Shown piece after piece: positions 1 to 64,000 of a DNA stretch of 64,000 nucleotides. A model generated the notes under the pieces. That model was not told the origin of the DNA. It ran no database searches and saw only the letters and a program-made list of their open reading frames with translations. The translations under genes and the position numbers were made by a program. Numbering within the stretch: the stretch's first letter is position 1; every line of letters starts with the position of its first letter. The DNA comes from Cyanobacteria bacterium FACHB-63. Lineage in GTDB: Bacteria; Cyanobacteriota; Cyanobacteriia; Leptolyngbyales; Leptolyngbyaceae. The stretch lies in the NCBI GenBank assembly GCA_014695255.1, contig JACJNX010000028.1, positions 124,001 through 188,000 of the forward strand, read 5' to 3'.

Positions 1-1
1 T

Positions 2-1153
2 CTCAGTGCAGGAAATCCGGTGATTTTGCCGGAAGTTGAGCAGCTTTGGCGCGACTGTACCACAGAATTACTAGCTAGTCCTGAATATGGCGATGTCGTC
101 TGTCGCTATGGAGCAAGCCAGGGATATCAGCCTTTAATCGATGCGATCGTTCAAGATTTTAATCAGCGCTACGGATTGAATTTGAGCGATCGTCATGTTT
201 TGATCACTCCCGGAAGTCAAAGCCTTTATTTCTATGCGGCGAATGCGTTCGGCGGATATACCGCAAGCGGAGAACTCCGAAAAATTGTGCTGCCGTTGAG
301 TCCTGATTACACCGGATATGGCGGCGTTACACTGACTCCAGAAGCGCTGATCGCCTACAAACCAGAATTAGAAATCGATCACGAAAATCATCGATTTAAG
401 TATCGTCCGAACTTCAATCAGCTACAGATTGATGAACAGACTGGATGTGTAATCTTCTCGCGTCCCTGCAATCCAACTGGAAACGTTTTAAGCAACGATG
501 AAGTGAATAAAATTACTTCACTTGCAGCAATTCATGATGCTCCCGTTCTGATTGATTCTGCCTACGCGCCACCTTTCCCAGCTTTGAACTTTACAGAAAT
601 GTCGCCCGTGTTTGGGGGCAATGTAGTTCACTGCATGAGTTTATCGAAAGCAGGACTCCCCGGAGAGCGCATTGGCATTGCGATCGGAGAACCTGAGATC
701 ATTCATACGCTCGAATGCTTCCAAACCAATCTCTGCATTCACTCGCCGCGATACGGACAAGCGATCGCCGCCCGCGCCATTCAATCCGGTCAACTGGCAG
801 ACATTTCCGTAAACGTGATTCGTCCGTTTTACCAACGCAAAATCGCTATCGTCGAAGCAACGCTCGATCGCACGATGCCGCGATCGCTGCCTTGGTTTCT
901 GCATCGAGGTGAGGGGGCAATCTTTGCGTGGCTTTGGCTAGATGAGTTGCCTGTAACCGATTGGGAATTTTACCAAGAACTCAAAAAAGTCGGCGTGATC
1001 GTCGTTCCCGGCAGTACGTTCTTCCCAGGCTTGCAAGAAGAGTGGCAGCACAAGCAGCAATGCCTCAGAATTAGCCTTACTGGAACAGATGCCGAACTAG
1101 AAACGGCAATGGAACGACTTGCACAAGTCGCACAGCAAGTTTATGGATCATAG
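2..1153 (+). CDS. avtA: Valine-pyruvate aminotransferase AvtA (5' end cut by window)
   Basis: This is a fold-type I PLP aminotransferase that moves an amino group between valine and pyruvate, giving 2-oxoisovalerate and alanine in the cytoplasm. The frame is open from the first bases, and the codons before the GTG at 20 encode LSAGNP, which resembles the glycine-rich start of AvtA, so the true start lies outside the window. Visible features are the small-domain motif RPCNPTGN and the PLP-lysine motif SLSKAG, with Lys encoded at 647-649. About 384 residues are present against roughly 415-430 for the family, so only a short N-terminal piece is missing. The gene ends 5 bp before rimM and is probably cotranscribed with it. 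The aminotransferase class is clear; the exact substrate rests on family resemblance. Confidence 0.85.
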
Positions 1154-1158
1154 AACGC

Positions 1159-1692
1159 ATGGGTTACTTAGAAATCGGTAAAATTGTTGCGGCTCAAGGA
1201 CTCAAAGGCGAATTGCGCGTTTATCCCAATACGGACTTTCCGGAGCGCTTTGAGGAACCGGGACGGCGCTGGCTTTTGCGCCCGAACCAGAGTGAACCCG
1301 AACCGATCGAACTTGTCTCCGGGCGTTACCTTGACGGCAAAGGACTCTATGTGATTCAACTGAAAGGAATTCACGATCGCAACGCGGCTGAAGCGCTGCG
1401 AGATTGCAAGCTGCTCGTTCCAGACACCGATCGACTCGAACTCGAAGAGGGTGAATTTCACGTTGCAGATCTAATCGGTTTACCCGTTTATGAGCAAGTG
1501 ACTCAAGAATTGATTGGGACAGTGAGCGATGTAATTCCAGCAGGACATGACTTACTGCAAGTCGCTAAGACAACGGAAGACGGAAAAACTCAGCAAATTT
1601 TGATTCCCTTTGTCGAAGCGATCGTCCCGATTGTTGACCTCGATCGACAGCGAATCGAAATCACCCCCCCGCCCGGATTACTCGACTTATGA
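1159..1692 (+). CDS. rimM: Ribosome maturation factor RimM
   Basis: RimM binds ribosomal protein S19 and helps the 30S subunit head mature in the cytoplasm. The 177 residues match the family length. The N-terminal RimM barrel (about residues 4-85) opens with [17 protein letters not shown], the characteristic start of this family. It is followed by a PRC-barrel-like domain (about 95-172) containing [10 protein letters not shown] and ending in [16 protein letters not shown], a typical RimM tail. The ATG follows the avtA stop by 5 bp, which suggests one transcript. In many bacteria rimM sits with rpsP and trmD; neither is next to it here, which is usual for cyanobacteria. Confidence 0.95.
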
Positions 1693-1830
1693 ATTACTCG
1701 ACTTATAAGTAGTCTCTAAAAGCACAAAGTAGATAGACCCCTACGACCGGTGAACTAAAACCCTTAACCGCCTACCATATGATGGATATAAGTTCGCTTT
1801 TGCCTGATACTTAACTTATTCCGGCTCTTC

Positions 1831-4800
1831 ATGACTTCGCAACCTTTTCGATCCCTCAGCGAACACCAGCGGCTACCGCAACCCCAAACGGACACTCAAT
1901 ACTATAAGCAGTATTTAGAAACAGTCTGTAATAATGCAACTTTGGCGCTGTTTGTCATGGATGAGCATCAACAGTGTGTTTACATGAATCCGGCGGCTGA
2001 GAAGTTAACGGGGTATGCGCTCTCAGAACTTCAAGGACGGGCGCTACATGATGTGATTCACCACACCCGCCCAGATGGTCGTCCTTATCCGCTCTGCGAA
2101 TGTCCGATCGATCAGGTGTTCCCCCAAAATAACCAAGAACAAGGCGAAGAAGTGTTCGTGCATCGAGACGGACACTTTTATCCAGTCACCTACACGGCAA
2201 GTCCGATTCGAGAAGCAGGACGAACGATCGGCACGGTGATCGAAGTCCGCGATATTACCCAAGAGAAGCTCGACGAAAAAGCGCGACAAGAAGCCAGCGA
2301 TCGAGAGCGGCTTTTACGCCAAGAAGCTGAAGCTGCAAAAGCGCAAACCGAAGCGGTTTTACGGAGTATTACCGATGCGTTTGTCGTTTTCGATCGCGAG
2401 TGGCGCTATACCTATATCAGCTCAACAGCAACCAAGTTAATAGACCGACCGCAATCTGAGCTAATCGGAAATCGACTTTGGGATGTATTTCCAGATTTAA
2501 TTGGAAGCACGATCGACATCGAGTATCATCGCGCTGTCCAGGAGCAGCGAGTGATCGAGTTTGAATTCTTTTATCCGAGGTGGAACCGTTGGTATCTGAA
2601 TCGGGTTTGTCCCTCGGCAGTGGGCGTTTCGCTCTTTTTCACAGATCTTACTGATCGCAAGCAGACCGAACAAGCTTTGCAAAAGAGTGAAGCGCGGTTC
2701 CGCAGCATCTTTGACGGCAACATGATTCCGATCGCCATGTTGGAGGAAGATCGCCTCAGCGATGCGAATGATGCCTTTCTCAACTTGATCGGCTATACGC
2801 GCTTAGACCTCGAATCCGGGCAACTCAACTGGAGAAGCCTGACTCCGCCGGAATGGACGACACGCGACAATCAAGCGCTTGAAGAAAGCTTCAGCCAGGG
2901 ATACTGTACGCCCTATGAAAAAGAGTATTTTCACAAAGATGGTCGGCGCATTCCGATTTTGCTCGGTGGCGGCACGTTTGGCGATGGTTCGATGAGTGGA
3001 TTTTGCTACGCGATCGATCTCAGTCAATTGAAGCAAACCGAAGCCGATCTCAGAGAAGCTGACGTACTTTTGTCGTCTGCTTTAGCAGCAGGGTCAATCT
3101 ACACCTGGCGCTGGCACATTCAAGACAATGTGGTTTCGACTGATGCGGCATTTGCCAATTTATTTGGGGTTGACCCAGAAGCCGCAAGGCGAGGTTTACC
3201 AATCCAATTTTTTATTGATGGAATGCACCCGGACGATCGCGAATCCGTAAGCGCTGCGATTCAGAACGCGATCGCGACGGGAGAGGAGTATTTTGCAGAA
3301 TACCGAGTGCGATCCGCAAGTGGGGAGGAACGCTGGGTCGCAGCGCGGGGACGGGTGGAATACGATACAGGCGGAAACCCAATCTCTTTTCCAGGGGCAC
3401 TCTCCGATATTACCGAGCGCAAACAGATCGAAGCAGCACTGCGAGAAGCAGAAGAACGCTTACGGCTGGCGATCGAATGTGCAAATTTGGGCACTTGGGA
3501 TTTTAATCTTGCCACCCAGCAACTCACGTGGGATAACGGCTGTAAGGCAATGTTTGGATTGCCGAGCGATGCAGAAATCAGCTACGAACGCTTTGAAACT
3601 TTGCTGCATCCCGACGATCGCGATCGGAGTAATCAATTAGTTGAAACCGCGATCGCGCCGAACAGCTCCGGGGATCTCAAGCTTGAATATCGCATCATTC
3701 GATCTTCAGATGGTATTGAGCGCTGGATTTCAGCGACTGGAAAAGCCCTCTTTGATCCGTCTGGACATGCGATTCGATTAATCGGGGCAGTCATTGATAT
3801 TACGGAAGCGAAACAGCGTGAAGCGGAACGACAGAAGTTACTTGAGCGCGAGAAACTTCTACGCGAACAAGCCGAACAAGCCAATCGCATCAAGGATGAA
3901 TTCCTCGCGGTGCTGTCGCATGAGTTGAGAACGCCACTGAACCCAATTTTAGGTTGGGTGAGGATGCTAAAAGCAGGAAAATGCCCACCCGCAAAAGTGC
4001 CGCAAGCCTTAGACACGATCGAGCGCAACGCCCATCTGCAAACTCAACTAATCGAGGATCTCCTGGATGTCTCTCGCATTCTCCAAGGCAAAGTTACGTT
4101 AAACAATGATTGGGTCAATCTTGCAGAGACGATCGCAGCGGCATCAGAAGCTATTCAGTTAGCCGCAGAAGCAAAAGAGATCGACCTCGTGTTCAATCTT
4201 GATACAACAGTTGGCAGGGTGCGAGGCGACGCAAACCGACTGCAGCAGGTGATTTGGAACTTACTCTCGAATGCAGTGAAATTCACGCCGAGTCGGGGGA
4301 GAGTTGGGGTGACGCTGTCACAAATTGGCGACGAGGCAGAAATTCAAATACGCGACACCGGAAAAGGAATTCAAGCGGACGTTTTGCCGCACATTTTCGA
4401 GCGATTTCGGCAGGCGGATTCTTCCACAACGCGGCAGTTTGGCGGATTGGGCTTGGGACTTGCGATCGCCCGGCACCTGGTTGAGCTACACGGGGGAACC
4501 ATTTCTGCTGAGAGTTTGGGTGAAGATCAAGGGTCAGTTTTTACCGTAAGATTGCCGAGGGTCAACACTTTAGAGCAATCTAGCTCCGCCTTAGAGCCAA
4601 TAGAATCACAGGGCGATCTAGCTGGACTCAAAATCCTTGCCGTAGACGACGAAGCAGATAACCTTGATTTTTTAGTGTTCTTGCTGGAAACAGCAGGCGC
4701 GATCGTTCGAGGAGTTCAATCTGCATCATCAGCCCTTGAAACTCTGCCTGAATTTGCCCCGGATATCCTGGTCAGCGATATCGCAATGCCCGATTTCGAT

Positions 4801-4980
4801 GGCTATGAATTGATAAAGCAGATTCGGCAAAAGAGCGAAATTCCTGCGATCGCACTCACAGCTTATGCAGGAGAAGCGAATCAGCGGCAAATTCTGAAAG
4901 CGGGATTTCAGCGGCATTTGGCGAAACCTGTCGATCCAGATGAGTTAGTGAACGCGATCGTCTCACTGCTGAAGCGGTAA
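1831..4980 (+). CDS. Multi-PAS hybrid sensor histidine kinase with C-terminal receiver domain
   Basis: This 1049-residue hybrid kinase shows no transmembrane segment, so it is probably cytoplasmic. Five PAS-type sensor regions follow one another at about residues 25-150, 170-280, 285-405, 410-530 and 540-665. They contain repeated PAS/PAC landmarks such as [10 protein letters not shown] and [12 protein letters not shown] short coiled linker leads to the HisKA domain, with the phospho-accepting His near residue 697 in [14 protein letters not shown]. The ATPase domain has DTGKGI and [11 protein letters not shown] receiver domain fills about 930-1049, with the acceptor Asp near 982 in [11 protein letters not shown] and the conserved Lys in LAKPVD. 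The signal and the partner regulator cannot be told from sequence. It stands alone, 138 bp after rimM, and was given no symbol because this architecture is expanded in cyanobacteria. Confidence 0.9.
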
Positions 4981-5025
4981 TTGGGGGCGCGATCGCCCCG
5001 ATTCACCTTATTTGCCCGATTCACT

Positions 5026-5301
5026 TTATTTCAGTGCGGTATTCGCGAATCCGAGCGTGAGCAAGAAGCCAAGAATGTGACCAAAGCTCATGCAAGCCAG
5101 GAATCCGGCTACGCTGATGCTGTTGAATAGAGATTTAGAAAAAGGTAATGGCATTCTTGCGCCTGTCTGAGGGTATTTAATTGTGCGTGAGCCGATCAGC
5201 AATACCAACAAGCAAGCTCCAACGATGAAGGGAGTTCCTTGCCAGTTCCAGAGATTGCCAGTGGGTGATTGTTGATAAGCAGCAGCAATGAGATTCAACA
5301 T
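5026..5301 (-). CDS. psaK: Photosystem I reaction center subunit PsaK
   Basis: PsaK is a small peripheral subunit of photosystem I in the thylakoid membrane. The 91-residue length fits. Two hydrophobic helices are visible, around residues 24-40 (FIVGACLLVLLIGSR) and 64-85. They are joined by a hydrophilic loop with ARMPLPF. The second helix carries SFGHILG, a hallmark of the PsaK/PsaG family. Cyanobacteria often have several psaK paralogues, some induced by high light, and this sequence does not say which type this is. The gene is monocistronic and divergent from folP, sharing a 147-bp upstream region. Confidence 0.87.
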   Translation of the reverse strand: MLNLIAAAYQQSPTGNLWNWQGTPFIVGACLLVLLIGSRTIKYPQTGARMPLPFSKSLFNSISVAGFLACMSFGHILGFLLTLGFANTALK

Positions 5302-5448
5302 AGAGCGTTACTCCATAACGTACTGGGACTATCATTTGACGATCGCTGCACTCTTCGCGTCTTTCTCAGTGGGGGATTTCGGCTCTACCTAAAGATAGGG
5401 GTGCAGTTTTTGATGCGATGATTCAAGAAGCAGAGTCTTTAATTCACC

Positions 5449-6285
5449 ATGCAAGCTTGGGAACTATCGCGCACTACGTTTCACTGGGGACAGAAAACCT
5501 ACATTATGGGTGTTTTGAATGTGACACCCGATAGCTTTAGCGACGGCGGACAGTTTAATTCGCTCCAGAGCGCGATCGCTCAAGCTGAACACATGATCAA
5601 AGCCGGTGCAGACATTCTCGATATTGGCGGACAATCCACTCGCCCAAACGCTGAAGAAGTTTCATTGCAAGAAGAACTCGATCGCGTACTCCCCATCATC
5701 GAAGCCATTCGGCAGCGATTTGAGATTCCAATTTCAGTCGATACCACGCGATCGCAGGTGGCAAAAGCCGCGATCGTAGCGGGAGCAGATATGATCAACG
5801 ATATTTCTGGTGCGGTCTTCGATGCAGAAATGCTTGCCACCGTTGGCAAACTAGGGGTTCCAATCATTTTGATGCACATGAGAGGAACGCCGAAAACGAT
5901 GCAGTCGTTAACCGAGTATGACAATCTGATGCAAGAGATTTGTGATTTCTTACAGGAGCGCATCGAAAGCGCGATCGCACAGGGAATTACTCAGATCATG
6001 ATTGATCCAGGAATTGGATTTGCAAAAAAATATGAGCAAAATTTGGAAATTCTACGGCGATTACAAGACTTGAAATCTTTGAACTGTCCGATCTTAGTCG
6101 GAGCCTCGCGCAAAAGCTTTATTGGGCACATTCTCCATCAGCCTGACCCAAAAAAGCGAGTTTGGGGAACGGCTGCCGCCTGTATCAGCGCGATCGCCAA
6201 TGGAGCCGATGTGGTTCGCGTTCACGATGTTGCAGAAATGCGCGATGCTTGCCGCGTTGCCGATGCGATTTGGAGAACTCCCTAA
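5449..6285 (+). CDS. folP: Dihydropteroate synthase FolP
   Basis: FolP condenses 6-hydroxymethyl-7,8-dihydropterin pyrophosphate with p-aminobenzoate to give dihydropteroate, the sulfonamide-sensitive step of folate synthesis. The 278-residue TIM barrel shows NVTPDSFSDGG (about residues 24-34) and DIGGQSTRPNAEEV, which line the pterin and pAba sites. DTTRSQVAK, NDISG, LMHMRGTP, DPGIGF and GASRKSFIG are also present, so all the usual active-site loops are there. Its 3' end overlaps the end of the convergent stomatin-like gene by 4 bp. folK, the preceding step of the pathway, is 24 kb away in this window. Confidence 0.96.
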   Translation: MQAWELSRTTFHWGQKTYIMGVLNVTPDSFSDGGQFNSLQSAIAQAEHMIKAGADILDIGGQSTRPNAEEVSLQEELDRVLPIIEAIRQRFEIPISVDTTRSQVAKAAIVAGADMINDISGAVFDAEMLATVGKLGVPIILMHMRGTPKTMQSLTEYDNLMQEICDFLQERIESAIAQGITQIMIDPGIGFAKKYEQNLEILRRLQDLKSLNCPILVGASRKSFIGHILHQPDPKKRVWGTAAACISAIANGADVVRVHDVAEMRDACRVADAIWRTP

Positions 6286-7085
6286 CCCTCACCGTTGAGG
6301 TTGCCGCGATCACGGGGCGGATCAGCTTGCCCCATCAAATCTGTCACCGCCTCACTCAGCGCCCGTGGGTCCATAAACACAATTTTAGAGTTATCGCTCT
6401 TACCAAGTTCCATACTCGCGGTGACATAATCCTTTGCCACTAGGTAGCGCAGCACATCATCTGCGTTCATTTGTCCTTGGAGTGCCTGCGCTAGCTGCTG
6501 AATTGATTCGACTGTTCCTTGGGTTCGAGTCATTTCGGCTGCTTTTTCCGCCTTTGCTGCCCGCTCTTTTTCTAACGACTCCCGCAGCGCAGGCGAAATC
6601 TGAAATTCCTGCACCTCGACGCGAATCACTTTCACGCCCCAGTTGGCGGTGGACTGATCCAACTCGCGCAATAGTGCTTTATTGATCGCGGCGGCAGAAG
6701 AAAAGAGTTGTTCCAGCGTCAGCAATCCAATCTCGTTTCGCAAAGTTGAGATCACAATCTGCTTCAGCGACTCTTGCAAATCTTCAACGGCATAATAAGC
6801 CTTCTGCAAATCGAGAATCTGCCACGATACGATCGCATCGACTTCAATCGGCACATTATCTTTGGTAAATGCCCGCTGGGGATCGATGTCTAAAAGTTGC
6901 TCTCGCACCGTTTCCACTAATACCGTGTCTAGAAACGGAATGACCACATTCGGCCCTGGATTGAGGGTGCGCTCATATCTTCCCAGTCGCTGCACGATCG
7001 CTTGATCACCCTGCTCAATGACACGAATTGAGCCAATCACACCGCCTAACAGAATCAGACAGAATGCACCAATAATTTCAAGCAT
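6282..7085 (-). CDS. SPFH/stomatin-prohibitin family membrane protein
   Basis: This is a stomatin-like protein of about 267 residues. One N-terminal membrane helix (MLEIIGAFCLILLGGVIG) anchors it, and an SPFH domain follows at about residues 20-190 with QAIVQRLGRYERTLNPGPNV and VDAIVSWQI. A charged helical stretch, SLEKERAAKAEKAAEM, then leads to the C-terminal region typical of oligomer-forming stomatins. Family members scaffold membrane microdomains and often work with NfeD-type or FtsH proteases; no such partner is adjacent. I chose the ATG at 7085 because the longer frame begins at a TTG and adds only six residues ahead of the membrane helix. The 3' end overlaps folP by 4 bp. Confidence 0.88.
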   Translation of the reverse strand: MLEIIGAFCLILLGGVIGSIRVIEQGDQAIVQRLGRYERTLNPGPNVVIPFLDTVLVETVREQLLDIDPQRAFTKDNVPIEVDAIVSWQILDLQKAYYAVEDLQESLKQIVISTLRNEIGLLTLEQLFSSAAAINKALLRELDQSTANWGVKVIRVEVQEFQISPALRESLEKERAAKAEKAAEMTRTQGTVESIQQLAQALQGQMNADDVLRYLVAKDYVTASMELGKSDNSKIVFMDPRALSEAVTDLMGQADPPRDRGNLNGEG

Positions 7086-7246
7086 AGATCGCGCTCCCGC
7101 CAAACCAGAGTTTTAATGATTTCAAAAATAGAGGTTGCAAATTTAGTCTAATCGCTCTACTTGAAAATGTTGCAGATTCAAGCGCGAAATTCAAGATCGA
7201 TCGACGTTTCTCCTGATACTATTTTGCCGTTCTTGCCGAGTTCGTG

Positions 7247-8902
7247 CTATCCGCGAACTGATTTTCCAATTCCTTTGAGAATTCCCCGTCCAATCAGTCC
7301 GATCCCACGTCCGATTACTTCAGTCAACAGATAGACAATTCCACTACCAAGAAATGCGATCGTACTTCTTAATCGTGGAGAAATTGCATCGCGAGTTTCT
7401 AGCGCAAGCGTGACTGCTAATTGTACGCCGGAAAGCGTTTCGAGTTCTTCGGTTCTGGGAGAATAGATTGTAATGCGATCGATGCCATATTCACTCAAGA
7501 CAAAGAGGCGATAACGGCTTTCAAACATCGCTTTTGGTTCATTAAAAAATCGCTCGACTCGAAATCGCCAGGATAAATCATTGCGGAATCGCTCAATTTC
7601 GCGCGTTGATAATCGACGACGATCGTAATAGTTTTGCTTGATTGCTTCTAGGTTAGAAAATTGATTCAATAGCGGTTGAATCACAGCATTTGCAAGCTGA
7701 ATCATTAGATTTTCCAGCAGATCGATCGCGCGATCGCGGGCTTCAAGAGTGCCCACTTCGTAGAGCGTTTGATCAACAATCAGCGGTGTTTCAAACAGCA
7801 AATGTTCAAAAATTGCCTGTGTCAGCGGGATTTGATCTAGAATCTGCGCCTGCACCATGTCTCTTTGTCCAAGCAGCGCGGACACGATTTCAAGATCGCG
7901 CTTTTTCACTCGCACCATCGAATAGCGTCCGAAAAATTGAATGACGATCGCTTGCCACAAGTCACATAAAACCTCAGATTGCCTCGCTGCAAGTTGATCC
8001 GATTGAATCTGAGAAAATCTCAATTCATCCAATAATTCTTCTAGCTGTCTCAGAATCGTAAAGAACAATTCCCGTTTTTTTTCTAATCTCAAGATGTCGA
8101 TTTCTAAAGGAATATTCGTTAGATTATCGAGATTAGATTGAAGTTTTGCCGCGATGCGATCGAGCAGTTCTCCTTGCCATGCTTTCGGTTGCGGCGCTTC
8201 TGGAATAATTTCTGAGATTTGAGGTGCAGAAGTCGCAGGTTCAAGGGGAATGATCGCGCCTCTTTGGGGTTGGATTTCTTCAGGCGGTAAGGCTTTTTGC
8301 ACCAACCATCGCGCTGCTCTCAGCTCTCGTCGTCGTCCGGTCAGAAAAATCTGATCCAAGGTTGAAAGAGTCATCGATCGTAATTGCGCGTCAATGTCAT
8401 TCAATGCCGCATCGATTTGAGCGAGTCCCGACGATCGCCAATTTTGCCGAATCACCCTGGCAACACTAATCGATTGCGATCGCGTCCCCTGAAGCGTTAA
8501 CTGCTGCAACACCTCCGATCGCCAATAGTTCTGCCGCGCTGTAATCTGCCGAATTGCCGTGACAAACTCAGCAATCGAACTCCCTTTAGGACAGTAGCCT
8601 TCGATCCCCGCCTGAAATGCCGCGGCTAATTCTGGCTCAGACAGTGGCTCGATCAGCAAAATCGGCACGGTTGGATACTGCGCTTTTATCTGCTGAGCAG
8701 ATTCGCTGTCGATTCCGAGCAAAATGCCATCTAATCGATCGCGCCCCAGTTCCGCCAAAGTGCGACTCGCGATCGCGATCGATTCTGCCTCCGCAACGAC
8801 GCGAAACTCTGGAAACCGACTCAAACAATTGAGCAAGCCCGATCGAAACACCGGATCTCGCTCCACAATCATCAATCGCGCCGCCCCAGCTAAACTATTC
8901 AT
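7247..8902 (-). CDS. Receiver-domain protein with C-terminal DUF3685
   Basis: The N-terminal 120 residues resemble a response-regulator receiver domain: LMIVERDPVFRSGLLNCL, then GILLGID at the usual phosphorylation strand and GIEGYCPKGSS at the conserved Lys. No DNA-binding domain follows. Instead there is a helical region of more than 350 residues of the cyanobacterial DUF3685 type, ending in the hydrophobic, glycine-rich segment IAFLGSGIVYLLTEVIGRGIGLIGRG, which could associate with a membrane. The function is unknown. The frame can extend to a GTG at 8953, but the ATG at 8902 sits directly before the receiver fold. It follows the repeat protein at 8970-10997 on the same strand and is probably cotranscribed with it. 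Confidence 0.75.
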   Translation of the reverse strand: MNSLAGAARLMIVERDPVFRSGLLNCLSRFPEFRVVAEAESIAIASRTLAELGRDRLDGILLGIDSESAQQIKAQYPTVPILLIEPLSEPELAAAFQAGIEGYCPKGSSIAEFVTAIRQITARQNYWRSEVLQQLTLQGTRSQSISVARVIRQNWRSSGLAQIDAALNDIDAQLRSMTLSTLDQIFLTGRRRELRAARWLVQKALPPEEIQPQRGAIIPLEPATSAPQISEIIPEAPQPKAWQGELLDRIAAKLQSNLDNLTNIPLEIDILRLEKKRELFFTILRQLEELLDELRFSQIQSDQLAARQSEVLCDLWQAIVIQFFGRYSMVRVKKRDLEIVSALLGQRDMVQAQILDQIPLTQAIFEHLLFETPLIVDQTLYEVGTLEARDRAIDLLENLMIQLANAVIQPLLNQFSNLEAIKQNYYDRRRLSTREIERFRNDLSWRFRVERFFNEPKAMFESRYRLFVLSEYGIDRITIYSPRTEELETLSGVQLAVTLALETRDAISPRLRSTIAFLGSGIVYLLTEVIGRGIGLIGRGILKGIGKSVRG

Positions 8903-8969
8903 CCATTCGATAGCAAGTTTGTTTTGATTAAACAGTTTAGCGACCCGTTGCACAAGCTATGGAAATTGC

Positions 8970-10997
8970 TTAGCGCGTTGGCTCCGGAGAATCCGGTGAC
9001 GTTGGCTCTGACTCGGTAGACTCCGGCTCAGGGGATGGCTCAACCGGAGCGCCATAACTCGGAGCTATATCTCGCTGCCGCCAAATCTCTGCCCGCTCTG
9101 CTGCCCACTGCGCGATCGCACTCCTCGCTTCCCCATACAAAGGTCGTCCGGGTGTAATTCCCGATGCCGCATCGATCGCCCGCGTCAGATAGCCCTGATT
9201 TGCCAGACTCGTTGCCTGAGCCAACAGCGATCGATCTTCCGCAATCTGAATTTGATAGACCCACTCTCCGATCAAGCCTTGCGCCTCGTTGTACAGCGCT
9301 CGTCCCGGTCGAATTCCTCTCGCTACCGTAATCGCCTGTCCAAGTTGTCCAGCTTGTGCGATCGCTTTGGCGTTGTTAATAATTGGGCGATCTTCGATAA
9401 TTTCGATCTGATTCGTCCAATCTGCAATATAGGTTTGCGCCTCGATTCGCAGCGATCGCTTGGGTTTAACCAGCGTTGCCATTGCGACCGCCGATCGCAA
9501 ATTGCCGATCTTGCCCGATTTTGCGACCTGCTGAGCACGAGCGAGTACGGGGCGATCTTGCATCGACTGTAGCTCTTTACGCCACTGCGCGATCAAGGTT
9601 TGTGCGTGCAGTCGTCCCGGACGCTTTGCCTGGATTGATGCCGCTTGAGCGATCGCAGCTTCTAACATTGGGATCTGCTGAAGATTCGCGATCGTGCTTG
9701 CCACATTCAACTGCATTAAATCCTGGGTCTGCTGCTCTAAGCGTGGAATTAACGCTTTTGCTCGTGATGCAAATGGGCTTTGGGGATCAATCTGCTTCAC
9801 CAAATGGGTCGCCATCATGAGTGGCGCAATCCGCTCTAATCCAGGAGCAGCGTAGCGATCGCCCGTCTCAATTTCCCGTGCCCGCACTAACCGCACCAAG
9901 TCCTGATTGGCGCTCGTTAGCTTGATGCTTTCTGGAATTGAGTTAATCAACCGACTGGCTTCAGTAATGTTCTGCTGATCGAATTGCGCGATCGCCAGTT
10001 GAAAGATCGTATTACGCCAGCGTACGACCTCTTGATTTGCCTGCAATGTCCAGACAAAAGTTTTGCGATCGATCGGATTTGTCAGCGCGATCGCTTGTCC
10101 TAGCTGACTCGGTGGATTCGATTTAGCAAACTTCCGCGCATCGGTAAGCGCTTTCCAGGCTTTACGCTCATTGTTTGACTGTTCGCGAATCTCACCTAAA
10201 CGGTCTTGCCAACCGGGATCATTCACTAGCGCCAGTTGCGCCATTTCTTCTGAGGCTTTGTTCCAATCTTGCTTCTTCAGCGCATCGACAATCTTGACGT
10301 AGATCACTTCTCCGCGCCGATATTCCTCTGTCCAGCGCTCGATCGCCGCCTGAGCCTCTTTGTAAATCGGACTCGTCTTCGGAATTTGATTGGCTAAGGA
10401 CACCGCCCCCTTGATATCTCGCTGTCCAACTCGATCCCGCGCCAGAATCAGCAGCGAATTCGACCAGTCTTGCAGCAGCGATCGCGATTGGGCATACAGG
10501 GGATGATCGGTTGTCCAATCCTTGACTAGATTAATCGATGCCAGAATTTGATCAGCCTTACCGGATTGCGCTGCTTGCTGAGCGCAAGACAATTGCTCTG
10601 ACTCTAGCGACTGCACCGTCACTTGCTTACAGTCCACCGCAGGGGGAACCTTTGACAGCCACCAGAACGCGATCGCCCCAGTGCCCCCAAAAACGCCTAA
10701 GATTCCTAGCCAAATCAACTGCCATTTCCAGGCACTCGCGATAGCTCCCGTGCGTTGCGCGAGTGCCCGTGTAGCTGAAGACGCAGTTCTCGCCGCCCGC
10801 TGCCCAATCTTGGCGACCTTACGCTGATTGGGGGGCGATTTGCGGCGTTTTGGCTTCGCGGGCGGATGGCTCTCAAGCAGAGCAGTAGAATTCTCAGGCG
10901 GACGATCGGTCGGAGTGGGCAGATGCGATTTTGTAGACTTCGGCTTCTGGAATGCTTGAAGCCCTTGAAGCCATTGAGGAGTGGTTTTTCTAGCCAT
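8970..10997 (-). CDS. Membrane-anchored alpha-repeat protein of unknown function
   Basis: This 675-residue protein is not a recognised enzyme. A basic, proline-rich N-terminus (about residues 1-90) precedes one membrane helix, LIWLGILGVFGGTGAIAFWWL (about 93-113). The rest is a helical repeat region. At least three C-terminal units of about 55-57 residues are easy to see. Each runs from an ED/QDRP-type start (DRPVLARAQ, DRPIINNAK, DRSLLAQAT) through a GRALYNEA or GRPLYGEA turn to IxxW. Weaker copies with SPIYKEAQAAIERW occur nearer the membrane. The pattern resembles TPR/SEL1-type scaffolds. The C-terminus is Pro/Glu/Ser-rich. The REC-DUF3685 gene follows it on the same strand, so the pair may act together. 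Similar proteins are sometimes labelled chromosome segregation ATPases, but I see no nucleotide-binding motif. Confidence 0.75.
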   Translation of the reverse strand: MARKTTPQWLQGLQAFQKPKSTKSHLPTPTDRPPENSTALLESHPPAKPKRRKSPPNQRKVAKIGQRAARTASSATRALAQRTGAIASAWKWQLIWLGILGVFGGTGAIAFWWLSKVPPAVDCKQVTVQSLESEQLSCAQQAAQSGKADQILASINLVKDWTTDHPLYAQSRSLLQDWSNSLLILARDRVGQRDIKGAVSLANQIPKTSPIYKEAQAAIERWTEEYRRGEVIYVKIVDALKKQDWNKASEEMAQLALVNDPGWQDRLGEIREQSNNERKAWKALTDARKFAKSNPPSQLGQAIALTNPIDRKTFVWTLQANQEVVRWRNTIFQLAIAQFDQQNITEASRLINSIPESIKLTSANQDLVRLVRAREIETGDRYAAPGLERIAPLMMATHLVKQIDPQSPFASRAKALIPRLEQQTQDLMQLNVASTIANLQQIPMLEAAIAQAASIQAKRPGRLHAQTLIAQWRKELQSMQDRPVLARAQQVAKSGKIGNLRSAVAMATLVKPKRSLRIEAQTYIADWTNQIEIIEDRPIINNAKAIAQAGQLGQAITVARGIRPGRALYNEAQGLIGEWVYQIQIAEDRSLLAQATSLANQGYLTRAIDAASGITPGRPLYGEARSAIAQWAAERAEIWRQRDIAPSYGAPVEPSPEPESTESEPTSPDSPEPTR

Positions 10998-11280
10998 TGT
11001 CGCTGCGAACCTTTATCAGGCGGCGGGTCAGAGTCTCGGATATTCTACAGGCGATTTTGCCAATGGAACCCTTGATGCAGATTGCTTTTACAAGTTCCGC
11101 ACGAAAAACCAGCGTTTCCGGGAGTTACAACAAAAACGCCACTTACAATTCTTTACAACTTGCAAGCAGCGTAATGGCTAAATCGACAAGCTGAAATTCA
11201 CAAACTCGCTGATGAATTTCTGGCTCTCAAGTCCAAAGAAAGGACGATCGCTGTAAAAAATACCTGTAACTCAATGATTC
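10998..11280. other. Intergenic region between Fur-family gene and repeat protein
   Basis: This 283-bp gap lies upstream of the minus-strand repeat protein and downstream of the Fur-family gene. I see no convincing gene, hairpin or RNA in it. It presumably holds the promoter of the repeat-protein operon. Confidence 0.4.
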
Positions 11281-11721
11281 CTACTGCGCTCGATAGCCAT
11301 AGAAATCAATATGATATTCTGTGATTCGCACACCCGTTTTTGCTTCTACCTGGCGAATGATTTCTTCAGGAAGCTCGATGTGAATATCTAAAATCTGCTG
11401 CGTGTCCAGACAATTCACATGGCTATGAGCATCACTGACATTGCCATACAGTCGCCCATCCGATCGCTCAATACACTCGATGATCCCTTGCTCAGACAGC
11501 GCTTCTAGATTCTGATACACCGAGGTATGGCCAATATCTTTGCCCTGACGATTCAGGCGATCGTAGATCTCTCGCGCTGATAAATGCTCCTGGTCCTGCC
11601 AAAGCAATTCGAGAATAAATCGACGCTGGCGACTGAGACGCATCCCCAGGTGTTGACAGCGTTCGATTGCGTCTTCGAGGCAGCGGATCGGTTTAAGGTC
11701 TGATGTCAGTTCGGTGTTCAT
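11281..11721 (-). CDS. Fur-family transcriptional regulator without CxxC zinc motifs
   Basis: This is a 146-residue ferric-uptake-regulator-like repressor. The winged-helix half (about residues 25-95) shows MRLSRQRRFILELLW, HLSAREIYDRL and HTSVYQNLEALSEQGII, the usual Fur DNA-binding fold. The C-terminal half has the metal-site-like DAHSHVNCLDTQQILDI. The paired CxxC motifs found in Zur, PerR and many Fur proteins are missing and only one Cys is present, so the structural zinc site appears absent. I cannot assign it to FurA, Zur or PerR; it looks like a divergent branch. It is transcribed away from the DUF4332 gene across a 246-bp AT-rich region that probably contains both promoters. Confidence 0.85.
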   Translation of the reverse strand: MNTELTSDLKPIRCLEDAIERCQHLGMRLSRQRRFILELLWQDQEHLSAREIYDRLNRQGKDIGHTSVYQNLEALSEQGIIECIERSDGRLYGNVSDAHSHVNCLDTQQILDIHIELPEEIIRQVEAKTGVRITEYHIDFYGYRAQ

Positions 11722-11967
11722 CGTTAAGTAGCAATGCTAAGGAATTTGTTGTTAACGAACCATCTCGATCGTGAAACTGTTAGAAAATACAACTGTAAAT
11801 GAAAGTTTTATTCGTTTTCTGAAGGCTTCGATACCCTATCAAATGATAGAGGCTAGCTCATCCGATCTATCTCTAGTTCTATCACAAGCTAAAGTAAACT
11901 CGCTACAACTTTGCTTTGGCAAGTTCCAGTTGTTAAACTAAATGTTCTAATTTTGTTCGAGGACACC

Positions 11968-12414
11968 GTGGCGCATTCTTCCTCAAAGCCATCGAAAAAA
12001 CCAGCAGGCATTCCCCCGGCAAGCTGGGGGATCGACCTACTTCCAGGTCTTGCTGCCGATGACGCAACTCGGCTGAACGATCGTCACATTCACACGACGC
12101 TAGATCTGTTCAAACTCGGTAAAACGCAAGATCAGAGAAATCTTCTCGCCACTGAACTCCAAGTTCCAATTCGCCAGCTAAATAAATGGGTTGCCCTTGC
12201 TGACCTCGCCCGTATTCCCAGTGTCGGCTGTGAGTACGCTGGACTGCTTCTTCACGCGGGCATTGCCTCACCCACACAATTGGCGCAAACTTCGATCGGT
12301 CAACTCCATCGTCAACTGCTGCGGCTTTACGTTTCCACGATGCAACGACGCGATCTCTGCCCCACGACAGATTACATCGGCTTATGGATTCAGCAAGCAC
12401 GAATCCTACGGTAA
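11968..12414 (+). CDS. DUF4332 domain protein (helix-hairpin-helix-like)
   Basis: The product has about 148 residues. Its core (about residues 25-145) resembles DUF4332, a family with paired helix-hairpin-helix-like modules: LLPGLAADDATRLNDRHIHT and IPSVGCEYAGLLLHAGI match the phrasing LPGI..x..A..L...GI of these proteins. Such domains are thought to bind nucleic acid or protein, and no reaction is known. I chose the GTG at 11968 because GAGGA lies 5-9 bases upstream; the longer frame starts at a TTG at 11911 and adds a hydrophobic stretch without a ribosome site. Divergent from the Fur-family gene. Confidence 0.7.
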   Translation: MAHSSSKPSKKPAGIPPASWGIDLLPGLAADDATRLNDRHIHTTLDLFKLGKTQDQRNLLATELQVPIRQLNKWVALADLARIPSVGCEYAGLLLHAGIASPTQLAQTSIGQLHRQLLRLYVSTMQRRDLCPTTDYIGLWIQQARILR

Positions 12415-12494
12415 TTCAAGAATTTCATCGGCGCGATCGTATCCCTGCTTCACAGTCTGGGGAACTCTGAGAATGCGGATGCCCGGATTTCACT

Positions 12495-13031
12495 TTAATC
12501 CGGGTACCAAAACATCCCTTTGATTCCCTCTGGATCTTGCATGAATCCCAAATTTCGGTAGAAATTGACGACATGCGGATCAGCGAACAGAGTGATATTA
12601 CTGATATCTTCGCTGCGAAGCTTCTTAATCATGAACTTCATCAACGCTTTCCCTAGCCCTTTGCCCTGGAAATCTGGATGCACCACGACATCCCAGATCG
12701 TTGCGTTAAACGCATGGTCAGAAGTTGCCCGCGCAAATCCGACCAGTCGCCGTGACGCACCGCGCTGCTCCCACATCGTTGCAACTAGAAAGCTATACTG
12801 AATCGCTTTCTTCACTTTTCTCAAGGGGCGACGCGACCAGCCCACCGCATCGCACAACTCCTCCAACTCGTAAAGATCAATCTCTCGCTCTGTTGAGAAA
12901 AAGACTCGCGAGTTGGCGCGATCGCTTGCCGTTGCCCCCTCTGGTGATCCAGGGACAACATAACTCTCCGTCGAAGCTGGTTTCTCGATCGAAGCATCCG
13001 TGCTACTAAATAAGCTTTTCCAAAAACCCAT
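12495..13031 (-). CDS. GNAT acetyltransferase, Ycf52/NSI-like
   Basis: This 178-residue GCN5-related N-acetyltransferase would use acetyl-CoA to acetylate an amine or protein lysine. The N-terminal 40 residues are low-complexity. The GNAT domain (about 60-175) shows [24 protein letters not shown], followed by the acetyl-CoA loop [11 protein letters not shown] and the late motif [10 protein letters not shown]. The ending [10 protein letters not shown] is typical of the cyanobacterial/plastid Ycf52 group, relatives of plant NSI/SNAT acetyltransferases that modify chloroplast proteins. The substrate here is unknown. A short inverted repeat (12482-12489 with 12497-12504) overlaps its 3' end and may serve as a terminator for the convergent DUF4332 gene. 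Confidence 0.85.
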
Positions 13032-13193
13032 GCCAAGGTCATCACAGTGAAGCAGTAATAGTTAGTATATCTCTCGGATTTGAGTTGCATTCTCCTGATT
13101 TTGGGGAAATGTTAGCAATTGGCAGTCTCCATCTCGATATTTTTTAGTTTCAGCTTTTTATCTGCGTGTCGTTGAGCGGCGGTCTCCTCCACT

Positions 13194-13919
13194 ATGGCTC
13201 TGGGTCTAAAATCCTCTACGTTAGAACTGTTAAAGCGCTTTAACCGGGCGTTCCCGCAGTTTTATGAGCAGTTTGTCAGCAGTGAAATCCAACTGCAAAA
13301 TCTCCGACTGGCTTATCAACTGTATAAGTCAAAACAAGCCGTGATCGAGCTTAAAACTGAGGGAACAAAAAGTGCGCTGCATTTTGCCTATCGCAATCAG
13401 TCCTTTTTGCTCAGCGATATTTTCGGAGTTTTGGCGGCTTATGGCTTGACAATTCACAGTCTCAGCCTGTATGGGCAAATCTATCCGCCAATGCTGGTGT
13501 TTATTAAGCTGATTGTGTCGCGCAGCGGCAAAGCCCTGACCGACAAGACCGCTGAAAATGTTTGTCGGGCGATTCGAGAAGCCTTGGCTGGACGGTTTGA
13601 AGTCGAAGAAATGCTGGCTGTTGAGTTTAACCTGGATGCGGGGCTAGAACAAGTTGAAACTGAGTTTTATGTCGATCCAGTCTTTCACCTGCCCGCGCTG
13701 CTAATTGAAGCAGATAATCAGCCTGGATTGTTCTATAAAGTTATGTACGCAATCTGGCAGGAAGATTTGCTGGTCGTGAATGCGAATTTACTCGTTTGGC
13801 GTGGACGAACGCGGCTAATTTTGTACTTGTTAGGCCCAAATGAAAGTTTGATTCCTGAGTATCTCGGTCAAAAGATTGCTGAAGGTGTGAAACAGCGATT
13901 ACTGGGACGACGGTTTTAG
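13194..13919 (+). CDS. Tandem ACT-domain protein (GlnD C-terminus-like)
   Basis: The 241-residue protein has two ACT-like small-molecule-binding regions, at about residues 55-130 and 160-240. The first contains FLLSDIFGVLAAYGLTIHSLSL, and the second DNQPGLFYKVMYAIWQEDLLV, with the beta-alpha-beta pattern and the D-x-PGL turn typical of ACT modules in GlnD and related regulators. No catalytic domain is attached. By analogy it could sense an amino acid and control a partner, but this is inference. It stands alone with a 930-bp gene-free stretch after it. Confidence 0.75.
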   Translation: MALGLKSSTLELLKRFNRAFPQFYEQFVSSEIQLQNLRLAYQLYKSKQAVIELKTEGTKSALHFAYRNQSFLLSDIFGVLAAYGLTIHSLSLYGQIYPPMLVFIKLIVSRSGKALTDKTAENVCRAIREALAGRFEVEEMLAVEFNLDAGLEQVETEFYVDPVFHLPALLIEADNQPGLFYKVMYAIWQEDLLVVNANLLVWRGRTRLILYLLGPNESLIPEYLGQKIAEGVKQRLLGRRF

Positions 13920-14850
13920 TTTGCTTCTCCAGAGTCACGCAACGATCGTGAACGATCGACACGCAGCCTTTGGGAACTTTTCTTAGAGGCTTTCGTCTAA
14001 TCACCAACTTCTGTCCAACTATTTCTAGCTGGCAGTTCAAAAAACAATCTCTCTAATCGCTTCGCACCCTAAGATTAATGGGAATTCTAGCGATTTCTCT
14101 AAAAAACTTCTGCTAATGTCGATCCAATAAGCTACAATTTTGGGCTTTGACTGGTCACAAGTGGACTAAAATTCTTCGTTGAAGTTCAGCAAGTTTGCAA
14201 ATTAACAAAAACTGGTCGAACCGATAAGAGGTAAGGCTGAGGGGAGATTAGATTGCATTATCAATTTGAGCGGCTGTCGATCGTAAATCTGTCAAAGTTG
14301 CGAATAATCTAAATATTTCTTCAAATATTGCCAAATTCCTGAATACCGCACAATACAGCAATTGCAAATTTACTTCCTAACCCACAAATTAGAATTTCAA
14401 GTTTAGAATCGAGAGGTACAATTTGTAGAAGTTAAGCAACGTGATGGAATTGCTGTTTTAAGAGAAGCGCACAATCTGCTGGGTGCTATTTACACACTGT
14501 GGTCAAGATGACGAAGATTGCCCTAGTTCTTAAGCACTGATTTCCTGAAATTGTTTAACTCAAAGCGATGCCGATTCGCTCAGTCTGCGATCGAGTTGTG
14601 AAGCGCATTCATGCTGACAACTCAAATATCAATTCAAATATTAGTTGTCATTTGAGTTGTAGAGTTGTTCAGTTTGTTTATGGTGAGTTACAATTCGAGC
14701 CAGTTTAATATTTCACGCTGAAGGATTAACCCTTTAGAGGGACGGCAACCTCCGATATGTGATTGTTAATCTAGGAAGCAAAGCTGAGTTATCGATCCTC
14801 GTATCGCTTTACTCAAGCAAGTGATTTGTCGCATACCTGGAATCAGACAG
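13920..14850. other. Long gene-free region upstream of the PadR regulator
   Basis: This stretch of about 930 bp is AT-rich and has no gene I can support. Near its right end, 14593-14668, it holds a cluster of GAGTTGT motifs and an 11-bp inverted repeat, listed separately. At 14735-14755 a short GAGG-CCTC hairpin lies in a purine-rich leader. An unannotated small RNA is possible but nothing I see proves it. Confidence 0.4.
14593..14668. promoter_or_regulatory. GAGTTGT motif cluster with 11-bp inverted repeat, putative operator
   Basis: Three direct GAGTTGT copies (14593-14599, 14654-14660, 14662-14668) and one inverted copy (ACAACTC, 14617-14623) fall within 76 bp. The segment ACAACTCAAAT at 14617-14627 pairs perfectly with ATTTGAGTTGT at 14650-14660, leaving a 22-bp spacer. 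This lies about 180-260 bp upstream of the PadR-family gene, a class of repressor that commonly binds inverted repeats and controls itself. Its role as an operator is inferred. Confidence 0.4.
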
Positions 14851-15243
14851 ATGAAATTTGAGGATATTTACCAATTTTTCAAAGATCCGCCACCTTTCTA
14901 TCTCAATAAAGAACTGGCGGTCTGTTACGTTCTCGCCGTTCTCTTACGGGGAGATTCTTACGGAACCGAACTCATCCAACTGCTCGAAACAGAATATCCG
15001 TTGTATCGACTATCAGATACGGTTCTCTACAGTGCCTTGAAGTTTCTTGAAGATGAAGAAATGGTCACAGGGTACTGGAAAAAAGTCGAAGGTCGGGGTC
15101 GTCCCCGCCGCATGTATCAGATTAAATCTGAAGCCATGCCACAGGCACAGGATCTTGCTCGACTCTGGCGCGAATATGCCGTTAAACGCGAAACCGCGCA
15201 CGAGAATTCGGGAATTCCCCAGGTCAGTGGGGCTGAGAAATAA
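14851..15243 (+). CDS. PadR-family winged-helix regulator, Pex-like
   Basis: This is a PadR-type DNA-binding protein of about 130 residues. The winged helix (about residues 20-95) shows AVCYVLAVLLRGDSYGTELI, VLYSALKFLEDEEMVTGYW and the wing RGRPRRMYQI, all standard PadR features. Cyanobacterial PadR proteins of this length include Pex, the circadian period extender that represses kaiA in Synechococcus; the resemblance is suggestive but not proof. I chose the ATG at 14851 (MKFEDIYQFF) over the GTG at 14821 because homologues of this kind start there. The promoter region carries an unusual motif cluster. The CCB-type gene follows 69 bp downstream. Confidence 0.75.
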   Translation: MKFEDIYQFFKDPPPFYLNKELAVCYVLAVLLRGDSYGTELIQLLETEYPLYRLSDTVLYSALKFLEDEEMVTGYWKKVEGRGRPRRMYQIKSEAMPQAQDLARLWREYAVKRETAHENSGIPQVSGAEK

Positions 15244-15312
15244 GCAGCGGAGTTCTATCGATGTCCCCGTTGTTGTCTAAACTGATGGTGTAATTGGGTT
15301 TGCTCTTGCGCC

Positions 15313-15837
15313 ATGACTCAGCCTGTAATTGCCTCAACGCTTCTCCTTACTGTTCTATTAATGATTGGGCTGTTTTTCTTCATTCGCGCCTCAGTCAAAG
15401 ATCGAACTCAGGAGGTGCGCTTGCTATCTGACCGATCCGAAGATTCTCTGCTGTCTCAGTTGCGCTCCTATTTCGGGCAGCGCTCTTATCGAGTGGCGGC
15501 GATCGACGCAGCGAATAACCAGGTTACATTTGAAGGCGTAGTTCGCCCTAGCGTGTTCCTAGCAGTCTTTCTGTCCTTGCTTGCCTCGATCGGTGTATTG
15601 TGCTTTGTGCTTGTTCTCTCGATAGTGCTGCCCGATTGGTCAAATTTTTGGTTTGGATTATTGCTCCTGTCGCCCTTGGCAGGAGTCTTTTACTGGAAAG
15701 GGGCAGAGCGAGTTGAGCAGGTATCGCTTCGGGTAGAGCCGAGTCCAGATGCCGCAGCGCAAAGTGTGATTACTGTAAAGGCACACCGGGATGAGTTAGC
15801 GGAATTGCAGCGATTTTTAGGGCTTAAGTCAGAATAA
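15313..15837 (+). CDS. Cofactor assembly of complex C subunit B (CCB2/CCB4-like)
   Basis: The protein has 174 residues and resembles the CCB2/CCB4 family (formerly DUF2930), which helps attach haem ci to cytochrome b6 of the b6f complex in thylakoids. One N-terminal helix, IASTLLLTVLLMIGLFFFIRASVKDR (about residues 5-30), precedes a soluble segment with LLSQLRSYFGQRSYRV. A pair of helices follows at about 78-125 (VFLAVFLSLLASIG and FWFGLLLLSPLAGVFYW), and then a soluble tail ending ELAELQRFLGLKSE. This topology and the RASVKDRT motif fit the family. A strong hairpin terminator lies 24 bp after the stop. Confidence 0.8.
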   Translation: MTQPVIASTLLLTVLLMIGLFFFIRASVKDRTQEVRLLSDRSEDSLLSQLRSYFGQRSYRVAAIDAANNQVTFEGVVRPSVFLAVFLSLLASIGVLCFVLVLSIVLPDWSNFWFGLLLLSPLAGVFYWKGAERVEQVSLRVEPSPDAAAQSVITVKAHRDELAELQRFLGLKSE

Positions 15838-15860
15838 GTCTGTTTCAGACCGATCAAATG

Positions 15861-15896
15861 TAAAAGCTCCCTTCGTTGCGTTGAGGGGAGCTTTTA
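15861..15896 (+). terminator. Rho-independent terminator after the CCB-like gene
   Basis: The inverted repeat TAAAAGCTCCC (15861-15871) and GGGAGCTTTTA (15886-15896) forms an 11-bp stem with a 14-base loop. The A-run and T-run belong to the stem, so it could work for both strands. Confidence 0.75.
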
Positions 15897-16024
15897 TCAG
15901 ATGAATGCTTTACATTCGCTTGCTCAATTGAACCTGTAGCAGCTAGCTACAGTTGCACTCGCATTCAGAGCAAGCAAAGACCGATGAACTGAGCTATCTA
16001 GAGATGTTGCCAGTGGCAAAACGT

Positions 16025-16342
16025 CTACCGGCTCCGGGACGGAACAACGACAGCATCCACTTCATCTTCAGAGGTTCGCAAGCTGGGGAATAAGAAATGA
16101 TTTTCTTCCACATATTGTGCGCCAAATAATCCCTTCTCTGCCCAGAAGTATCGATCCGTGGTATGCTCGTTTCTCTTGACCAGCAACAGCGCGGGTGGCA
16201 CGATGCCTTCAGAGTGGATGAACTTGCGGGCCGCAGTAACGGGTTTATCTTCGCCACACTCAATGCTAAATTGAGGGACGCTTTCTAAAATCCGTCTTCC
16301 TTCCTGCCGCCGCCGACTCTTGCGTTTACGTCTCCTTGCCAA
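16025..16342 (-). CDS. DUF3155 protein
   Basis: This is a cyanobacterial DUF3155 protein of 105 residues. It begins with a very basic stretch, LARRRKRKSRRRQEGRRIL, then has SIECGEDKPVTAARKFI, PALLLVKRNEHTTDRYFW and AEKGLFGAQYVEENHFLFP, which are the conserved core of the family. The function is unknown; the arginine-rich head suggests nucleic-acid or ribosome contact, but that is inference. The frame can be opened to 16435, but a near-perfect Shine-Dalgarno AAGGAGG lies 8 bases before a TTG at 16342, exactly where homologues start. I therefore take that TTG as the start. It is divergent from the histidine kinase at 16633. Confidence 0.8.
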   Translation of the reverse strand: MARRRKRKSRRRQEGRRILESVPQFSIECGEDKPVTAARKFIHSEGIVPPALLLVKRNEHTTDRYFWAEKGLFGAQYVEENHFLFPSLRTSEDEVDAVVVPSRSR

Positions 16343-16632
16343 ACCCTTTACCTCCTTAGGTTCCAAACTGCCTAAACTTGTAATGATCGTTACAAAACCC
16401 GTCGCAAATATATCAGCTTCTGCCCTAGACTTCAACTTCTCTTAACGCATCTATACAAAGTCTTAATTTTCTTTTTCTGAATTCCTGCTAGGTCATCAAG
16501 AGGAGTGTGGTTACATTCCTAAAGGTTAAGACAAACGGATGCAAAAGATTGGGGATCAGGACTATCTATTAAATTAATAAGAAAAATTACTTATCGTCAA
16601 TCCTTATTTTCCTAAAATCTGCCTAAGAAGAG
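16343..16632. other. Divergent intergenic region between DUF3155 gene and kinase
   Basis: This 290-bp stretch separates two divergent genes and presumably contains both promoters and the DUF3155 leader with its AAGGAGG site. I see no further gene or strong hairpin. Confidence 0.4.
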
Positions 16633-17871
16633 ATGCTAATGCCCACAAGTACCGAATTCATTGAGTTGTGTCGATCGCAAATTGCGTTATTGACTCAAGC
16701 ACTGGGGGCATCGCTCAGCGTAATCTATCTGACGGAAGAATTAGTTGAGAGTTCTCAAGCGCGGCTCATGCCGATCGCAGCCTACCCAGAGACAGCAGGA
16801 GCGCTGGAACGATCAGATCGGCTGGCGCTTCCGGCAGCCGTTGAGTCGTATCCAGAGGTGACGACATCGAGCGGACTCACTCAGCCAAAGCAATTAGTTT
16901 TGCCGCTGATTCACGAAGAATTAGTGTTCGGGTTGCTCGTAACTGAGCGTGAAGATCGCCCTTGGACGACGTGGGAGCGATCGCAGGTGGAACGCATCGC
17001 CAATACATTATCGCTAGCTTGTGTGATGGATCAGCGGGCGCAGTGGCTCGATCAAGCCCAGCGGCAACACCGATCGCGGCAATCTCAGCAGCATGACGTG
17101 TTGGATAATTTGCTGCACCAGTTAAAGAGTCCACTTACGGCACTCCGCACGTTTGGAAAACTGTTAGTCAAGCGGATGCAAGCGACCGATGCAAATCGGT
17201 CGCTTGCAGGCAGTATTTTGCGGGAAAGTGATCGCTTACAGGAACTTTTGCAGCAGTTTGATGAAGCGATCGATCTTGATTCCGTAGATGTGTTAGCGGA
17301 AGATGCCTCGCTTGTGAGTCGTCCGATTCCGTTGCTGCCTGCGGGCGTTCTTACGACTTCTAGCCTGGAATTGATGCCGTGTTCAGTGAGTGAAATTCTG
17401 CTGCCACTAATTGAAACGGCAGGCACGATCGCGCAAGAAAAAGGGCTGACACTTAGAACCGAAATTTCGAATTCCCTTCCCCTTGTTTCTGCCAATCCTG
17501 GGGCGTTGCGTGAGGTATTAAGTAATCTAATCGATAACGCTTTGAAATATACGCCATTGGGCGGAGAAGTACATATCCGGGCGAATCAGAGCAGCGGTCG
17601 GGTGAATGTTTGGGTCAGCGATACGGGATATGGAATTCCGCCGCAAGATTTAGAGCGATTATTTGAGCGGCATTATCGCGGAGTGCAGGCGGATGGTGAT
17701 ATTCCGGGGACGGGATTGGGGTTGGCGATCGCTCGTCGATTACTTGAACAAATGCACGGGTCGATTCAGGTATTTAGTCCATTAAAAAGCGAGGGCTGGA
17801 TCGCTCAAAACGACCAACCCTCGCAGCGAGGAACAAGCTTTGTTGTGGAATTGCTGAAGGACGAAGCGTAG
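16633..17871 (+). CDS. GAF-domain sensor histidine kinase, possibly Hik2/CSK-like
   Basis: The 412-residue kinase has no membrane segment. A GAF-like sensor region covers about residues 1-145 (IALLTQALGASLSVIYL, PLIHEELVFGLLV). The HisKA domain has its His near residue 161 in LLHQLKSPLTALRTFGKLL. The ATPase domain has NLIDNALKYTP, DTGYGIP and [12 protein letters not shown]. The GAF-DHp-ATPase layout and the LTALRTFGKLL phrase recall Hik2, the cyanobacterial counterpart of plastid CSK, which senses redox and salt and signals to Rre1. A Cys lies near residue 13, where Hik2 proteins carry a conserved N-terminal Cys. An ATG at 16639, with AAGAAG better spaced before it, is an equally good start. 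The Hik2 identity is tentative. Confidence 0.85.
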   Translation: MLMPTSTEFIELCRSQIALLTQALGASLSVIYLTEELVESSQARLMPIAAYPETAGALERSDRLALPAAVESYPEVTTSSGLTQPKQLVLPLIHEELVFGLLVTEREDRPWTTWERSQVERIANTLSLACVMDQRAQWLDQAQRQHRSRQSQQHDVLDNLLHQLKSPLTALRTFGKLLVKRMQATDANRSLAGSILRESDRLQELLQQFDEAIDLDSVDVLAEDASLVSRPIPLLPAGVLTTSSLELMPCSVSEILLPLIETAGTIAQEKGLTLRTEISNSLPLVSANPGALREVLSNLIDNALKYTPLGGEVHIRANQSSGRVNVWVSDTGYGIPPQDLERLFERHYRGVQADGDIPGTGLGLAIARRLLEQMHGSIQVFSPLKSEGWIAQNDQPSQRGTSFVVELLKDEA

Positions 17872-17962
17872 GAATTTAGTTTAGGTCTTTGCCCTCATTA
17901 AAGCCCTGCTACACATCAAAGTCCTGTTACACATCGGCTCCCTCGTAGAGACAGTCTCCTGA

Positions 17963-17988
17963 TAGAGACGCGATTCCTCGCGTCTTTA
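17963..17988. repeat. Copy of a dispersed cyanobacterial GAGACGCGA palindrome
   Basis: TAGAGACGCGA (17963-17973) pairs with TCGCGTCTTTA (17978-17988) with one mismatch and a 4-base loop. Palindromes of the form GTAGAGACGCGA...TCGCGTCTCTAC are small interspersed elements scattered through many cyanobacterial genomes. A partial GTAGAGACAGTCTC copy lies just before it at 17945-17958, and two direct copies of a CCTGyTACACATC phrase lie at about 17899-17935. Between two convergent genes it may also act as a terminator. Confidence 0.6.
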
Positions 17989-17998
17989 CCTGTGAGGG

Positions 17999-19234
17999 CT
18001 AGCGCGGTAAGGTCAAGGCGCTGGTGAGACGGAGATTTAGATCCGAGTTGGAACGAATTGAGATTAACTCAACGCGATCGCCCCCAAAGATCAAGCCTGC
18101 TAAAGCACCGACTCCGGTTCCGATGAGAACTTCACCTGCTGTGATGTTGCGATCGCCGGTGACCGCAGAGATTCCCGCAGCCGCAGCGCTACCGAGTGCC
18201 GCATCTTTGAGAATCGTGCCCGTGTTTGCACCCCGACGCACGGTTTCTGTCGTTGTAATCGAGTCAGAAGTCGCTGCAATCGCGACTCTTTGACCATTTG
18301 CCAAGATCAGTTCCGATGCAGTGAACTGGGCTGCACCTTGAGCGACAGTAAGCTGACCGGAGACTTGGCTACCGGATGGAATCAAAACAGTTCCGTCAGA
18401 GGTGACAATGTTTTGAGCCACGGTGAGCGTAACCGGGGTGGGTTGGGGTTCGTTCTTCGCAAGCAGGATTCTTTCAGCACGATCGTAGCGAACCGGGATT
18501 GCCGTTCCAGCAGGGATATTAATCGCTTGAGGCTGCGTTGGAGCTTGACCGACAATGTAAGGCGATTGAATTGCAGCAACTTGTCCACTGCTGACTAATG
18601 CTTGGTAAACAAAGGCAGCGACATCAGCGCGGGTTGCGGTTTGATTCGGGTTGAGGAAGCGAACATCCGGGTAGTTGACCACGATGCGGCGTTCGGTAGC
18701 GGCGGCGATGCTGTTGCGAGCAAAGCCAGGAATGTTAGCAGCATCGGTGTAGACCTGAAGTACGCTGTCAGCAGGCTGGGTGCTGGCATATTTCAAACCG
18801 TTTGACAGAGACACCAAAGCTTGAGCGCGAGGAATATTGTCATTGGGTCGAAATGTGCCGCCGGGAAATCCTGCAAGAAATCCTGTTGCATAGGCGTTCT
18901 GAATCGCTTGAAGTCCCCAATAATTGCTGGGAACATCAGAGAAATTGATCGGTGTATTGACTCGCGGAGCATTCGGAAATGCTTTGAGCAAAATTGCGGC
19001 GAATTGAGCGCGAGTCACCGGATCATTCGGGCGAAATGTGCCATCACCAAATCCAGCAATAATGTTACGAGAAGCTAATTCTTGAATGAATGGAGAAGCC
19101 CAGTTATCCGAAGCAACATCAGAGAAGGTTGCTTGAGCCGAAGCAGGTGCCACCATAATCATTGGGGCTGCTGCGCCTGCGATCGTACCCAGTGCCAAAG
19201 TCAGAGCTAAACCAGATTTTACAGTGCTATACAT
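17999..19234 (-). CDS. SLH-domain outer-envelope protein
   Basis: The 411-residue precursor starts with a Sec signal peptide, about residues 1-33, ending in APASAQA. Three S-layer homology regions follow at about 35-95, 98-155 and 160-220, shown by FSDVASDNWASPFIQELASR, IIAGFGDGTFRPNDPVTRAQF and GFPGGTFRPNDNIPRAQALV. In cyanobacteria SLH domains bind pyruvylated peptidoglycan-linked polymers and tie proteins to the cell wall. The C-terminal half (about 235-411) is a beta-rich region with IPSGSQVSGQL and glycine-zipper-like LGSAAAAGISAVTG and GTGVGALAGLIFGG segments. No porin barrel is evident, so this is an envelope-stabilising protein of unknown exact role rather than a typical SLH porin. 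Confidence 0.88.
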   Translation of the reverse strand: MYSTVKSGLALTLALGTIAGAAAPMIMVAPASAQATFSDVASDNWASPFIQELASRNIIAGFGDGTFRPNDPVTRAQFAAILLKAFPNAPRVNTPINFSDVPSNYWGLQAIQNAYATGFLAGFPGGTFRPNDNIPRAQALVSLSNGLKYASTQPADSVLQVYTDAANIPGFARNSIAAATERRIVVNYPDVRFLNPNQTATRADVAAFVYQALVSSGQVAAIQSPYIVGQAPTQPQAINIPAGTAIPVRYDRAERILLAKNEPQPTPVTLTVAQNIVTSDGTVLIPSGSQVSGQLTVAQGAAQFTASELILANGQRVAIAATSDSITTTETVRRGANTGTILKDAALGSAAAAGISAVTGDRNITAGEVLIGTGVGALAGLIFGGDRVELISIRSNSDLNLRLTSALTLPR

Positions 19235-19517
19235 AGGTAGCTGTTCCCAAGCGAGAGAGAGTTTTTTCTTGTTAGTTACGTAGATGTTTGAGTGAGCTAA
19301 AATGTTCCTGCATCCCGCTAAAGAAATAACTTTAACTTTGTTTGAAGTGCAGCGTTTCGGCTCAGTTCTCTACGCTTTATATTCAACAATGACTGTTAGG
19401 TTTCCGCAGAAGTTTCTGAACTTAGGACAGTTTTACAAGTGGTTAAAGAAGCTAGAAATCTAAGGTATTCAACGCCTGATTTTTTAGGTACGATCGAGAG
19501 CAATTTCTGAGGAATGA

Positions 19518-20204
19518 ATGGTGTCTGAACTGCCGCGCTATGCGTCTAAATCTGTCCGAGAAGCGGGCAAACAGTTTTATCTCAGCGCGAATGGCGATCG
19601 TATTCCCAGTGTGACGACGATTTTGAATGCAACCAAGCCACGTGAAGACCGAGAGCGCTTATTTAACTGGCAGCAGCGCATTGGAGTCGAGCAGGCGGCA
19701 GAAATTACCAAAACTGCAAGTCGGCGCGGTACTGGAACACATCGCTACATTCAGAAATTTCTTCAAGGGCAGGAGGTCGATTGTCCAGAAACGATTCGCC
19801 CCTATTGGGAGAGTGTTGAACCTGTATTAAGAGCGATCGGGCAAGTGCGACTGGTTGAAGGGGTGGTGATTCACGATCAATTGGGATACGCCGGGGTAGT
19901 CGATTGCGTTGCCAGTTACGAAGGCGTGCCCTGTATTTGTGAATGGAAAACAAGCGATCGACCCAAGAAAACGGTCGATCGCTTGTATGATTACCCACTT
20001 CAGTTAGTGGCGTATTGTGGAGCAGTGAACCAGCTATATCGCGAGTATAACCTCAACCTCTGTCATGCCTTGCTGGTGGTTGCAATTCCGGAAACACCTG
20101 CGGAGATCTTTTGGTTTGAGCCAAGCGCGATCGACGAGTATTGGCAGCAATGGGAAGCACGAGTGCAGCAATACTGGCGACGATTGGGATATTTTCGGGG
20201 CTAG
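19518..20204 (+). CDS. PD-(D/E)XK nuclease, MGME1-like
   Basis: The 228-residue protein has the RecB-type PD-(D/E)XK arrangement. [21 protein letters not shown] precedes [15 protein letters not shown], with the His that often lies upstream of the active site (about residue 75). Then come [10 protein letters not shown] (Asp) and [11 protein letters not shown] (Glu and Lys of the E-x-K motif, about residues 138-142). [19 protein letters not shown] supplies the conserved Q-x-x-x-Y element. This order matches the mitochondrial genome maintenance exonuclease MGME1 and its bacterial relatives, which digest single-stranded DNA ends. Its role here is inferred as DNA repair or end processing. Its last 4 bases overlap the end of the convergent hrcA gene. 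Confidence 0.75.
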
Positions 20205-21265
20205 CTCAGCTTGTCTGATAGATAATCGGCGGTGGCTTCGACGAGGGCGATCGTATCTTCGTACAGCATTCGTGTTGGACCTAAAACGCCTATGCTTCCG
20301 ATCGGAACACTTCCGCGATTGTAGGTCGATGAAATCAAGGAACACGCCCGAATCGGCTCTAGTGGATTTTCTGAGCCAATCCGAATCGAAACGCGCCGAC
20401 CCTCTGAATCAGGCTGATCAAAAATGAGCGGTACAAGCTGATCTTGTTCTTCTTCAAGGAGGTGCAGAATCATTTGCACTTGATTCAGTTCTGAAAATTC
20501 TGGCTGTCTTAGCACTTCCGAAACACCGCTAATCATCAATTGCGACGGTAAAGCCGATTGTGCTAAGCGGTGTAACAGATCCGAAAGCACAGAAGTCAAA
20601 AGCGAGCTATAACGATCGAACTCCCGTCCCAGTTCGCCCCAGTCTAGTCGCTGGATTTCTGAGAGCGATCGACCGCGCAACTGCTCGGATAGGAAATTTG
20701 AAAGGATTTTTAACTCTCGATCGACGCTTTCGGCATCGAGATCCGAGGGCGGTAACTCCATTAATACCGATTGAGTGTCGTAAGTATCCGTTACCAGAAT
20801 TAGCATGACGTGAGCCGAATCAACCTGGATCAGTTGAAGATGCCGGATTTGCGTGGTGTTCGTCATGGGTAGGGTGACGATCGCAATATAGCCGCTTAGG
20901 GTTGAAAGAAGTTGCGCCGCTCCCTTCAAGACCGCTTCAAAGCTCCATTTGTCCCAATTGAGGCGATCGCTCAAGATTTGCTCTAGTTGAACGGCGATTC
21001 CTGGCGAGGGTTGAATCAACTGATCAACATAAATCCGATAGCCTGAATCTGATGGCACTCGACCTGCTGAAGTGTGCGGTTGAAACAGGAGTCCCACTTT
21101 TTCCAGGTGTCCCATCGCATTGCGAATCGTGGCAGAACTGACGCTGAGATTGTACTCTTTGACCAATGCGCCTGATCCTACAGGTTCCGCCGTGGCAATG
21201 TAATGCCTCACGGTTGCCCAGAGGACTCGTTGTTGACGGTTATTAAGCGGAGGATTTAAGGACAT
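20201..21265 (-). CDS. hrcA: Heat-inducible transcription repressor HrcA
   Basis: HrcA represses groE-type chaperone operons by binding CIRCE operators. The 354-residue protein shows the N-terminal winged helix [39 protein letters not shown] and [18 protein letters not shown], all diagnostic. The C-terminal GAF-like domain follows, ending with [21 protein letters not shown] took the ATG at 21265; the frame opens two codons earlier at a TTG. I see no CIRCE element in this window, so its targets lie elsewhere. The stop overlaps the nuclease gene on the other strand by 4 bp. Confidence 0.95.
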
Positions 21266-21369
21266 TTTCAAGAACGATCGCGTTTTATCGGGTTGAGACT
21301 AAGATAGCATTTCCCTTATTTTTACTTTAGATTTGGGTCACGCATCGTAGCAAAACCGACGAAATCGTA

Positions 21370-21702
21370 CTAATAGCGGGGAACGGAGCGATCAACCGTG
21401 GTTGAATAGGCATCGATTCCACCGGAGATGTTTTTGACATTGGTGAAGCCTTGCTGTACAAGCCAACCGCACATTTGCGCCGATCGTACCCCGTGATGGC
21501 ACAGCACCAAGGTTTCCGTTTCGGAGTCGAGTTTGCTGTGGATTTGTTCTGACCATTCGGAGAATTCGCTTAACGGCAGGTTTTGAAACGGCTGGAGCGA
21601 GGCAGTTTCTACTTCCCAGAGTTCGCGCACATCGACGAATTGAATGTTGGGATTATCAAGACATTGGGCGAGGTCTTGAACCGTGATTTGAGAAAAGGAC
21701 AT
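21370..21702 (-). CDS. Single-domain rhodanese
   Basis: This is a rhodanese-fold protein of about 110 residues. Residues 1-105 show ITVQDLAQCLDNPNIQFVDVRE, EFSEWSEQI and the active-site loop VLCHHGVRSAQM, with the catalytic Cys that carries persulfide sulfur. The end, GFTNVKNISGGIDAYS, is also standard. Such proteins move sulfane sulfur for thiolation or sulfide handling; the acceptor is unknown. I chose the ATG at 21702; the longer frame begins with a TTG at 21771 and adds 23 residues that do not belong to the fold. It lies 105 bp upstream of hrcA in the opposite sense of flow, possibly with its own promoter. Confidence 0.85.
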   Translation of the reverse strand: MSFSQITVQDLAQCLDNPNIQFVDVRELWEVETASLQPFQNLPLSEFSEWSEQIHSKLDSETETLVLCHHGVRSAQMCGWLVQQGFTNVKNISGGIDAYSTTVDRSVPRY

Positions 21703-21888
21703 AGGACGGGAATTGGCTTCGGTATATGTCCCGTATTTTCTCAGAAGATGGGGGAAAGATTGTGTAGACAAGTTCGATCGCGCAGAATGTTTCTGCCTTT
21801 AGCGTATCTTTTGCAATTGTGCTGGATACCAACGATCGTGCTTTGATCTCGATGGTTGAGGCTTGAGAGGGGAGACTTCGAGAACAGA

Positions 21889-22084
21889 AGTTCAAATTTC
21901 AGGGTTTGAGGTTGAGGATCGCGCTTCTGAACGTGAGGTTTCAGGCTTTGAGGTTGAAGCTTTGGGTTCTGAAGTCCGAGTTTCGCCTTTCAAGCTCTGA
22001 TGTTGAGATATTGATGTCGAAGTTTCGAGCTTTCAGGATGAAGTGTCAGGCTTTGAAGCTCATGTTTCGAGGTTTCAGGTCAAG
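21889..22084 (+). repeat. Heptad array 1: degenerate 7-bp repeat, about 28 units
   Basis: From 21889 to 22084 the sequence can be cut into consecutive 7-bp words that stay in register, such as GTTTCAG, GCTTTGA, GGTTGAA, GTTTCGA and GGTTTCA. The consensus is about GNTTYRA. No two neighbouring units are identical, so the array is old or actively degenerate. Because 7 is not a multiple of 3, the repeat gives a spurious open frame (21906-22133) with leucine/phenylalanine-rich periodic translation, which I do not regard as a gene. The array occupies the gap between the rhodanese gene and the broken PIN toxin. Confidence 0.8.
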
Positions 22085-22155
22085 TTGCCTCACGTTTGGG
22101 TATGCCGCAGAGATAATGGTCATGCTCGGCTGACCAATCGGCGGGGGCTTCAATG

Positions 22156-22564
22156 CTAACGAAGGAGGGCAATAAAGCCTGCTTGTTCAAAATGGCGGTC
22201 GTGGGTTAAAGCTTCAAGAATCTGGCGTTGCTGCATGATACAGAAGAAAGCACAGTCAGTTAAGCTCCAAGCCTTATCAGCTCTTTGCTCGTAGAGGTTA
22301 AGGGATTGGTCAAACAAGTCGTTGGTATGAGAAATGACTTCAATTTTGGAGTTGTCAAATGATTGCCTCACAAATTGAGCCGCTGCTTTTCTAAAAGCGC
22401 TCTCGCTTAGAGAATGAATTCAAGACTTCGGTGAAGACCATTTCGCTGGTGATAATCTGAAACGGCGCTAGAGAATTGGAAAGACTGACAGCTTTGGGAC
22501 GCAGATCGTCGGCGGGGTTCAAAATAGCAATCCAATACCCTGTGTCGGCAAAAACGGTTTTCAT
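22156..22564 (-). pseudogene. PIN-domain toxin (VapC-like), frameshifted
   Basis: Read from the ATG at 22564, the frame encodes a PIN-domain start (VFADTGYWIAILNPADDLRPK, with the first acidic residue) up to FSKRERF and then a TAG. Dropping one T from the TTTT run near 22390 restores RKAAAQFVRQSFD and the rest of the domain. That rest includes WSLTDCAFFCIMQQR and ALTHDRHFEQAGFIALLR, the usual VapC C-terminus with its acidic pair. The intact ribonuclease would be about 135 residues. A one-base insertion in a short homopolymer is the simplest cause; a sequencing error cannot be excluded. The start overlaps the antitoxin stop as ATGA, typical of coupled toxin-antitoxin genes. Confidence 0.8.
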
Positions 22565-22845
22565 TCCTCGTTCTTCGGTGCGCCATACAAATAGTGATCA
22601 ACGTTTTTGGACAAATCTTTAGGTAGCTTTTCCCATTCTTCTTTGGGAACCTGAGCGCTGATCTCTTCAATAAATTGCAGAAAGGACGGGAGACTAGTGG
22701 TTTCTTCTGACTCAGTGATCGGCTCTTCTTGAATTTTGTGCTTTAGCCGTACTTTGATAAACAGCAGAAAGTCCAGAACTTCCTGAACGACGAAATCAGG
22801 AGTTTGATCAAGTTCTTGGATGAGTTGTTCTCTGATTGTGGTCAT
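22561..22845 (-). CDS. Antitoxin of the PIN-domain pair (DUF2281-like)
   Basis: This 94-residue acidic protein starts TIREQLIQELDQTPDFVVQEVLDFLLFIK, the characteristic head of DUF2281-like antitoxins paired with PIN toxins in cyanobacteria. The middle is Glu-rich and the end EEWEKLPKDLSKNVDHYLYG probably contacts the toxin. It overlaps the toxin by 4 bp (ATGA). I chose the ATG at 22845; a TTG four codons earlier is possible. It is intact although its partner is broken, a pattern expected when a toxin is lost first. Confidence 0.75.
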   Translation of the reverse strand: MTTIREQLIQELDQTPDFVVQEVLDFLLFIKVRLKHKIQEEPITESEETTSLPSFLQFIEEISAQVPKEEWEKLPKDLSKNVDHYLYGAPKNEE

Positions 22846-22884
22846 TGTGTTTTTCAAGAGAAGGATTTTAGCAGGGGAATGCTT

Positions 22885-25800
22885 CTAGCTTACCTTTTGG
22901 AGTTCTGCTAGATACCATCGATCGCTGTTCTCCTCTCGATGTCGAGCGACAATTCCCAAGGCTTCTAAGCTCTCAAGACAGGTGAGAATGGTTTGCTTTT
23001 GGCGCGTGGCGTTTTTGAATTGGGCGGTGAGTTGCTCGATCGTCCATTCGCTGCCTTGGGTGCGGAGGAGATCGCGGACGGCGGCGAGTTGGTCTTTGAA
23101 GGCTTTGGGGAGTTTTTGTTGTTCGACGGGGGCAACGATCGCTTCGGCTTCGGGGATGGTGATGCCTTGAAGGGTTTGTTGGGTTTGGGTTTCGGTGGGG
23201 GCTTGATAGTCGGGGCGCAGCCAGCGAATGATGCCGTTGCGTTCTTCTTCGGCGCGTTGGGCGTTGAGGGTGACGAGGTTTTCGAGGATTTGATCGTCGG
23301 TGAGATCGGGCGACCAACCATAGGCGGCGAAGACGGCTGCGTCGAGGTCGTCGTGGATTTGTTTGAGGGTGGAGGCGAGGGCTTTTTGGTTGAAGGTGCG
23401 ATCGATTTCTGTGAGTTCTTGTCCTGCGCGGAGTTTTTCTAGCAGGTTGTACATTGCGGTGATGGTGACGCTTGGGTGTTCGCTTTGAACTCGTTTGCGG
23501 TGTGAGTCGAGGCGTTCTGCGAGGTCACGGATGGTTTGCTTTTGGGTGTCGGTTGCGTCGGGGAAGGGGAAGGGATCGAAGCAAACAGAATTGTTGTAGC
23601 GTGGGCGATCTTCTAGGTTTCCTCCTGATGCCAGTACCCAATTCAAGTGTATTTGACTGGATAAAATCCCAAGAACATAAGCATCATCGAAAGCGAATGT
23701 GAAAAGTGAACCATCAGGTAGATACTTACGTTCAGCAAAAACAAAAACCCGATGTTTGGCGACTTCGGTAGTAACAATATATCTTTGAAGTGAGGCAATT
23801 GCCTCTCGCATAGCTGGTCTTGGTCTACCAAATAGCCACCATTTCTCACGGAAGGTTCTATCCGAATTCGCATCCCTAAATGGCTTAACTTGTTCTAAGA
23901 CTCTTTGATAGGCTCTTGGACTAACTTGTTGTGCTTGTTCAACAGAATAGCCAAAGAAATCTATTGCATAAAAATTCTCTTGTTTCCCTGTGATGTCATC
24001 ACCTCCGAGGTAAGGAACAAGAACCCTATTTGCGTGGCTATCAAGGCTTCGTATTATGCTAGCCTCTTCCGAGGACAACAAGAAGCCTTGATTGCGTGGT
24101 TCACCTTTGTTGCGTCTTTTTTGCGCTAGCTTACAACCTTGATTGCAAACCTTAGAATTTGCTAGTAATGGTACTGATTTAGTGATGTCTACATTAACTC
24201 TAAGATTGTCAAAAATAGTACCTTTGTGCTGACTAAATTCTATAGAATGGTCACTCTCTTGCTCATACTTAGAACTAATCGATAAAACTCGAAGTAATGT
24301 ACCTTCCCCCTTTCCCCTCCTACAAGCAGTTATAGCAACATCTACAGCAGCACCATCTTCTACCCACGGATGTTCTGGAATTGCGAAAAATATGTAGATT
24401 GGTTTTCTATTACTTTGATTAGTGTGAATTTTGATAATTTTACGATTTTCGACCTGCTTAATACTATTGGTTGTAATTAACCCAAAGCTTGATATTTCAC
24501 CATTAGCTAACATAGAGGCACAACGGTGCTACCAATACATCACATAGTCTATAGTTGCAGGTAGATCCTGGTACACGGATCTAAGAGTGTTGATATAGTT
24601 CTCTCCGTAGACTTTCTTAACCTTCTTAGTGCCTATAAATGGCGGATTAGACACTATATAATCAGCTTTTTCCCATTCTGGCTTTTGCCAACTATCTACT
24701 ACTGGGTCGTATTCCAGCACTGCATCGCCCTGCTGAATATTCTTGTACTCACGCAACACAGGCTCCACAGGCGGCAGATCCCCAAACCGCCGAAAATGCC
24801 ACTGCAAATACCCAATCCAGATCACCAAATCCGCGATCGCTGCCGCACGAGGATTAATCTCAATCCCCAAAAACTGCGACGGGTTCACCTGATCAATATC
24901 CAAGCGCATCTGCTCCGCCCCCGCCACATCCGCCAAGCGCTTCAACACCTCAGATTCCAGCCCCTTGAGCAAATCCAGCGTCACATACAAGAAATTCCCC
25001 GACCCACACGCCGGATCGAGAATCCGAATCTCCCGCAGTTCCTTAAGAAACGCTTCTAAAAGCTCGATCGCTTTCTTTTTCTGCCTTTCAGTCGGCTCCA
25101 GATCCCCATTATTCAATGCCTGCATCACTTCAAGCTGCACTAAATCCTACTGTTCGCGCAACGGCTCCAGCACCACCGGACGGACTAAGCGCTCCACATA
25201 CGATCGAGGCGTATAGTGCGCCCCCAACTTACTCCGCTCCCGTGAATCCAGCGCCCGCTCCAGCAACGTCCCAAAAATCGCAGGCTCCACATCTTTCCAT
25301 TCCCGTCTTGCCGCCCGATGCAACACCTCAAGCTGGCTCCCGCTCAACTCAAACGCCTTCGCCTCTGCAAACAATCCCCCATTAAACCGCAACAATCTGC
25401 CAGAAAACCCAAACGTTGTCCCATCATTCATTGCCTGCCAGAGACTTTCCACCTCCGGCTGAAAACTCTTGGGATTCGGCAACCATCGCGCCTCTAATGC
25501 CTGCGTAAACAATCGCTCTTTGAGTAACCCCACATCTTCCGCAAACATCGTAAAAATACAACGCATCAGAAACGCGGCAACCTCCTGCGCTTCATGCACT
25601 CCTTCCAACCGTCTCGACAACTCCGCCAAATCAGCCGCCACCTCTCGCGTCACCTTCGCAGCAATCTTTTCAGGGTTGCGCTTTTGCGGGTCAGTAAAAA
25701 TATCAACAAACAGATCAAACGTCTCTTCATTCCGCAGATCCGTCAGTGCAATTTCCTGTCGCGCTCCATATCCGCCATAATCTCCGTTAAATCCCAGCCA

Positions 25801-26222
25801 AAGCTCAAAGTGATCGCCAATATCGCAGGTCAACAAAAACGGAGGCTTACTGGCTAAATTGCGTGTATAAGCGATCGCTTGCACAAACGCCGCTTCCATT
25901 GCTTTCAAATACGCATTCGTGCCTCGTTTCGCAGTTCCTTTATTGGTGCGATCGCTGCCCTGCTTCGCTTCAACCAGAAAATGATCCGCTTTGTAGAGGT
26001 CAATGTAACCCGGTGTCTTTTTCCCACTGGGATGATAGATCGTAATATCTTTGTCAAAACAGTAAGGATCACCGGGTACACTGCTCTTCACATCAGGACG
26101 CGCCACTCCTAGCGCATCACACAGTTCCGAAAAGAACATTTGATAGTTGGCGCGTTCATTGCCGCTCGAATTTGCCAACGATTGATAAATTGTTCAATTC
26201 GGATTGCATCAGATGGAGTCAT
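22885..26222 (-). pseudogene. MmeI-like type IIG DNA methyltransferase/nuclease, three lesions
   Basis: About 1100 codons of one gene lie in line but are interrupted three times. The start MTPSDAIRIEQFINRWQ (from 26222) is followed by a one-base loss in an A-run (complement of 26171-26173), after which NSSGNERANYQMFF continues in another frame. An in-frame TAG lies at 25147-25149 and another at about 24526-24531, between DYVMYW and HRCASML. Otherwise the domain order is complete. A PD-(D/E)XK nuclease region comes first (GYIDLYKADHFLVEAKQGSD), then helical linker, methyltransferase motif I DPACGSGNFLYVTLD and motif IV SNPPFIG. A target-recognition region and C-terminal helices follow. The intact enzyme would methylate adenine and cut DNA in one polypeptide. 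No separate restriction or specificity gene is nearby. Confidence 0.85.
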
Positions 26223-26410
26223 GAAAGCTTTACAGAGGTTTCAGATGGAACGAGATTAGCGCCAATCTACTGTTTAAGGTTCAGTATTTTAACGTGCCGT
26301 TCCATGTTACATACTTCACATCCAAATCGTTCAGAGATTTCTAAGAAATGCTATCCCCAGTCCTAGCTGAATGCACTTTTAAGTTAGAAACGTTACCCTC
26401 TTATCCTCAC

Positions 26411-26564
26411 CTTCCAACCTTGAATCTCATTACTTCAACGTTGGATCTCGAAACTTCGACTTCCGAACTCCAGAATTTAAGCTCAGATCTCGAAACACCG
26501 AGCAAATGACTCGATCGTTCAAGTTCCAAGCTCGAATCGTCGTCTTCAAAGGTCGATCGCTCAA
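26411..26564 (-). repeat. Heptad array 2: degenerate 7-bp repeat, 22 units
   Basis: Reading the plus strand from 26411, 22 consecutive 7-bp words stay in register, among them CTTCCAA, TCTCGAA, ACTTCGA, CGTTCAA, GCTCGAA and CGCTCAA. The consensus NYTYRAA is the complement of the array 1 motif, so this array has the opposite orientation. It lies in the 467-bp gap between the start of the broken methyltransferase and the small gene at 26690. The right part is a homologous copy of array 3. Confidence 0.8.
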
Positions 26565-26608
26565 CCTTTTTACTGCATCGTTGCGCCTTCCGGCTTAACT
26601 GTTCCCTC
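26479..26608 (-). repeat. Relic copy of the 3' end of the gene at 27729-28254 plus its array
   Basis: 26479-26608 aligns without gaps to 27638-27767 with 13 differences that I count by eye, about 90% identity. The copy includes the last dozen codons and the TAA stop of the unknown gene at 27729-28254 (reading EGTVKPEGATMQ here against EGTAKPEGATVQ there), followed by the first 90 bp of the heptad array. Identity continues more weakly to about 26446. The rest of the gene is absent, so this is a truncated duplicate. Confidence 0.8.
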
Positions 26609-26689
26609 ATGACGCAGCTATCATTAAGCTTGAGAAGTTTAATTCTTCAAGCAACAGAGTGCCTTTCAATGTGAAACGATGAGAAATTC

Positions 26690-26902
26690 ATGATACAAAC
26701 AGCCGAGCAGATTGATCATTTGGATGCGGAGACTGCCCGTAATTTTCTAGAGAAGTTGCCGCAACATATTCGAGAGGCGTTTTATGCACGAGCGGCAGCG
26801 ATCGAGTATCCCGTCGAGGCGGTACTAGAGTCAGCGATCGCGGCTTCTCTTGATCCTGATGCCCTCAGCTTTGCCGACTGCAAGCCCGAAGTGCTGGATT
26901 GA
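26690..26902 (+). CDS. Small protein of unknown function before an Uma2 gene
   Basis: This 70-residue, acidic, helical protein contains AETARNFLEKLPQHIREAFYARAAAIEYPVEAVLE and ends ALSFADCKPEVLD. I do not recognise a family. The size, acidity and position 44 bp before an Uma2 nuclease gene would suit an antitoxin-like partner, but no DNA-binding motif is clear. The ATG follows a weak purine stretch, GATGAGAAATTC. The codon use looks ordinary for the window, which supports a real gene, and the two genes are probably cotranscribed. Confidence 0.5.
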   Translation: MIQTAEQIDHLDAETARNFLEKLPQHIREAFYARAAAIEYPVEAVLESAIAASLDPDALSFADCKPEVLD

Positions 26903-26946
26903 TCTCATCGATTTTCTCAAGATAGGAAACAGGAGGAAGTGTTGCA

Positions 26947-27537
26947 ATGTCGATCGCTACCAAACAGAAACTCACCTTTGATCAGTTTCTTGAGCAATAT
27001 TCCGACGATGGACAATACGAACTGGTTGATGGAGTGGTAGTTGAAATGAGAGCGACACGACAACATGATGATGCCAATTTTTTCATCCTGTTTGCTTTCA
27101 ACGATGAGATTAGACGACTGAAGCTTGATTATGTTGTCAATAATACAACCGTGATTCAAACGGCTGAGAATCGAGGACGTAAGCCTGATGTCAGTGTGGT
27201 CAACAAGACAATGTGGCATTCTGAACGAAATGCTTATGGTGCTTTAGATAAACCGATTCAATTAGCCGTAGAAATTGTTTCAACCAATTGGGAAGACGAT
27301 TACATCGACAAACTCGATGAATATCAACAGATGGGAATTTCTGAGTATTGGATCGTCGATTATCTAGCGATCGGCAGCAGAACTTACTTAGGCAACCCCA
27401 AAACGCCGACTGTACTTGTTTATCTATTAGACGAGTCAGGCGTTTATCAATCCACCGCATTTAAGGGGGACGATCGCATCCTCTCTCGTACCTTTCCTGA
27501 ATTGACCCTAACTCTCAATCAAATTCTAAATGCCTGA
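26947..27537 (+). CDS. Uma2-family endonuclease-fold protein (DUF820)
   Basis: The 196-residue protein has the PD-(D/E)XK-derived Uma2 fold common in cyanobacteria. TFDQFLEQYSDDGQYELVDG gives the early Glu, RGRKPDVSVV the Asp, and LAVEIVSTNWEDDYIDKLDEY the E-x-V element followed by the Lys helix, then GISEYWIVDY. The usual active-site residues are therefore present. The biological role of Uma2 proteins is not settled; they multiply in cyanobacteria and are often near mobile or toxin genes, as here. This is one of three copies in the window (also 30920 and 41852). Confidence 0.85.
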   Translation: MSIATKQKLTFDQFLEQYSDDGQYELVDGVVVEMRATRQHDDANFFILFAFNDEIRRLKLDYVVNNTTVIQTAENRGRKPDVSVVNKTMWHSERNAYGALDKPIQLAVEIVSTNWEDDYIDKLDEYQQMGISEYWIVDYLAIGSRTYLGNPKTPTVLVYLLDESGVYQSTAFKGDDRILSRTFPELTLTLNQILNA

Positions 27538-27563
27538 TTCTGGTAAACGCGAACACTCTCACA

Positions 27564-27728
27564 CTTGATCTTTCAACCTTTTCACTCCAAACTCCGACCT
27601 CTACACTCGAAACTTTGACCTTGCTACACCAAATACAAAGCTCAGATCTCGGAACATCAAGCAAATAACTCGATCGTTCAAGTTCTGAGCTTGAATCATC
27701 GTCTTCAAAGGTCGATCGCTCAACCTTT
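27564..27728 (-). repeat. Heptad array 3: degenerate 7-bp repeat behind the unknown gene
   Basis: From 27564 the plus strand reads in 7-bp register through CTTGATC, TTTCAAC, CTCCAAA, CTCCGAC, CTCGAAA, CTTTGAC and so on up to the stop codon of the minus-strand gene at 27729. There are about 23 units with consensus CTYRAAN. It has the same orientation as array 2 and opposite to array 1. It fills the whole space between the Uma2 gene and the unknown gene. Confidence 0.8.
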
Positions 27729-28254
27729 TTACTGCACCGTTGCGCCTTCTGGCTTCGCCGTTCCCTCTTGGCTCTTCGCCTTCCGAGGTTTCCGCGCAAA
27801 CCGTTGCCCCATCTCACTCACGACTACATCCAAACCGCTCCCCTGTCCGCTCACCTTCGCGTAGTTATACACCTGCAACGCCGCCGCATACGCCTCACTC
27901 CCCGCCGCCATACAGGTATCATCGACTAGGGACTGCAACTGCGTCAGCGCCACCACGATCGGGTACATCGCTTCAAACAATTGCATATCTTTCCGCATTT
28001 CTTCGAGGTCAAACGATCGGGGCAAGAAGTCCTCATTCTGAGATGCCACTTCCAACGCTTTCGCCACAAACGCCCGACTCTTATCGCCCATCTTAGGTAA
28101 AGCTTTGCGCTCATCCGCCGTTAGGTAAAGCTTTGCGCTCATCCGCCGTTAAATCGATCAAGAACGGCAGCTTCGCCTTAATCGTGGCGATCGCGTCCAG
28201 CACTTCTTCTCGGTCTTTTGAGTCGAGCGTTGCACTAATCTGAGACATTGCCAT
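27729..28254 (-). pseudogene. Unknown gene broken by a 28-bp tandem duplication
   Basis: From the ATG at 28254 the frame reads MAMSQISATLDSKDREEVLD and continues to LTADERKALPNGG, where a TGA stops it. Removing one copy of the 28-bp direct duplication at 28093-28148 joins LTADERKALP to KMGDKSRAFVAKALEVASQN and gives a 165-residue protein that ends KPEGATVQ. The product is helical, with LFEAMYPIVVALTQLQSLVDDTCMAAG in the middle and a basic ARKPRKAK stretch near the end. I do not recognise the family. An internal GTG or ATG might still yield the C-terminal 137 residues. A truncated duplicate of its 3' end lies at 26479-26608. Confidence 0.75.
28093..28148. repeat. Perfect 28-bp tandem duplication
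   Basis: Positions 28093-28120 and 28121-28148 are identical, and TTA follows as the start of a third copy. The unit encodes part of the LTADERKALP segment of the minus-strand gene, and its length of 28 shifts the frame. Perfect identity of the two copies implies a recent replication-slippage event. Confidence 0.95.
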
Positions 28255-28354
28255 AGTAGAGTACCCCTAAGAGGTTTACCCGCCTAGAGTACCCAGTGCC
28301 ACGATCGCCCCAACTCCAGCCACACCTTCAGGAGAGATTAATCTGCGAGCGACC

Positions 28355-29791
28355 TTAATCCCCGCCACCATCTCCGGTCGCTGCCTTCTGCGCTGCAAAC
28401 CGCTCCTTAAATTTGCGCTGCTGAACGTTGTGATCAATGATCGGTCTAGGATATCCGGCACGATCGCGCTCCTCCGGCGAAATCTTGCCCGAAATCAAAT
28501 CCTCAGTGTCAACGCTCCGCAACTCTGGCAACCATTCGCGAATATATTCCGCCTCCGCATCAAACTTCTTCGCTTGACTGGCAGGATTAAAGATTCTCAA
28601 CGGCTTTGGATCCATGCCGCTCGATGTACTCCACTGCCAGCCGCCATTATTAGAAGACAGATCGCCATCATACAATCGCTGCATGAAATACTTCTCACCC
28701 AAGCGATAGTCCACGAACAAATCTTTTGTCAGAAAGCTTGCCACGATCATCCGACAGCGATTGTGCATCCAAGCGGTTTCATTCATCTGCCGTATCGCCG
28801 CATCAATGATCGGATATCCCGTCCGCCCTTCGCACCAAGCCTGGAAATACTTTTCGTTATTGTCCCAGGGAAACGTCTTCAGCACCGGACGATAAGCACC
28901 CTCGGCTAACTCAGGAAAATGATACATCGCGTGTTGATAAAACTCGCGCCAAGCAATCTCCTGCCGCCAAACTCGAATATCATCGGTTTCGCCCTTGTGA
29001 TCTGCCGCTTCGACGGTCGCCGCCCAAACCGATCGCACTCCAATCACCCCGAACTTCAGCGCCGCACTTAAAAGCGAAGTTCCAGGTTGAGCGGGGAAAT
29101 TTCGCTGTTCCTGATATTGATAAATCGCCGAGGCGCAGAACTCTTCTAAGCGTTCCTTTGCTGCCGCCTCACCGGGATCAAGCATCAAGGGATTGTCCCA
29201 GACATAGCCTAAGTCTTTCGCTGTCGGTAGCAGGATGACGCCTTCTGCTTGATTTCGTTCGACATCGCTCAATCCTTCTGCCCCTGCCAAATCCGCAACC
29301 GGAGAAGATTTCGATCGACTATTCCAATTCTTCCAAAACGGTGAATACACCGTATAAGGCGAACCTGTGCCTGATTTAATCTCTTCGGGCGAATGCAGCA
29401 GTTGATCCCAAAATCGTTGTACTTCGATGCCGCTTTCATTCAGCGCATTAACAACCGCTTGATCGCGATCGCGTCCATACGGTTCCACATCCTGATTCAA
29501 AAACACGGCTTTCGCATTCAGCGATCGTGCCAGCTTCGGGATTCCCTCTTTCGGATCAGCTTGAATAATCAGTAACTCACTCCCCGCCGCCGTATACCGC
29601 TCCTGCAAAGATTCCAGGCTGCCGATCAGATACTTCACCCGCGCAGGCGCAACATCATCGCGATCAAGAATCAACGGATCAAGGCAAAACACGCCCACGA
29701 CTTTTGGCGATCGCTCTCTTGCCTTAGATAGCCCCAGATTATCTGAAGCCCGAAGATCCCGACGATGCCAAAACAAAATCAAATCAGACAT
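28355..29791 (-). CDS. phr: Class I deoxyribodipyrimidine photolyase
   Basis: This 478-residue flavoprotein uses blue light to split cyclobutane pyrimidine dimers. The N-terminal antenna domain starts LILFWHRRDLRASDNLGL. The FAD domain holds TGYPIIDAAIRQMNETAWMHNR, RMIVASFLTKDLFVDYRLGE and GDLSSNNGGWQWSTSSGMD, the standard photolyase signatures with the Trp electron-transfer chain. Length and motifs fit CPD photolyases with a deazaflavin-type antenna, as in Synechococcus, rather than cryptochromes. The ATG lies 3 bp after the nudix stop, and folK-nudix-phr form one operon on the minus strand. Confidence 0.95.
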   Translation of the reverse strand: MSDLILFWHRRDLRASDNLGLSKARERSPKVVGVFCLDPLILDRDDVAPARVKYLIGSLESLQERYTAAGSELLIIQADPKEGIPKLARSLNAKAVFLNQDVEPYGRDRDQAVVNALNESGIEVQRFWDQLLHSPEEIKSGTGSPYTVYSPFWKNWNSRSKSSPVADLAGAEGLSDVERNQAEGVILLPTAKDLGYVWDNPLMLDPGEAAAKERLEEFCASAIYQYQEQRNFPAQPGTSLLSAALKFGVIGVRSVWAATVEAADHKGETDDIRVWRQEIAWREFYQHAMYHFPELAEGAYRPVLKTFPWDNNEKYFQAWCEGRTGYPIIDAAIRQMNETAWMHNRCRMIVASFLTKDLFVDYRLGEKYFMQRLYDGDLSSNNGGWQWSTSSGMDPKPLRIFNPASQAKKFDAEAEYIREWLPELRSVDTEDLISGKISPEERDRAGYPRPIIDHNVQQRKFKERFAAQKAATGDGGGD

Positions 29792-29794
29792 AAC

Positions 29795-30349
29795 CTACGA
29801 ACCGAGTAACAACGATCGCGCTAATAAGAAGCTAGAAATCGACTTAGAATCCGCGATATCTCCAGCGTAGATCGCGCTTTCAAATTCCTGCGGGGTCATT
29901 AACACTGTCTCCATATCTTCATCCTCATCTTGTGCAGGCGGATTCTCGACTACCGTGGCTTCTGTCGCCAAAAACGCATAGATAATCTCATCCGAATAGC
30001 CCGGAGCTAAAAAGAATTGTCCAAGCTTCTTCCAATTTTCCGAGGTGTAGCCTGTTTCTTCCTGAACCTCACGCTGCACTGTTTCGAGCGGATCTTCTCC
30101 CGGTTCAACTGTCCCCGCCGGAAACTCATACAATCGTCCCTTCGCCGCAAATCGATACTGCCGCACCAGCACGAGCTGACCGTCAGTCGTCACCGGGATC
30201 ACCAACGCACCGCCCGGATGCCGAATACATTCCCAATCGCCCTCTGATTTATTCGGCAATCGCAAACTGTTGACTTCAAAGTTAAACTTGCGTCCTTTGT
30301 ACAAAAGGCGCTGCTTCAGGAGTTGAGGAGGTTCTGATCCAAAGGACAT
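29795..30349 (-). CDS. NUDIX hydrolase, ADP-ribose pyrophosphatase-like
   Basis: The 184-residue protein has a complete nudix box, GX5EX7REVXEEXGX, seen in GEDPLETVQREVQEETGY (about residues 88-106 with the Gly slightly upstream). LVLVRQYRFAAKGRLYEFPAG before it and FLAPGYSDEIIYAFLATEA after it are typical of ADP-ribose or ADP-sugar pyrophosphatases, which hydrolyse ADP-ribose to AMP and ribose 5-phosphate. The magnesium-binding glutamates are present. It sits between folK (24 bp upstream) and phr (3 bp downstream). Confidence 0.9.
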   Translation of the reverse strand: MSFGSEPPQLLKQRLLYKGRKFNFEVNSLRLPNKSEGDWECIRHPGGALVIPVTTDGQLVLVRQYRFAAKGRLYEFPAGTVEPGEDPLETVQREVQEETGYTSENWKKLGQFFLAPGYSDEIIYAFLATEATVVENPPAQDEDEDMETVLMTPQEFESAIYAGDIADSKSISSFLLARSLLLGS

Positions 30350-30373
30350 AAATTTAACGAGGTGAAGGATAAC

Positions 30374-30865
30374 TCAGAGCTTTCGCACATCAGACGCATC
30401 AATTGATCGGGCTAGTTCCAATATCGATCGATGCAACACCGGATGCTGCCAATCCGGAGCAATCTCAGCCAGAGGAACCAGCACAAAGGCTCGATCGCTC
30501 ATACGCGGATGCGGAATATTTAGCATTTGCGAATGAAAGATTCCATCTTCAAATAGAAGGATATCTAAGTCAAGGGTACGAGCATCCCATTTCTGCTGCC
30601 GAACCCGCCCAAATTCGCTTTCGATGTGCTGAAGCTTTGCCAGAAGTTCCAGGGGTTCTAAATCAGTCTCTAGAATTGCACAGCCATTGAGATAATCAGG
30701 TTGTGGCGGACTGTTGGGAAGCGTCACAGCTTTCGTTTGATACCAAGACGATGCTTGCACCGCGCTTCGCGTCCGCGCAATCACGCCCTCTAATCGACTC
30801 AATGCAGATTCCAGAATTGAACGTGAATCTCCTAAATTGCTACCGAGCGCGATCGCATATTTCAT
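30374..30865 (-). CDS. folK: Hydroxymethyldihydropterin pyrophosphokinase FolK
   Basis: FolK transfers pyrophosphate from ATP to 6-hydroxymethyl-7,8-dihydropterin, the step before FolP in folate synthesis. The 163-residue protein shows YAIALGSNLGDSRSIL, SSWYQTKAV, QPDYLNGCAILETDL and the signature RVRQQKWDARTLDLDILLF. IPHPRMSDRAFVLVPLAEIAPDW completes the active site. I chose the ATG at 30865 (MKYAIALGSNLG); the frame is open 34 codons further but that part resembles no FolK. It leads the folK-nudix-phr operon and is divergent from an Uma2 gene 55 bp away. Confidence 0.95.
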   Translation of the reverse strand: MKYAIALGSNLGDSRSILESALSRLEGVIARTRSAVQASSWYQTKAVTLPNSPPQPDYLNGCAILETDLEPLELLAKLQHIESEFGRVRQQKWDARTLDLDILLFEDGIFHSQMLNIPHPRMSDRAFVLVPLAEIAPDWQHPVLHRSILELARSIDASDVRKL

Positions 30866-30919
30866 CAGATAAAACTTCCCTGTTATAGTCAAAAATATCG
30901 CGCATTCTGGACACTCCAC

Positions 30920-31480
30920 ATGGTACATCCTGCATTCACCGAGATTACCGATGAAGAACTGATGCAAATGAGTTCTAAAAATCCTGAACTGCGATTCGAG
31001 CGAAACGCGGATGGGAATTTAGTCACGATGCCACCAGTTGGGGGAATTTCAGGAGATCGAGAAGCGTCTGCGATCAGCTTTCTCTACGTTCACGTTCATG
31101 GACAAGAATTAGGAAACGTTTTCAGTTCTAACACTGGATTTCGATTGGCAAATACAGCAATTCGCTGTCCAGATGCAGCATTTGTTGCGAAGGGTCGATT
31201 GCTCCAAAATTTGAAACAGCAAGAAGACAAATTTATTGCGATCGCACCTGATTTTGTGATTGAGATTCGATCAAAAACCGGCTCCCTCGAAGAGTTAAAA
31301 GCCAAAATGCAGGAGTACATCGAGAATGGCGTGCGCTTGGGATGGCTCGTTGATTGTAAAAATAAAACCGCTTTTGTTTATCGCGCTGATGGCTCAATCA
31401 CGCAATATCCTGAATCTGCAACCTTGAGCGGCGAAGAAGTCGTGCCTGGATTCACTTTAGCCCTGAAAGTTCTGTTGTAG
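30920..31480 (+). CDS. Uma2-family endonuclease-fold protein (DUF820)
   Basis: The 186-residue Uma2 protein has NPELRFERNADGNLVTMPP (early Glu), TAIRCPDAAFV (Asp), PDFVIEIRSKTGSLEELKAKM (Glu and Lys) and a late GVRLGWLVDCKNKTAFVYR strand. The PD-(D/E)XK-like residues are intact. It is closer to the DUF820 type that lacks the long N-terminal arm than to the copy at 26947. It is divergent from folK and nearly abuts ppk2 (5 bp) in convergent orientation. Confidence 0.85.
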   Translation: MVHPAFTEITDEELMQMSSKNPELRFERNADGNLVTMPPVGGISGDREASAISFLYVHVHGQELGNVFSSNTGFRLANTAIRCPDAAFVAKGRLLQNLKQQEDKFIAIAPDFVIEIRSKTGSLEELKAKMQEYIENGVRLGWLVDCKNKTAFVYRADGSITQYPESATLSGEEVVPGFTLALKVLL

Positions 31481-31485
31481 CTGCG

Positions 31486-32313
31486 TCAATAAGTCGATGG
31501 CACAAAGAATTGTTCATTGATCGGGGGACGAACATAATCATCGGGAGCAGCGCGGCGCGGCGTTAGCTCGATCGGTTCTGGAGTCATATCCGTGTAAGGA
31601 ACTTTGCTCAAGATGTGACTAATACAATTGAGACGAGCGCGTTTTTTATCATCCGCTTCGACTGTAAACCAGGGTGCTTCTGGAATATTCGTGTGAGCAA
31701 ACATTGCATCTTTCGCCTTGGAAAAATCCACCCAACGATCGCGCGACTCCAAATCCATCGGACTCAATTTCCATCGCCGCATCGGATCAGTAGTGCGCGA
31801 CTGAAATCGCCGTTCTTGCTCCTCATCGCTCACCGAAAACCAGTATTTCAGCAACATAATGCCCGATCGCACTAGCATCCGCTCAAACTCTGGGCAGGAG
31901 TGCATAAACTCTTGATACTGCGCTTCGGTACAAAAACCCATGATGTGCTCAACCCCGGCGCGGTTGTACCAACTGCGATCAAATAATACAATCTCACCCG
32001 CAGCAGGCAAATGCTCCACATAGCGCTGGAAATACCACTGGGTTTTTTCACGATCGGAGGGAGTCCCCAAAGCCACCACTCGACAGCCTCGCGGATTCAT
32101 CGGATCTGAAATGCGTTTGATCGTGCCCCCTTTCCCTGCCGCATCTCGCCCTTCAAAAATGATCACCAACCGATATCCGGTGTGCTTGATCCAATATTGC
32201 ATCTTCACCAGTTCGGCTTGTAAGTTGCTAAGTTCAGCTTCATACACTTTTGAACTGAGTTTTTTTACTTTATGAGGCTCAGTTGTGTGTTGTTTTTTAT
32301 TCGATTGATCCAT
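31486..32313 (-). CDS. ppk2: Polyphosphate kinase 2
   Basis: PPK2 uses polyphosphate to phosphorylate nucleotides, or the reverse, in the cytoplasm. The 275-residue protein has the Walker A-like GRDAAGKGGTIKR (about residues 55-67), the Walker B-like EIVLFDRSWYNRAGVEHIMG and the lid KLSPMDLESRDRWVDFSKAKD. This is the single-domain class I layout, which usually favours nucleoside diphosphates. I chose the ATG at 32313; a GTG two codons earlier is equally in frame. The basic head NKKQHTTEPHKVKKL is unique to this protein. It is flanked by convergent and divergent genes and so is monocistronic. Confidence 0.93.
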   Translation of the reverse strand: MDQSNKKQHTTEPHKVKKLSSKVYEAELSNLQAELVKMQYWIKHTGYRLVIIFEGRDAAGKGGTIKRISDPMNPRGCRVVALGTPSDREKTQWYFQRYVEHLPAAGEIVLFDRSWYNRAGVEHIMGFCTEAQYQEFMHSCPEFERMLVRSGIMLLKYWFSVSDEEQERRFQSRTTDPMRRWKLSPMDLESRDRWVDFSKAKDAMFAHTNIPEAPWFTVEADDKKRARLNCISHILSKVPYTDMTPEPIELTPRRAAPDDYVRPPINEQFFVPSTY

Positions 32314-32385
32314 TGGCACACTAAGAACAAACGCTTAATTTCAACTTACAACACCGCATCTTGAACAATACTGAAAAGAATCTGC

Positions 32386-32721
32386 ATGTTTAAAGCGATG
32401 CTTCAGTCTCTATTGTTTTTTGTCTTAGCTGGACTGTGTGAAATTGGGGGCGGCTATTTATTTTGGCTCTGGCTGCGTGAAGGAAAAAGCGTCTGGCTTG
32501 CAGGGGTTGGAGTGATTATCTTAGCAATCTATGGAGTTGTACCAACCTTGCAGCCTGTCAATTTTGGCAGAGCTTATGCCGCTTATGGTGGCGTGTTCAT
32601 TGTGTTGTCGATCGGTTGGGGTTGGCTCGTCGATCGCGTTCGCCCCGATTACTACGATTGGTTGGGAGGCGCGATCGCGCTGATCGGGGTGTTGGTGATG
32701 ATGTACGCACCTCGACATTAA
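32386..32721 (+). CDS. YnfA/UPF0060 family membrane protein
   Basis: The 111-residue inner-membrane protein has four predicted helices. [20 protein letters not shown] opens the family signature, [20 protein letters not shown] lies in the third helix, and the protein ends [21 protein letters not shown]0060 proteins resemble small multidrug-resistance transporters in topology, but their substrate is not established. The gene is divergent from ppk2 and convergent with the ABC permease gene, with 16 bp between the stops. Confidence 0.92.
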
Positions 32722-32737
32722 AGCGCGATCGCGCCTT

Positions 32738-33904
32738 CTACCGCTGCAAACTCCGGGGATCGAGCGCGTCGCGCAATCCATCTCCGAGCAAGTTAAACGC
32801 CAGCACCGTCAAGACAATCAATACCGCAGGCGGCCACACCAACCAGGGTTGCAGCACCAGAATTGAAGCATTGCTCGCCAACGACAGCATATTTCCCCAA
32901 GACGGATCAGGCTGCTGAATCCCCAGTCCGATCAGGCTCAGAACCGACTCGGCAATGATAAAACTTGGAATCTGTAGCGTTGCCGAAATAATCACGTAGG
33001 TTGCGGTTTGGGGTAGAACGTGCCGGACAATAATGTAGAGAGACTTTCCACCCATTGCCCGCGATGCCTGCACGAATTCGCGCTCTTTAATCGAAAGCAC
33101 CTGTCCCCGAATTACCCGCGCCAATCCCGACCAGCCAATGAACGACGTGATGAAGATAATCAGCAAAAACCGTTGAGCGCTGGATAAACCTGGAGGTAAC
33201 ACCGCAGCCAGGGCAACCAAGAGATAAATGCTGGGAATGGTCATCAACACTTCGACAATTCGCATCAACACTCCATCAATCCAACCGCCGAAGTAGCCGG
33301 AAATGCCCCCGATCACCATCCCGATCGGGAACGACAGCGCAATTCCTATCAATCCAATGCTGAGACTAATCCGACCGCCATACACCAAGCGGCTAAACAA
33401 ATCCCGCGCCTGCTCATCTGTCCCCAATAAATTAAATTTCCCTTCACCAGTCGTGCCAAACAAATGCAGATTGCCAGGAATCCCTGGAAACAGTTCAATT
33501 TCTTCAAACTTGGGATCGCTGAGTGAAAACTGGGTCGGTAACGGTAGTCGAATTTGAAAAAAGCGGTAAGGCTCACCTTGCACAAACAGTCTGAGCGGTG
33601 AAGGCTTTGATCGATCCACCCGCAATTCGCGATCGCCCGTATTCACATCGACTGGACCCTGCGTGGTCGGATAGACGTGCGGGCCGATGAAGCGATTATT
33701 TTGATCCGTCCAATAAATCTGCGTTGGGGGTAACAATGCGCCATCCGTTTGAGGCTTACAAGCCCCGCTGGTAATCGACACCGTATCACAGGGGCTATAG
33801 GGCGCAACAAACTCGGCAGCGATCGCCGAGAAGTAGAACAGCAGCAGCAGCAGCGCTCCAAGCTTGGCTAACGGATTTCTTTTGAGTTTCAGCCACCAGT
33901 CCAT
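32738..33904 (-). CDS. Peptide-type ABC transporter permease (OppC/DppC-like)
   Basis: The 388-residue membrane protein resembles the OppC/DppC subunit of peptide or nickel ABC importers. One N-terminal helix (LGALLLLLFYFSAIAAEFVAPYSP) is followed by a periplasmic insert of about 150 residues (about 35-190), longer than in E. coli OppC. The BPD_transp_1 core then has GISGYFGGWIDGVLMRIVEV and the coupling loop SIKEREFVQASRAMGGKSLYIIVRHVLPQ. No ATPase, partner permease or binding protein is adjacent, so this is an orphan subunit whose partners must be elsewhere. It follows the AI-2E transporter gene by 19 bp and may share its transcript. Confidence 0.88.
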   Translation of the reverse strand: MDWWLKLKRNPLAKLGALLLLLFYFSAIAAEFVAPYSPCDTVSITSGACKPQTDGALLPPTQIYWTDQNNRFIGPHVYPTTQGPVDVNTGDRELRVDRSKPSPLRLFVQGEPYRFFQIRLPLPTQFSLSDPKFEEIELFPGIPGNLHLFGTTGEGKFNLLGTDEQARDLFSRLVYGGRISLSIGLIGIALSFPIGMVIGGISGYFGGWIDGVLMRIVEVLMTIPSIYLLVALAAVLPPGLSSAQRFLLIIFITSFIGWSGLARVIRGQVLSIKEREFVQASRAMGGKSLYIIVRHVLPQTATYVIISATLQIPSFIIAESVLSLIGLGIQQPDPSWGNMLSLASNASILVLQPWLVWPPAVLIVLTVLAFNLLGDGLRDALDPRSLQR

Positions 33905-33923
33905 AGGTCAGAGAAGATAGGGG

Positions 33924-35069
33924 TTAATGCGAATCGTTGACGATGATTGTGACTTTCGGTTCTTCGTCAGGCTCAACCGAGAGCATGGGTTCTAGAATGC
34001 TATTTTCCACCGTTTCCGAGAAGATTGATCCCCGCTGCGGCGGCAAGTCAGGATTCAGAAGAATTTCGACGGTCGTTTTAACGACGCTGGTTAAAGGAAT
34101 CGCCAAAATCACACCCAATAATCCCGCTACTCTAGCACCTACCAAGAGCGACATGAGGATGATGACCGGGCTAAATCCCGTTAACTCTCCTAAAATCCGA
34201 GGCGCGATCGCATTATCTTTCACCTGCTGAATTCCAACCGCAATTCCAACCACCTCGATCGCTAACCACCAATCAATAAACGCCACCAAAATCCCAACGG
34301 TCGCAATTCCCAACGTCGCTCCGATGAACGGAATCACTTCCATCGCCCCAATAAACACGGCAAACACCAGGAAGAACGGCACTCGCAACCACCAAAACGC
34401 GATCGACAGCATCACCGCCATAAACAGCCCTAACAGCAATTGCCCGGATGCAAAGCGCTGTAAGCTATCGCGCATTGAATTGGTTAGACTTTCCCGAATC
34501 GGTAGCGAAAAAATTCCCGTGATCCCGTTCCAAAGCTTCTGTCCATCTAGCACTAAGTAAAACGAGATCACCAGGATCAAAATAAAATCCAGCACCCAGT
34601 TAAACGTGCCCAGCACCAAGCCAATTCCGGTTGAAGCGAGCGATCGTGCCTGTCCTTGCAGTTGAGCCGAGAACTGCTGCTCAAGAAACGACAAATCAAA
34701 GCCTAAATGCCGCGACTGACTCCATGCCTGAAATTCCGAAATTTGATCTTGTCCTGACGCGATTAGATTTGGCAAATTTGCTGCGAGTTGTTGCGCTTGC
34801 TGAAGAATTGGCGGCGCGATCGTCACCGCCACCACGCCAAAGATTACGCCAGCGAATAGGTAAACGATCGCAGCCGAAATCGTCCTCGGTAGCACTTGGC
34901 TCAGCCGTGAAATCGGATAGTTCAGCATAAAAGCAATCAAGCTCGCTGTGACGAGAACGCTAATCAGTTCACCAAAATAAGTGAGGGCATTGAGCGTCAG
35001 CCATCCAGACACTAGAATCAGCAACCAAGTAATGAGAAATTGCTGAATGGGAGAGAAAAAACGATCCAT
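33924..35069 (-). CDS. AI-2E family transporter
   Basis: This polytopic membrane protein of about 381 residues belongs to the PerM/TqsA family, whose members export autoinducer-2 or act as ion antiporters; the substrate here is unknown. An N-terminal helix pair (FLITWLLILVSGWLTLNAL) leads to a soluble helical segment with LAANLPNLIASGQDQISEF. The core helices include GAMEVIPFIGATLGIATVGILVA and the signature region QVKDNAIAPRILGELTGFSPVIILMSLL. I used the ATG at 35069; the longer frame begins with a TTG at 35162 that overlaps the HD gene. The C-terminal tail is acidic. Confidence 0.87.
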   Translation of the reverse strand: MDRFFSPIQQFLITWLLILVSGWLTLNALTYFGELISVLVTASLIAFMLNYPISRLSQVLPRTISAAIVYLFAGVIFGVVAVTIAPPILQQAQQLAANLPNLIASGQDQISEFQAWSQSRHLGFDLSFLEQQFSAQLQGQARSLASTGIGLVLGTFNWVLDFILILVISFYLVLDGQKLWNGITGIFSLPIRESLTNSMRDSLQRFASGQLLLGLFMAVMLSIAFWWLRVPFFLVFAVFIGAMEVIPFIGATLGIATVGILVAFIDWWLAIEVVGIAVGIQQVKDNAIAPRILGELTGFSPVIILMSLLVGARVAGLLGVILAIPLTSVVKTTVEILLNPDLPPQRGSIFSETVENSILEPMLSVEPDEEPKVTIIVNDSH

Positions 35070-35152
35070 GAGCAGGCGCGATCGGGTACCTTTTAATTCT
35101 GCCGCTTGATTTGGCGAATGGGTGGGATGAGATCGTGTCTTTCTACCTGAAG

Positions 35153-35998
35153 TTACATCCAATAATCATCCGCAGGTTCATGCTCAACCACAAACACATT
35201 CGAGTAGAGATTTGCAATGATTTGCTTTCCTTGTTGCGTCAGCGATAGATAGTACAGCGCGTGTTTGATGTAAGGATAAACGCCTTGCCAGTAGAATTTA
35301 GGATAATTCTTGCGTAAATCCCCAGGATGACGGTATCCCAAAGCTTTGTTAACCCCTGTTTCCTCGAATTCGTAGTAGAGGGCGCTAATTTTCTTCAAAT
35401 AGCGGGGATCGCTTAATTGCCCAATCAAATCCGAGGCGCGAATCAAACCGGGATAGTTCATCGTGTCCTGATGATCTTCGGCAGCGGGAACCGGGAAGCG
35501 CGTCAACTCGATATTCTGCTTAACGATTTCGGCGTTGATGAGCTTGTGTCCACCGAATCGCTCATCGATGAAGAGTTTGGCGCGATCGACATGATAGGGA
35601 GTCATTGCCGCATCCGACGATCCGGGCTGCACTGCCACCATTGCACCGTCGCGTCCAGTCGCATACAAATTGTGTCTATCCTGCCGACAAACTCCCCGAA
35701 CATAGCCAATATCGTGGCAAACCAGCGAAATAATGAAGTGGAGCCAGTCTTCACACGACACGCCACCATCGCGAATATGCCGACCTCGCAGAATCTCTTG
35801 ACCCACCAGAGTCACAAGGATCGAGTGTTCAACATTGTGATAAAGCGCATCGCTGTTTGCGATGTTTTCCATTGCCATCGACCCAACCCAGCCGATGATA
35901 TCTTCATAATCAGACTTCCAGCCGCCATACGTGCGATGGTAGCCTTCCTTCAGCTTCTGAACAAAATCATCAATTAAGAGTTCTGTGGCGTTAAACAT
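35153..35998 (-). CDS. HD-domain metal-dependent phosphohydrolase
   Basis: The 281-residue soluble protein has an HD-type domain. NVEHSILVTLVGQEIL supplies the first His, LVCHDIGYVRGVC the HD pair, and a later DLIGQLSDPRYLKK the final Asp, so the metal site looks complete. NYPGLIRASDLIGQL is typical of a group of cyanobacterial HD proteins of unknown substrate, possibly nucleotides or second messengers. The ATG is at 35998. The gene leads a minus-strand set with the AI-2E transporter and the ABC permease. Nothing in the sequence shows regulation. Confidence 0.85.
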   Translation of the reverse strand: MFNATELLIDDFVQKLKEGYHRTYGGWKSDYEDIIGWVGSMAMENIANSDALYHNVEHSILVTLVGQEILRGRHIRDGGVSCEDWLHFIISLVCHDIGYVRGVCRQDRHNLYATGRDGAMVAVQPGSSDAAMTPYHVDRAKLFIDERFGGHKLINAEIVKQNIELTRFPVPAAEDHQDTMNYPGLIRASDLIGQLSDPRYLKKISALYYEFEETGVNKALGYRHPGDLRKNYPKFYWQGVYPYIKHALYYLSLTQQGKQIIANLYSNVFVVEHEPADDYWM

Positions 35999-36076
35999 TT
36001 GGGGCGGTATGGCTAATTAACGCTTTTAGTTTTCCCGCCCCGCTTTACAAATTAAATATCGTGCTGAATCTCGTTT

Positions 36077-36415
36077 TTACTTTTGCATCTCTTGAACGAC
36101 GCAAGCTTGCACGATCGAATTGAGTTCCGTCGGGGCGGGCTTGCCTTGTCCGATGCTGTTGCCGATTTGAGTAAACTGCTCAAACGAGTAGATTTTTTGA
36201 AGTCCCTCGATGCTACAGGTACAAATCTGACGCATCTTCTCAGAAGAAATGGTTTTGCTATCCCCTTGCTCAACGCAAGTTGTCGTAAACACTTCAACTG
36301 CCTCGGCTGGATAGGGTGTTGTGTTTTGGGCGATCGCTTTTTGTGGCAGCACGGTCAGATTGCTGACCGCAACTAGACCCAGCAAAGTCGAGAGCACGTC
36401 GGATGAAAGGTTCAT
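36077..36415 (-). CDS. Small secreted cysteine-containing protein, unknown
   Basis: The 112-residue precursor has a signal peptide of about 30 residues (VLSTLLGLVAVSNL, cleavage likely after KAIAQ). The mature part is acidic and helical, with Cys residues in FTTTCVEQGD, MRQICTCSIEGLQKIYSFEQF and IVQACVVQEMQK, which may form two disulfides. I recognise no family, though the ICxCSIEGLQ pattern resembles small periplasmic proteins found in many cyanobacteria. It lies alone with a 170-bp upstream region. Confidence 0.65.
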   Translation of the reverse strand: MNLSSDVLSTLLGLVAVSNLTVLPQKAIAQNTTPYPAEAVEVFTTTCVEQGDSKTISSEKMRQICTCSIEGLQKIYSFEQFTQIGNSIGQGKPAPTELNSIVQACVVQEMQK

Positions 36416-36615
36416 AAATAATGAAGCTCGATGAATGGCTGATCGATATTATGGTTTTGCCCCCTTGAGGATCTATCTACTCGGACAAAACTTTCACTAA
36501 ACTTTAAAATCGATCACTGAGGTGGGGAAATCTCTATCGATATCAATTCGGCATCGGACAGTCTGCTCGCTTCGGATGTGACAAGATGGAAATGGTGTTT
36601 ACCAGATGTTGCCGG

Positions 36616-37020
36616 ATGTCTTTGACTGAGTTTGATTCAACGCTGCAACGATTGGGACAGGTGCGATTTGCCCTGTTGCGTCTGCATAAAGCGCTGCTCG
36701 ATGGAGAGCGGGTAAGGTATGAGCAGGAGTATGGACGGATTCGATCGAATACGGAGTTTTTTCAGTTGGTGCTGGAAAATGAGTGGTTTGCCTGGTTGCG
36801 ACCGATTTCGCAGTTTATTGTGCAGATTGATGAGGCTTTGAGCGCGAAGGAGCCGATTACGATGGCTCAAGCGGATGAGTTACTCGTTCAAACTCGCCAA
36901 TTAATGCAGCCGTCGCAAACCGGATCGACGTTAGAGCAGAATTATTATCAAGCGATTCAGCGCGATCCAGATATTGCGTTTATTCATGCAGAATTGGCGA
37001 ATATGTTGACGGTAAGATAG
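36616..37020 (+). CDS. Conserved helical protein of unknown function
   Basis: The protein has about 134 residues and is mostly helical: LGQVRFALLRLHKALLDGERVRYEQEYGRI, then FFQLVLENEWFAWLRPISQFIVQIDEAL and a final EQNYYQAIQRDPDIAFIHAELA. The phrase LLRLHKALLDxER and NEWFAWLRPxSxxIVxIDE occurs in a family of similar size in proteobacteria and cyanobacteria without a known role. I chose the ATG at 36616; one at 36586 adds ten residues with two Cys and is less likely. A terminator hairpin follows at 37092. Confidence 0.7.
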   Translation: MSLTEFDSTLQRLGQVRFALLRLHKALLDGERVRYEQEYGRIRSNTEFFQLVLENEWFAWLRPISQFIVQIDEALSAKEPITMAQADELLVQTRQLMQPSQTGSTLEQNYYQAIQRDPDIAFIHAELANMLTVR

Positions 37021-37091
37021 TGCGATTTCTTGCGTGGGTCTGTCTACGCTAAGTGGGTACGATCGCGAGAAGTTGTCAAATGAAGAAATTG

Positions 37092-37150
37092 AATGATCCA
37101 CGGGTGCAGGGGTTGTATTTTGATCTGAGCTGCGTGGATCATTGGTTTTT
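37092..37150 (+). terminator. Terminator-like hairpin before recQ
   Basis: AATGATCCACG (37092-37102) pairs with CGTGGATCATT (37133-37143) and GGTTTTTTT follows. The loop is 30 bases. It may end transcription of the gene at 36616, or form in the recQ leader as an attenuator since recQ starts only 15 bp later. Confidence 0.6.
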
Positions 37151-37164
37151 TGGCGGTGTGTAGG

Positions 37165-38556
37165 ATGATGTCGCGCTTACACGATCGCTTAAAGCAAGTT
37201 TGGGGCTATTCAGAATTTCGGTTTCCTCAAGCTGAGATCGTTCAAGCGATTTTAGCTCGGCAGGATGCTTTGATTGTCTTACCCACGGGTGGTGGTAAGT
37301 CATTGTGCTTTCAGCTTCCTGCCATTCTGCAATCTGGATTAACTATTGTCGTTTCTCCGTTGGTTGCACTGATGGAGAATCAGGTTCAAGAACTACAGGA
37401 GAAATGCATTCCAGCAGCAGTGTTACACAGTGAGCTTCCAGGTTGGCAGCGTAAAAGGGTTTTGGCTGCGATCGCAACCTATCGTCTGCTGTATCTTTCA
37501 CCCGAAACATTGTTAAGTCCACCTGTTTGGGAGCAATTAATCAATCCAAAGCTCAGAATTAACTCCCTAATTATTGATGAAGCGCATTGTTTAACTCAGT
37601 GGGGTGAAACAATGCGTCCTGTTTATTTTCGCTTGGGTGTAGCACGATCGACCTTATCGAACAATCGAGAACGGATTGCGATCGCGGCTTTTACGGCAAC
37701 GGCAAACCCAGCGACTCAAGCAACTATTCAACGCATTTTACAACTTGAAGCACCGCAATGTTTTCGGGTGAGTCCGTATCGAGCGAATCTAACATTGAAA
37801 GTTCAGTCTGTTTCAACGCCGAGCCAGCGCAGACAGAAGTTATTAGAGGTGATTCGCGCTCAAGCTGGCTCAGGTTTAGTCTATGTACGATCGCGTCGAG
37901 ATGCTGAAGAACTCGTAGCATGGTTAACTCAACAAGGACATCGCACCGCAGCTTACCATGCAGGCTTAAAATCAATCGATCGACGACAGATTGAACAGGC
38001 TTGGCTGAACGATCAGTTACGGTTTGTGATTGCAACTTGCGCTTTTGGTCTAGGAGTCAACAAGGCTGCAACTCGCTGGGTTGTACATTATCATGCTCCT
38101 TTTTTGATGAGTGAGTATGTCCAGGAAATTGGGCGGGCAGGACGAGATGGAAAAACTGCGATCGCGGTTCTACTCAAAAGCAGTTGGCTTGATTTAGAAG
38201 ATCACAAGCGGTGGCAGTTCTTTGAAACTCAGGAGCGCAATCAAGCTATCAAAGCACAGCAATTAATTCAAAAGCTACCTCAGCAAGGCAATATTGATGC
38301 GGTAGCACGAGAGTTTAAGGGAGCAGCGATCGCGCTTTCTATGTTGCACAATGCAAATCAACTCACTTGGACTAATCCATTTCACTACGAAATTCAGTCT
38401 AGACAGAGGTTATCAAGAACTTCCCTCAGTTCGGCAAAATCAATGAAAGACTTTCTCAGTGCTAAAGACTGTCGGTGGGGGTTTGTGCTGCGATCGTTTG
38501 GCTTTGACCAAGAAGCAGTCAATTTTGCCTGTGGTCATTGTGATAACTGTTGTTGA
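37165..38556 (+). CDS. recQ: RecQ-type ATP-dependent DNA helicase (short form)
   Basis: This is a 3'-5' superfamily 2 DNA helicase of about 463 residues. Motif I is LIVLPTGGGKSLCFQLPA, motif II LIIDEAHCLTQWGE (DEAH), motif III AFTATANP, and motif VI VQEIGRAGRDGK, all intact. The aromatic-rich loop after motif II is present in shortened form. A zinc-binding end with C-x-W and CGHCDNCC remains, but the winged-helix RQC and HRDC domains of E. coli RecQ (about 610 residues) are missing. Short RecQ forms like this are common in cyanobacteria. I chose the ATG at 37165; the frame opens at a TTG at 37150. Confidence 0.9.
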   Translation: MMSRLHDRLKQVWGYSEFRFPQAEIVQAILARQDALIVLPTGGGKSLCFQLPAILQSGLTIVVSPLVALMENQVQELQEKCIPAAVLHSELPGWQRKRVLAAIATYRLLYLSPETLLSPPVWEQLINPKLRINSLIIDEAHCLTQWGETMRPVYFRLGVARSTLSNNRERIAIAAFTATANPATQATIQRILQLEAPQCFRVSPYRANLTLKVQSVSTPSQRRQKLLEVIRAQAGSGLVYVRSRRDAEELVAWLTQQGHRTAAYHAGLKSIDRRQIEQAWLNDQLRFVIATCAFGLGVNKAATRWVVHYHAPFLMSEYVQEIGRAGRDGKTAIAVLLKSSWLDLEDHKRWQFFETQERNQAIKAQQLIQKLPQQGNIDAVAREFKGAAIALSMLHNANQLTWTNPFHYEIQSRQRLSRTSLSSAKSMKDFLSAKDCRWGFVLRSFGFDQEAVNFACGHCDNCC

Positions 38557-38580
38557 GGGAACGATCGTCTGATGAAGCTA

Positions 38581-38916
38581 TTAGCGATCGTCAAACTCCA
38601 CGAGCATTCTATCAACTGCATCCTTTAAGCTTGGTAAATTATCCTGCACGATCGCCCAGACTAAGTTCAGGGACACTCGGAAATACTCATGCACCAAAAT
38701 GTTCCTAAACGCAATAATTTGCGCCCACGGCACTTCAGAATATTGATTGATCAATTCGCCTGATATTTGCCGCCTCTCCAATGATTTGAAGATAATGAAC
38801 AATTCAAGCTTGAATCAGTTCTTGTTCGTCAAATGCCTGCTTTCCTTGATTTGAATATCGTTCAATTGCTGCGATCGATCCAAAATATCTTGCAATCGTT
38901 CACCATCTCGCCTCAT
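38581..38916 (-). pseudogene. HEPN (HepT-like) toxin with several lesions
   Basis: The ATG at 38916 overlaps the MNT stop as ATGA, as in intact HEPN/MNT pairs. The first frame reads RRDGERLQDILD and then needs a one-base correction to continue as SIAAIERYSNQGKQAFDEQELIQA. A TGA then stands where homologues have Trp, before IVHYLQIIGEAAN. Another frame change leads into ISGELINQYSEVPWAQIIAFRNILVHEYF. The HEPN catalytic motif R-N-x-x-x-H (RNILVH) is still present in the last 73 codons. At least three lesions make this a dead toxin gene. Confidence 0.8.
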
Positions 38917-39218
38917 AGCGGTACTGCCCCTGAAAGAACAGTTTCTCGAATCCGTTCTTTCAGGGGCAGTACCGCTGCAACATCAACCTTGCGCTGTAAA
39001 AGTTTCTCTAAATCAACCTCTAACCCTCCAGGAAACCAAGGCGAAATCTTTTCCAAATCGTAATTAACCAGGAAATCGATATCGCTGGTTGCTGTCGCTT
39101 CTCTCCGTGCAACCGAGCCAAATACTCTGACATCAGAGGCTCCATGTCGCGCCGCAATTTCTAAAATCTGCGATCGCTTGTCCGACAAAAGCTCCTCGAT
39201 TCCTAATCCCGTTTGCAT
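38913..39218 (-). CDS. MNT-domain nucleotidyltransferase antitoxin
   Basis: The 101-residue MNT antitoxin has the minimal nucleotidyltransferase motif GSVARREATATSDIDFLV (about residues 34-51) with the G-S and D-x-D residues intact. In HEPN/MNT modules this protein adds AMP to the HEPN toxin or binds it to silence the RNase. Here the toxin gene downstream is ruined but the antitoxin is complete. Its last 20 codons contain a 23-bp perfect inverted repeat, described separately. The gene probably begins at the ATG at 39218 (MQTGLGIEELL). Confidence 0.85.
   Translation of the reverse strand: MQTGLGIEELLSDKRSQILEIAARHGASDVRVFGSVARREATATSDIDFLVNYDLEKISPWFPGGLEVDLEKLLQRKVDVAAVLPLKERIRETVLSGAVPL
38917..38976. 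repeat. 23-bp perfect inverted repeat at the MNT/HEPN junction
   Basis: Positions 38917-38939 and 38954-38976 are exact reverse complements, separated by 14 bases. The repeat lies in the last codons of the MNT gene and ends one base before the ATG of the HEPN gene. On the transcript the stem would bury AGGGG, the likely ribosome site of the toxin. Confidence 0.9.
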
Positions 39219-39263
39219 TGTCTACGCTCCAGCGATCAAAATTTTCAGATGATTGCTCCTAGT

Positions 39264-39635
39264 TTAAATCTTCCTTTCAAACGGGTCTAACAACCGAATT
39301 TGTTGAATCCATTGAAAATCGCCTGTATTTCTCGTCACCAACGTTAAGTCATGAACGAGGGCAGTTGCAGCAATAATCGAATCTCCGAGAGACATTCTTC
39401 GGACTTGGCGGAGTGCTACGGCTTGTTCCAAGATAGGTTGAGTGATGGGCAACATTGGAGCAATGCGAAAAAACTCCTCCAGATCTATGCGGTCTGCCTC
39501 AGTTAAGCGGTGGTAGCCAAGTACCTCAACATAACTCAGCGCAGATACAGCAGGGGTATTATCCGCAATGAATTGCCGAAGCTGGGTATTTTTGGGCTGA
39601 ATGGCGTAAATAATAATGTTGCTATCAAGCAGCAT
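39264..39635 (-). CDS. PIN-domain toxin VapC
   Basis: The 123-residue PIN-domain ribonuclease is intact. MLLDSNIIIYAIQP gives the first Asp, SALSYVEVLGYHRL the conserved Glu, MSLGDSIIAATAL the Asp of the central helix and LVTRNTGDFQWI the final Asp. VapC toxins cleave tRNA or rRNA until bound by their antitoxin. Its ATG overlaps the antitoxin stop (TAATG), so the two are translationally coupled. Confidence 0.9.
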   Translation of the reverse strand: MLLDSNIIIYAIQPKNTQLRQFIADNTPAVSALSYVEVLGYHRLTEADRIDLEEFFRIAPMLPITQPILEQAVALRQVRRMSLGDSIIAATALVHDLTLVTRNTGDFQWIQQIRLLDPFERKI

Positions 39636-39895
39636 TAGTCGTCTCGTCCCAGAATCGAACGATCTTGACGCACCTCATGCTGCCAAACTGCGGGATCAAC
39701 GTCTGAGAAGGCGCGATTCGATGCAAGCTTCTCCAAAACTTCAGCCATCTTCTGACCACGAGTGGCGGGGTCTGAACCTAAGTTTTCTTCCAATACGGTG
39801 ATGTGAACTGTGACCGGCTGGTCTCCCAACTGAGGAGCTTCGTCAACCCATTCGATCGAGTTTCCTTTCAGAACTGCCTTAAATGTCTTTAGCAT
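39635..39895 (-). CDS. VapB-type antitoxin
   Basis: The 86-residue protein starts MLKTFKAVLKGNSIEWVDEAP, a beta-strand head common to cyanobacterial antitoxins paired with PIN toxins. An acidic helical region follows, GQKMAEVLEKLASN, and an acidic tail with VRQDRSILGRDD that would fill the VapC groove. The ATG at 39895 suits homologues better than the frame opening nine codons upstream. It overlaps vapC by one base. Confidence 0.8.
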   Translation of the reverse strand: MLKTFKAVLKGNSIEWVDEAPQLGDQPVTVHITVLEENLGSDPATRGQKMAEVLEKLASNRAFSDVDPAVWQHEVRQDRSILGRDD

Positions 39896-40099
39896 GGCAA
39901 CACCATTAATGCTAAATCCCAAAACCTTAGACTAACAGCCATGACTTGCTCTCATCAAAGACCAGTGATTTGATCATTGTGCCGCAAAACTTGAATCACC
40001 GACGATCTCTCATCAGAATCCGTCAAAATCCTAAAGCCGTCGGCAACTTCTAGAAATTCACCCGATAATAAACAACCGAGAATTTTCCGAGGTTGCCTT

Positions 40100-41809
40100 A
40101 TGAGCTATCGCATGAATCGCCGCGCCTATGCCGAAACGTTTGGTCCGACTGTCGGCGATCGCGTCCGTCTTGCGGATACTGAACTGATCATCGAAGTCGA
40201 ACAAGACCTAACTACTTATGGGGATGAAGTGAAATTCGGCGGCGGGAAAGTGATTCGCGATGGCATGGGACAATCCCCGATTACGAATGAGGATGGCGCA
40301 GTTGATGCTGTGATTACCAATGTGCTGATTCTGGATTGGTGGGGCATTGTGAAAGCGGATGTCGGGATTAAAGATGGAAAGATTCATGCGATCGGTAAAG
40401 CTGGAAATCCCTATATTCAAGACAATGTCACGATTATCATTGGTCCTGGAACGGAGGCGATCGCCGGAGAAGGGATGATTCTCACGGCAGGTGGGATTGA
40501 TACCCACATTCACTTTATTTGTCCGCAACAGATCGAAGTTGCGATCGCATCGGGTGTTACAACCATGATCGGGGGTGGAACGGGTCCTGCTGCGGGAACA
40601 AACGCCACCACTTGCACTCCGGGACCTTGGTACATTCATCGAATGCTGCAAGCGGCTGAAGCTTTCCCGATGAATTTAGGATTTCTGGGCAAAGGAAATG
40701 CTAGTCAGCCAGATGCACTCGAAGAACAAATCAAAGCGGGTGCAATGGGATTAAAGCTACACGAAGACTGGGGAACAACCCCTGCTGCGATCGATACCTG
40801 TTTAAGTGTGGCCGATGACTATGATGTGCAAGTTGCCATTCACACCGATACCTTGAATGAAGCAGGCTTTGTCGAAGATACGATCGCAGCTTTCAAAAAC
40901 CGTGTGATTCACACCTATCACACCGAAGGCGCAGGCGGCGGACACGCACCAGACATCATTAAAGTTTGTGGTGAGGCAAACGTATTGCCATCTTCGACCA
41001 ATCCGACTCGACCTTACACACAAAACACTTTAGATGAACACTTAGATATGTTGATGGTGTGTCACCATCTTGATCCGAGCATTCCTGAAGATGTTGCCTT
41101 TGCAGAATCGCGAATTCGACGAGAAACGATCGCAGCCGAAGACATTCTGCATGATATTGGTGCGTTTAGTATGTTGTCTTCTGACTCACAAGCAATGGGA
41201 CGCATCGGAGAAGTGATCATTCGCACTTGGCAAACCGGACACAAAATGAAAGTACAACGGGGAGCATTAGCGGAAGATAGCGATCGTAATGATAACTTTC
41301 GAGCCAAACGCTATGTTGCCAAGTACACAATCAATCCTGCAATCACACACGGCATTGCAGATCATGTTGGATCAGTTGAAGTGGGTAAGTTAGCGGATCT
41401 CTGTTTGTGGCGACCTGCAATGTTTGGAGTCAAGCCAGAAATGGTGATCAAAGGTGGCATGATTGCTTGGTCACAGATGGGCGATGCGAATGCGAGTATT
41501 CCAACTCCTCAACCTGTGCATATGCGCCCGATGTTTGGTAGCTTTGGTCAAGCGATCGCGCCCATCTCCCTTACGTTTGTTTCTCAGGCTTCGTTGAAGA
41601 AAGGTAGCTTAGATTCGCTGCATTTGAAGCGTCGATTAGTTCCCGTTTCTGGAATTCGCAGTCTGACCAAACGCGATATGAAACTGAATGATGCACTCCC
41701 TCACATGGAGGTTGATGCAGAGACCTATCAAGTTCGGGCAGATGGTGAGCTCTTAACTTGCGAACCTGCAACAGTTTTACCCATGTCACAACGTTATTTT
41801 TTGTTCTGA
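40100..41809 (+). CDS. ureC: Urease subunit alpha UreC
   Basis: UreC carries the nickel centre that hydrolyses urea to ammonia and carbamate. The 569 residues match the family. [10 protein letters not shown] gives two nickel-binding His (about 134 and 136), [19 protein letters not shown] contains the Lys that is carbamylated (about 217), [10 protein letters not shown] and [15 protein letters not shown] more metal ligands, and [20 protein letters not shown] the active-site His flap. The gene ends with [10 protein letters not shown], the normal C-terminus. UreA, ureB and the accessory genes are not adjacent, as is common in cyanobacteria where urease genes are scattered. I see no clear NtcA site in the 200 bp upstream. 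Confidence 0.97.
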
Positions 41810-41851
41810 GTCATTGCTAAGATCGAGATATTGCAACCAGCGAGGTGGAGC

Positions 41852-42418
41852 ATGAGTCAACCCATAACTGATCGGATGCGTTGGACGATCGCAGATCTAG
41901 AGTTACTGCCGGAGGATGACCGACGATATGAAATCATTGATGGAGAATTACTTGTGACCCGTGCGCCACACTGGAAACACCAAAAATCAATTAATCGTGT
42001 TGCGAATGCACTCGATGACTGGTCAGTAGAAACCCATCTAGGGGAGGCGGTTCCTACACCGGGTGTCATTTTCAGTGACGCTGATAATGTGATTCCCGAT
42101 GTAGTTTGGATTAGCAATGAGCGATTAGCAACGGGACTCGATCAAGCAGGACAGTTAATCGTTGCGCCAGAATTAGTGGTAGAGGTACTTTCATCTGGGG
42201 CGGAAAATGTCAGACGAGATCGTGAACTCAAACTCCGCCTTTATTCAGCGCGAGGAGTGCGAGAGTATTGGATTATTGATTGGCAAGCTCAACAAATGGA
42301 AGTTTACCGTCGAGAATCCGCTGCCCTCGCGCTAGTCGCAACATTGTTTCCGGGTGATGAGATTACCAGTGCAATGTTGCCTGGGTTTAGAATGCCGATC
42401 GCAGTTCTATTTACCTAG
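41852..42418 (+). CDS. Uma2-family endonuclease-fold protein (DUF820)
   Basis: The 188-residue Uma2 protein has DDRRYEIIDGELLVTRAP, VIPDVVWI (Asp), PELVVEVLSSGAENVRRDRELKLRLY (Glu and Lys) and GVREYWIIDWQAQQMEVYR. All the expected active-site residues are present. I chose the ATG at 41852, which has GAGGTGGAG just before it, over a TTG at 41831. It follows ureC by 42 bp and may be cotranscribed. Its last 8 bases overlap the end of the convergent GH65 gene. Confidence 0.87.
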   Translation: MSQPITDRMRWTIADLELLPEDDRRYEIIDGELLVTRAPHWKHQKSINRVANALDDWSVETHLGEAVPTPGVIFSDADNVIPDVVWISNERLATGLDQAGQLIVAPELVVEVLSSGAENVRRDRELKLRLYSARGVREYWIIDWQAQQMEVYRRESAALALVATLFPGDEITSAMLPGFRMPIAVLFT

Positions 42419-44840
42419 ACTGATCCTTAATGCAGGTCTCTACCGTGTCGATTGATCTAACTTCCATGGATATCGGTTCTCCTGCATTCAGAACAATTGA
42501 TTCGCCTTGGTGGTCGATCGTTAATTTCGTTCCTTCTCGCAGCAAGTAAGTTGCTTTGTCGTGCGTAATCTCAACTTCTAAGCGCTGCCCTTGTAGAATC
42601 AGCGCAAACTTCATTCGCTTTAAGGTTTTTGGCAGTCGGGGATGGAACGAAAACCCTCCATCAGAATCGCGTAAGCCTGCAAATCCATACACCAAAACCA
42701 TCCAAGTGCCGCCCATTGACGCAATGTGGCATCCATTCTCTACATTTCCTGCCACGTCGCTCAGATCCATCAAAGTGGCATAGCGGGCATAGTCGATCGC
42801 TTGATCCATTTTGCCGATTTCTGCTGCAACAATGCTTTGAATACACACAGATAGCGAAGAATCGCCTGTCGTTAACGGATTATAATACTCAAAGTTCTGG
42901 CGCTTTTGCTCTCGCGAAAACTCATGCCCCAATAAAAACATTGCTAACACAATGTCAGCTTGCTTGATGACTTGATGTCTGTAAATCACTAAGGGATGAA
43001 AGTGAAGCAGCAAAGGATACTTCTCAGCAGGTGTGTTCTCAAAGTCCCAAACTTCTTGCTCTAAAAATCCATCGTGCTGTAAGTGAATGCCTAGCTTCTC
43101 GTCAAAGGCGAGATACATTGAGTCGGCTGCTCTTTGCCAGTCATCCGCTTCTGAAAGTTCAACTTGAATTTTTGCAGCTAGCGCCGCAAAGCGATCGGGA
43201 TACTCATTGTGCAGTTGTCGAACCACTTTGGCAGCATACCAAAGGTTCTCTCTTGCCATTAAATTGGTGTAAGTATTGTTATCAACCACAGTGTTGTATT
43301 CATCAGGTCCTGTCACGGCATGAATGCAGAATTGATTGTTCGATGCCTCTGGCACACGGGTACGTGCTCGCGGTGAGAAAAATCCTAAGCTAAACCACAT
43401 TCGCGCTGTTTCCACGAGCATCTCTGCTCCAACCTGACAAAGAAATTCATCGTCCTGCGTAACTTTTACATACTTTTTCAGGGCATACATAATGTCAGCA
43501 TCAATGTGATACTGAGCCGTTCCTGCTGCATAATAAGCCGAAGCTTCCTCCCCATTAATGGTTCTCCAGGGGAACAGTGCCCCTGCTTGACTCACTTCCT
43601 TTGCGCGCTGTCTTGCTTGATCCAACATTTGATAGCGGAACATTAATAGATTCTTCGCGATCGAGGGTGCCGTATAAGTTAGAAACGGCATCACATAGAT
43701 TTCTGCATCCCAGAAGTAATGTCCGTCATAGGCCTGGCTGGTCAATCCTTTTGACGGAATTCCCGCTCCCTCGGATCGCGCTGAGGCTTGCAGAATGTGA
43801 AACAGATTAAATCTCAGAACTTGCTGTAACCGCTCTGGTGTTTCATCAGGGTGATCAGGTTCGCCATCAATCTCAATATCACTGCGATACCAAAAATCAT
43901 CGAGATAGTCGCATTGGCTGTTTAAGAGTGCATTGAAGCCTTGTTTCATCGTTCGATCGAGCGTCCGTTCTGCTCGATCGTGCAATTCCTGGCTCGAACA
44001 GCGCCCCGAATGATGGTAAGTAATAAACTTGAGCAATCGAATCGTTGCCTTGGGCTTTCCATCAATGCTAAAGACCACTTTGCCCTCATCTCCAGAACAA
44101 TCGCTGCTGTACTCATAAGCACAGTCTGTCTCAAACTGATGATCGACCCCACAAGCAACGGTCATGTGACTATTTCGAGTTTGGTGACTGAGAATCAATC
44201 GACGATCGCGCTTGTTCTGCTGTTGCGGAAGTAGAACCCGCTCTTTAAACTTCTTCGCCAATCTTGGATCATTGCTGTCGCTACCACCTTCTGACTCGTA
44301 GCGGACTTCCGAAGAAATGACGATCGGCGCTTCTGCATTGAGCAAAGTAACTTCATAGGAAATCGCCGCCACATGACGCTGCACCAGCGATACCAATCGC
44401 TGCGATCGGATCAAAACCTGCTTTCCCGACGGCGTTTCCCAGAGAATCTCTCGATCGAGCGTCCCTGTCTGCATGTTCAGAGCGCGTTCAAACTTCAACA
44501 AATTTGCAGTCGGCAAATAAAATAGTTCATCATCAACATAAAGCTTAATCACCTTACTGTCGGTCACACTGACGATCGTTTGTCCGGTTTTCGCATAGCC
44601 ATATGCCGCTTCTGCATACTCAATCTCATACGACTCATAGAAGCCATTAATGAATGTGCCGTTTTGCGCCACCGGATTGCCTTCCTCACACACCCCCCGC
44701 ATCCCAACATAGCCATTAGCAGTAGAAAATAGAGTTTCCATCTGGGCAAGGCGTTGCGGGTGGAACTCAGTTTCAACCCATCGCCAAGAGTCATGCGGAT
44801 AAATGTGTTTCGGCGGATGGATCAGTTTACGATGTAGCAT
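42411..44840 (-). CDS. Glycoside hydrolase family 65 disaccharide phosphorylase
   Basis: This enzyme of about 809 residues belongs to GH65 (maltose, trehalose or kojibiose phosphorylases), which split alpha-glucosides with phosphate. The N-terminal beta-sandwich starts WVETEFHPQRLAQMETLFS. The alpha/alpha barrel holds GHYFWDAEIYVMPFL and AVTGPDEYNTVVDNN, whose Glu is the usual general acid. QADIVLAMFLLG and the C-terminal beta domain follow. The exact sugar cannot be read from sequence. I chose the ATG at 44840 over a TTG at 44876. It is convergent with the Uma2 gene and overlaps it by 8 bp. Confidence 0.85.
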   Translation of the reverse strand: MLHRKLIHPPKHIYPHDSWRWVETEFHPQRLAQMETLFSTANGYVGMRGVCEEGNPVAQNGTFINGFYESYEIEYAEAAYGYAKTGQTIVSVTDSKVIKLYVDDELFYLPTANLLKFERALNMQTGTLDREILWETPSGKQVLIRSQRLVSLVQRHVAAISYEVTLLNAEAPIVISSEVRYESEGGSDSNDPRLAKKFKERVLLPQQQNKRDRRLILSHQTRNSHMTVACGVDHQFETDCAYEYSSDCSGDEGKVVFSIDGKPKATIRLLKFITYHHSGRCSSQELHDRAERTLDRTMKQGFNALLNSQCDYLDDFWYRSDIEIDGEPDHPDETPERLQQVLRFNLFHILQASARSEGAGIPSKGLTSQAYDGHYFWDAEIYVMPFLTYTAPSIAKNLLMFRYQMLDQARQRAKEVSQAGALFPWRTINGEEASAYYAAGTAQYHIDADIMYALKKYVKVTQDDEFLCQVGAEMLVETARMWFSLGFFSPRARTRVPEASNNQFCIHAVTGPDEYNTVVDNNTYTNLMARENLWYAAKVVRQLHNEYPDRFAALAAKIQVELSEADDWQRAADSMYLAFDEKLGIHLQHDGFLEQEVWDFENTPAEKYPLLLHFHPLVIYRHQVIKQADIVLAMFLLGHEFSREQKRQNFEYYNPLTTGDSSLSVCIQSIVAAEIGKMDQAIDYARYATLMDLSDVAGNVENGCHIASMGGTWMVLVYGFAGLRDSDGGFSFHPRLPKTLKRMKFALILQGQRLEVEITHDKATYLLREGTKLTIDHQGESIVLNAGEPISMEVRSIDTVETCIKDQSR

Positions 44841-44983
44841 TGAATCTAAGCGTATGAGAGCAATGAACGTGAGCAATTGAATTCGCTCTCATCGTGTAGT
44901 TTCGGGGGAATTGCTGCATCTGACTTTCTGCATAATTTCGGCGATCGCGCTGATTTGCGTATTTCTTGTTTGATTAGGTATCT

Positions 44984-45412
44984 ATGACTGCATCTGACTC
45001 GTTTTCAACTTGTATTCAAACCTTGGGACTCGATCGCATCGATCGGCATATCTTCATTTGCGCCGATCAAACAAAACCCTTATGTTGCAGCAAAGAAGCG
45101 GGGATCGAAGCTTGGGACTATTTGAAAAAACGCCTACGAGAACTAGGCTTAGATAAGCCCACTGCTGATCGTCCAAGCTGTGTGTTTCGCACCAAAGCTA
45201 ATTGTTTACGAGTCTGCAATCATGGCTCGATTCTAGTCGTCTATCCCGATGGCGTTTGGTACCATTCCGTTACGCCAGAAGTAATTGAACGAATTATCCA
45301 AGAACACCTGATTGGCAATCGGATTGTTGAAGAGTTTGTTCTTTTGAGACATCCGCTTCCACAACCAGAAGATCCTTCTAAAAAGAACGAAGATCCGGTC
45401 ACTTCTGACTAA
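44984..45412 (+). CDS. Thioredoxin-like [2Fe-2S] ferredoxin
   Basis: The 142-residue protein has a thioredoxin-like ferredoxin fold. Cysteines in [14 protein letters not shown] and [12 protein letters not shown] provide the four cluster ligands. [21 protein letters not shown] is the typical end of the domain. The last 25 residues are a Pro/Glu-rich tail. Such proteins carry electrons for unknown partners in cyanobacteria. It is divergent from the GH65 gene, 143 bp away. Confidence 0.9.
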
Positions 45413-45828
45413 GAAAAGACTAAACTTTTAACAGGATGAAAATTAATAAATGTTGAGAGAGTTTGTGCTTTACGATCGTCAAAATCAATCACTCTCACTT
45501 CATTTCCGAGATTGTTTAAACACTACTAGATTGATTTTGTAGCAAATCGTCCATGCGCTTGGATCGTGATCGTTGTTCCGCCCCGGCTGCATCCGAAAAA
45601 AGTTTAACTTCTTGACGAGTCGGATATAATGGCGCATGACATATAGATTAGATAAAAATCTGGATGGTTTCAGTTCTTGAATCAACTTCGAGTCCGATCA
45701 GCCAGAATAATCCGTACTGTTGAGCCGAAATACACGACTCTGAACGCTCAGAATCGGTAAAATAGCTCAGTCATGAAGTCGATTTGTGTAAATGTTGATT
45801 TAGATTCAGGCAGAGCGAGTAGCACAGC
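45413..45828. other. Gene-free region upstream of the Rre1-like regulator
   Basis: This 416-bp gap contains an 11-bp perfect inverted repeat, CAAAATCAATC (45480-45490) with GATTGATTTTG (45529-45539), and a TATAAT hexamer at 45625-45630 that may be the promoter of the regulator gene, leaving a leader of about 190 bases. I see no gene in it. Confidence 0.45.
45625..45630 (+). promoter_or_regulatory. Putative -10 element of the Rre1-like gene
   Basis: A consensus TATAAT lies about 200 bp before the ATG at 45829. A good -35 at the right spacing is lacking; TTTAAC at 45603-45608 is the nearest. The call rests on the consensus -10 alone. Confidence 0.3.
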
Positions 45829-46479
45829 ATGAAGGAAACCAGTTCAGGGAATCACAGACGCTTGCTGTTGATTGATGATGACCCTAACCTAATTCTGTTG
45901 GTTAAAGATTATCTGGAGTTCCGGGGATACGAAGTCGTCACCGCAGAAAACGGGCGGGAAGCGCTGGAAGTCCTAGAGCAAGATATCCCAGATATGATTA
46001 TTTGCGATGTGATGATGCCAGAAATGGACGGCTATCAACTCGTAAGCAATATCCGCCAAGATCCCAAGACAAGCTGGATTCCAGTGTTGTTCCTCTCTGC
46101 TAAAGGTCAGAGCCAAGACCGAGTAAAAGGTCTGAATATTGGTGCGGATGTGTATATGGTGAAGCCGTTTGAGCCAGAAGAACTGGTGGCACAGGTGGAA
46201 TCCTCGCTCAAGCAGGCTTCGCGTCTGATTCAGCACAAGGACGCCAAAGGCGGCGAAACGGCTCCTAAGATTCAAGTCCCGTTTGATGTGGAGTTAACGC
46301 CGACTGAATTAAGGGTGGTTCAATTTGTGGCGCGAGGCATGGCGAATCGTGAGATTGCCGAAGAATTAAACGTGAGTCAACGCACGATCGAAAGCCACGT
46401 CAGCAATATGCTCGGTAAAACGGGGTTGCACAATCGCACCGAGTTGGCACGCTGGGCGATCGAAAACAGCATGGCGTAA
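45829..46479 (+). CDS. NarL-type response regulator, probably Rre1 (Ycf29)
   Basis: The 216-residue regulator has a receiver domain (about residues 10-125) with the DDD acidic pocket, Asp60 in IICDVMMPEMDGY as the phosphorylation site and Lys112 in MVKPFEPEEL. A LuxR/NarL helix-turn-helix follows (about 145-212): LTPTELRVVQFVARGMANREIAEEL then VSQRTIESHVSNMLGKT. This combination, including LFLSAKGQSQDRVKGL and the AIENSMA ending, is highly conserved across cyanobacteria and I take it as Rre1/Ycf29, the stress regulator linked to Hik2 and Hik34. No kinase is adjacent, which is normal for it. A strong terminator follows. Confidence 0.88.
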   Translation: MKETSSGNHRRLLLIDDDPNLILLVKDYLEFRGYEVVTAENGREALEVLEQDIPDMIICDVMMPEMDGYQLVSNIRQDPKTSWIPVLFLSAKGQSQDRVKGLNIGADVYMVKPFEPEELVAQVESSLKQASRLIQHKDAKGGETAPKIQVPFDVELTPTELRVVQFVARGMANREIAEELNVSQRTIESHVSNMLGKTGLHNRTELARWAIENSMA

Positions 46480-46500
46480 ACTGAATCTCCTCAAGAGTTT

Positions 46501-46530
46501 AGGGCGGCACGATCGTGCCGCCCTTTTTTG
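46501..46530 (+). terminator. Rho-independent terminator after the Rre1-like gene
   Basis: AGGGCGGCACGA and its complement TCGTGCCGCCCT form a perfect 24-bp palindrome (46501-46524) followed by a T-run to 46529. It lies directly against the end of the convergent TPR gene. Confidence 0.85.
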
Positions 46531-47763
46531 CTAACGCGCCGCTTGGATCTTCTGGAGTTGTTCTGTAAAATAATCCACTCTGTAATTAATCTGTTTCGCC
46601 ACTTCTAATCCTTGACGAAAGGCATTCGCCGCCTCTGGAAGCGCTTTACGCTGAAGCTGAATTTGCCCAATCTGATCGTAAGCATCCATCACGCCGAACG
46701 TATCGTAAGCCTGCTGTTGGATACCTGCGAGATATTGATAAACTTGCAGCGCCGCATCAAGGCGATTGTTCGATCGATACAGCGTTCCCAACTTTCGCAG
46801 CGCATCGCTCGCATACGCAAACTGTAACAGCGGCGTTGCGAGTTCAAACGTTTCTTGGTAACCCTTTTCTGCTGCCTCGAACTGATTTGTTGCTGCATAA
46901 TTATCCGCCTGTCGCAGTTTGAGTACAGGAATTAATCTCGCTTGCTGAGGATCACGCTGATACAGTTCAATTAACTGCTGTTGGTAGGAGATCGCCTGAG
47001 CGGGCTGCTTGGCTTGCTCAGAAACATAGGCAAGCTGAGCTAAATTCGCCGCTACATTTTGGGCATCGTTTCGCGCCTTTGCAATATTTAAGAGTTCTGT
47101 ATAAGTTGCGATCGCATTCGGATAATCAAACCAACTGAGGTGCAATTGTCCGATCGTGTTGAGTAAATCGAGTTCAGCGGCAGCATCTTGACGCGCTCTC
47201 GCTTCCGTTAACATCTGCTGATAGACCTTCAGCGCCAGTCCGGGCGATCGCACTTGCTGAAATGCGATTCCCAAAGCTGGGAGGATCTGGGCGCGATCGG
47301 GCGGTACGGGCTGATTATTCTGCGGCTGCTGAATCTGGGTTTGAATGGCTGAAAGTCGATTTGTGATAAACCTCACCTGATTCGGCTGGTTCTGCACCCA
47401 AGCGATATTTCCGACTCGTCCTAACGCCTGCACTTCTTCGAGCAATCCCAGCGCCCGTCTCAACCGTAATTCACGGTTCCAGATGTCGAATGCACCGATC
47501 ACATCGCCCGATCGCAGTTTCGAGTCGGCTTCCGTGTCGAGTCGATCGAGTGCCGTTCTCAGCGCTTGCTGCTCGGATGCAGACAGGGGACGGTTTAAGC
47601 CGCCGGGAAGCAAGGGGTCAGGAGCGCTTAGCTCTAAAGGATTGTAGAATCGGTCTGGGAGTTGCGGTTTTGCAGGGGGATCAGCCGCATTGATGCTGAG
47701 TGTCATGCTCAAGCTACAGACGATCGTGCCTGCGATTCCGCTCCAGTAGCGCAGTAGGGTCAT
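46531..47763 (-). CDS. Secreted or lipid-side TPR-repeat protein
   Basis: The 410-residue precursor has a signal peptide (IAGTIVCSLSMTLSINA, cleavage near residue 27), a Pro-rich segment and then a run of about seven tetratricopeptide-like repeats from about residue 95 to 400. Examples are AAELDLLNTIGQLHLSWFDYPNAIATY, AQNVAANLAQLAYVSEQAKQP and DAYDQIGQIQLQRKALPEAANAF. TPR repeats form a scaffold for protein binding, so the role is probably structural in the periplasm; the partner is unknown. It is convergent with the Rre1-like gene, with a shared terminator between the stops. Confidence 0.8.
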   Translation of the reverse strand: MTLLRYWSGIAGTIVCSLSMTLSINAADPPAKPQLPDRFYNPLELSAPDPLLPGGLNRPLSASEQQALRTALDRLDTEADSKLRSGDVIGAFDIWNRELRLRRALGLLEEVQALGRVGNIAWVQNQPNQVRFITNRLSAIQTQIQQPQNNQPVPPDRAQILPALGIAFQQVRSPGLALKVYQQMLTEARARQDAAAELDLLNTIGQLHLSWFDYPNAIATYTELLNIAKARNDAQNVAANLAQLAYVSEQAKQPAQAISYQQQLIELYQRDPQQARLIPVLKLRQADNYAATNQFEAAEKGYQETFELATPLLQFAYASDALRKLGTLYRSNNRLDAALQVYQYLAGIQQQAYDTFGVMDAYDQIGQIQLQRKALPEAANAFRQGLEVAKQINYRVDYFTEQLQKIQAAR

Positions 47764-47995
47764 GATGATGTCTTAGGTCTTTCTCTACCAGAATCTCAGG
47801 TTATCGAAAAGTTTCAGCACAATGCAGCAAACCCTCTACAACTTCATCGAATTAGAGGTTAAAGACTAAAATTATCATTTCCGTGTATCAAAGATTTTAC
47901 ACTTAGGCTTAAGATTTGTACTGGACTAGCTGCGATTCGATCGATCGCGCTGTTCGTTAGAAGATTCATGCAAAAAAAGCCTGAGCGAGGAAACT

Positions 47996-49273
47996 GTGAG
48001 AATTTTGGTCGTTGGCAATGGTGGGCGCGAACACGCTCTAACTTGGAAGTTCTTGCAGTCTCCGCAGGTGCAACAAGTGGTGTGTATTCCGGGCAATGGC
48101 GGAACGGCTTCTCTGCAAAATTGCCGTAATTTGCCGTTATCGATCGACGACTTCGCGGGCATGGCGCGATATGCGCTGGTGAACAATATTGGCATGGTGG
48201 TCGTAGGACCTGAGCTGCCGCTCTCGCTTGGAATTACAGACTTCCTGAGACAGCAGGGCTTAACCGTGTTTGGTCCGACTCAAGCGGGTGCACAAATCGA
48301 GTCGAGTAAGGCTTGGGCAAAAGCGTTGATGCAAGAAGCAGGAATTCCAACCGCAAAGGCTGAGGTGTTCACCGATGCAGAGTCGGCAAAGAGTTATGTC
48401 CGCGCTCAGGGTGCGCCGATCGTGATTAAAGCCGATGGACTTGCGGCTGGAAAAGGCGTGACCGTCGCGGAATCGGTTGAGCAAGCAGAGGATGCGATCG
48501 CTGCCTGTTTCTCTGGTCAGTTTGGTGCAGCCGGAAGCCAAGTTGTGATCGAAGAATGCCTGATGGGTCAAGAAGTCTCAATTTTGGCTGTCACCGATGG
48601 CTTAACGATTCGCCCCCTACTGCCTGCTCAAGACCATAAGCGGATTGGTGAAGGTGATACCGGAGAGAACACAGGCGGCATGGGCGCTTACGCTCCGGCT
48701 CCGATCGCAACCCCAGAGTTGATGAATCGAATTCAGCAAGAGATTCTCGAACCTGCAATTCGGGTACTGCGCGATCGCAATATCGATTATCGCGGCGTTT
48801 TGTATGCAGGATTGATGATTACGCCTGAAGGCGATCCAAAAGTGATCGAATTTAACTGTCGATTCGGTGATCCAGAAACGCAAGCAATTTTGCCGCTGCT
48901 TGAAACGCCGTTAGAAAAGCTTTTGTTCGCTTGCGCTCAGCAGAAACTCGCGGATTTTCCTGAAATTGAGTGGAAATCGGGTGCCGCAACCTGCGTTGTG
49001 ATTGCAGCCGGTGGCTATCCGGCGAGTCATCCCAAGGGGCTACCCGTGAGCGGCATCCAAGCGGCAGAAGAAACCGGAGCGGCTGTGTTTCATGCGGGAA
49101 CGCAATTAAAGCAAGCGCAATTAATCACAGACGGTGGACGAGTATTTGGAGTCACGGCAGTCGGTGAAACGTTCGATCAGTCGATCGAAGCGGCTTATCG
49201 AGCGGTCGATCGCATTCAGTTTGAGGGAATGTACTACCGCCGCGACATTGGTAGCCGTGTAAAGACGAAGTAA
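47996..49273 (+). CDS. purD: Phosphoribosylamine-glycine ligase PurD
   Basis: PurD joins phosphoribosylamine and glycine with ATP in step two of purine synthesis. The 425 residues match. The GTG start gives MRILVVGNGGREHALTWKF, the family opening. The ATP-grasp region has QVVIEECLMGQEVSILAVTDG, HKRIGEGDTGENTGGMGAYAP and VIEFNCRFGDPETQAILPLL. I accept the GTG because the protein would otherwise lack its glycine-rich first loop. nblS follows 75 bp downstream, the same neighbour as in other cyanobacteria. Confidence 0.96.
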   Translation: MRILVVGNGGREHALTWKFLQSPQVQQVVCIPGNGGTASLQNCRNLPLSIDDFAGMARYALVNNIGMVVVGPELPLSLGITDFLRQQGLTVFGPTQAGAQIESSKAWAKALMQEAGIPTAKAEVFTDAESAKSYVRAQGAPIVIKADGLAAGKGVTVAESVEQAEDAIAACFSGQFGAAGSQVVIEECLMGQEVSILAVTDGLTIRPLLPAQDHKRIGEGDTGENTGGMGAYAPAPIATPELMNRIQQEILEPAIRVLRDRNIDYRGVLYAGLMITPEGDPKVIEFNCRFGDPETQAILPLLETPLEKLLFACAQQKLADFPEIEWKSGAATCVVIAAGGYPASHPKGLPVSGIQAAEETGAAVFHAGTQLKQAQLITDGGRVFGVTAVGETFDQSIEAAYRAVDRIQFEGMYYRRDIGSRVKTK

Positions 49274-49348
49274 GATGAAGAAAAACGCGAAGACGGAAAC
49301 AAGTTGTTATGATGCTTCGCAGTTTGTTCTTTATTTTTAATCTTCACC

Positions 49349-51307
49349 GTGTCATCCCTCGTTGCCCAAATTCCGGATGTTCTACGTCGCTGGTGGTCTG
49401 GTTTTAGCCTCCAGACAAAACTCATGGCGGCAGCTACTTTGGTCGTGTCGATCGTGATGAGTGGCTTAACCTTCTGGGCGGTGAATACGATCCAGATGGA
49501 TGCTCGGTTGAACGATACGCGCTTCGGCAGCGATTTGGGTTTACTCATGGCGGCGAACGTTGCGCCACTGATAAACGAAGAGAATCGAACCGAACTGGCT
49601 CGCTTTTCGCATCGCTTTTATAGCAGCACTGCCAGCATTCGCTATATGCTCTATGCCGATGCGGACGGCAACATCTTCTTTGGGATTCCCTTTTCCGATG
49701 CGCAGGTGCAGAACTCGCTGACGATTCAGCGCAAAATTCAACTGCCCGAAGATTTTACAGAACGCACCGATCATCCGCTGGTACGCCAGCATCTCACTCC
49801 GGATGGTGAGGTGACGGATGTGTTTGTGCCGTTGGTGTCCGAAGGCAAATATCTCGGCGTTTTGGCGATCGGCACGAATCCGAACCCAACCGTGGTCACT
49901 TCTTCGCACTTAACGCGAGATGTGACGATCGCGGTATTTGTCTCGATTTGGGTGATGGTGATTTTGGGTGCGGTGTTTAATGCGCTGCAAATTACCAAGC
50001 CGATTCGTGAATTAGTCATTGGGGTTCGCAATATTGCCAAAGGAAACTTCAAGCAGCGTGTAGACCTGCCCGTCGGCGCAGGTGTCGAACTGAGCGGACT
50101 GATCGACAGCTTTAACGACATGGCGGAGCGGCTAGAGCGTTACGAAGAACAAAACATCGAAGAACTGACCGCAGAAAAAGCCAAATTAGAAACATTGATT
50201 TCGACGATCGCAGATGGAGCGGTACTGCTCGATGCCAATATGCAGATCGTGTTAGCCAATCCGACCGCGCGCAGGATCTTCGGTTGGGAAAACAAAGCAA
50301 TCGAAGGCGAGAACGCGCTTTATGTCTTTCCGGTTGCGGTTCAAGTTGAACTGACAAGACCGCTGTTTCAAATGGCGCAGGGCGAACTGCGCGAAGAAGC
50401 GGAATTTCGAATTACGGCGATCGAACCGAATAACCGCACCTTGCGCGTACTATTAAATGCCGTGGTCGATCCGGTGCGCGAGAACGTGAAAGGCATTGCG
50501 ATCACGGTGCAGGATATCACTCGCGAAGTTGAACTCAACGAAGCGAAAAGTCAATTTATCAGCAACGTTTCTCACGAACTTAGAACGCCATTATTTAATA
50601 TCAAATCGTTCATCGAAACGCTTTACGAATACGGTGAAGAACTGACCGAAACTCAGAAACTCGAATTTCTTGAAACTGCCAATCGAGAAACCGATCGTCT
50701 TACCCGCTTGGTCAACGATGTTCTGGATCTCTCGCGGTTGGAATCGTGCAAGATTTATCAGTTTGAAGCGATCGATCTGGTGCAGCCGATCGAGCAAATT
50801 CTCAGAACTTACCAACTCAACGCCAAAGATAAAGGCATCGAACTGATTCAAGAAGTCGAGCCAAACTTACCGCCTGTGTTTGGACACTACGATTTGTTGC
50901 TTCAAGTCTTTGCAAATTTGGTGGGCAATGCTTTGAAATTCACTGAAGCGGGCGGAAAAGTGGCGATCCGCGCTTACTCGCTGCCAGCGCATGAATCCCA
51001 ATCCCAGCAATTTGTGCGCGTTGAAATTGGCGATACCGGAATTGGAATTGATGGAGTCGATCAAGAAGCCATTTTCGATCGTTTCTTCCGCGTAGAAAAC
51101 CGAGTTCATACGCTTGAAGGAACTGGGTTGGGGCTGTCGATCGTCAAAAACATCATCGAGCGCCACCGCAGCCATGTTCGACTGGTGAGCGAAGTCGGCT
51201 GCGGTACAACATTCTGGTTTGATTTAGTCGTGTTTCAGGAGAACTCACATCTGATCGAAACCACAGCCGAGCCTGTAAGACTCGCTCAAGCGGCTAATGC
51301 ACCCTGA
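49349..51307 (+). CDS. nblS: Sensor histidine kinase NblS (Hik33/DspA, Ycf26)
   Basis: NblS is the conserved cyanobacterial kinase that reports high light, cold and nutrient stress and works with RpaB. The 652-residue protein has two membrane helices, about residues 25-47 (LMAAATLVVSIVMSGLTFWA) and 192-213, around a periplasmic sensor. A HAMP domain follows (KPIRELVIGVRNIAKGNF), then a PAS domain (TLISTIADGAVLLDANMQIV), the HisKA domain with His near 409 in [17 protein letters not shown] and an ATPase domain with GTGLGLSIVKNI. The start is a GTG. The position after purD and the whole architecture identify it. Its stop lies 2 bp from the stop of the convergent ribBA gene. Confidence 0.93.
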   Translation: MSSLVAQIPDVLRRWWSGFSLQTKLMAAATLVVSIVMSGLTFWAVNTIQMDARLNDTRFGSDLGLLMAANVAPLINEENRTELARFSHRFYSSTASIRYMLYADADGNIFFGIPFSDAQVQNSLTIQRKIQLPEDFTERTDHPLVRQHLTPDGEVTDVFVPLVSEGKYLGVLAIGTNPNPTVVTSSHLTRDVTIAVFVSIWVMVILGAVFNALQITKPIRELVIGVRNIAKGNFKQRVDLPVGAGVELSGLIDSFNDMAERLERYEEQNIEELTAEKAKLETLISTIADGAVLLDANMQIVLANPTARRIFGWENKAIEGENALYVFPVAVQVELTRPLFQMAQGELREEAEFRITAIEPNNRTLRVLLNAVVDPVRENVKGIAITVQDITREVELNEAKSQFISNVSHELRTPLFNIKSFIETLYEYGEELTETQKLEFLETANRETDRLTRLVNDVLDLSRLESCKIYQFEAIDLVQPIEQILRTYQLNAKDKGIELIQEVEPNLPPVFGHYDLLLQVFANLVGNALKFTEAGGKVAIRAYSLPAHESQSQQFVRVEIGDTGIGIDGVDQEAIFDRFFRVENRVHTLEGTGLGLSIVKNIIERHRSHVRLVSEVGCGTTFWFDLVVFQENSHLIETTAEPVRLAQAANAP

Positions 51308-51309
51308 AC

Positions 51310-53004
51310 TCACGATTCCTCAAAGCTATAGATAGTTTGGGTTGAGAGCGATTCACAGACCTTTGACGGCAAATGATCGATCGGTAATGTTTGGCGATCG
51401 AGTTGAATTTGCAATCCGATCAGCGGATCGGTTCCGGGTGAAACCAGAAACTCTAATTTCTCCATTGCAAAGCCGGTCGAAATCTGATCCAGAATTTGGG
51501 CAATTGCGATCGTCAGGGGATGCTGCGGAGACTTGTACCAGTCTGCATCATGGACGATTTCCTGCTCAAATCCCAAATTCACGATCAAAGAAGCGCGATC
51601 GAACAATGCTAACGCTACAGGTCGCGCTTCTTCTTGCAGCATCAGATCTTGAGATTTAGCAAGATGGCGCAGTTTTTCTAACAGCGCATATCGTTCTGTC
51701 ACCGAATTAAAATCGTCGCTTAAATGCAGCGCGATCGTCACCAAATAAGTCCGCAGAAACAGATGCCCTAATTTTTCCGCTTTCGTCGTCAAGTAGCTCG
51801 AATTATAAGTCGTCGCTTCGGTGAGTAACGGAACACGATCGACCATTTCGATGCCGTAGCCTTTCAAGCCTGCGATTTTACGCGGATTATTCGTAATCAA
51901 GCGAATCTGCTTCACACCCAAATCATTTAGAATCTGAGCGCCGACTCCATAATCCCGCAAATCTGGCGGAAAGCCTAATCGCTCATTCGCTTCAACTGTA
52001 TCCAGTCCGATATCTTGCAGCGAATACGCCTTTAGCTTATTGACAAGCCCAATGCCGCGCCCTTCTTGCCGCAGATACACCACCACGCCAGAGCCGTTAT
52101 GCTCGATCATCTTCAGCGCCGCTTCAAGCTGCACCCGACAATCACACCGCAACGAACCGAGCGAATCCCCGGTCAAACACTCCGAATGCACTCGCACCAT
52201 TACAGGCTGGTCGGCAAATTCCTCCGGCTCGCCTTTGACGATCGCCACATGCTCAGTATGGTCTAGTAAGTTTCGATAGGCGTAAATTTTGAAGTGCCCG
52301 AATTGCGAGGGCAGATCAGCGATCGTTTCACGACGCACAAACCGCTCATGTCGCAATCGATAGCTGATCAAATCCGCAATACTAATAATCTTGAGATTGT
52401 GCGATTTGGAATATTCGATCAACTCCGGTAGCCTTGCCATCGACCCGTCCGGATTCTGAATCTCGCAAATCACTCCGGCGGGGTACAGTCCTGCGAGGCG
52501 CGATAAATCGACTGCGGCTTCGGTATGTCCAGCGCGTTTAAGGACTCCCCCTTCTCTGGCTCGAATCGGGAAGATATGACCCGGACGACGTAAATCTGAA
52601 GGGCGCGTGGTCGGATCAAGCACCACTTGGATGGTTCTAGAACGATCGTCCGCCGAAATTCCCGTTGTCACTCCCACTCGCGGAGACGCATCAATGCTGA
52701 CGGTAAATGCAGTTTGATTAGTATCGGTATTTTCCCGCACCATCAACGGAATATCGAGTTCATCTAATCGCTCTCCGGTCATGGCAAGACAGATCAGACC
52801 CCGCGCATACACCGCCATGAAATTGATCATGTCAGCCGTAGCGTACTGCGCGGCGCAGATCACATCTCCCTCGTTTTCCCGATTTTCATCATCGACCACC
52901 ACGATCGCCCGACCTGCTTTCAGATCAGTTAACGCATCCTCGATCGTATCGAAGGTAAACGGCTGAGTATAAGTTGATTGAGACGAATTAACAGAGAAGT
53001 TCAA
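51310..53004 (-). CDS. ribBA: Bifunctional riboflavin enzyme RibBA
   Basis: RibBA joins two first steps of riboflavin synthesis. The N-terminal DHBP synthase (about residues 15-215) converts ribulose 5-phosphate to dihydroxybutanone phosphate and has VVVDDENRENEGD and RPGHIFPIRAREGGVLKRAGHTEA. The C-terminal GTP cyclohydrolase II (about 220-420) has the zinc motif RVHSECLTGDSLGSLRCDC and VVYLRQEGRGIGLVNK. About 140 further residues of unknown function follow, a tail seen in other cyanobacterial RibBA. The frame starts at TTG; no ATG or GTG gives a full DHBP domain. No FMN riboswitch is visible in the upstream 286 bp. Confidence 0.95.
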   Translation of the reverse strand: MNFSVNSSQSTYTQPFTFDTIEDALTDLKAGRAIVVVDDENRENEGDVICAAQYATADMINFMAVYARGLICLAMTGERLDELDIPLMVRENTDTNQTAFTVSIDASPRVGVTTGISADDRSRTIQVVLDPTTRPSDLRRPGHIFPIRAREGGVLKRAGHTEAAVDLSRLAGLYPAGVICEIQNPDGSMARLPELIEYSKSHNLKIISIADLISYRLRHERFVRRETIADLPSQFGHFKIYAYRNLLDHTEHVAIVKGEPEEFADQPVMVRVHSECLTGDSLGSLRCDCRVQLEAALKMIEHNGSGVVVYLRQEGRGIGLVNKLKAYSLQDIGLDTVEANERLGFPPDLRDYGVGAQILNDLGVKQIRLITNNPRKIAGLKGYGIEMVDRVPLLTEATTYNSSYLTTKAEKLGHLFLRTYLVTIALHLSDDFNSVTERYALLEKLRHLAKSQDLMLQEEARPVALALFDRASLIVNLGFEQEIVHDADWYKSPQHPLTIAIAQILDQISTGFAMEKLEFLVSPGTDPLIGLQIQLDRQTLPIDHLPSKVCESLSTQTIYSFEES

Positions 53005-53290
53005 GGCGACTACACCGTAAAGATTCTTGAAGCGGACTGTTCTTTAATTGTAATTCTTCGGACTACAGAACTGGGTGTTCAAGCGTAGTTTCGTACAATT
53101 GTAGTGCTTTTGTGCAGTTCTTTTGGGAGAATGCTAGATAGCTATAGTATCGGAGTGAGCAGTTCTGAAACAGGTCAGCCTCTAGATTGAGAGGGAACAA
53201 CTCAAATTCTTGAGAATCTGCTTTGAGAATGGCGCGATCGGCATTACAATGCAGCAAACATAAAGGTCATTCACGGGAAAGTCGAGGCAT

Positions 53291-54349
53291 ATGGGTGATT
53301 CAGAACGAGTCTCCGTGGGAATAGTCGGAGCTTCAGGCTATGGAGGAGTTCAACTGGTTCGCCTGTTGCTTGAACATCCGCGCTTAGAATTAGCTTACTT
53401 AGGTGGAGATAGTACCGCCGGACAAGATTTCGCAACTCAATACCCGCATCTATTTCACGCCGTTCATCAGCAGATCGAAGCGATCGACCTCGACGAGATT
53501 GCTGCTCGGTGCGACGTGGTATTTTTATCACTGCCGAATGGACTGGCATTAAAAATGGCTCCGGTGCTAATCGAGAAGGGCTGTAAGGTGTTGGATCTTT
53601 CGGCAGATTATCGCTTCTCGGATTTGGCGGTGTATAAGCAGTGGTACGGCGGCGATCGTAGCGATCAGGCGATCGCTGAAACCGCAGTATATGGACTACC
53701 CGAACTGTATCGCGATCGGATTGCTCACGCGCAATTGGTCGGTTGTCCAGGATGCTACCCGACTGCGAGTTTATTAGCCTTGTCTCCGTTGTTAAAGCAG
53801 GGATTAATCGTTCCAGAAACCGCGATTATTGATGCGAAGTCCGGTACTTCTGGCGGAGGTCGGGTTGCAAAAACGAATTTTCTTTTAGCTGAGGCTGATA
53901 ATTCCCTCGGTGCATATGGAGTGGCGCGACACAGACATACACCAGAAATCGAGCAGGTGTGTAGCGATTTAGCAGGACATGAAGTGCTGATTCAGTTCAC
54001 GCCGCATTTAATTCCGATGGTGCGAGGAATTTTAGCTACGGTTTACGCGACATTACGCGATCCGGGCTTGGTACGTGATGATCTGCTGACGATTTATAGT
54101 GCATTTTATCGATCGTCCCCCTGGGTGAAGCTGTTACCGAGTGGCACGTATCCGCAGACCAAGTGGGCGTGTGGTACCAACCTTTGCTACATCGGCATCG
54201 AAGTGGATGCGCGAACGGGTCGAGTGATTGTGATGTCGGCGATCGACAACCTGCTTAAAGGTCAAGCGGGACAAGCAATCCAATGTCTCAACATCATGAT
54301 GGGCTGGGAGGAAACGCTCGGATTACCGAAATTCAGCTTTTATCCTTGA
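53291..54349 (+). CDS. argC: N-acetyl-gamma-glutamyl-phosphate reductase ArgC
   Basis: ArgC reduces N-acetylglutamyl phosphate to the semialdehyde with NADPH in arginine synthesis. The 352 residues show the nucleotide-binding start [18 protein letters not shown], the catalytic Cys in [25 protein letters not shown] and [10 protein letters not shown]. The C-terminal ending is normal. Its last 10 bases overlap the end of the convergent cobM gene. It is divergent from ribBA across 286 bp in which I see no known regulatory site. Confidence 0.96.
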
Positions 54350-55149
54350 CGAAATAGGCGATCGTGGTTTGGGTTGTAAAGCTGCGATCGCTTTCCTATA
54401 ACTTGATCGGCTCCTGCGAACTCATAAGGCACGGTTGCCGCACTCAGCGCCGGACTAATCACATAGAGCGTCGTCCGCACTAAGTTCTCTTGCTGCGTCA
54501 CTTCTGCCATTTGATTCAGCGGAACGAGCCGGATCTTTTCATCTGACCAGCCCAGCCGAAAACAGATTGCAACCGGAGTATCTGTGGGGTAATGCTGCGT
54601 CAATTTTTCTTGTACAGATTCAATGTGTCGCGCACTGAGATAAAGGCAAAGGGTCGATCGATGTGCGGCTAACGAGGAGAGTTCTTCTGATTCTGGAACT
54701 TGAGTCCGTCCACTGATGCGCGTCAGAATAATCGATTGCACCAATCCAGGCACGGTAAATTCAACCCGCAATCGAGCAGAAGCCAACTGAAACGCGCTGA
54801 TTCCAGGAACAATCTCAAATGGAATCTCAGCTTCAAACAGTGCCTGCATCTGTTCTTGAATGGCGCTATACAAGCATGGATCGCCTGAGTGAAGGCGCAC
54901 GACGGATTTCTGCGATCGTACTCGCTCAATCAAAATCGGCAAAATCTCCTCCAGGGTCTTATCTGCGGTCGGAATGACTTCCGCATCCGATCGAACGCCT
55001 GCAAGGACTTCCGGCGGCACAAGCGAATCGGCGAAGACGATCGTGTCTGCTTGCGCGATCAGTTTCTGCGCTTTAACGGTGAGTAAATCTGGATCTCCCG
55101 GCCCTGCACCCACAATGTAGACGGCAGGCGGAAGCGCATGATGCAACAT
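54340..55149 (-). CDS. cobM: Precorrin-4 C11-methyltransferase CobM
   Basis: CobM methylates C11 of precorrin-4 with S-adenosylmethionine in cobalamin synthesis. The 269-residue tetrapyrrole methylase opens with [18 protein letters not shown], then has [40 protein letters not shown] and [15 protein letters not shown]. The order matches CobM/CbiF rather than the related CobI or CobJ. It follows lgt by 6 bp, so the two form an operon, probably with the upstream kinase. The end overlaps argC by 10 bp. Confidence 0.93.
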
Positions 55150-55155
55150 ATTGTC

Positions 55156-56007
55156 CTAAGAAGGTTGGGAATCTGGCGTATTTGGATCAGGCACAACATC
55201 AGGCAGCGATCGCCGCAGCACATACAGCCATACGAGACCCAACGTTCCGATCGCAATTCCGGTTAAACTCACCACCTGAGCCATTCTCAAAAAGCCCAGC
55301 ATCAAGCTATCGGTTCGTAGTCCCTCAATCCAAACGCGACCCGCGCTGTATGCAACTAGATAGGTGAGAAATAGCGTTCCAACTTTTAACCGGGGACGTT
55401 TGAAGAACAGAAACATCAACAGCGCAAATACGCCTAAATTCCACAATGATTCATACAAAAATGTCGGATGATAATACGCGACATTTTCTAAACCCGGCGG
55501 ACGACGATCAAGCGGAATGAATAACTTCCAGGGTAAATCGGTTGGACTTCCGAATGCTTCTGAATTGAAGAAATTTCCCCAGCGCCCGATCGCTTGTCCC
55601 AAAATCAGCGAAGGTGCGACTAAATCCGCCAACTGCCAAAACGAAACGCGCTTCAACCGAGCAAAAATCAGCGCCGCAATCACACCGCCTAAAATTGCCC
55701 CATGAATCGCGATGCCACCCTGCCAAATTGCGAAGATCGAGGCGGGATTTGAAGCATAATCGCGCCACTGAAAAATCACGTAATACAGCCTTGCACTCGG
55801 AATCGCAGCCAACACCAGCCAAATTGCCAGATCGCTAATCAAATCTGGATTTACTTGCCGCCGGGATGCAAGATACTGAGACAAATTCACCCCAATCAGC
55901 ACCGCCGACGCAATCAAAACGCCATACCACCGAATCGACAACGGGCCTAACTCAATGCCGCGTCCGGGAGAGGTAAACTGAAACGCCAAAACAACATCAG
56001 ACAGCAT
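55156..56007 (-). CDS. lgt: Prolipoprotein diacylglyceryl transferase Lgt
   Basis: Lgt adds diacylglycerol to the lipobox Cys of prolipoproteins in the inner membrane. The protein of about 283 residues has seven hydrophobic helices, with the family signature [18 protein letters not shown] (about 140-157) and [12 protein letters not shown] near the start. [18 protein letters not shown] supplies the active-site His/Gly loop. I chose the ATG at 56007, after which [15 protein letters not shown] follows; a GTG at 56052 adds 15 residues and would couple it to the upstream kinase. The end carries a Pro/Asp-rich tail. Confidence 0.95.
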
Positions 56008-56060
56008 AAATCCAAACCGAGAAATGGCACTGATCACCATAACATCTCTCACAGGCGGAT

Positions 56061-57743
56061 TTACCTGCGATTTGGCTCGATCGCGATCGTTCCCATCGTT
56101 GCTGGATGCTGTAGATCCATCGGCAGCAGAATCGTGAACTGACTGCCTTCACCCTCTCTCGAATGCATCACGACTGTGCCCGAATGCAGTTCCGCCAGTT
56201 TTCTCGTCAGCGCCAGTCCTAGCCCTGTGCCCTCATGCTTGCGAGACAGCGAACCATCCACCTGCTGGAAAGGATGAAACAGAAGGTGCTGCTTGTCTTC
56301 GGGAATGCCAATCCCGTGATCCCAAACGGTGAGGTCGAGCATTTCACCGCACATTTTCACCGTTAGACCAATTTCGCCACCTTCGTTTGAAAACTTGATC
56401 GCATTCGACAGCAAGTTCAGCAACATTTGCCGCACTCGCAATTCATCCGCCATTAACGGCTCTAAACCCGGCTCGATCGACGAATGCAGCGTCAAGTCCT
56501 TTAATCGCGCTTGCTCAGTTACAAACGATAAAGTCTTCTCACACAATTCATCGACCACGATCGGCGCAAGCTCTAACCGCAATTGCCCTGCTTCCACTTT
56601 CGACAAGTCCAGCACATCGTTGATCAGACCTAACAAATGCTGTCCACTCTGATAAATCTGATGAATGTAAATCTGCTGTTTTGAGTTGAGAACACCGAAA
56701 ATCTGCTTTTGTAGAATCGACGAGAATCCCAAAACCGAAGTTAGGGGAGTTCGCAACTCATGCGACATATTTGCCAAGAAATCGGACTTCATCCGGCTAG
56801 CGCGTTCCAGTTCATTATTCTTTGCGGCAAGTTCTGCTTCGGTTTGCTTTTGCTGAGTGATATCGCGAGTAATGATCGAAACAGCAGTGGGCTGATTGTT
56901 TTCATCAAAAACTGGGCTGACCGACACCAAAGCCGGAAATAAATCACCATTGCGCCGCAAGCAAGTGACCTCTCCACTCCAACCGCCTGCGATCGCTTGA
57001 GCCGTTAATAGTTCTGTCTGCTTCCGCTCTGGATAAAACACAGCCGCGTGTGTCCCCACCAGCATTTCTTTCTGCCAATCAAAAATCCGGCTTGCGGCAG
57101 GATTGGCATAAAGAATTTTGCCGTCTAAGTCAGTAATCACCGTACTGTCATACGCAGATTCTACAGCGCGAGAAAAAATTTGCAGCTTCTTTTCGATGCG
57201 CTTGCGTTCTGTGACATCTCGCCCAATGCCCATCCCGCCAATTAATTCGTCGTGACGAAATAGAAGCTTCCCGTTCACTTCAAGATGAATTTCTGTGCCA
57301 CGTGAAGTCGTAAGCACAAATTCAAAGTCCCGGAGTTCGCCTGTTTCTACCAGGTTGGCGAAGGCTTGCGTTGTTCTATCCCGGTGCGGTGGAGAAACGA
57401 ATTCTAGATACGATCGCCCGATAATTTCTTCTTGCGAACATCCCAGCAGTTTTTGACCATATGAATTCACATAGGTCAATTGTCCCTCTAAGTCCACGGT
57501 GTAAACCATGTCGTTAGCAGTTTCAACATAGGCTCGGAACAGTTCTTCCGATTGGCTCAGGCTAATCTCCACAGAACCAATACGGAGAAGTTTGTCGGGA
57601 AGTGTGTGATTTGTCATTTCCACAAAATTACCAGGCTGAGGTGAGGAGCAAGAATCAGAACTAACTTGAATTGCAAACGATAAAGTAGAAAAATTAACAA
57701 TAACCTGCAAAGTAATTAAGGATGCTAGACAAAGGTCATTCAT
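56061..57743 (-). CDS. Two-PAS sensor histidine kinase
   Basis: The 560-residue kinase has two PAS/PAC domains, about residues 65-185 ([25 protein letters not shown]) and 195-310. A HisKA domain follows with His near 327 in [18 protein letters not shown], then an ATPase domain with [23 protein letters not shown] and [16 protein letters not shown]. No receiver follows. The first 40 residues include a hydrophobic stretch, [19 protein letters not shown], that could be a membrane anchor or an over-long start; the ATG at 57617 (MTNHTLPD) is an alternative that removes it. It leads lgt and cobM. Its signal is unknown. Confidence 0.87.
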
Positions 57744-58149
57744 CTTATCGCCCGTGCAGGCAAATGGCGAAACAATAGTGAATTTACTTAAATAGAGGCT
57801 GACATTCTAGAGCAGGTATTCTAAACGGCTTTGAAAGACAATTCAATTTCTGAAATCCTCATAGAAGTTTGTACCATGACCGCAGAACATAAAGCAGAGT
57901 TTATACGGATCATTCTTTAGGTAGATCTTCTAATTTGTTAAAAACAAGTCAGTAGTTTTACAAGGAATCACGAAAACTACACAAATCGGTGGGGCAATTC
58001 CCAGAGTGCGAAGGATGCAGTCTAGAATAGAAGACTGATGGAACGAATGCCCGGAGTTGCCTGGTGATTAGTGTCACTCAAGGAGTAAAATTCGCCTGCA
58101 TTTTGTTGATCTTACCGCCAAATTTTTGACAGTTTTTTATTCAGTTTCT
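57744..58149. other. Intergenic region upstream of rlmN
   Basis: This region of about 400 bp separates the divergent kinase and rlmN genes. It is AT-rich and holds presumably both promoters. I see no gene, RNA or strong hairpin in it. Confidence 0.4.
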
Positions 58150-59166
58150 ATGAAAGCCTTAGTGGGGGCATCCCTTCCAGAATTAACCGAGTGGGTCAGA
58201 GAGCAGCAGCAACCCGCCTATCGAGGACAGCAACTCCATCAATGGATTTATCAGCGAGGAGCACGATCGCTGTCTGAGATTTCCGTATTCCCGAAACAAT
58301 GGCGCTCCGATCTGGCAGATTGGGCGATCGGGCGATCAGAGATTTATCATCAAGCGAAGTCGATCGATGGCACCGTAAAATTCCTGTTGCGCCTAAGTGA
58401 CGGTCAAATTGTGGAAACGGTTGGCATTCCTAGCGATAAGCGCCTAACGGTGTGTGTGTCGTCTCAAGTGGGCTGTCCGATGGCATGTGATTTTTGCGCC
58501 ACTGGGAAAGGCGGTTTTAAGCGCAACTTGGAGCGCCACGAAATTGTCGATCAGGTTCTCACAGTGCAGGAAGTGTTTCAACAGCGCGTTAGCAATATTG
58601 TCTTTATGGGCATGGGTGAGCCGCTGTTGAATGTCGAGAATGTACTGGATGCGGTGCGATCGATGAATGAAGATATTGGCATCGGGCGGCGCTTCATCAC
58701 GATTTCTACGGTAGGAATTCCCGGTCGGATTCGTAAACTTGCGGATCATCAGCTTCAAGCAACGCTGGCTGTGAGTCTACACGCCTCGAATCAAATGGTG
58801 AGAGAACGCCTGATTCCGAGTGCGCGTCAATATCCGCTAGAAGCGCTTTTAGAGGAATGCCGCGAGTATGTGAAGCTTACAGGGCGGCGGGTGACGTTTG
58901 AATATATCTTGCTGGCGAGTGTGAACGACTGTCGTGACCATGCGATCGAGCTTGCGGATCATCTGCGTGGATTTCAGAGCCACGTCAATTTGATTCCGTA
59001 CAATCCGATTAGCGAAGCCGATTATCAAAGACCGGATCAGCGCCGAATTACTCAGTTTGTGAATGCGCTGAAAGATCGAAATATTGCGGTGAGCGTCCGT
59101 AAAACACGCGGTCTAGAAGCGGATGCAGCCTGTGGTCAGCTCCGGGCTTCGTTTGCGGGAGTTTAA
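58150..59166 (+). CDS. rlmN: 23S rRNA/tRNA adenine-C2 methyltransferase RlmN
   Basis: RlmN is a radical SAM enzyme that methylates C2 of adenine 2503 in 23S rRNA and A37 in some tRNAs. The protein of 338 residues shows the cluster motif [11 protein letters not shown] (about 108-118), MGMGEPLLN and [26 protein letters not shown] and LIPYNPI. The essential C-terminal Cys stands in [11 protein letters not shown] chose the ATG at 58150 ([12 protein letters not shown]); the longer frame begins at a TTG eight codons before. A clear terminator follows. Confidence 0.95.
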
Positions 59167-59170
59167 AAAT

Positions 59171-59199
59171 TGAAAGTCCTCACATTTTGAGGACTTTCA
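59171..59199. terminator. Bidirectional hairpin between rlmN and the zinc-ribbon gene
   Basis: TGAAAGTCCTCA (59171-59182) pairs perfectly with TGAGGACTTTCA (59188-59199) across a 5-base loop. AAAA borders both sides, so it can end both convergent genes, rlmN and the small zinc-ribbon gene. Confidence 0.8.
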
Positions 59200-59206
59200 A
59201 AAGAAT

Positions 59207-59386
59207 TTATCGACGTGCGTAGATTCCGGGTGCGTAAGCTTCGATGACTCTGGCTGTTCTAGAGCAAGTAATCATCAAATAATCGCATCGACCACACTGC
59301 GTCCGCGTCAATTGATCAGGTTCAATTTGAATTCGCTCGGCATGGTCACCACAATTCGGGCACCGAACAGCTTGAATGACTTGCAT
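59207..59386 (-). CDS. 59-residue zinc-ribbon protein
   Basis: This short gene encodes 59 residues. RCPNCGDHAER near the start and TQCGRCDYLMITCSRT in the middle supply the CxxC pairs of a zinc ribbon, and the end RVIEAYAPGIYARR is a conserved tail I recognise from small cyanobacterial proteins. Such proteins are sometimes labelled as PriA-like because of the zinc motif, but they contain no helicase domain. The function is unknown. The ATG is at 59386 and the stop at 59207-59209. A hairpin terminator lies just past the stop, supporting a real transcript. Confidence 0.8.
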   Translation of the reverse strand: MQVIQAVRCPNCGDHAERIQIEPDQLTRTQCGRCDYLMITCSRTARVIEAYAPGIYARR

Positions 59387-59780
59387 TTTAAATCCCTCGA
59401 TACGATCGCTAAATCAAAACATTAATAATTTGAGCCTTGAGCGACTGATGTTCGCTCAACAGTCTGTAGTGAGTACTACTAAATTTGCGACGACTGCGCA
59501 GACTGTTGTAGCGAATTACTTCTTATTATCAGCAGTAAAAAAGTTCAGTCGCTTCAGAGTTCATCCATATTCTAGCGTCGGCAAATTGAGGGATCACCTA
59601 TCTACAGGGTGATCCCCGGCTTGATGATAATTTCTATTTAGCTGTAAATTATCCACGAAGGGCTACTTAAATATCTAATTTTCCTTAAAGAAAGTAGCGT
59701 GGAAATTCTATAAATTTGAGCAATTTCTATCAGCGAGAATCAGTATTTTTGCTGTAGGATTTCGCGTTTCTGCATGTTTT
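59387..59780. other. Gene-free region with two inverted repeats
   Basis: This 394-bp gap lies upstream of the zinc-ribbon gene. An imperfect 16-bp inverted repeat with a one-base bulge spans 59451-59466 and 59499-59515. A second, GGGATCACC at 59590-59598 with GGTGATCCC at 59608-59616, has a 9-base loop. The first could be a leader structure of the zinc-ribbon transcript. A 78-residue open frame here looks spurious. Confidence 0.5.
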
Positions 59781-60485
59781 CTATGGTGCTGAACAGTCCT
59801 GCGTCGTGCCGGACTGTGGCTCGACAATCACTTGTTTGATTCCAGAAATCCGAATGACCTGGCTTACGGCTAATTTTGCCCGATCGCTAGCCTTGTCTAA
59901 AATTCCGTCCGCACAAGCCGCAAGCTGAATCTTTTTAAGCGCTTCTTCTTGAGCTAATTTCTGTAAGTTGGGGGCAACATCTGGACCCAAGCCAAGAAGC
60001 CCACGGTTGTAGTCGTAAACGCTCGATCGCGTCACATCAATTTTTTTGTCTAAAATCTTGGGTGCAGGGAGCTGCAATCGAACCGTATCGCCCGTAATCT
60101 TCACATCTTGAGCGGTTAGCCCGCTTAGGTCAACGCCTGCTCGAACCTCTCCTCGCGCAATGTATAACAGCTTTGTTGTTCCAATCACCATGCCTGCGAT
60201 CGTGGCATCCTGCTGCGTCGGCACCACTGCTTCCATTGTGAAAACAGCCGTTGTCAGTTCGCTCACTTGCCGAACTTGCTGAATTACCACTGATCGGGTT
60301 TCGACTTTGGGTTCTGGTGGCTTAGCATCTACTAGCGATTTAAGCTGAGCGAAAAACTGATCGCCCGATCGCAAAAACCCAGTCACGAGAACAGCACTCA
60401 ACATGAGTCCGCTTCCCGTTAACATCCAGCTAATATTTTTGAACACGCTGCCCGCTCCTGACTTGTGGCGATCTTTGTTTCGCAT
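59781..60485 (-). CDS. DUF4230 protein, membrane-anchored
   Basis: The 234-residue protein has one N-terminal membrane helix (MLTGSGLMLSAVLVTGFL, about residues 20-38) and an exported DUF4230 domain. That domain has VIQQVRQVSELTTAVFTMEAVV, TKLLYIARGEVRAGVDLSGL and VRLQLPAPKILDKKIDVTRS, which are typical of the family. The C-terminal helix region contains AQEEALKKIQLAACADGILDKA. The function is unknown. I chose the ATG at 60485 over a TTG four codons earlier. It is divergent from clpS. Confidence 0.85.
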   Translation of the reverse strand: MRNKDRHKSGAGSVFKNISWMLTGSGLMLSAVLVTGFLRSGDQFFAQLKSLVDAKPPEPKVETRSVVIQQVRQVSELTTAVFTMEAVVPTQQDATIAGMVIGTTKLLYIARGEVRAGVDLSGLTAQDVKITGDTVRLQLPAPKILDKKIDVTRSSVYDYNRGLLGLGPDVAPNLQKLAQEEALKKIQLAACADGILDKASDRAKLAVSQVIRISGIKQVIVEPQSGTTQDCSAP

Positions 60486-60604
60486 CGTCTGATTCAAATA
60501 TCTCTAGCTTAGGACAAGCTTACTATTTCAAAACTGAGCGACTTCGTGAAGACTGAATTAGAATTTGGTAATAAATTTAGTGAATTAAGCCCTTACTGAG
60601 AGTT

Positions 60605-60925
60605 ATGACGAGCGTTTTTGTCAATTCAGCTTCAATGACGGCGGGAGGCACGACTCTTGAGAAAACCAGTCAAACGACTCGCCAAACTTATCCGAACTAC
60701 AAGGTAATCGTTCTCGACGACGATTTCAACACATTTGAGCACGTCGCTAAATGCCTGATGCAGTATATTCCAAAAATGACCAGCGATCGCGCCTGGAAGC
60801 TGACCAATCAGGTGCATTTTGAAGGACAAGCGATCGTTTGGACAGGCCCACTAGAACAAGCGGAACTCTATCATATGCAGTTAACTGTCGAAGGCTTAAC
60901 AATGGCTCCCTTGGAGCAAGCATGA
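60605..60925 (+). CDS. clpS: Clp protease adaptor ClpS
   Basis: ClpS binds N-degron substrates and hands them to ClpAP/ClpC. The 106-residue protein has a 30-residue flexible head, then YPNYKVIVLDDDFNTFEHVAKCLMQYIP, the core of the adaptor with the DDDFNTF element for substrate contact. WKLTNQVHFEGQAIVWTGPLEQAELYHMQL follows. Cyanobacteria often have two ClpS forms; this one has the canonical substrate loop. Its stop overlaps the start of the DUF2103 gene by 4 bp (ATGA), so the two are coupled. Confidence 0.93.
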   Translation: MTSVFVNSASMTAGGTTLEKTSQTTRQTYPNYKVIVLDDDFNTFEHVAKCLMQYIPKMTSDRAWKLTNQVHFEGQAIVWTGPLEQAELYHMQLTVEGLTMAPLEQA

Positions 60926-61212
60926 AAAACAAACAGGGGCGGCTAGTGCTGACGCACTCGACCTACATTCCGGGGTTGATTGCAATGCTTGAGAAGCTAA
61001 TCCAGGTGGAGGGAATCCAGACCGTTACGCCAGCGGTAATTGGGTCGGTGCGCTCTCATTCTCCCCAGTTTAAGCTCAAAATTTCTGTGCCCATCAGGGG
61101 CGGGTTCAAGGCGATCGCACGTCAAGGTAAATCAGTTCAAGAGGTTTTCATTCTCACGACGCTGAACCAAGACCAGCTTGAAAGCGCGATCGCCTTGCTA
61201 AACGGTAAGTGA
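60922..61212 (+). CDS. DUF2103 protein
   Basis: The 96-residue protein of the cyanobacterial DUF2103 family reads GRLVLTHSTYIPGLIAMLEKL, then VEGIQTVTPAVIGSVRSHSP and KISVPIRGGFKAIARQGKSVQEVFI. The function is not known; its coupling to clpS suggests a connection with protein turnover, but this is inference. The ATG at 60922 overlaps the clpS stop; the frame is open further upstream inside clpS but that part has no meaning as protein. Confidence 0.85.
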   Translation: MKNKQGRLVLTHSTYIPGLIAMLEKLIQVEGIQTVTPAVIGSVRSHSPQFKLKISVPIRGGFKAIARQGKSVQEVFILTTLNQDQLESAIALLNGK

Positions 61213-61228
61213 CCACTCACTCGAGTCA

Positions 61229-61555
61229 CTATTCCGCTTGCTGTTGAGTCGAGGCAATTCGATGTAGCGGTAGGCTCAGCGCACAGGAGAAGGTGAGGAG
61301 GTAGGAAATTACGCCTGTCCACTTGAGGCTCAGCATACAGACCTCCCAATCTGGGCAAATCCATTTCTGTGCCCCAATCGCGACGCAATGTACAATCCAA
61401 TAGGCAAACGCCATCGAAAATAGAACCTGATCGGCAATATCAGCGTCTTCTGTCTCTGCTTGCTTTTTATTGTTATTGCACAAAACATAGAGTCCGAGGA
61501 CGCTGGCAAAGAACGAAGCAAGGTTCAAATAGTCGTGCCAATTTGAATGAGCCAT
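61229..61555 (-). CDS. Small membrane protein of unknown function
   Basis: The 108-residue protein has three hydrophobic helices: LASFFASVLGLYVLC (about 11-25), LFSMAFAYWIVHCVAIG (about 44-60) and WTGVISYLLTFSCALSLPL (about 78-97). The end is hydrophilic. I recognise no family. The ATG at 61555 (MAHSNWHDYLN) is preferred to a longer frame opening at 61651. It is convergent with the clpS-DUF2103 pair, 16 bp from its end. Confidence 0.65.
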   Translation of the reverse strand: MAHSNWHDYLNLASFFASVLGLYVLCNNNKKQAETEDADIADQVLFSMAFAYWIVHCVAIGAQKWICPDWEVCMLSLKWTGVISYLLTFSCALSLPLHRIASTQQQAE

Positions 61556-61693
61556 AGTGCGTGTATAAGACGGGTTTAAGTCATGAATCAGTCTAAAGGA
61601 TGAAACGTCTACTGCTCTAGAAAGTCTTACAAATAGCAATAATGAACGCAATTTTTTAACAAAACTACAGATAGAAATCGATCGTTTTTTTGC

Positions 61694-62611
61694 ATGAATT
61701 TGCCCCTAATTTACCATCCCAATTACGTTGCACCGTTGCCGCGGGATCATCGCTTTCCGATGGAGAAATTTAAGAAACTTTACGAGATGCTTCTAAATGA
61801 TCGAGTTGCTGATCCCGCACAATTTCATAGTCCTGAATGTCCCCCACAAACTTGGATCGAACTCGTTCATGCGTCCGAATATGTCAGCGCTTACTGTGCC
61901 GGAACCCTTGATGCGAAAGCGCAGCGGCGCATCGGGTTGCCGTGGAGTCCTGAACTGGTAAATCGGACTTGTACCGCAGTCGGCGGAACAATTCTCACTG
62001 CCAAACTTGCGTTGCAATATGGTTTAGCTTGTAATACTGCGGGTGGAACTCATCATGCTTTTCCCGATTATGGGTCGGGATTTTGTATTTTTAACGATTT
62101 AGCGATCGCCTCTCGCGTCTTACAGCAATTAGGGCTAGTTAGAAGAATTTTAATTGTCGATTTAGATGTGCATCAAGGCGATGGCACGGCATTTATTTTT
62201 CAATCTGATCTGAGTGTTTTTACGTTCTCAATGCACTGCGAAATTAACTTTCCTGGAACAAAACAGCAAAGTGATTTAGATGTTCCGTTAGCAGAAGGCA
62301 TGGAAGACGATGAATACTTACAAACTTTGGCAGAATATTTGCCCGACTTGCTATCAGAAATTAAGCCTGATTTGGTGCTGTACGATGCGGGAGTTGATCC
62401 ACACTGGGGCGATCGTTTAGGCAAACTCGCACTCACAGATTCAGGACTATACCGTCGGGAAATGCAAGTTTTAACGACCTGCGTTTCGCAAGGCTATCCG
62501 GTTGCTTGTGTGATCGGAGGCGGATACGCAGAAGACATGGATGAACTCGTTTATCGCCATTCGATCGTGCATCGGGCTGCTAGCGATGTCTTTCGACAAT
62601 ACCGCTTGTAG
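61694..62611 (+). CDS. Histone-deacetylase-family amidohydrolase
   Basis: The 305-residue zinc enzyme of the arginase/deacetylase fold has GGTHHAFPDYGSGFCIFND with the catalytic His pair, ILIVDLDVHQGDGTAFIF with the zinc-binding Asp and His, and DAGVDPHWGDRLGKLALT with the second Asp. Bacterial members deacetylate polyamines, acetoin-like compounds or proteins; the substrate here is unknown. The ATG at 61694 gives MNLPLIYHPNYVAPLP, the normal beginning. It is divergent from the small membrane protein gene. Confidence 0.9.
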   Translation: MNLPLIYHPNYVAPLPRDHRFPMEKFKKLYEMLLNDRVADPAQFHSPECPPQTWIELVHASEYVSAYCAGTLDAKAQRRIGLPWSPELVNRTCTAVGGTILTAKLALQYGLACNTAGGTHHAFPDYGSGFCIFNDLAIASRVLQQLGLVRRILIVDLDVHQGDGTAFIFQSDLSVFTFSMHCEINFPGTKQQSDLDVPLAEGMEDDEYLQTLAEYLPDLLSEIKPDLVLYDAGVDPHWGDRLGKLALTDSGLYRREMQVLTTCVSQGYPVACVIGGGYAEDMDELVYRHSIVHRAASDVFRQYRL

Positions 62612-62666
62612 GTTTTTGAGGAATGGGTCGATCGCAGATTGAAGCCTTCCATTAACCTATACGCAA

Positions 62667-63200
62667 ATGATTATGCCTTTAAACTACAGAACGCTTCTTC
62701 CAGTTGTTGTGCTGACCCTTGCTACAATTGCGGCTCCGCCAACGATCGCAGTTTCCGCGCCTGTTCCCACTTCCCCCATGCAAGAATTTTCCTTCTCTCG
62801 AATGGGTATTGGCGGGATCAAACTGGGAATGAAAGCCTCTGAAGTGCAGCGTAGACTGGGTAAACCATTAAAAATGAAATCAGAGAAGTCTCCTTGTTGT
62901 GGAGTACTGCTGCGCTGGCAGTATGCAGAGTTTGAAGTCCGGTTGGAAGTACCAGAAGGAGCGAATCAAGAGCGCAACGCATCGGTCTATTCCATCTCAA
63001 CCCGAAGCGCCAAAGTTGCCACCCTAGAAAATGTTCGAGTGGGCGATCGTCGCAGTAAAGTCATGCAAGTGTATGGAACACCCAGCACGACGATTCAGGA
63101 CAGAATCTTTTACAGCAATGATGCGAACGCTTCGCTATTGATGCTTCGATTTAAGAACGATCGTGTTGTCGAAATCATTGCGAACACTCAGCTAAATTAA
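62667..63200 (+). CDS. Secreted protein of unknown function, SmpA/OmlA-like repeat
   Basis: The 177-residue precursor has a signal peptide (about residues 1-29, cleavage near AVSAPV). The mature part shows two similar units: GIGGIKLGMKASEVQRRLGKP (about 50-70) and ENVRVGDRRSKVMQVYGTP (about 118-136). This G-x-K/R-x-x-x-V-x-x-x-x-G-x-P pattern is that of the small alpha/beta domain in SmpA/OmlA-type and related envelope proteins. The role is unknown. It follows the deacetylase-like gene by 55 bp and precedes another secreted protein. Confidence 0.7.
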   Translation: MIMPLNYRTLLPVVVLTLATIAAPPTIAVSAPVPTSPMQEFSFSRMGIGGIKLGMKASEVQRRLGKPLKMKSEKSPCCGVLLRWQYAEFEVRLEVPEGANQERNASVYSISTRSAKVATLENVRVGDRRSKVMQVYGTPSTTIQDRIFYSNDANASLLMLRFKNDRVVEIIANTQLN

Positions 63201-63274
63201 TATCGTTAATAAAAAAGCTGAAACTTTCTCTCTGGCAAATCATCTATGAGTACAGCGATAGTTCTTACCACACA

Positions 63275-63937
63275 ATGAAAGCAGTTCTTCGGAACACGGT
63301 CTTTATGACCCTGCTGTTCCTCTCAGCAACGTTTTCTGCTCAAGCAGAACAACCGTTGCGACCTCAGCCTCGCACCTTCAATTTTCAATGTAGTCAGGGC
63401 AAGCAGTTTCGCGCCACATTTATCAGGAAACGCGCTCTGGTTAGATTGGCAAACGGTCAACAATTAGTCATGCAGCAGATTCGCAGTGGCTCCGGTATTC
63501 GGTATCAATCCGGCGAATACATATTCTACGGCAAAGGCAATCAAGCGACCATTACCAAAGCGAATCAGCCCTTCTACCAAGACTGCAAAACAATGACTCC
63601 TGCTGCCTCGAATACGGTTTCTGGAACGGTGAGCTATCGAGAACGAATTGCTTTACCGCCAGACGCGATCGTCAAAGTTCAGCTTCAGGATATCAGTCGG
63701 ACAGATGCTCCTGCGGTGACGCTGGCAGAACAAACTATCCAGACTCAAGGGCAGCAAGTTCCAATTCCATTCGCGCTGAAGTACGATCCGTCTAAAATTC
63801 GAGAAGGTAATGTCTACACGGTTCGCGCTCAAATTTTAGTCAACGATCGCCTTGTGTTTACCAGCGACACAATCTATCGCGTTCTAACCAAAGACAGCCC
63901 ATCTCAGGTTCAGATTCAAGTGCGATCAACGAAGTAG
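63275..63937 (+). CDS. Secreted MliC-YbaY fusion protein
   Basis: The 220-residue precursor has a signal peptide of about 24 residues ending in FSAQA. Residues about 35-110 resemble MliC, the periplasmic inhibitor of C-type lysozyme: FNFQCSQGKQFRATFIRKRA, LVMQQIRSGSGIRYQSGEY and a second Cys in FYQDCKTM. Residues about 113-215 resemble the YbaY domain: VSGTVSYRERIALPPDAIVKV and IPFALKYDPSKIREGNVYTV. It has no lipobox Cys. The first half suggests protection of peptidoglycan from lysozyme, inferred from family only. A strong terminator follows, so this gene is the end of a unit. Confidence 0.75.
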   Translation: MKAVLRNTVFMTLLFLSATFSAQAEQPLRPQPRTFNFQCSQGKQFRATFIRKRALVRLANGQQLVMQQIRSGSGIRYQSGEYIFYGKGNQATITKANQPFYQDCKTMTPAASNTVSGTVSYRERIALPPDAIVKVQLQDISRTDAPAVTLAEQTIQTQGQQVPIPFALKYDPSKIREGNVYTVRAQILVNDRLVFTSDTIYRVLTKDSPSQVQIQVRSTK

Positions 63938-63953
63938 ATTTGTAAACCAATAC

Positions 63954-63991
63954 AAAAAAACGGGGTCTGCGAAACGCTTCCCCGTTTTTTT
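63954..63991 (+). terminator. Rho-independent terminator after the MliC-YbaY gene
   Basis: AAAAAAACGGGG (63954-63965) pairs with CCCCGTTTTTTT (63980-63991), giving a 12-bp stem with a 14-base loop and a T-run. It works in both directions. Confidence 0.88.
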
Positions 63992-64000
63992 GATTGAAAC

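Follow-up and report, generated by a model that had tools for sequence, protein, structure and literature searches.

The locus studied here raises a simple question: do a small gene and the repeat array that starts at its stop codon belong together, and if so, what could the array be doing? The locus lies in a 64,000-nt stretch of the genome of Cyanobacteria bacterium FACHB-63 (contig JACJNX010000028.1, positions 124,001 to 188,000), called the window throughout. A previous sequence-only reading of the locus had suggested a linked unit, with the array as a possible 3' UTR or small repeat RNA. Our comparison across genomes points to an unrecognised gene-plus-RNA unit, in which many cyanobacteria carry a small gene followed by a self-pairing 21-nt array.

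The gene runs directly into a 21-nt repeat array

The features of the window that bear on this question are as follows.

28254..27729, minus strand: gene of an undescribed protein family, frameshifted, with a predicted all-helical product
28093-28151, no strand: tandem duplication of 28 bp (2.1 copies, 100%), which causes the frameshift
28294..28285, minus strand: 5' leader motif GGGTACTCTA, its first base 40 nt before the ATG
28266..28257, minus strand: second copy of the leader motif, a motif conserved in the gene family
27564..27728, minus strand: 3' array of 21-nt units, three heptads each, directly after the stop codon
27638..27692, minus strand: predicted RNA hairpin with a 15-bp outer and a 3-bp apical stem, the first part of the putative array RNA
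26407..26611, minus strand: truncated duplicate of the gene end and array, with a match to the hairpin model (R1, see below) at 26572..26463 (86.1 bits)
21866..22104, plus strand: orphan array of 21-nt units, similar in heptad style and lacking an adjoining gene homologue

The frame of the window gene is broken because of the 28-bp duplication: an intact frame of 137 aa (28142..27729, minus strand) represents the C-terminal part, and the first 40-odd codons, counted from the ATG at 28254, sit in a different frame. The strict leader motif is found 38-49 nt before the ATG in 33/71 named homologues, compared with 7/3284 control windows.

As the sequence-only reading had stated, there is no spacer between gene and array; the first base of the array is the base next to the stop codon, and the array extends to about 27564, an end that fits the point (~27560) where homology with the closest relative, G004, stops. 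The same reading had described a heptad array, which is correct for the sub-period but not for the main period. Compared with itself at lags of 21, 7 and 14 nt, the segment 27564-27728 has an identity of 0.507, 0.405 and 0.364; dinucleotide shuffles give 0.26-0.27 and reached these values in 0, 0 and 6 of 1000 cases, respectively. Since lag 21 is the highest and neither lag 20 nor lag 22 rises above chance, the window array is a 21-nt repeat of three unlike heptads, not a plain heptad repeat.

The truncated duplicate does keep the gene-array join, as had been noticed: 26447-26611 aligns to 27606-27770, comprising ~41 bp of the gene 3' end and then the array, whose part in the duplicate (26407-26569) has a lag-21 identity of 0.514. 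Because both copies flank a Uma2 cassette, and the cassette in G004 has direct repeats of other local DNA around it, the truncated copy looks like a local duplication and thus not like independent evidence, leaving little weight to the earlier argument from a join seen in two places. The Uma2 cassette of the window (26690-27537) lies between direct repeats at 26407-26611 and 27564-27770, made of array and gene end, and the one in G004 (contig C39, locus L221) lies between direct repeats of 114 bp of the photolyase 3' end; these repeats suggest a mode of integration that duplicates its own flank.

A 21-nt array follows the gene across cyanobacteria

A homologue scan with one genome per species and one conserved peptide pattern gave 87 confirmed loci, the best 80 of which (L044-L123, cyanobacterial by their record titles) are the named loci used here. 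These include near-identical orthologues, so that counts over them are not independent, and because they came from one peptide pattern, divergent array-less members may be under-sampled among them. We scored a flank as periodic when, in the 500 nt next to the stop codon, some 100-nt stretch had a lag-21 identity of at least 0.45.

Among named loci whose 3' flank is 300 nt or longer, 67/74 have 21-nt periodicity behind the gene. The 6/80 loci with less than 300 nt of flank are excluded from this count; five of them still show lag 21 at 0.56-0.90, and L056 does not. By comparison, the first 500 nt upstream of the gene are periodic in 3/77 loci, bins further downstream in 1-4 of 69-72, and random 500-nt windows of the window genome in 8/780. 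The top lag is 21, 42 or 63 in 71/75 loci whose best lag reaches 0.45. Gene and array are therefore linked computationally, which supports the idea of a linked unit with a 3' UTR or small repeat RNA behind the gene.

Lag, frame, fold, terminator and self-complementarity tests were carried out on 66/75 detected arrays (at least 180 nt long and starting no more than 260 nt after the stop codon). Mean excess identity over these 66 arrays is 0.30 at lags 21 and 42, about 0.07 at lags 7, 14, 28, 35 and 49, at most 0.05 at lags adjoining multiples of 7, and near or under zero at the remaining lags. This profile, together with array lengths of mostly 9-17 units, shows that the length and step of the array are kept while its sequence is free.

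No neighbour gene is conserved across clades in frames of at least 100 aa within 3 kb of the 80 named loci, among the clusters listed; the largest of these clusters consisted of array pseudo-frames, and the others looked like orthologous loci. A reading of the locus through a conserved neighbour was rejected on this ground.

The array has features of a folded RNA

A coding array, in which seven codons would make up the 21-nt step, is ruled out, as no frame is kept open: any open frame is present in 20/66 arrays, against 38% of column-permuted controls. Instead, consensus units are self-complementary beyond their own permuted columns in 60/66 arrays (mean z 3.21), and in the best self-pairing register of the gene-sense strand 56/66 arrays have more G.U and less A.C than expected, an asymmetry that disfavours a DNA palindrome. 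Fold stability against column-permuted controls has a mean z of -2.97 for the sense and -2.34 for the antisense strand, with the sense strand more stable in 52/66 arrays; part of this difference arises because the arrays are G+T-rich (mean 0.549 versus 0.523 in coding sequence), and G+T richness alone favours sense folding.

In the large branch that includes the window, ~110 nt after the stop codon are homologous and contain a hairpin of 18 modelled pairs, in which 93.8% of cells are paired, compared with at most 51.5% in slid controls. Among the 26 of 31 rows that form the covariation set, picked by similarity to L108 and with L046, L048, L071, L134 and L155 left out before counting, 11/18 pairs have at least one row in which both sides are changed; the mean in shuffled alignments is 4.9 such pairs, and 0/500 were as high as 11. 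The window matches the resulting model R1 at 27731..27622 with 93.3 bits, having itself been in the training set, and keeps 16/18 model pairs; the truncated copy keeps 17/18 even with 18 differences over 110 nt. The R1 element is found between -30 and +300 nt relative to the stop codon in 52/80 named loci, and in 35/63 when training loci are left aside, spanning Leptolyngbyaceae, Nostocaceae and other families. Rfam (release 15), searched over 16 sources at the gathering threshold, returned only 5_ureB_sRNA and a tRNA, both elsewhere. The 5_ureB_sRNA match (RF02514) lies at 40251-40541 of the window, minus strand, with 97.1 bits against a gathering score of 40.

Given the self-complementarity with its G.U bias and the hairpin that covaries next to the stop codon, the most likely role of the array is that of an RNA read together with the gene. 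The hairpin covariation and the G.U excess on the gene-sense strand thus speak for the RNA character that had been suspected from the window.

An RNA at this position could also be a structured 3' UTR or a cluster of terminators that stabilises or ends the mRNA without being recognised by the protein, an alternative to which we assign a limited but real probability. Repeated 3' palindromes can stabilise or end mRNA, the array is located at the stop codon, folding is strong on the sense strand, and terminator-like hairpins adjoin the array in some copies. However, the link to one protein family demands more than a stabiliser, the 21/7 period is strict across unrelated unit sequences, arrays of this kind are rare in random windows of the window genome, and there is no terminator signal behind the 66 arrays (2/66 versus 3/66 shuffled). 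Between gene and array, the scan called a terminator-like hairpin in 2/66. By eye, terminator-like hairpins with GGAACGTT-type arms are seen just after the stop codon of L003, L013, L015, L011, L126, L133 and L135, and in L081 and L105 AGGAACGTTCCT occurs within the array units, which look as though they derive from a terminator arm.

Alternatively, the array could work as DNA, providing helically phased sites (21 bp being two turns) for the protein or another factor, for example in partition, silencing or transposition. A strict 21-nt period suits two turns of B-DNA better than A-form RNA, and both the exact 21-bp period with its 7-bp sub-period, maintained while the sequence drifts, and the orphan arrays without a gene would be accounted for. 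A DNA site should be strand-neutral, though, whereas G.U is above and A.C below expectation on the gene-sense strand in the same 56/66 arrays and the hairpin pairs vary via G.U, making this alternative unlikely.

The gene encodes an undescribed, predicted all-helical protein

The protein is about 155-165 aa long in most copies. It had been read as belonging to no familiar family, and indeed the window frame and family members have no profile match above cut-off in Pfam or NCBIfam. For 35 members, Pfam gave stray matches only (best E 0.008) and PADLOC none at E 0.1; likewise, there is no convincing match in PHROGs or PADLOC and no convincing sequence relative in the PDB (best E 0.035), and profile searches matched no enzyme or toxin signature. 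In the structure prediction (pLDDT 84.5) all secondary structure is helical, one helix extending over ~52 residues; the C-terminal tail is of low confidence in the prediction and basic in the sequences. Structural comparison yielded no convincing solved fold: the best E with Foldseek was 3.3, and the best VIA match, with a Z of 6.5, covered 68 residues at 5.6 A rmsd, which is within what common helical arrangements reach. The protein is under purifying selection, with a median dN/dS of 0.106 over 401 overlapping, non-independent pairs.

In a protein tree of 117 rows, 99 rows have an array, 14 do not and 4 are unclear; the 99 include L144, a mis-framed row on a long branch from the same place as L086. 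Array-bearing rows cluster in this tree (11 changes versus 17.0 shuffled). The sequence-only reading had looked to homologues to decide the matter, and these support a linked unit: periodicity stands behind 67/74, although array-less homologues occur, among them the 14/117 tree rows and a homologue in Thiodictyon (see below). Five of the 14 array-less rows fall in one clade of ~190-aa proteins. In the genus of the window, the ~190-aa homologues without arrays are L014, L016, L017, L019, L020 and L023, where the array status of L017 is unclear and L023 is a broken copy. The array-less ~190-aa homologues have possibly been domesticated.

Most same-genome paralogues carry unrelated arrays

Additionally, the window genome contains three more homologues of the gene on other contigs, with 39-55% identity. 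Behind these, lag-21 identity is 0.48 (weak) at L002, 0.83 at L003 and 0.68 at L004, and the array regions of this genome have an 8-mer overlap of 0.003-0.014 with one another. In general, array similarity follows protein similarity (Mantel 0.51, 0/500) and drops to near zero below ~85% protein identity. Same-genome paralogue pairs have an 8-mer overlap of at most 0.014 in 19/23 cases, and the remaining 4/23 share some array 8-mers (0.036-0.065). By these computed measures an array descends with its own protein, and the arrays of most paralogues within a genome are unrelated. Such private arrays would be expected of a self-specific protein-RNA pair; simple fast drift would give the same pattern.

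A candidate self-specific protein-RNA unit

We propose, at about even odds, that leader motif, gene, hairpin and 21-nt array are one discrete unit in which protein-RNA pairing controls the protein. Transcription would run from the gene into the array, the array would fold into a multi-unit duplex RNA, and the protein, with its predicted alpha-helical core and basic disordered tail, would bind its own array at many sites. This pairing would most likely act on the protein in cis: the array would tether, sequester or neutralise it in the manner of an RNA antitoxin, and each copy would thereby respond specifically to the RNA encoded with it. By analogy, this would perhaps be a self-cognate protein-RNA unit with RNA-antitoxin-like logic. 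More speculatively, and with rather low confidence, the unit could represent a new class of self-specific module for addiction or defence in cyanobacteria, in which an all-helical protein is checked by its own self-pairing 21-nt repeat RNA, private to each paralogue, and is released upon loss or titration of that RNA.

Several observations fit the proposed protein-RNA unit poorly, namely the exact 21-nt step, the terminator-like hairpins before the array, the array-less homologues and the orphan arrays. The terminator-like hairpins, which precede the array in one clade, would lower read-through.

Relation to known systems

In type III toxin-antitoxin systems, the repeat array is placed in front of the toxin gene. 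The unit resembles ToxIN, CptIN and TenpIN (PMC8860590, PMC4627078) in combining a small protein gene with a tandem-repeat array, in pairs that are likely self-specific. In contrast to type III, the array here lies behind the gene (67/74 on the 3' side versus 3/77 on the 5' side), the unit is degenerate, 21 nt long and mostly present 9-17 times, and the protein is predicted to be all-helical, without a matching profile. Pfam and PADLOC contain ToxN/CptN/TenpN-type profiles, and no match to these was found in Pfam (35 members and the window frame) or PADLOC (35 members). Where type III systems have a tandem-repeat RNA accompanying the gene, the present locus has a tandem array with RNA-like features, which may be its counterpart. 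As array side, unit and protein all appear to differ, we do not class the gene-array unit as a type III toxin-antitoxin system.

In the AbiF system, the protein is bound and neutralised by a structured RNA, RCd22, which acts both in cis and in trans (PMC12373285). This is similar to our locus in that a protein gene has an associated structured RNA, and different in the protein family and in the RNA, RCd22 having two motifs rather than a long 21-nt array in that account (PMC12373285). AbiF/RCd22 is an example of a protein inhibited by an RNA of its own outside the classical type III scheme (PMC12373285).

A fixed 7-bp word does not underlie the arrays, given an excess of 0.30 at lag 21 versus 0.07 at lag 7 over the 66 arrays. 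Heptamer repeats of cyanobacteria include STRR. Our arrays share with STRR and TAACTGA repeats an intergenic position in cyanobacteria and a 7-nt step; the TAACTGA repeats consist of a fixed heptamer, mixed in Microcystis with other heptamers, and no common function was seen in the adjoining genes (PMC4679880). Unlike fixed-heptamer repeats, the arrays described here have a 21-nt unit of three unlike heptads, stand behind one gene family and differ in sequence between loci. REP/RAYT systems combine a protein gene with palindromic repeats and also have orphan repeats. Both features recur here, but no transposase profile (Y1 or other) was matched in Pfam by the 35 members.

We found no description of the gene-array unit in the open-licence PMC literature; judged by this literature and by the empty searches of profile and RNA libraries, the unit appears to be undescribed relative to those libraries. 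If the proposal is true, a cyanobacterial gene family is one of the two halves of a gene-RNA system, and annotation would overlook this system because the protein is unnamed and the RNA resembles junk repeats. That the 21/7 geometry is fixed while the sequence is free is an uncommon constraint in want of a structural explanation, every paralogue is a natural test of cognate specificity, and the hairpin model combined with the array rule is a direct route to locating copies.

Distribution, insertion site and orphan arrays

The gene family is patchily distributed, being present in 24/42 genomes of the taxonomic family and 22/386 of the phylum; a single genome has as many as 10 profile matches, fragments included. 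Both N-terminal-only and C-terminal-only gene remnants occur, leaving the support for a LINE-like 5' truncation unclear. No relative of the protein was found in phage records or viral contigs, and the sole plasmid match outside cyanobacteria, in Thiodictyon (52% identity), has no array behind it (lag 21 0.32).

In G004, the site between Uma2 and photolyase is without gene and array. Homology to the window breaks off at ~27560, next to the array, and is picked up again at 28355, the end of the photolyase; where the window has gene and array, the G004 site holds a different small repeat-like insert of CCCTCATCCCCAACCCTTCTCCC type. In G001, G002, G003 and G007, the stretches taken beside the photolyase gave a photolyase match only. 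Because the G004 site is free of gene and array, the unit looks as if it was gained as a block of ~0.8 kb.

The orphan array of the window has a lag-21 identity of 0.482, with lags 20 and 22 also raised (0.365 and 0.332), and contains a weak R1 match (21883-21992, 29.6 bits, E 8.5e-4). R1 matches were judged gene-less by comparing their coordinates with those of profile matches, and orphan counts are lower bounds, as at most 93 first-look candidates per genome were scored. The heptad pattern AGNTNNR x4 gave no match in the window genome because the units are too degenerate. Orphans L186 and L201 keep all 18 hairpin pairs, L188, L190, L204 and L206 break 2, 3, 6 and 4 pairs, and further orphan matches break 2 to 8; gene-linked rows break 29/468 hairpin cells. 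Orphans as equally constrained RNAs are not a general rule, as most of those checked lost more stem pairs than gene-linked copies. Those that lost pairs may be relics, and a short piece of the gene 3' end is retained in some orphans (L186, L206 by eye, and the window copy).

These observations raise the possibility that gene and array are a selfish mobile unit, in which the array marks the copying end and orphans are dead or non-autonomous copies. The patchy spread through the phylum, the many and partly fragmentary matches in single genomes, the element-free site in G004, the pieces of gene end on orphans and the lack of a conserved neighbour gene across clades would all agree with such a unit. 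On the other hand, none of the 35 members matched a profile for a transposase, recombinase or reverse transcriptase, the occurrence of both kinds of remnant leaves no clear 5' truncation, selection on the protein is strongly purifying, and no target-site duplication can be read at the G004 site, which holds another insert. We regard a selfish mobile unit as improbable, while noting that it is compatible with the proposed protein-RNA unit. Tandem repeats do occur elsewhere, as in the bin 1000-1500 nt upstream of the gene (12/76 loci, many of them orthologous Nostoc loci), but that common repeats happened to fall behind this gene is contradicted by their frequency there compared with the sequence directly upstream and the downstream bins, and is scarcely credible.

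Another 21-nt array, with lag 21 up to 0.86 and no gene match nearby, is found in L043 (G000:C101:70001-90000) at 14058-14446. By eye, it resembles the GAGT-type array behind L004.
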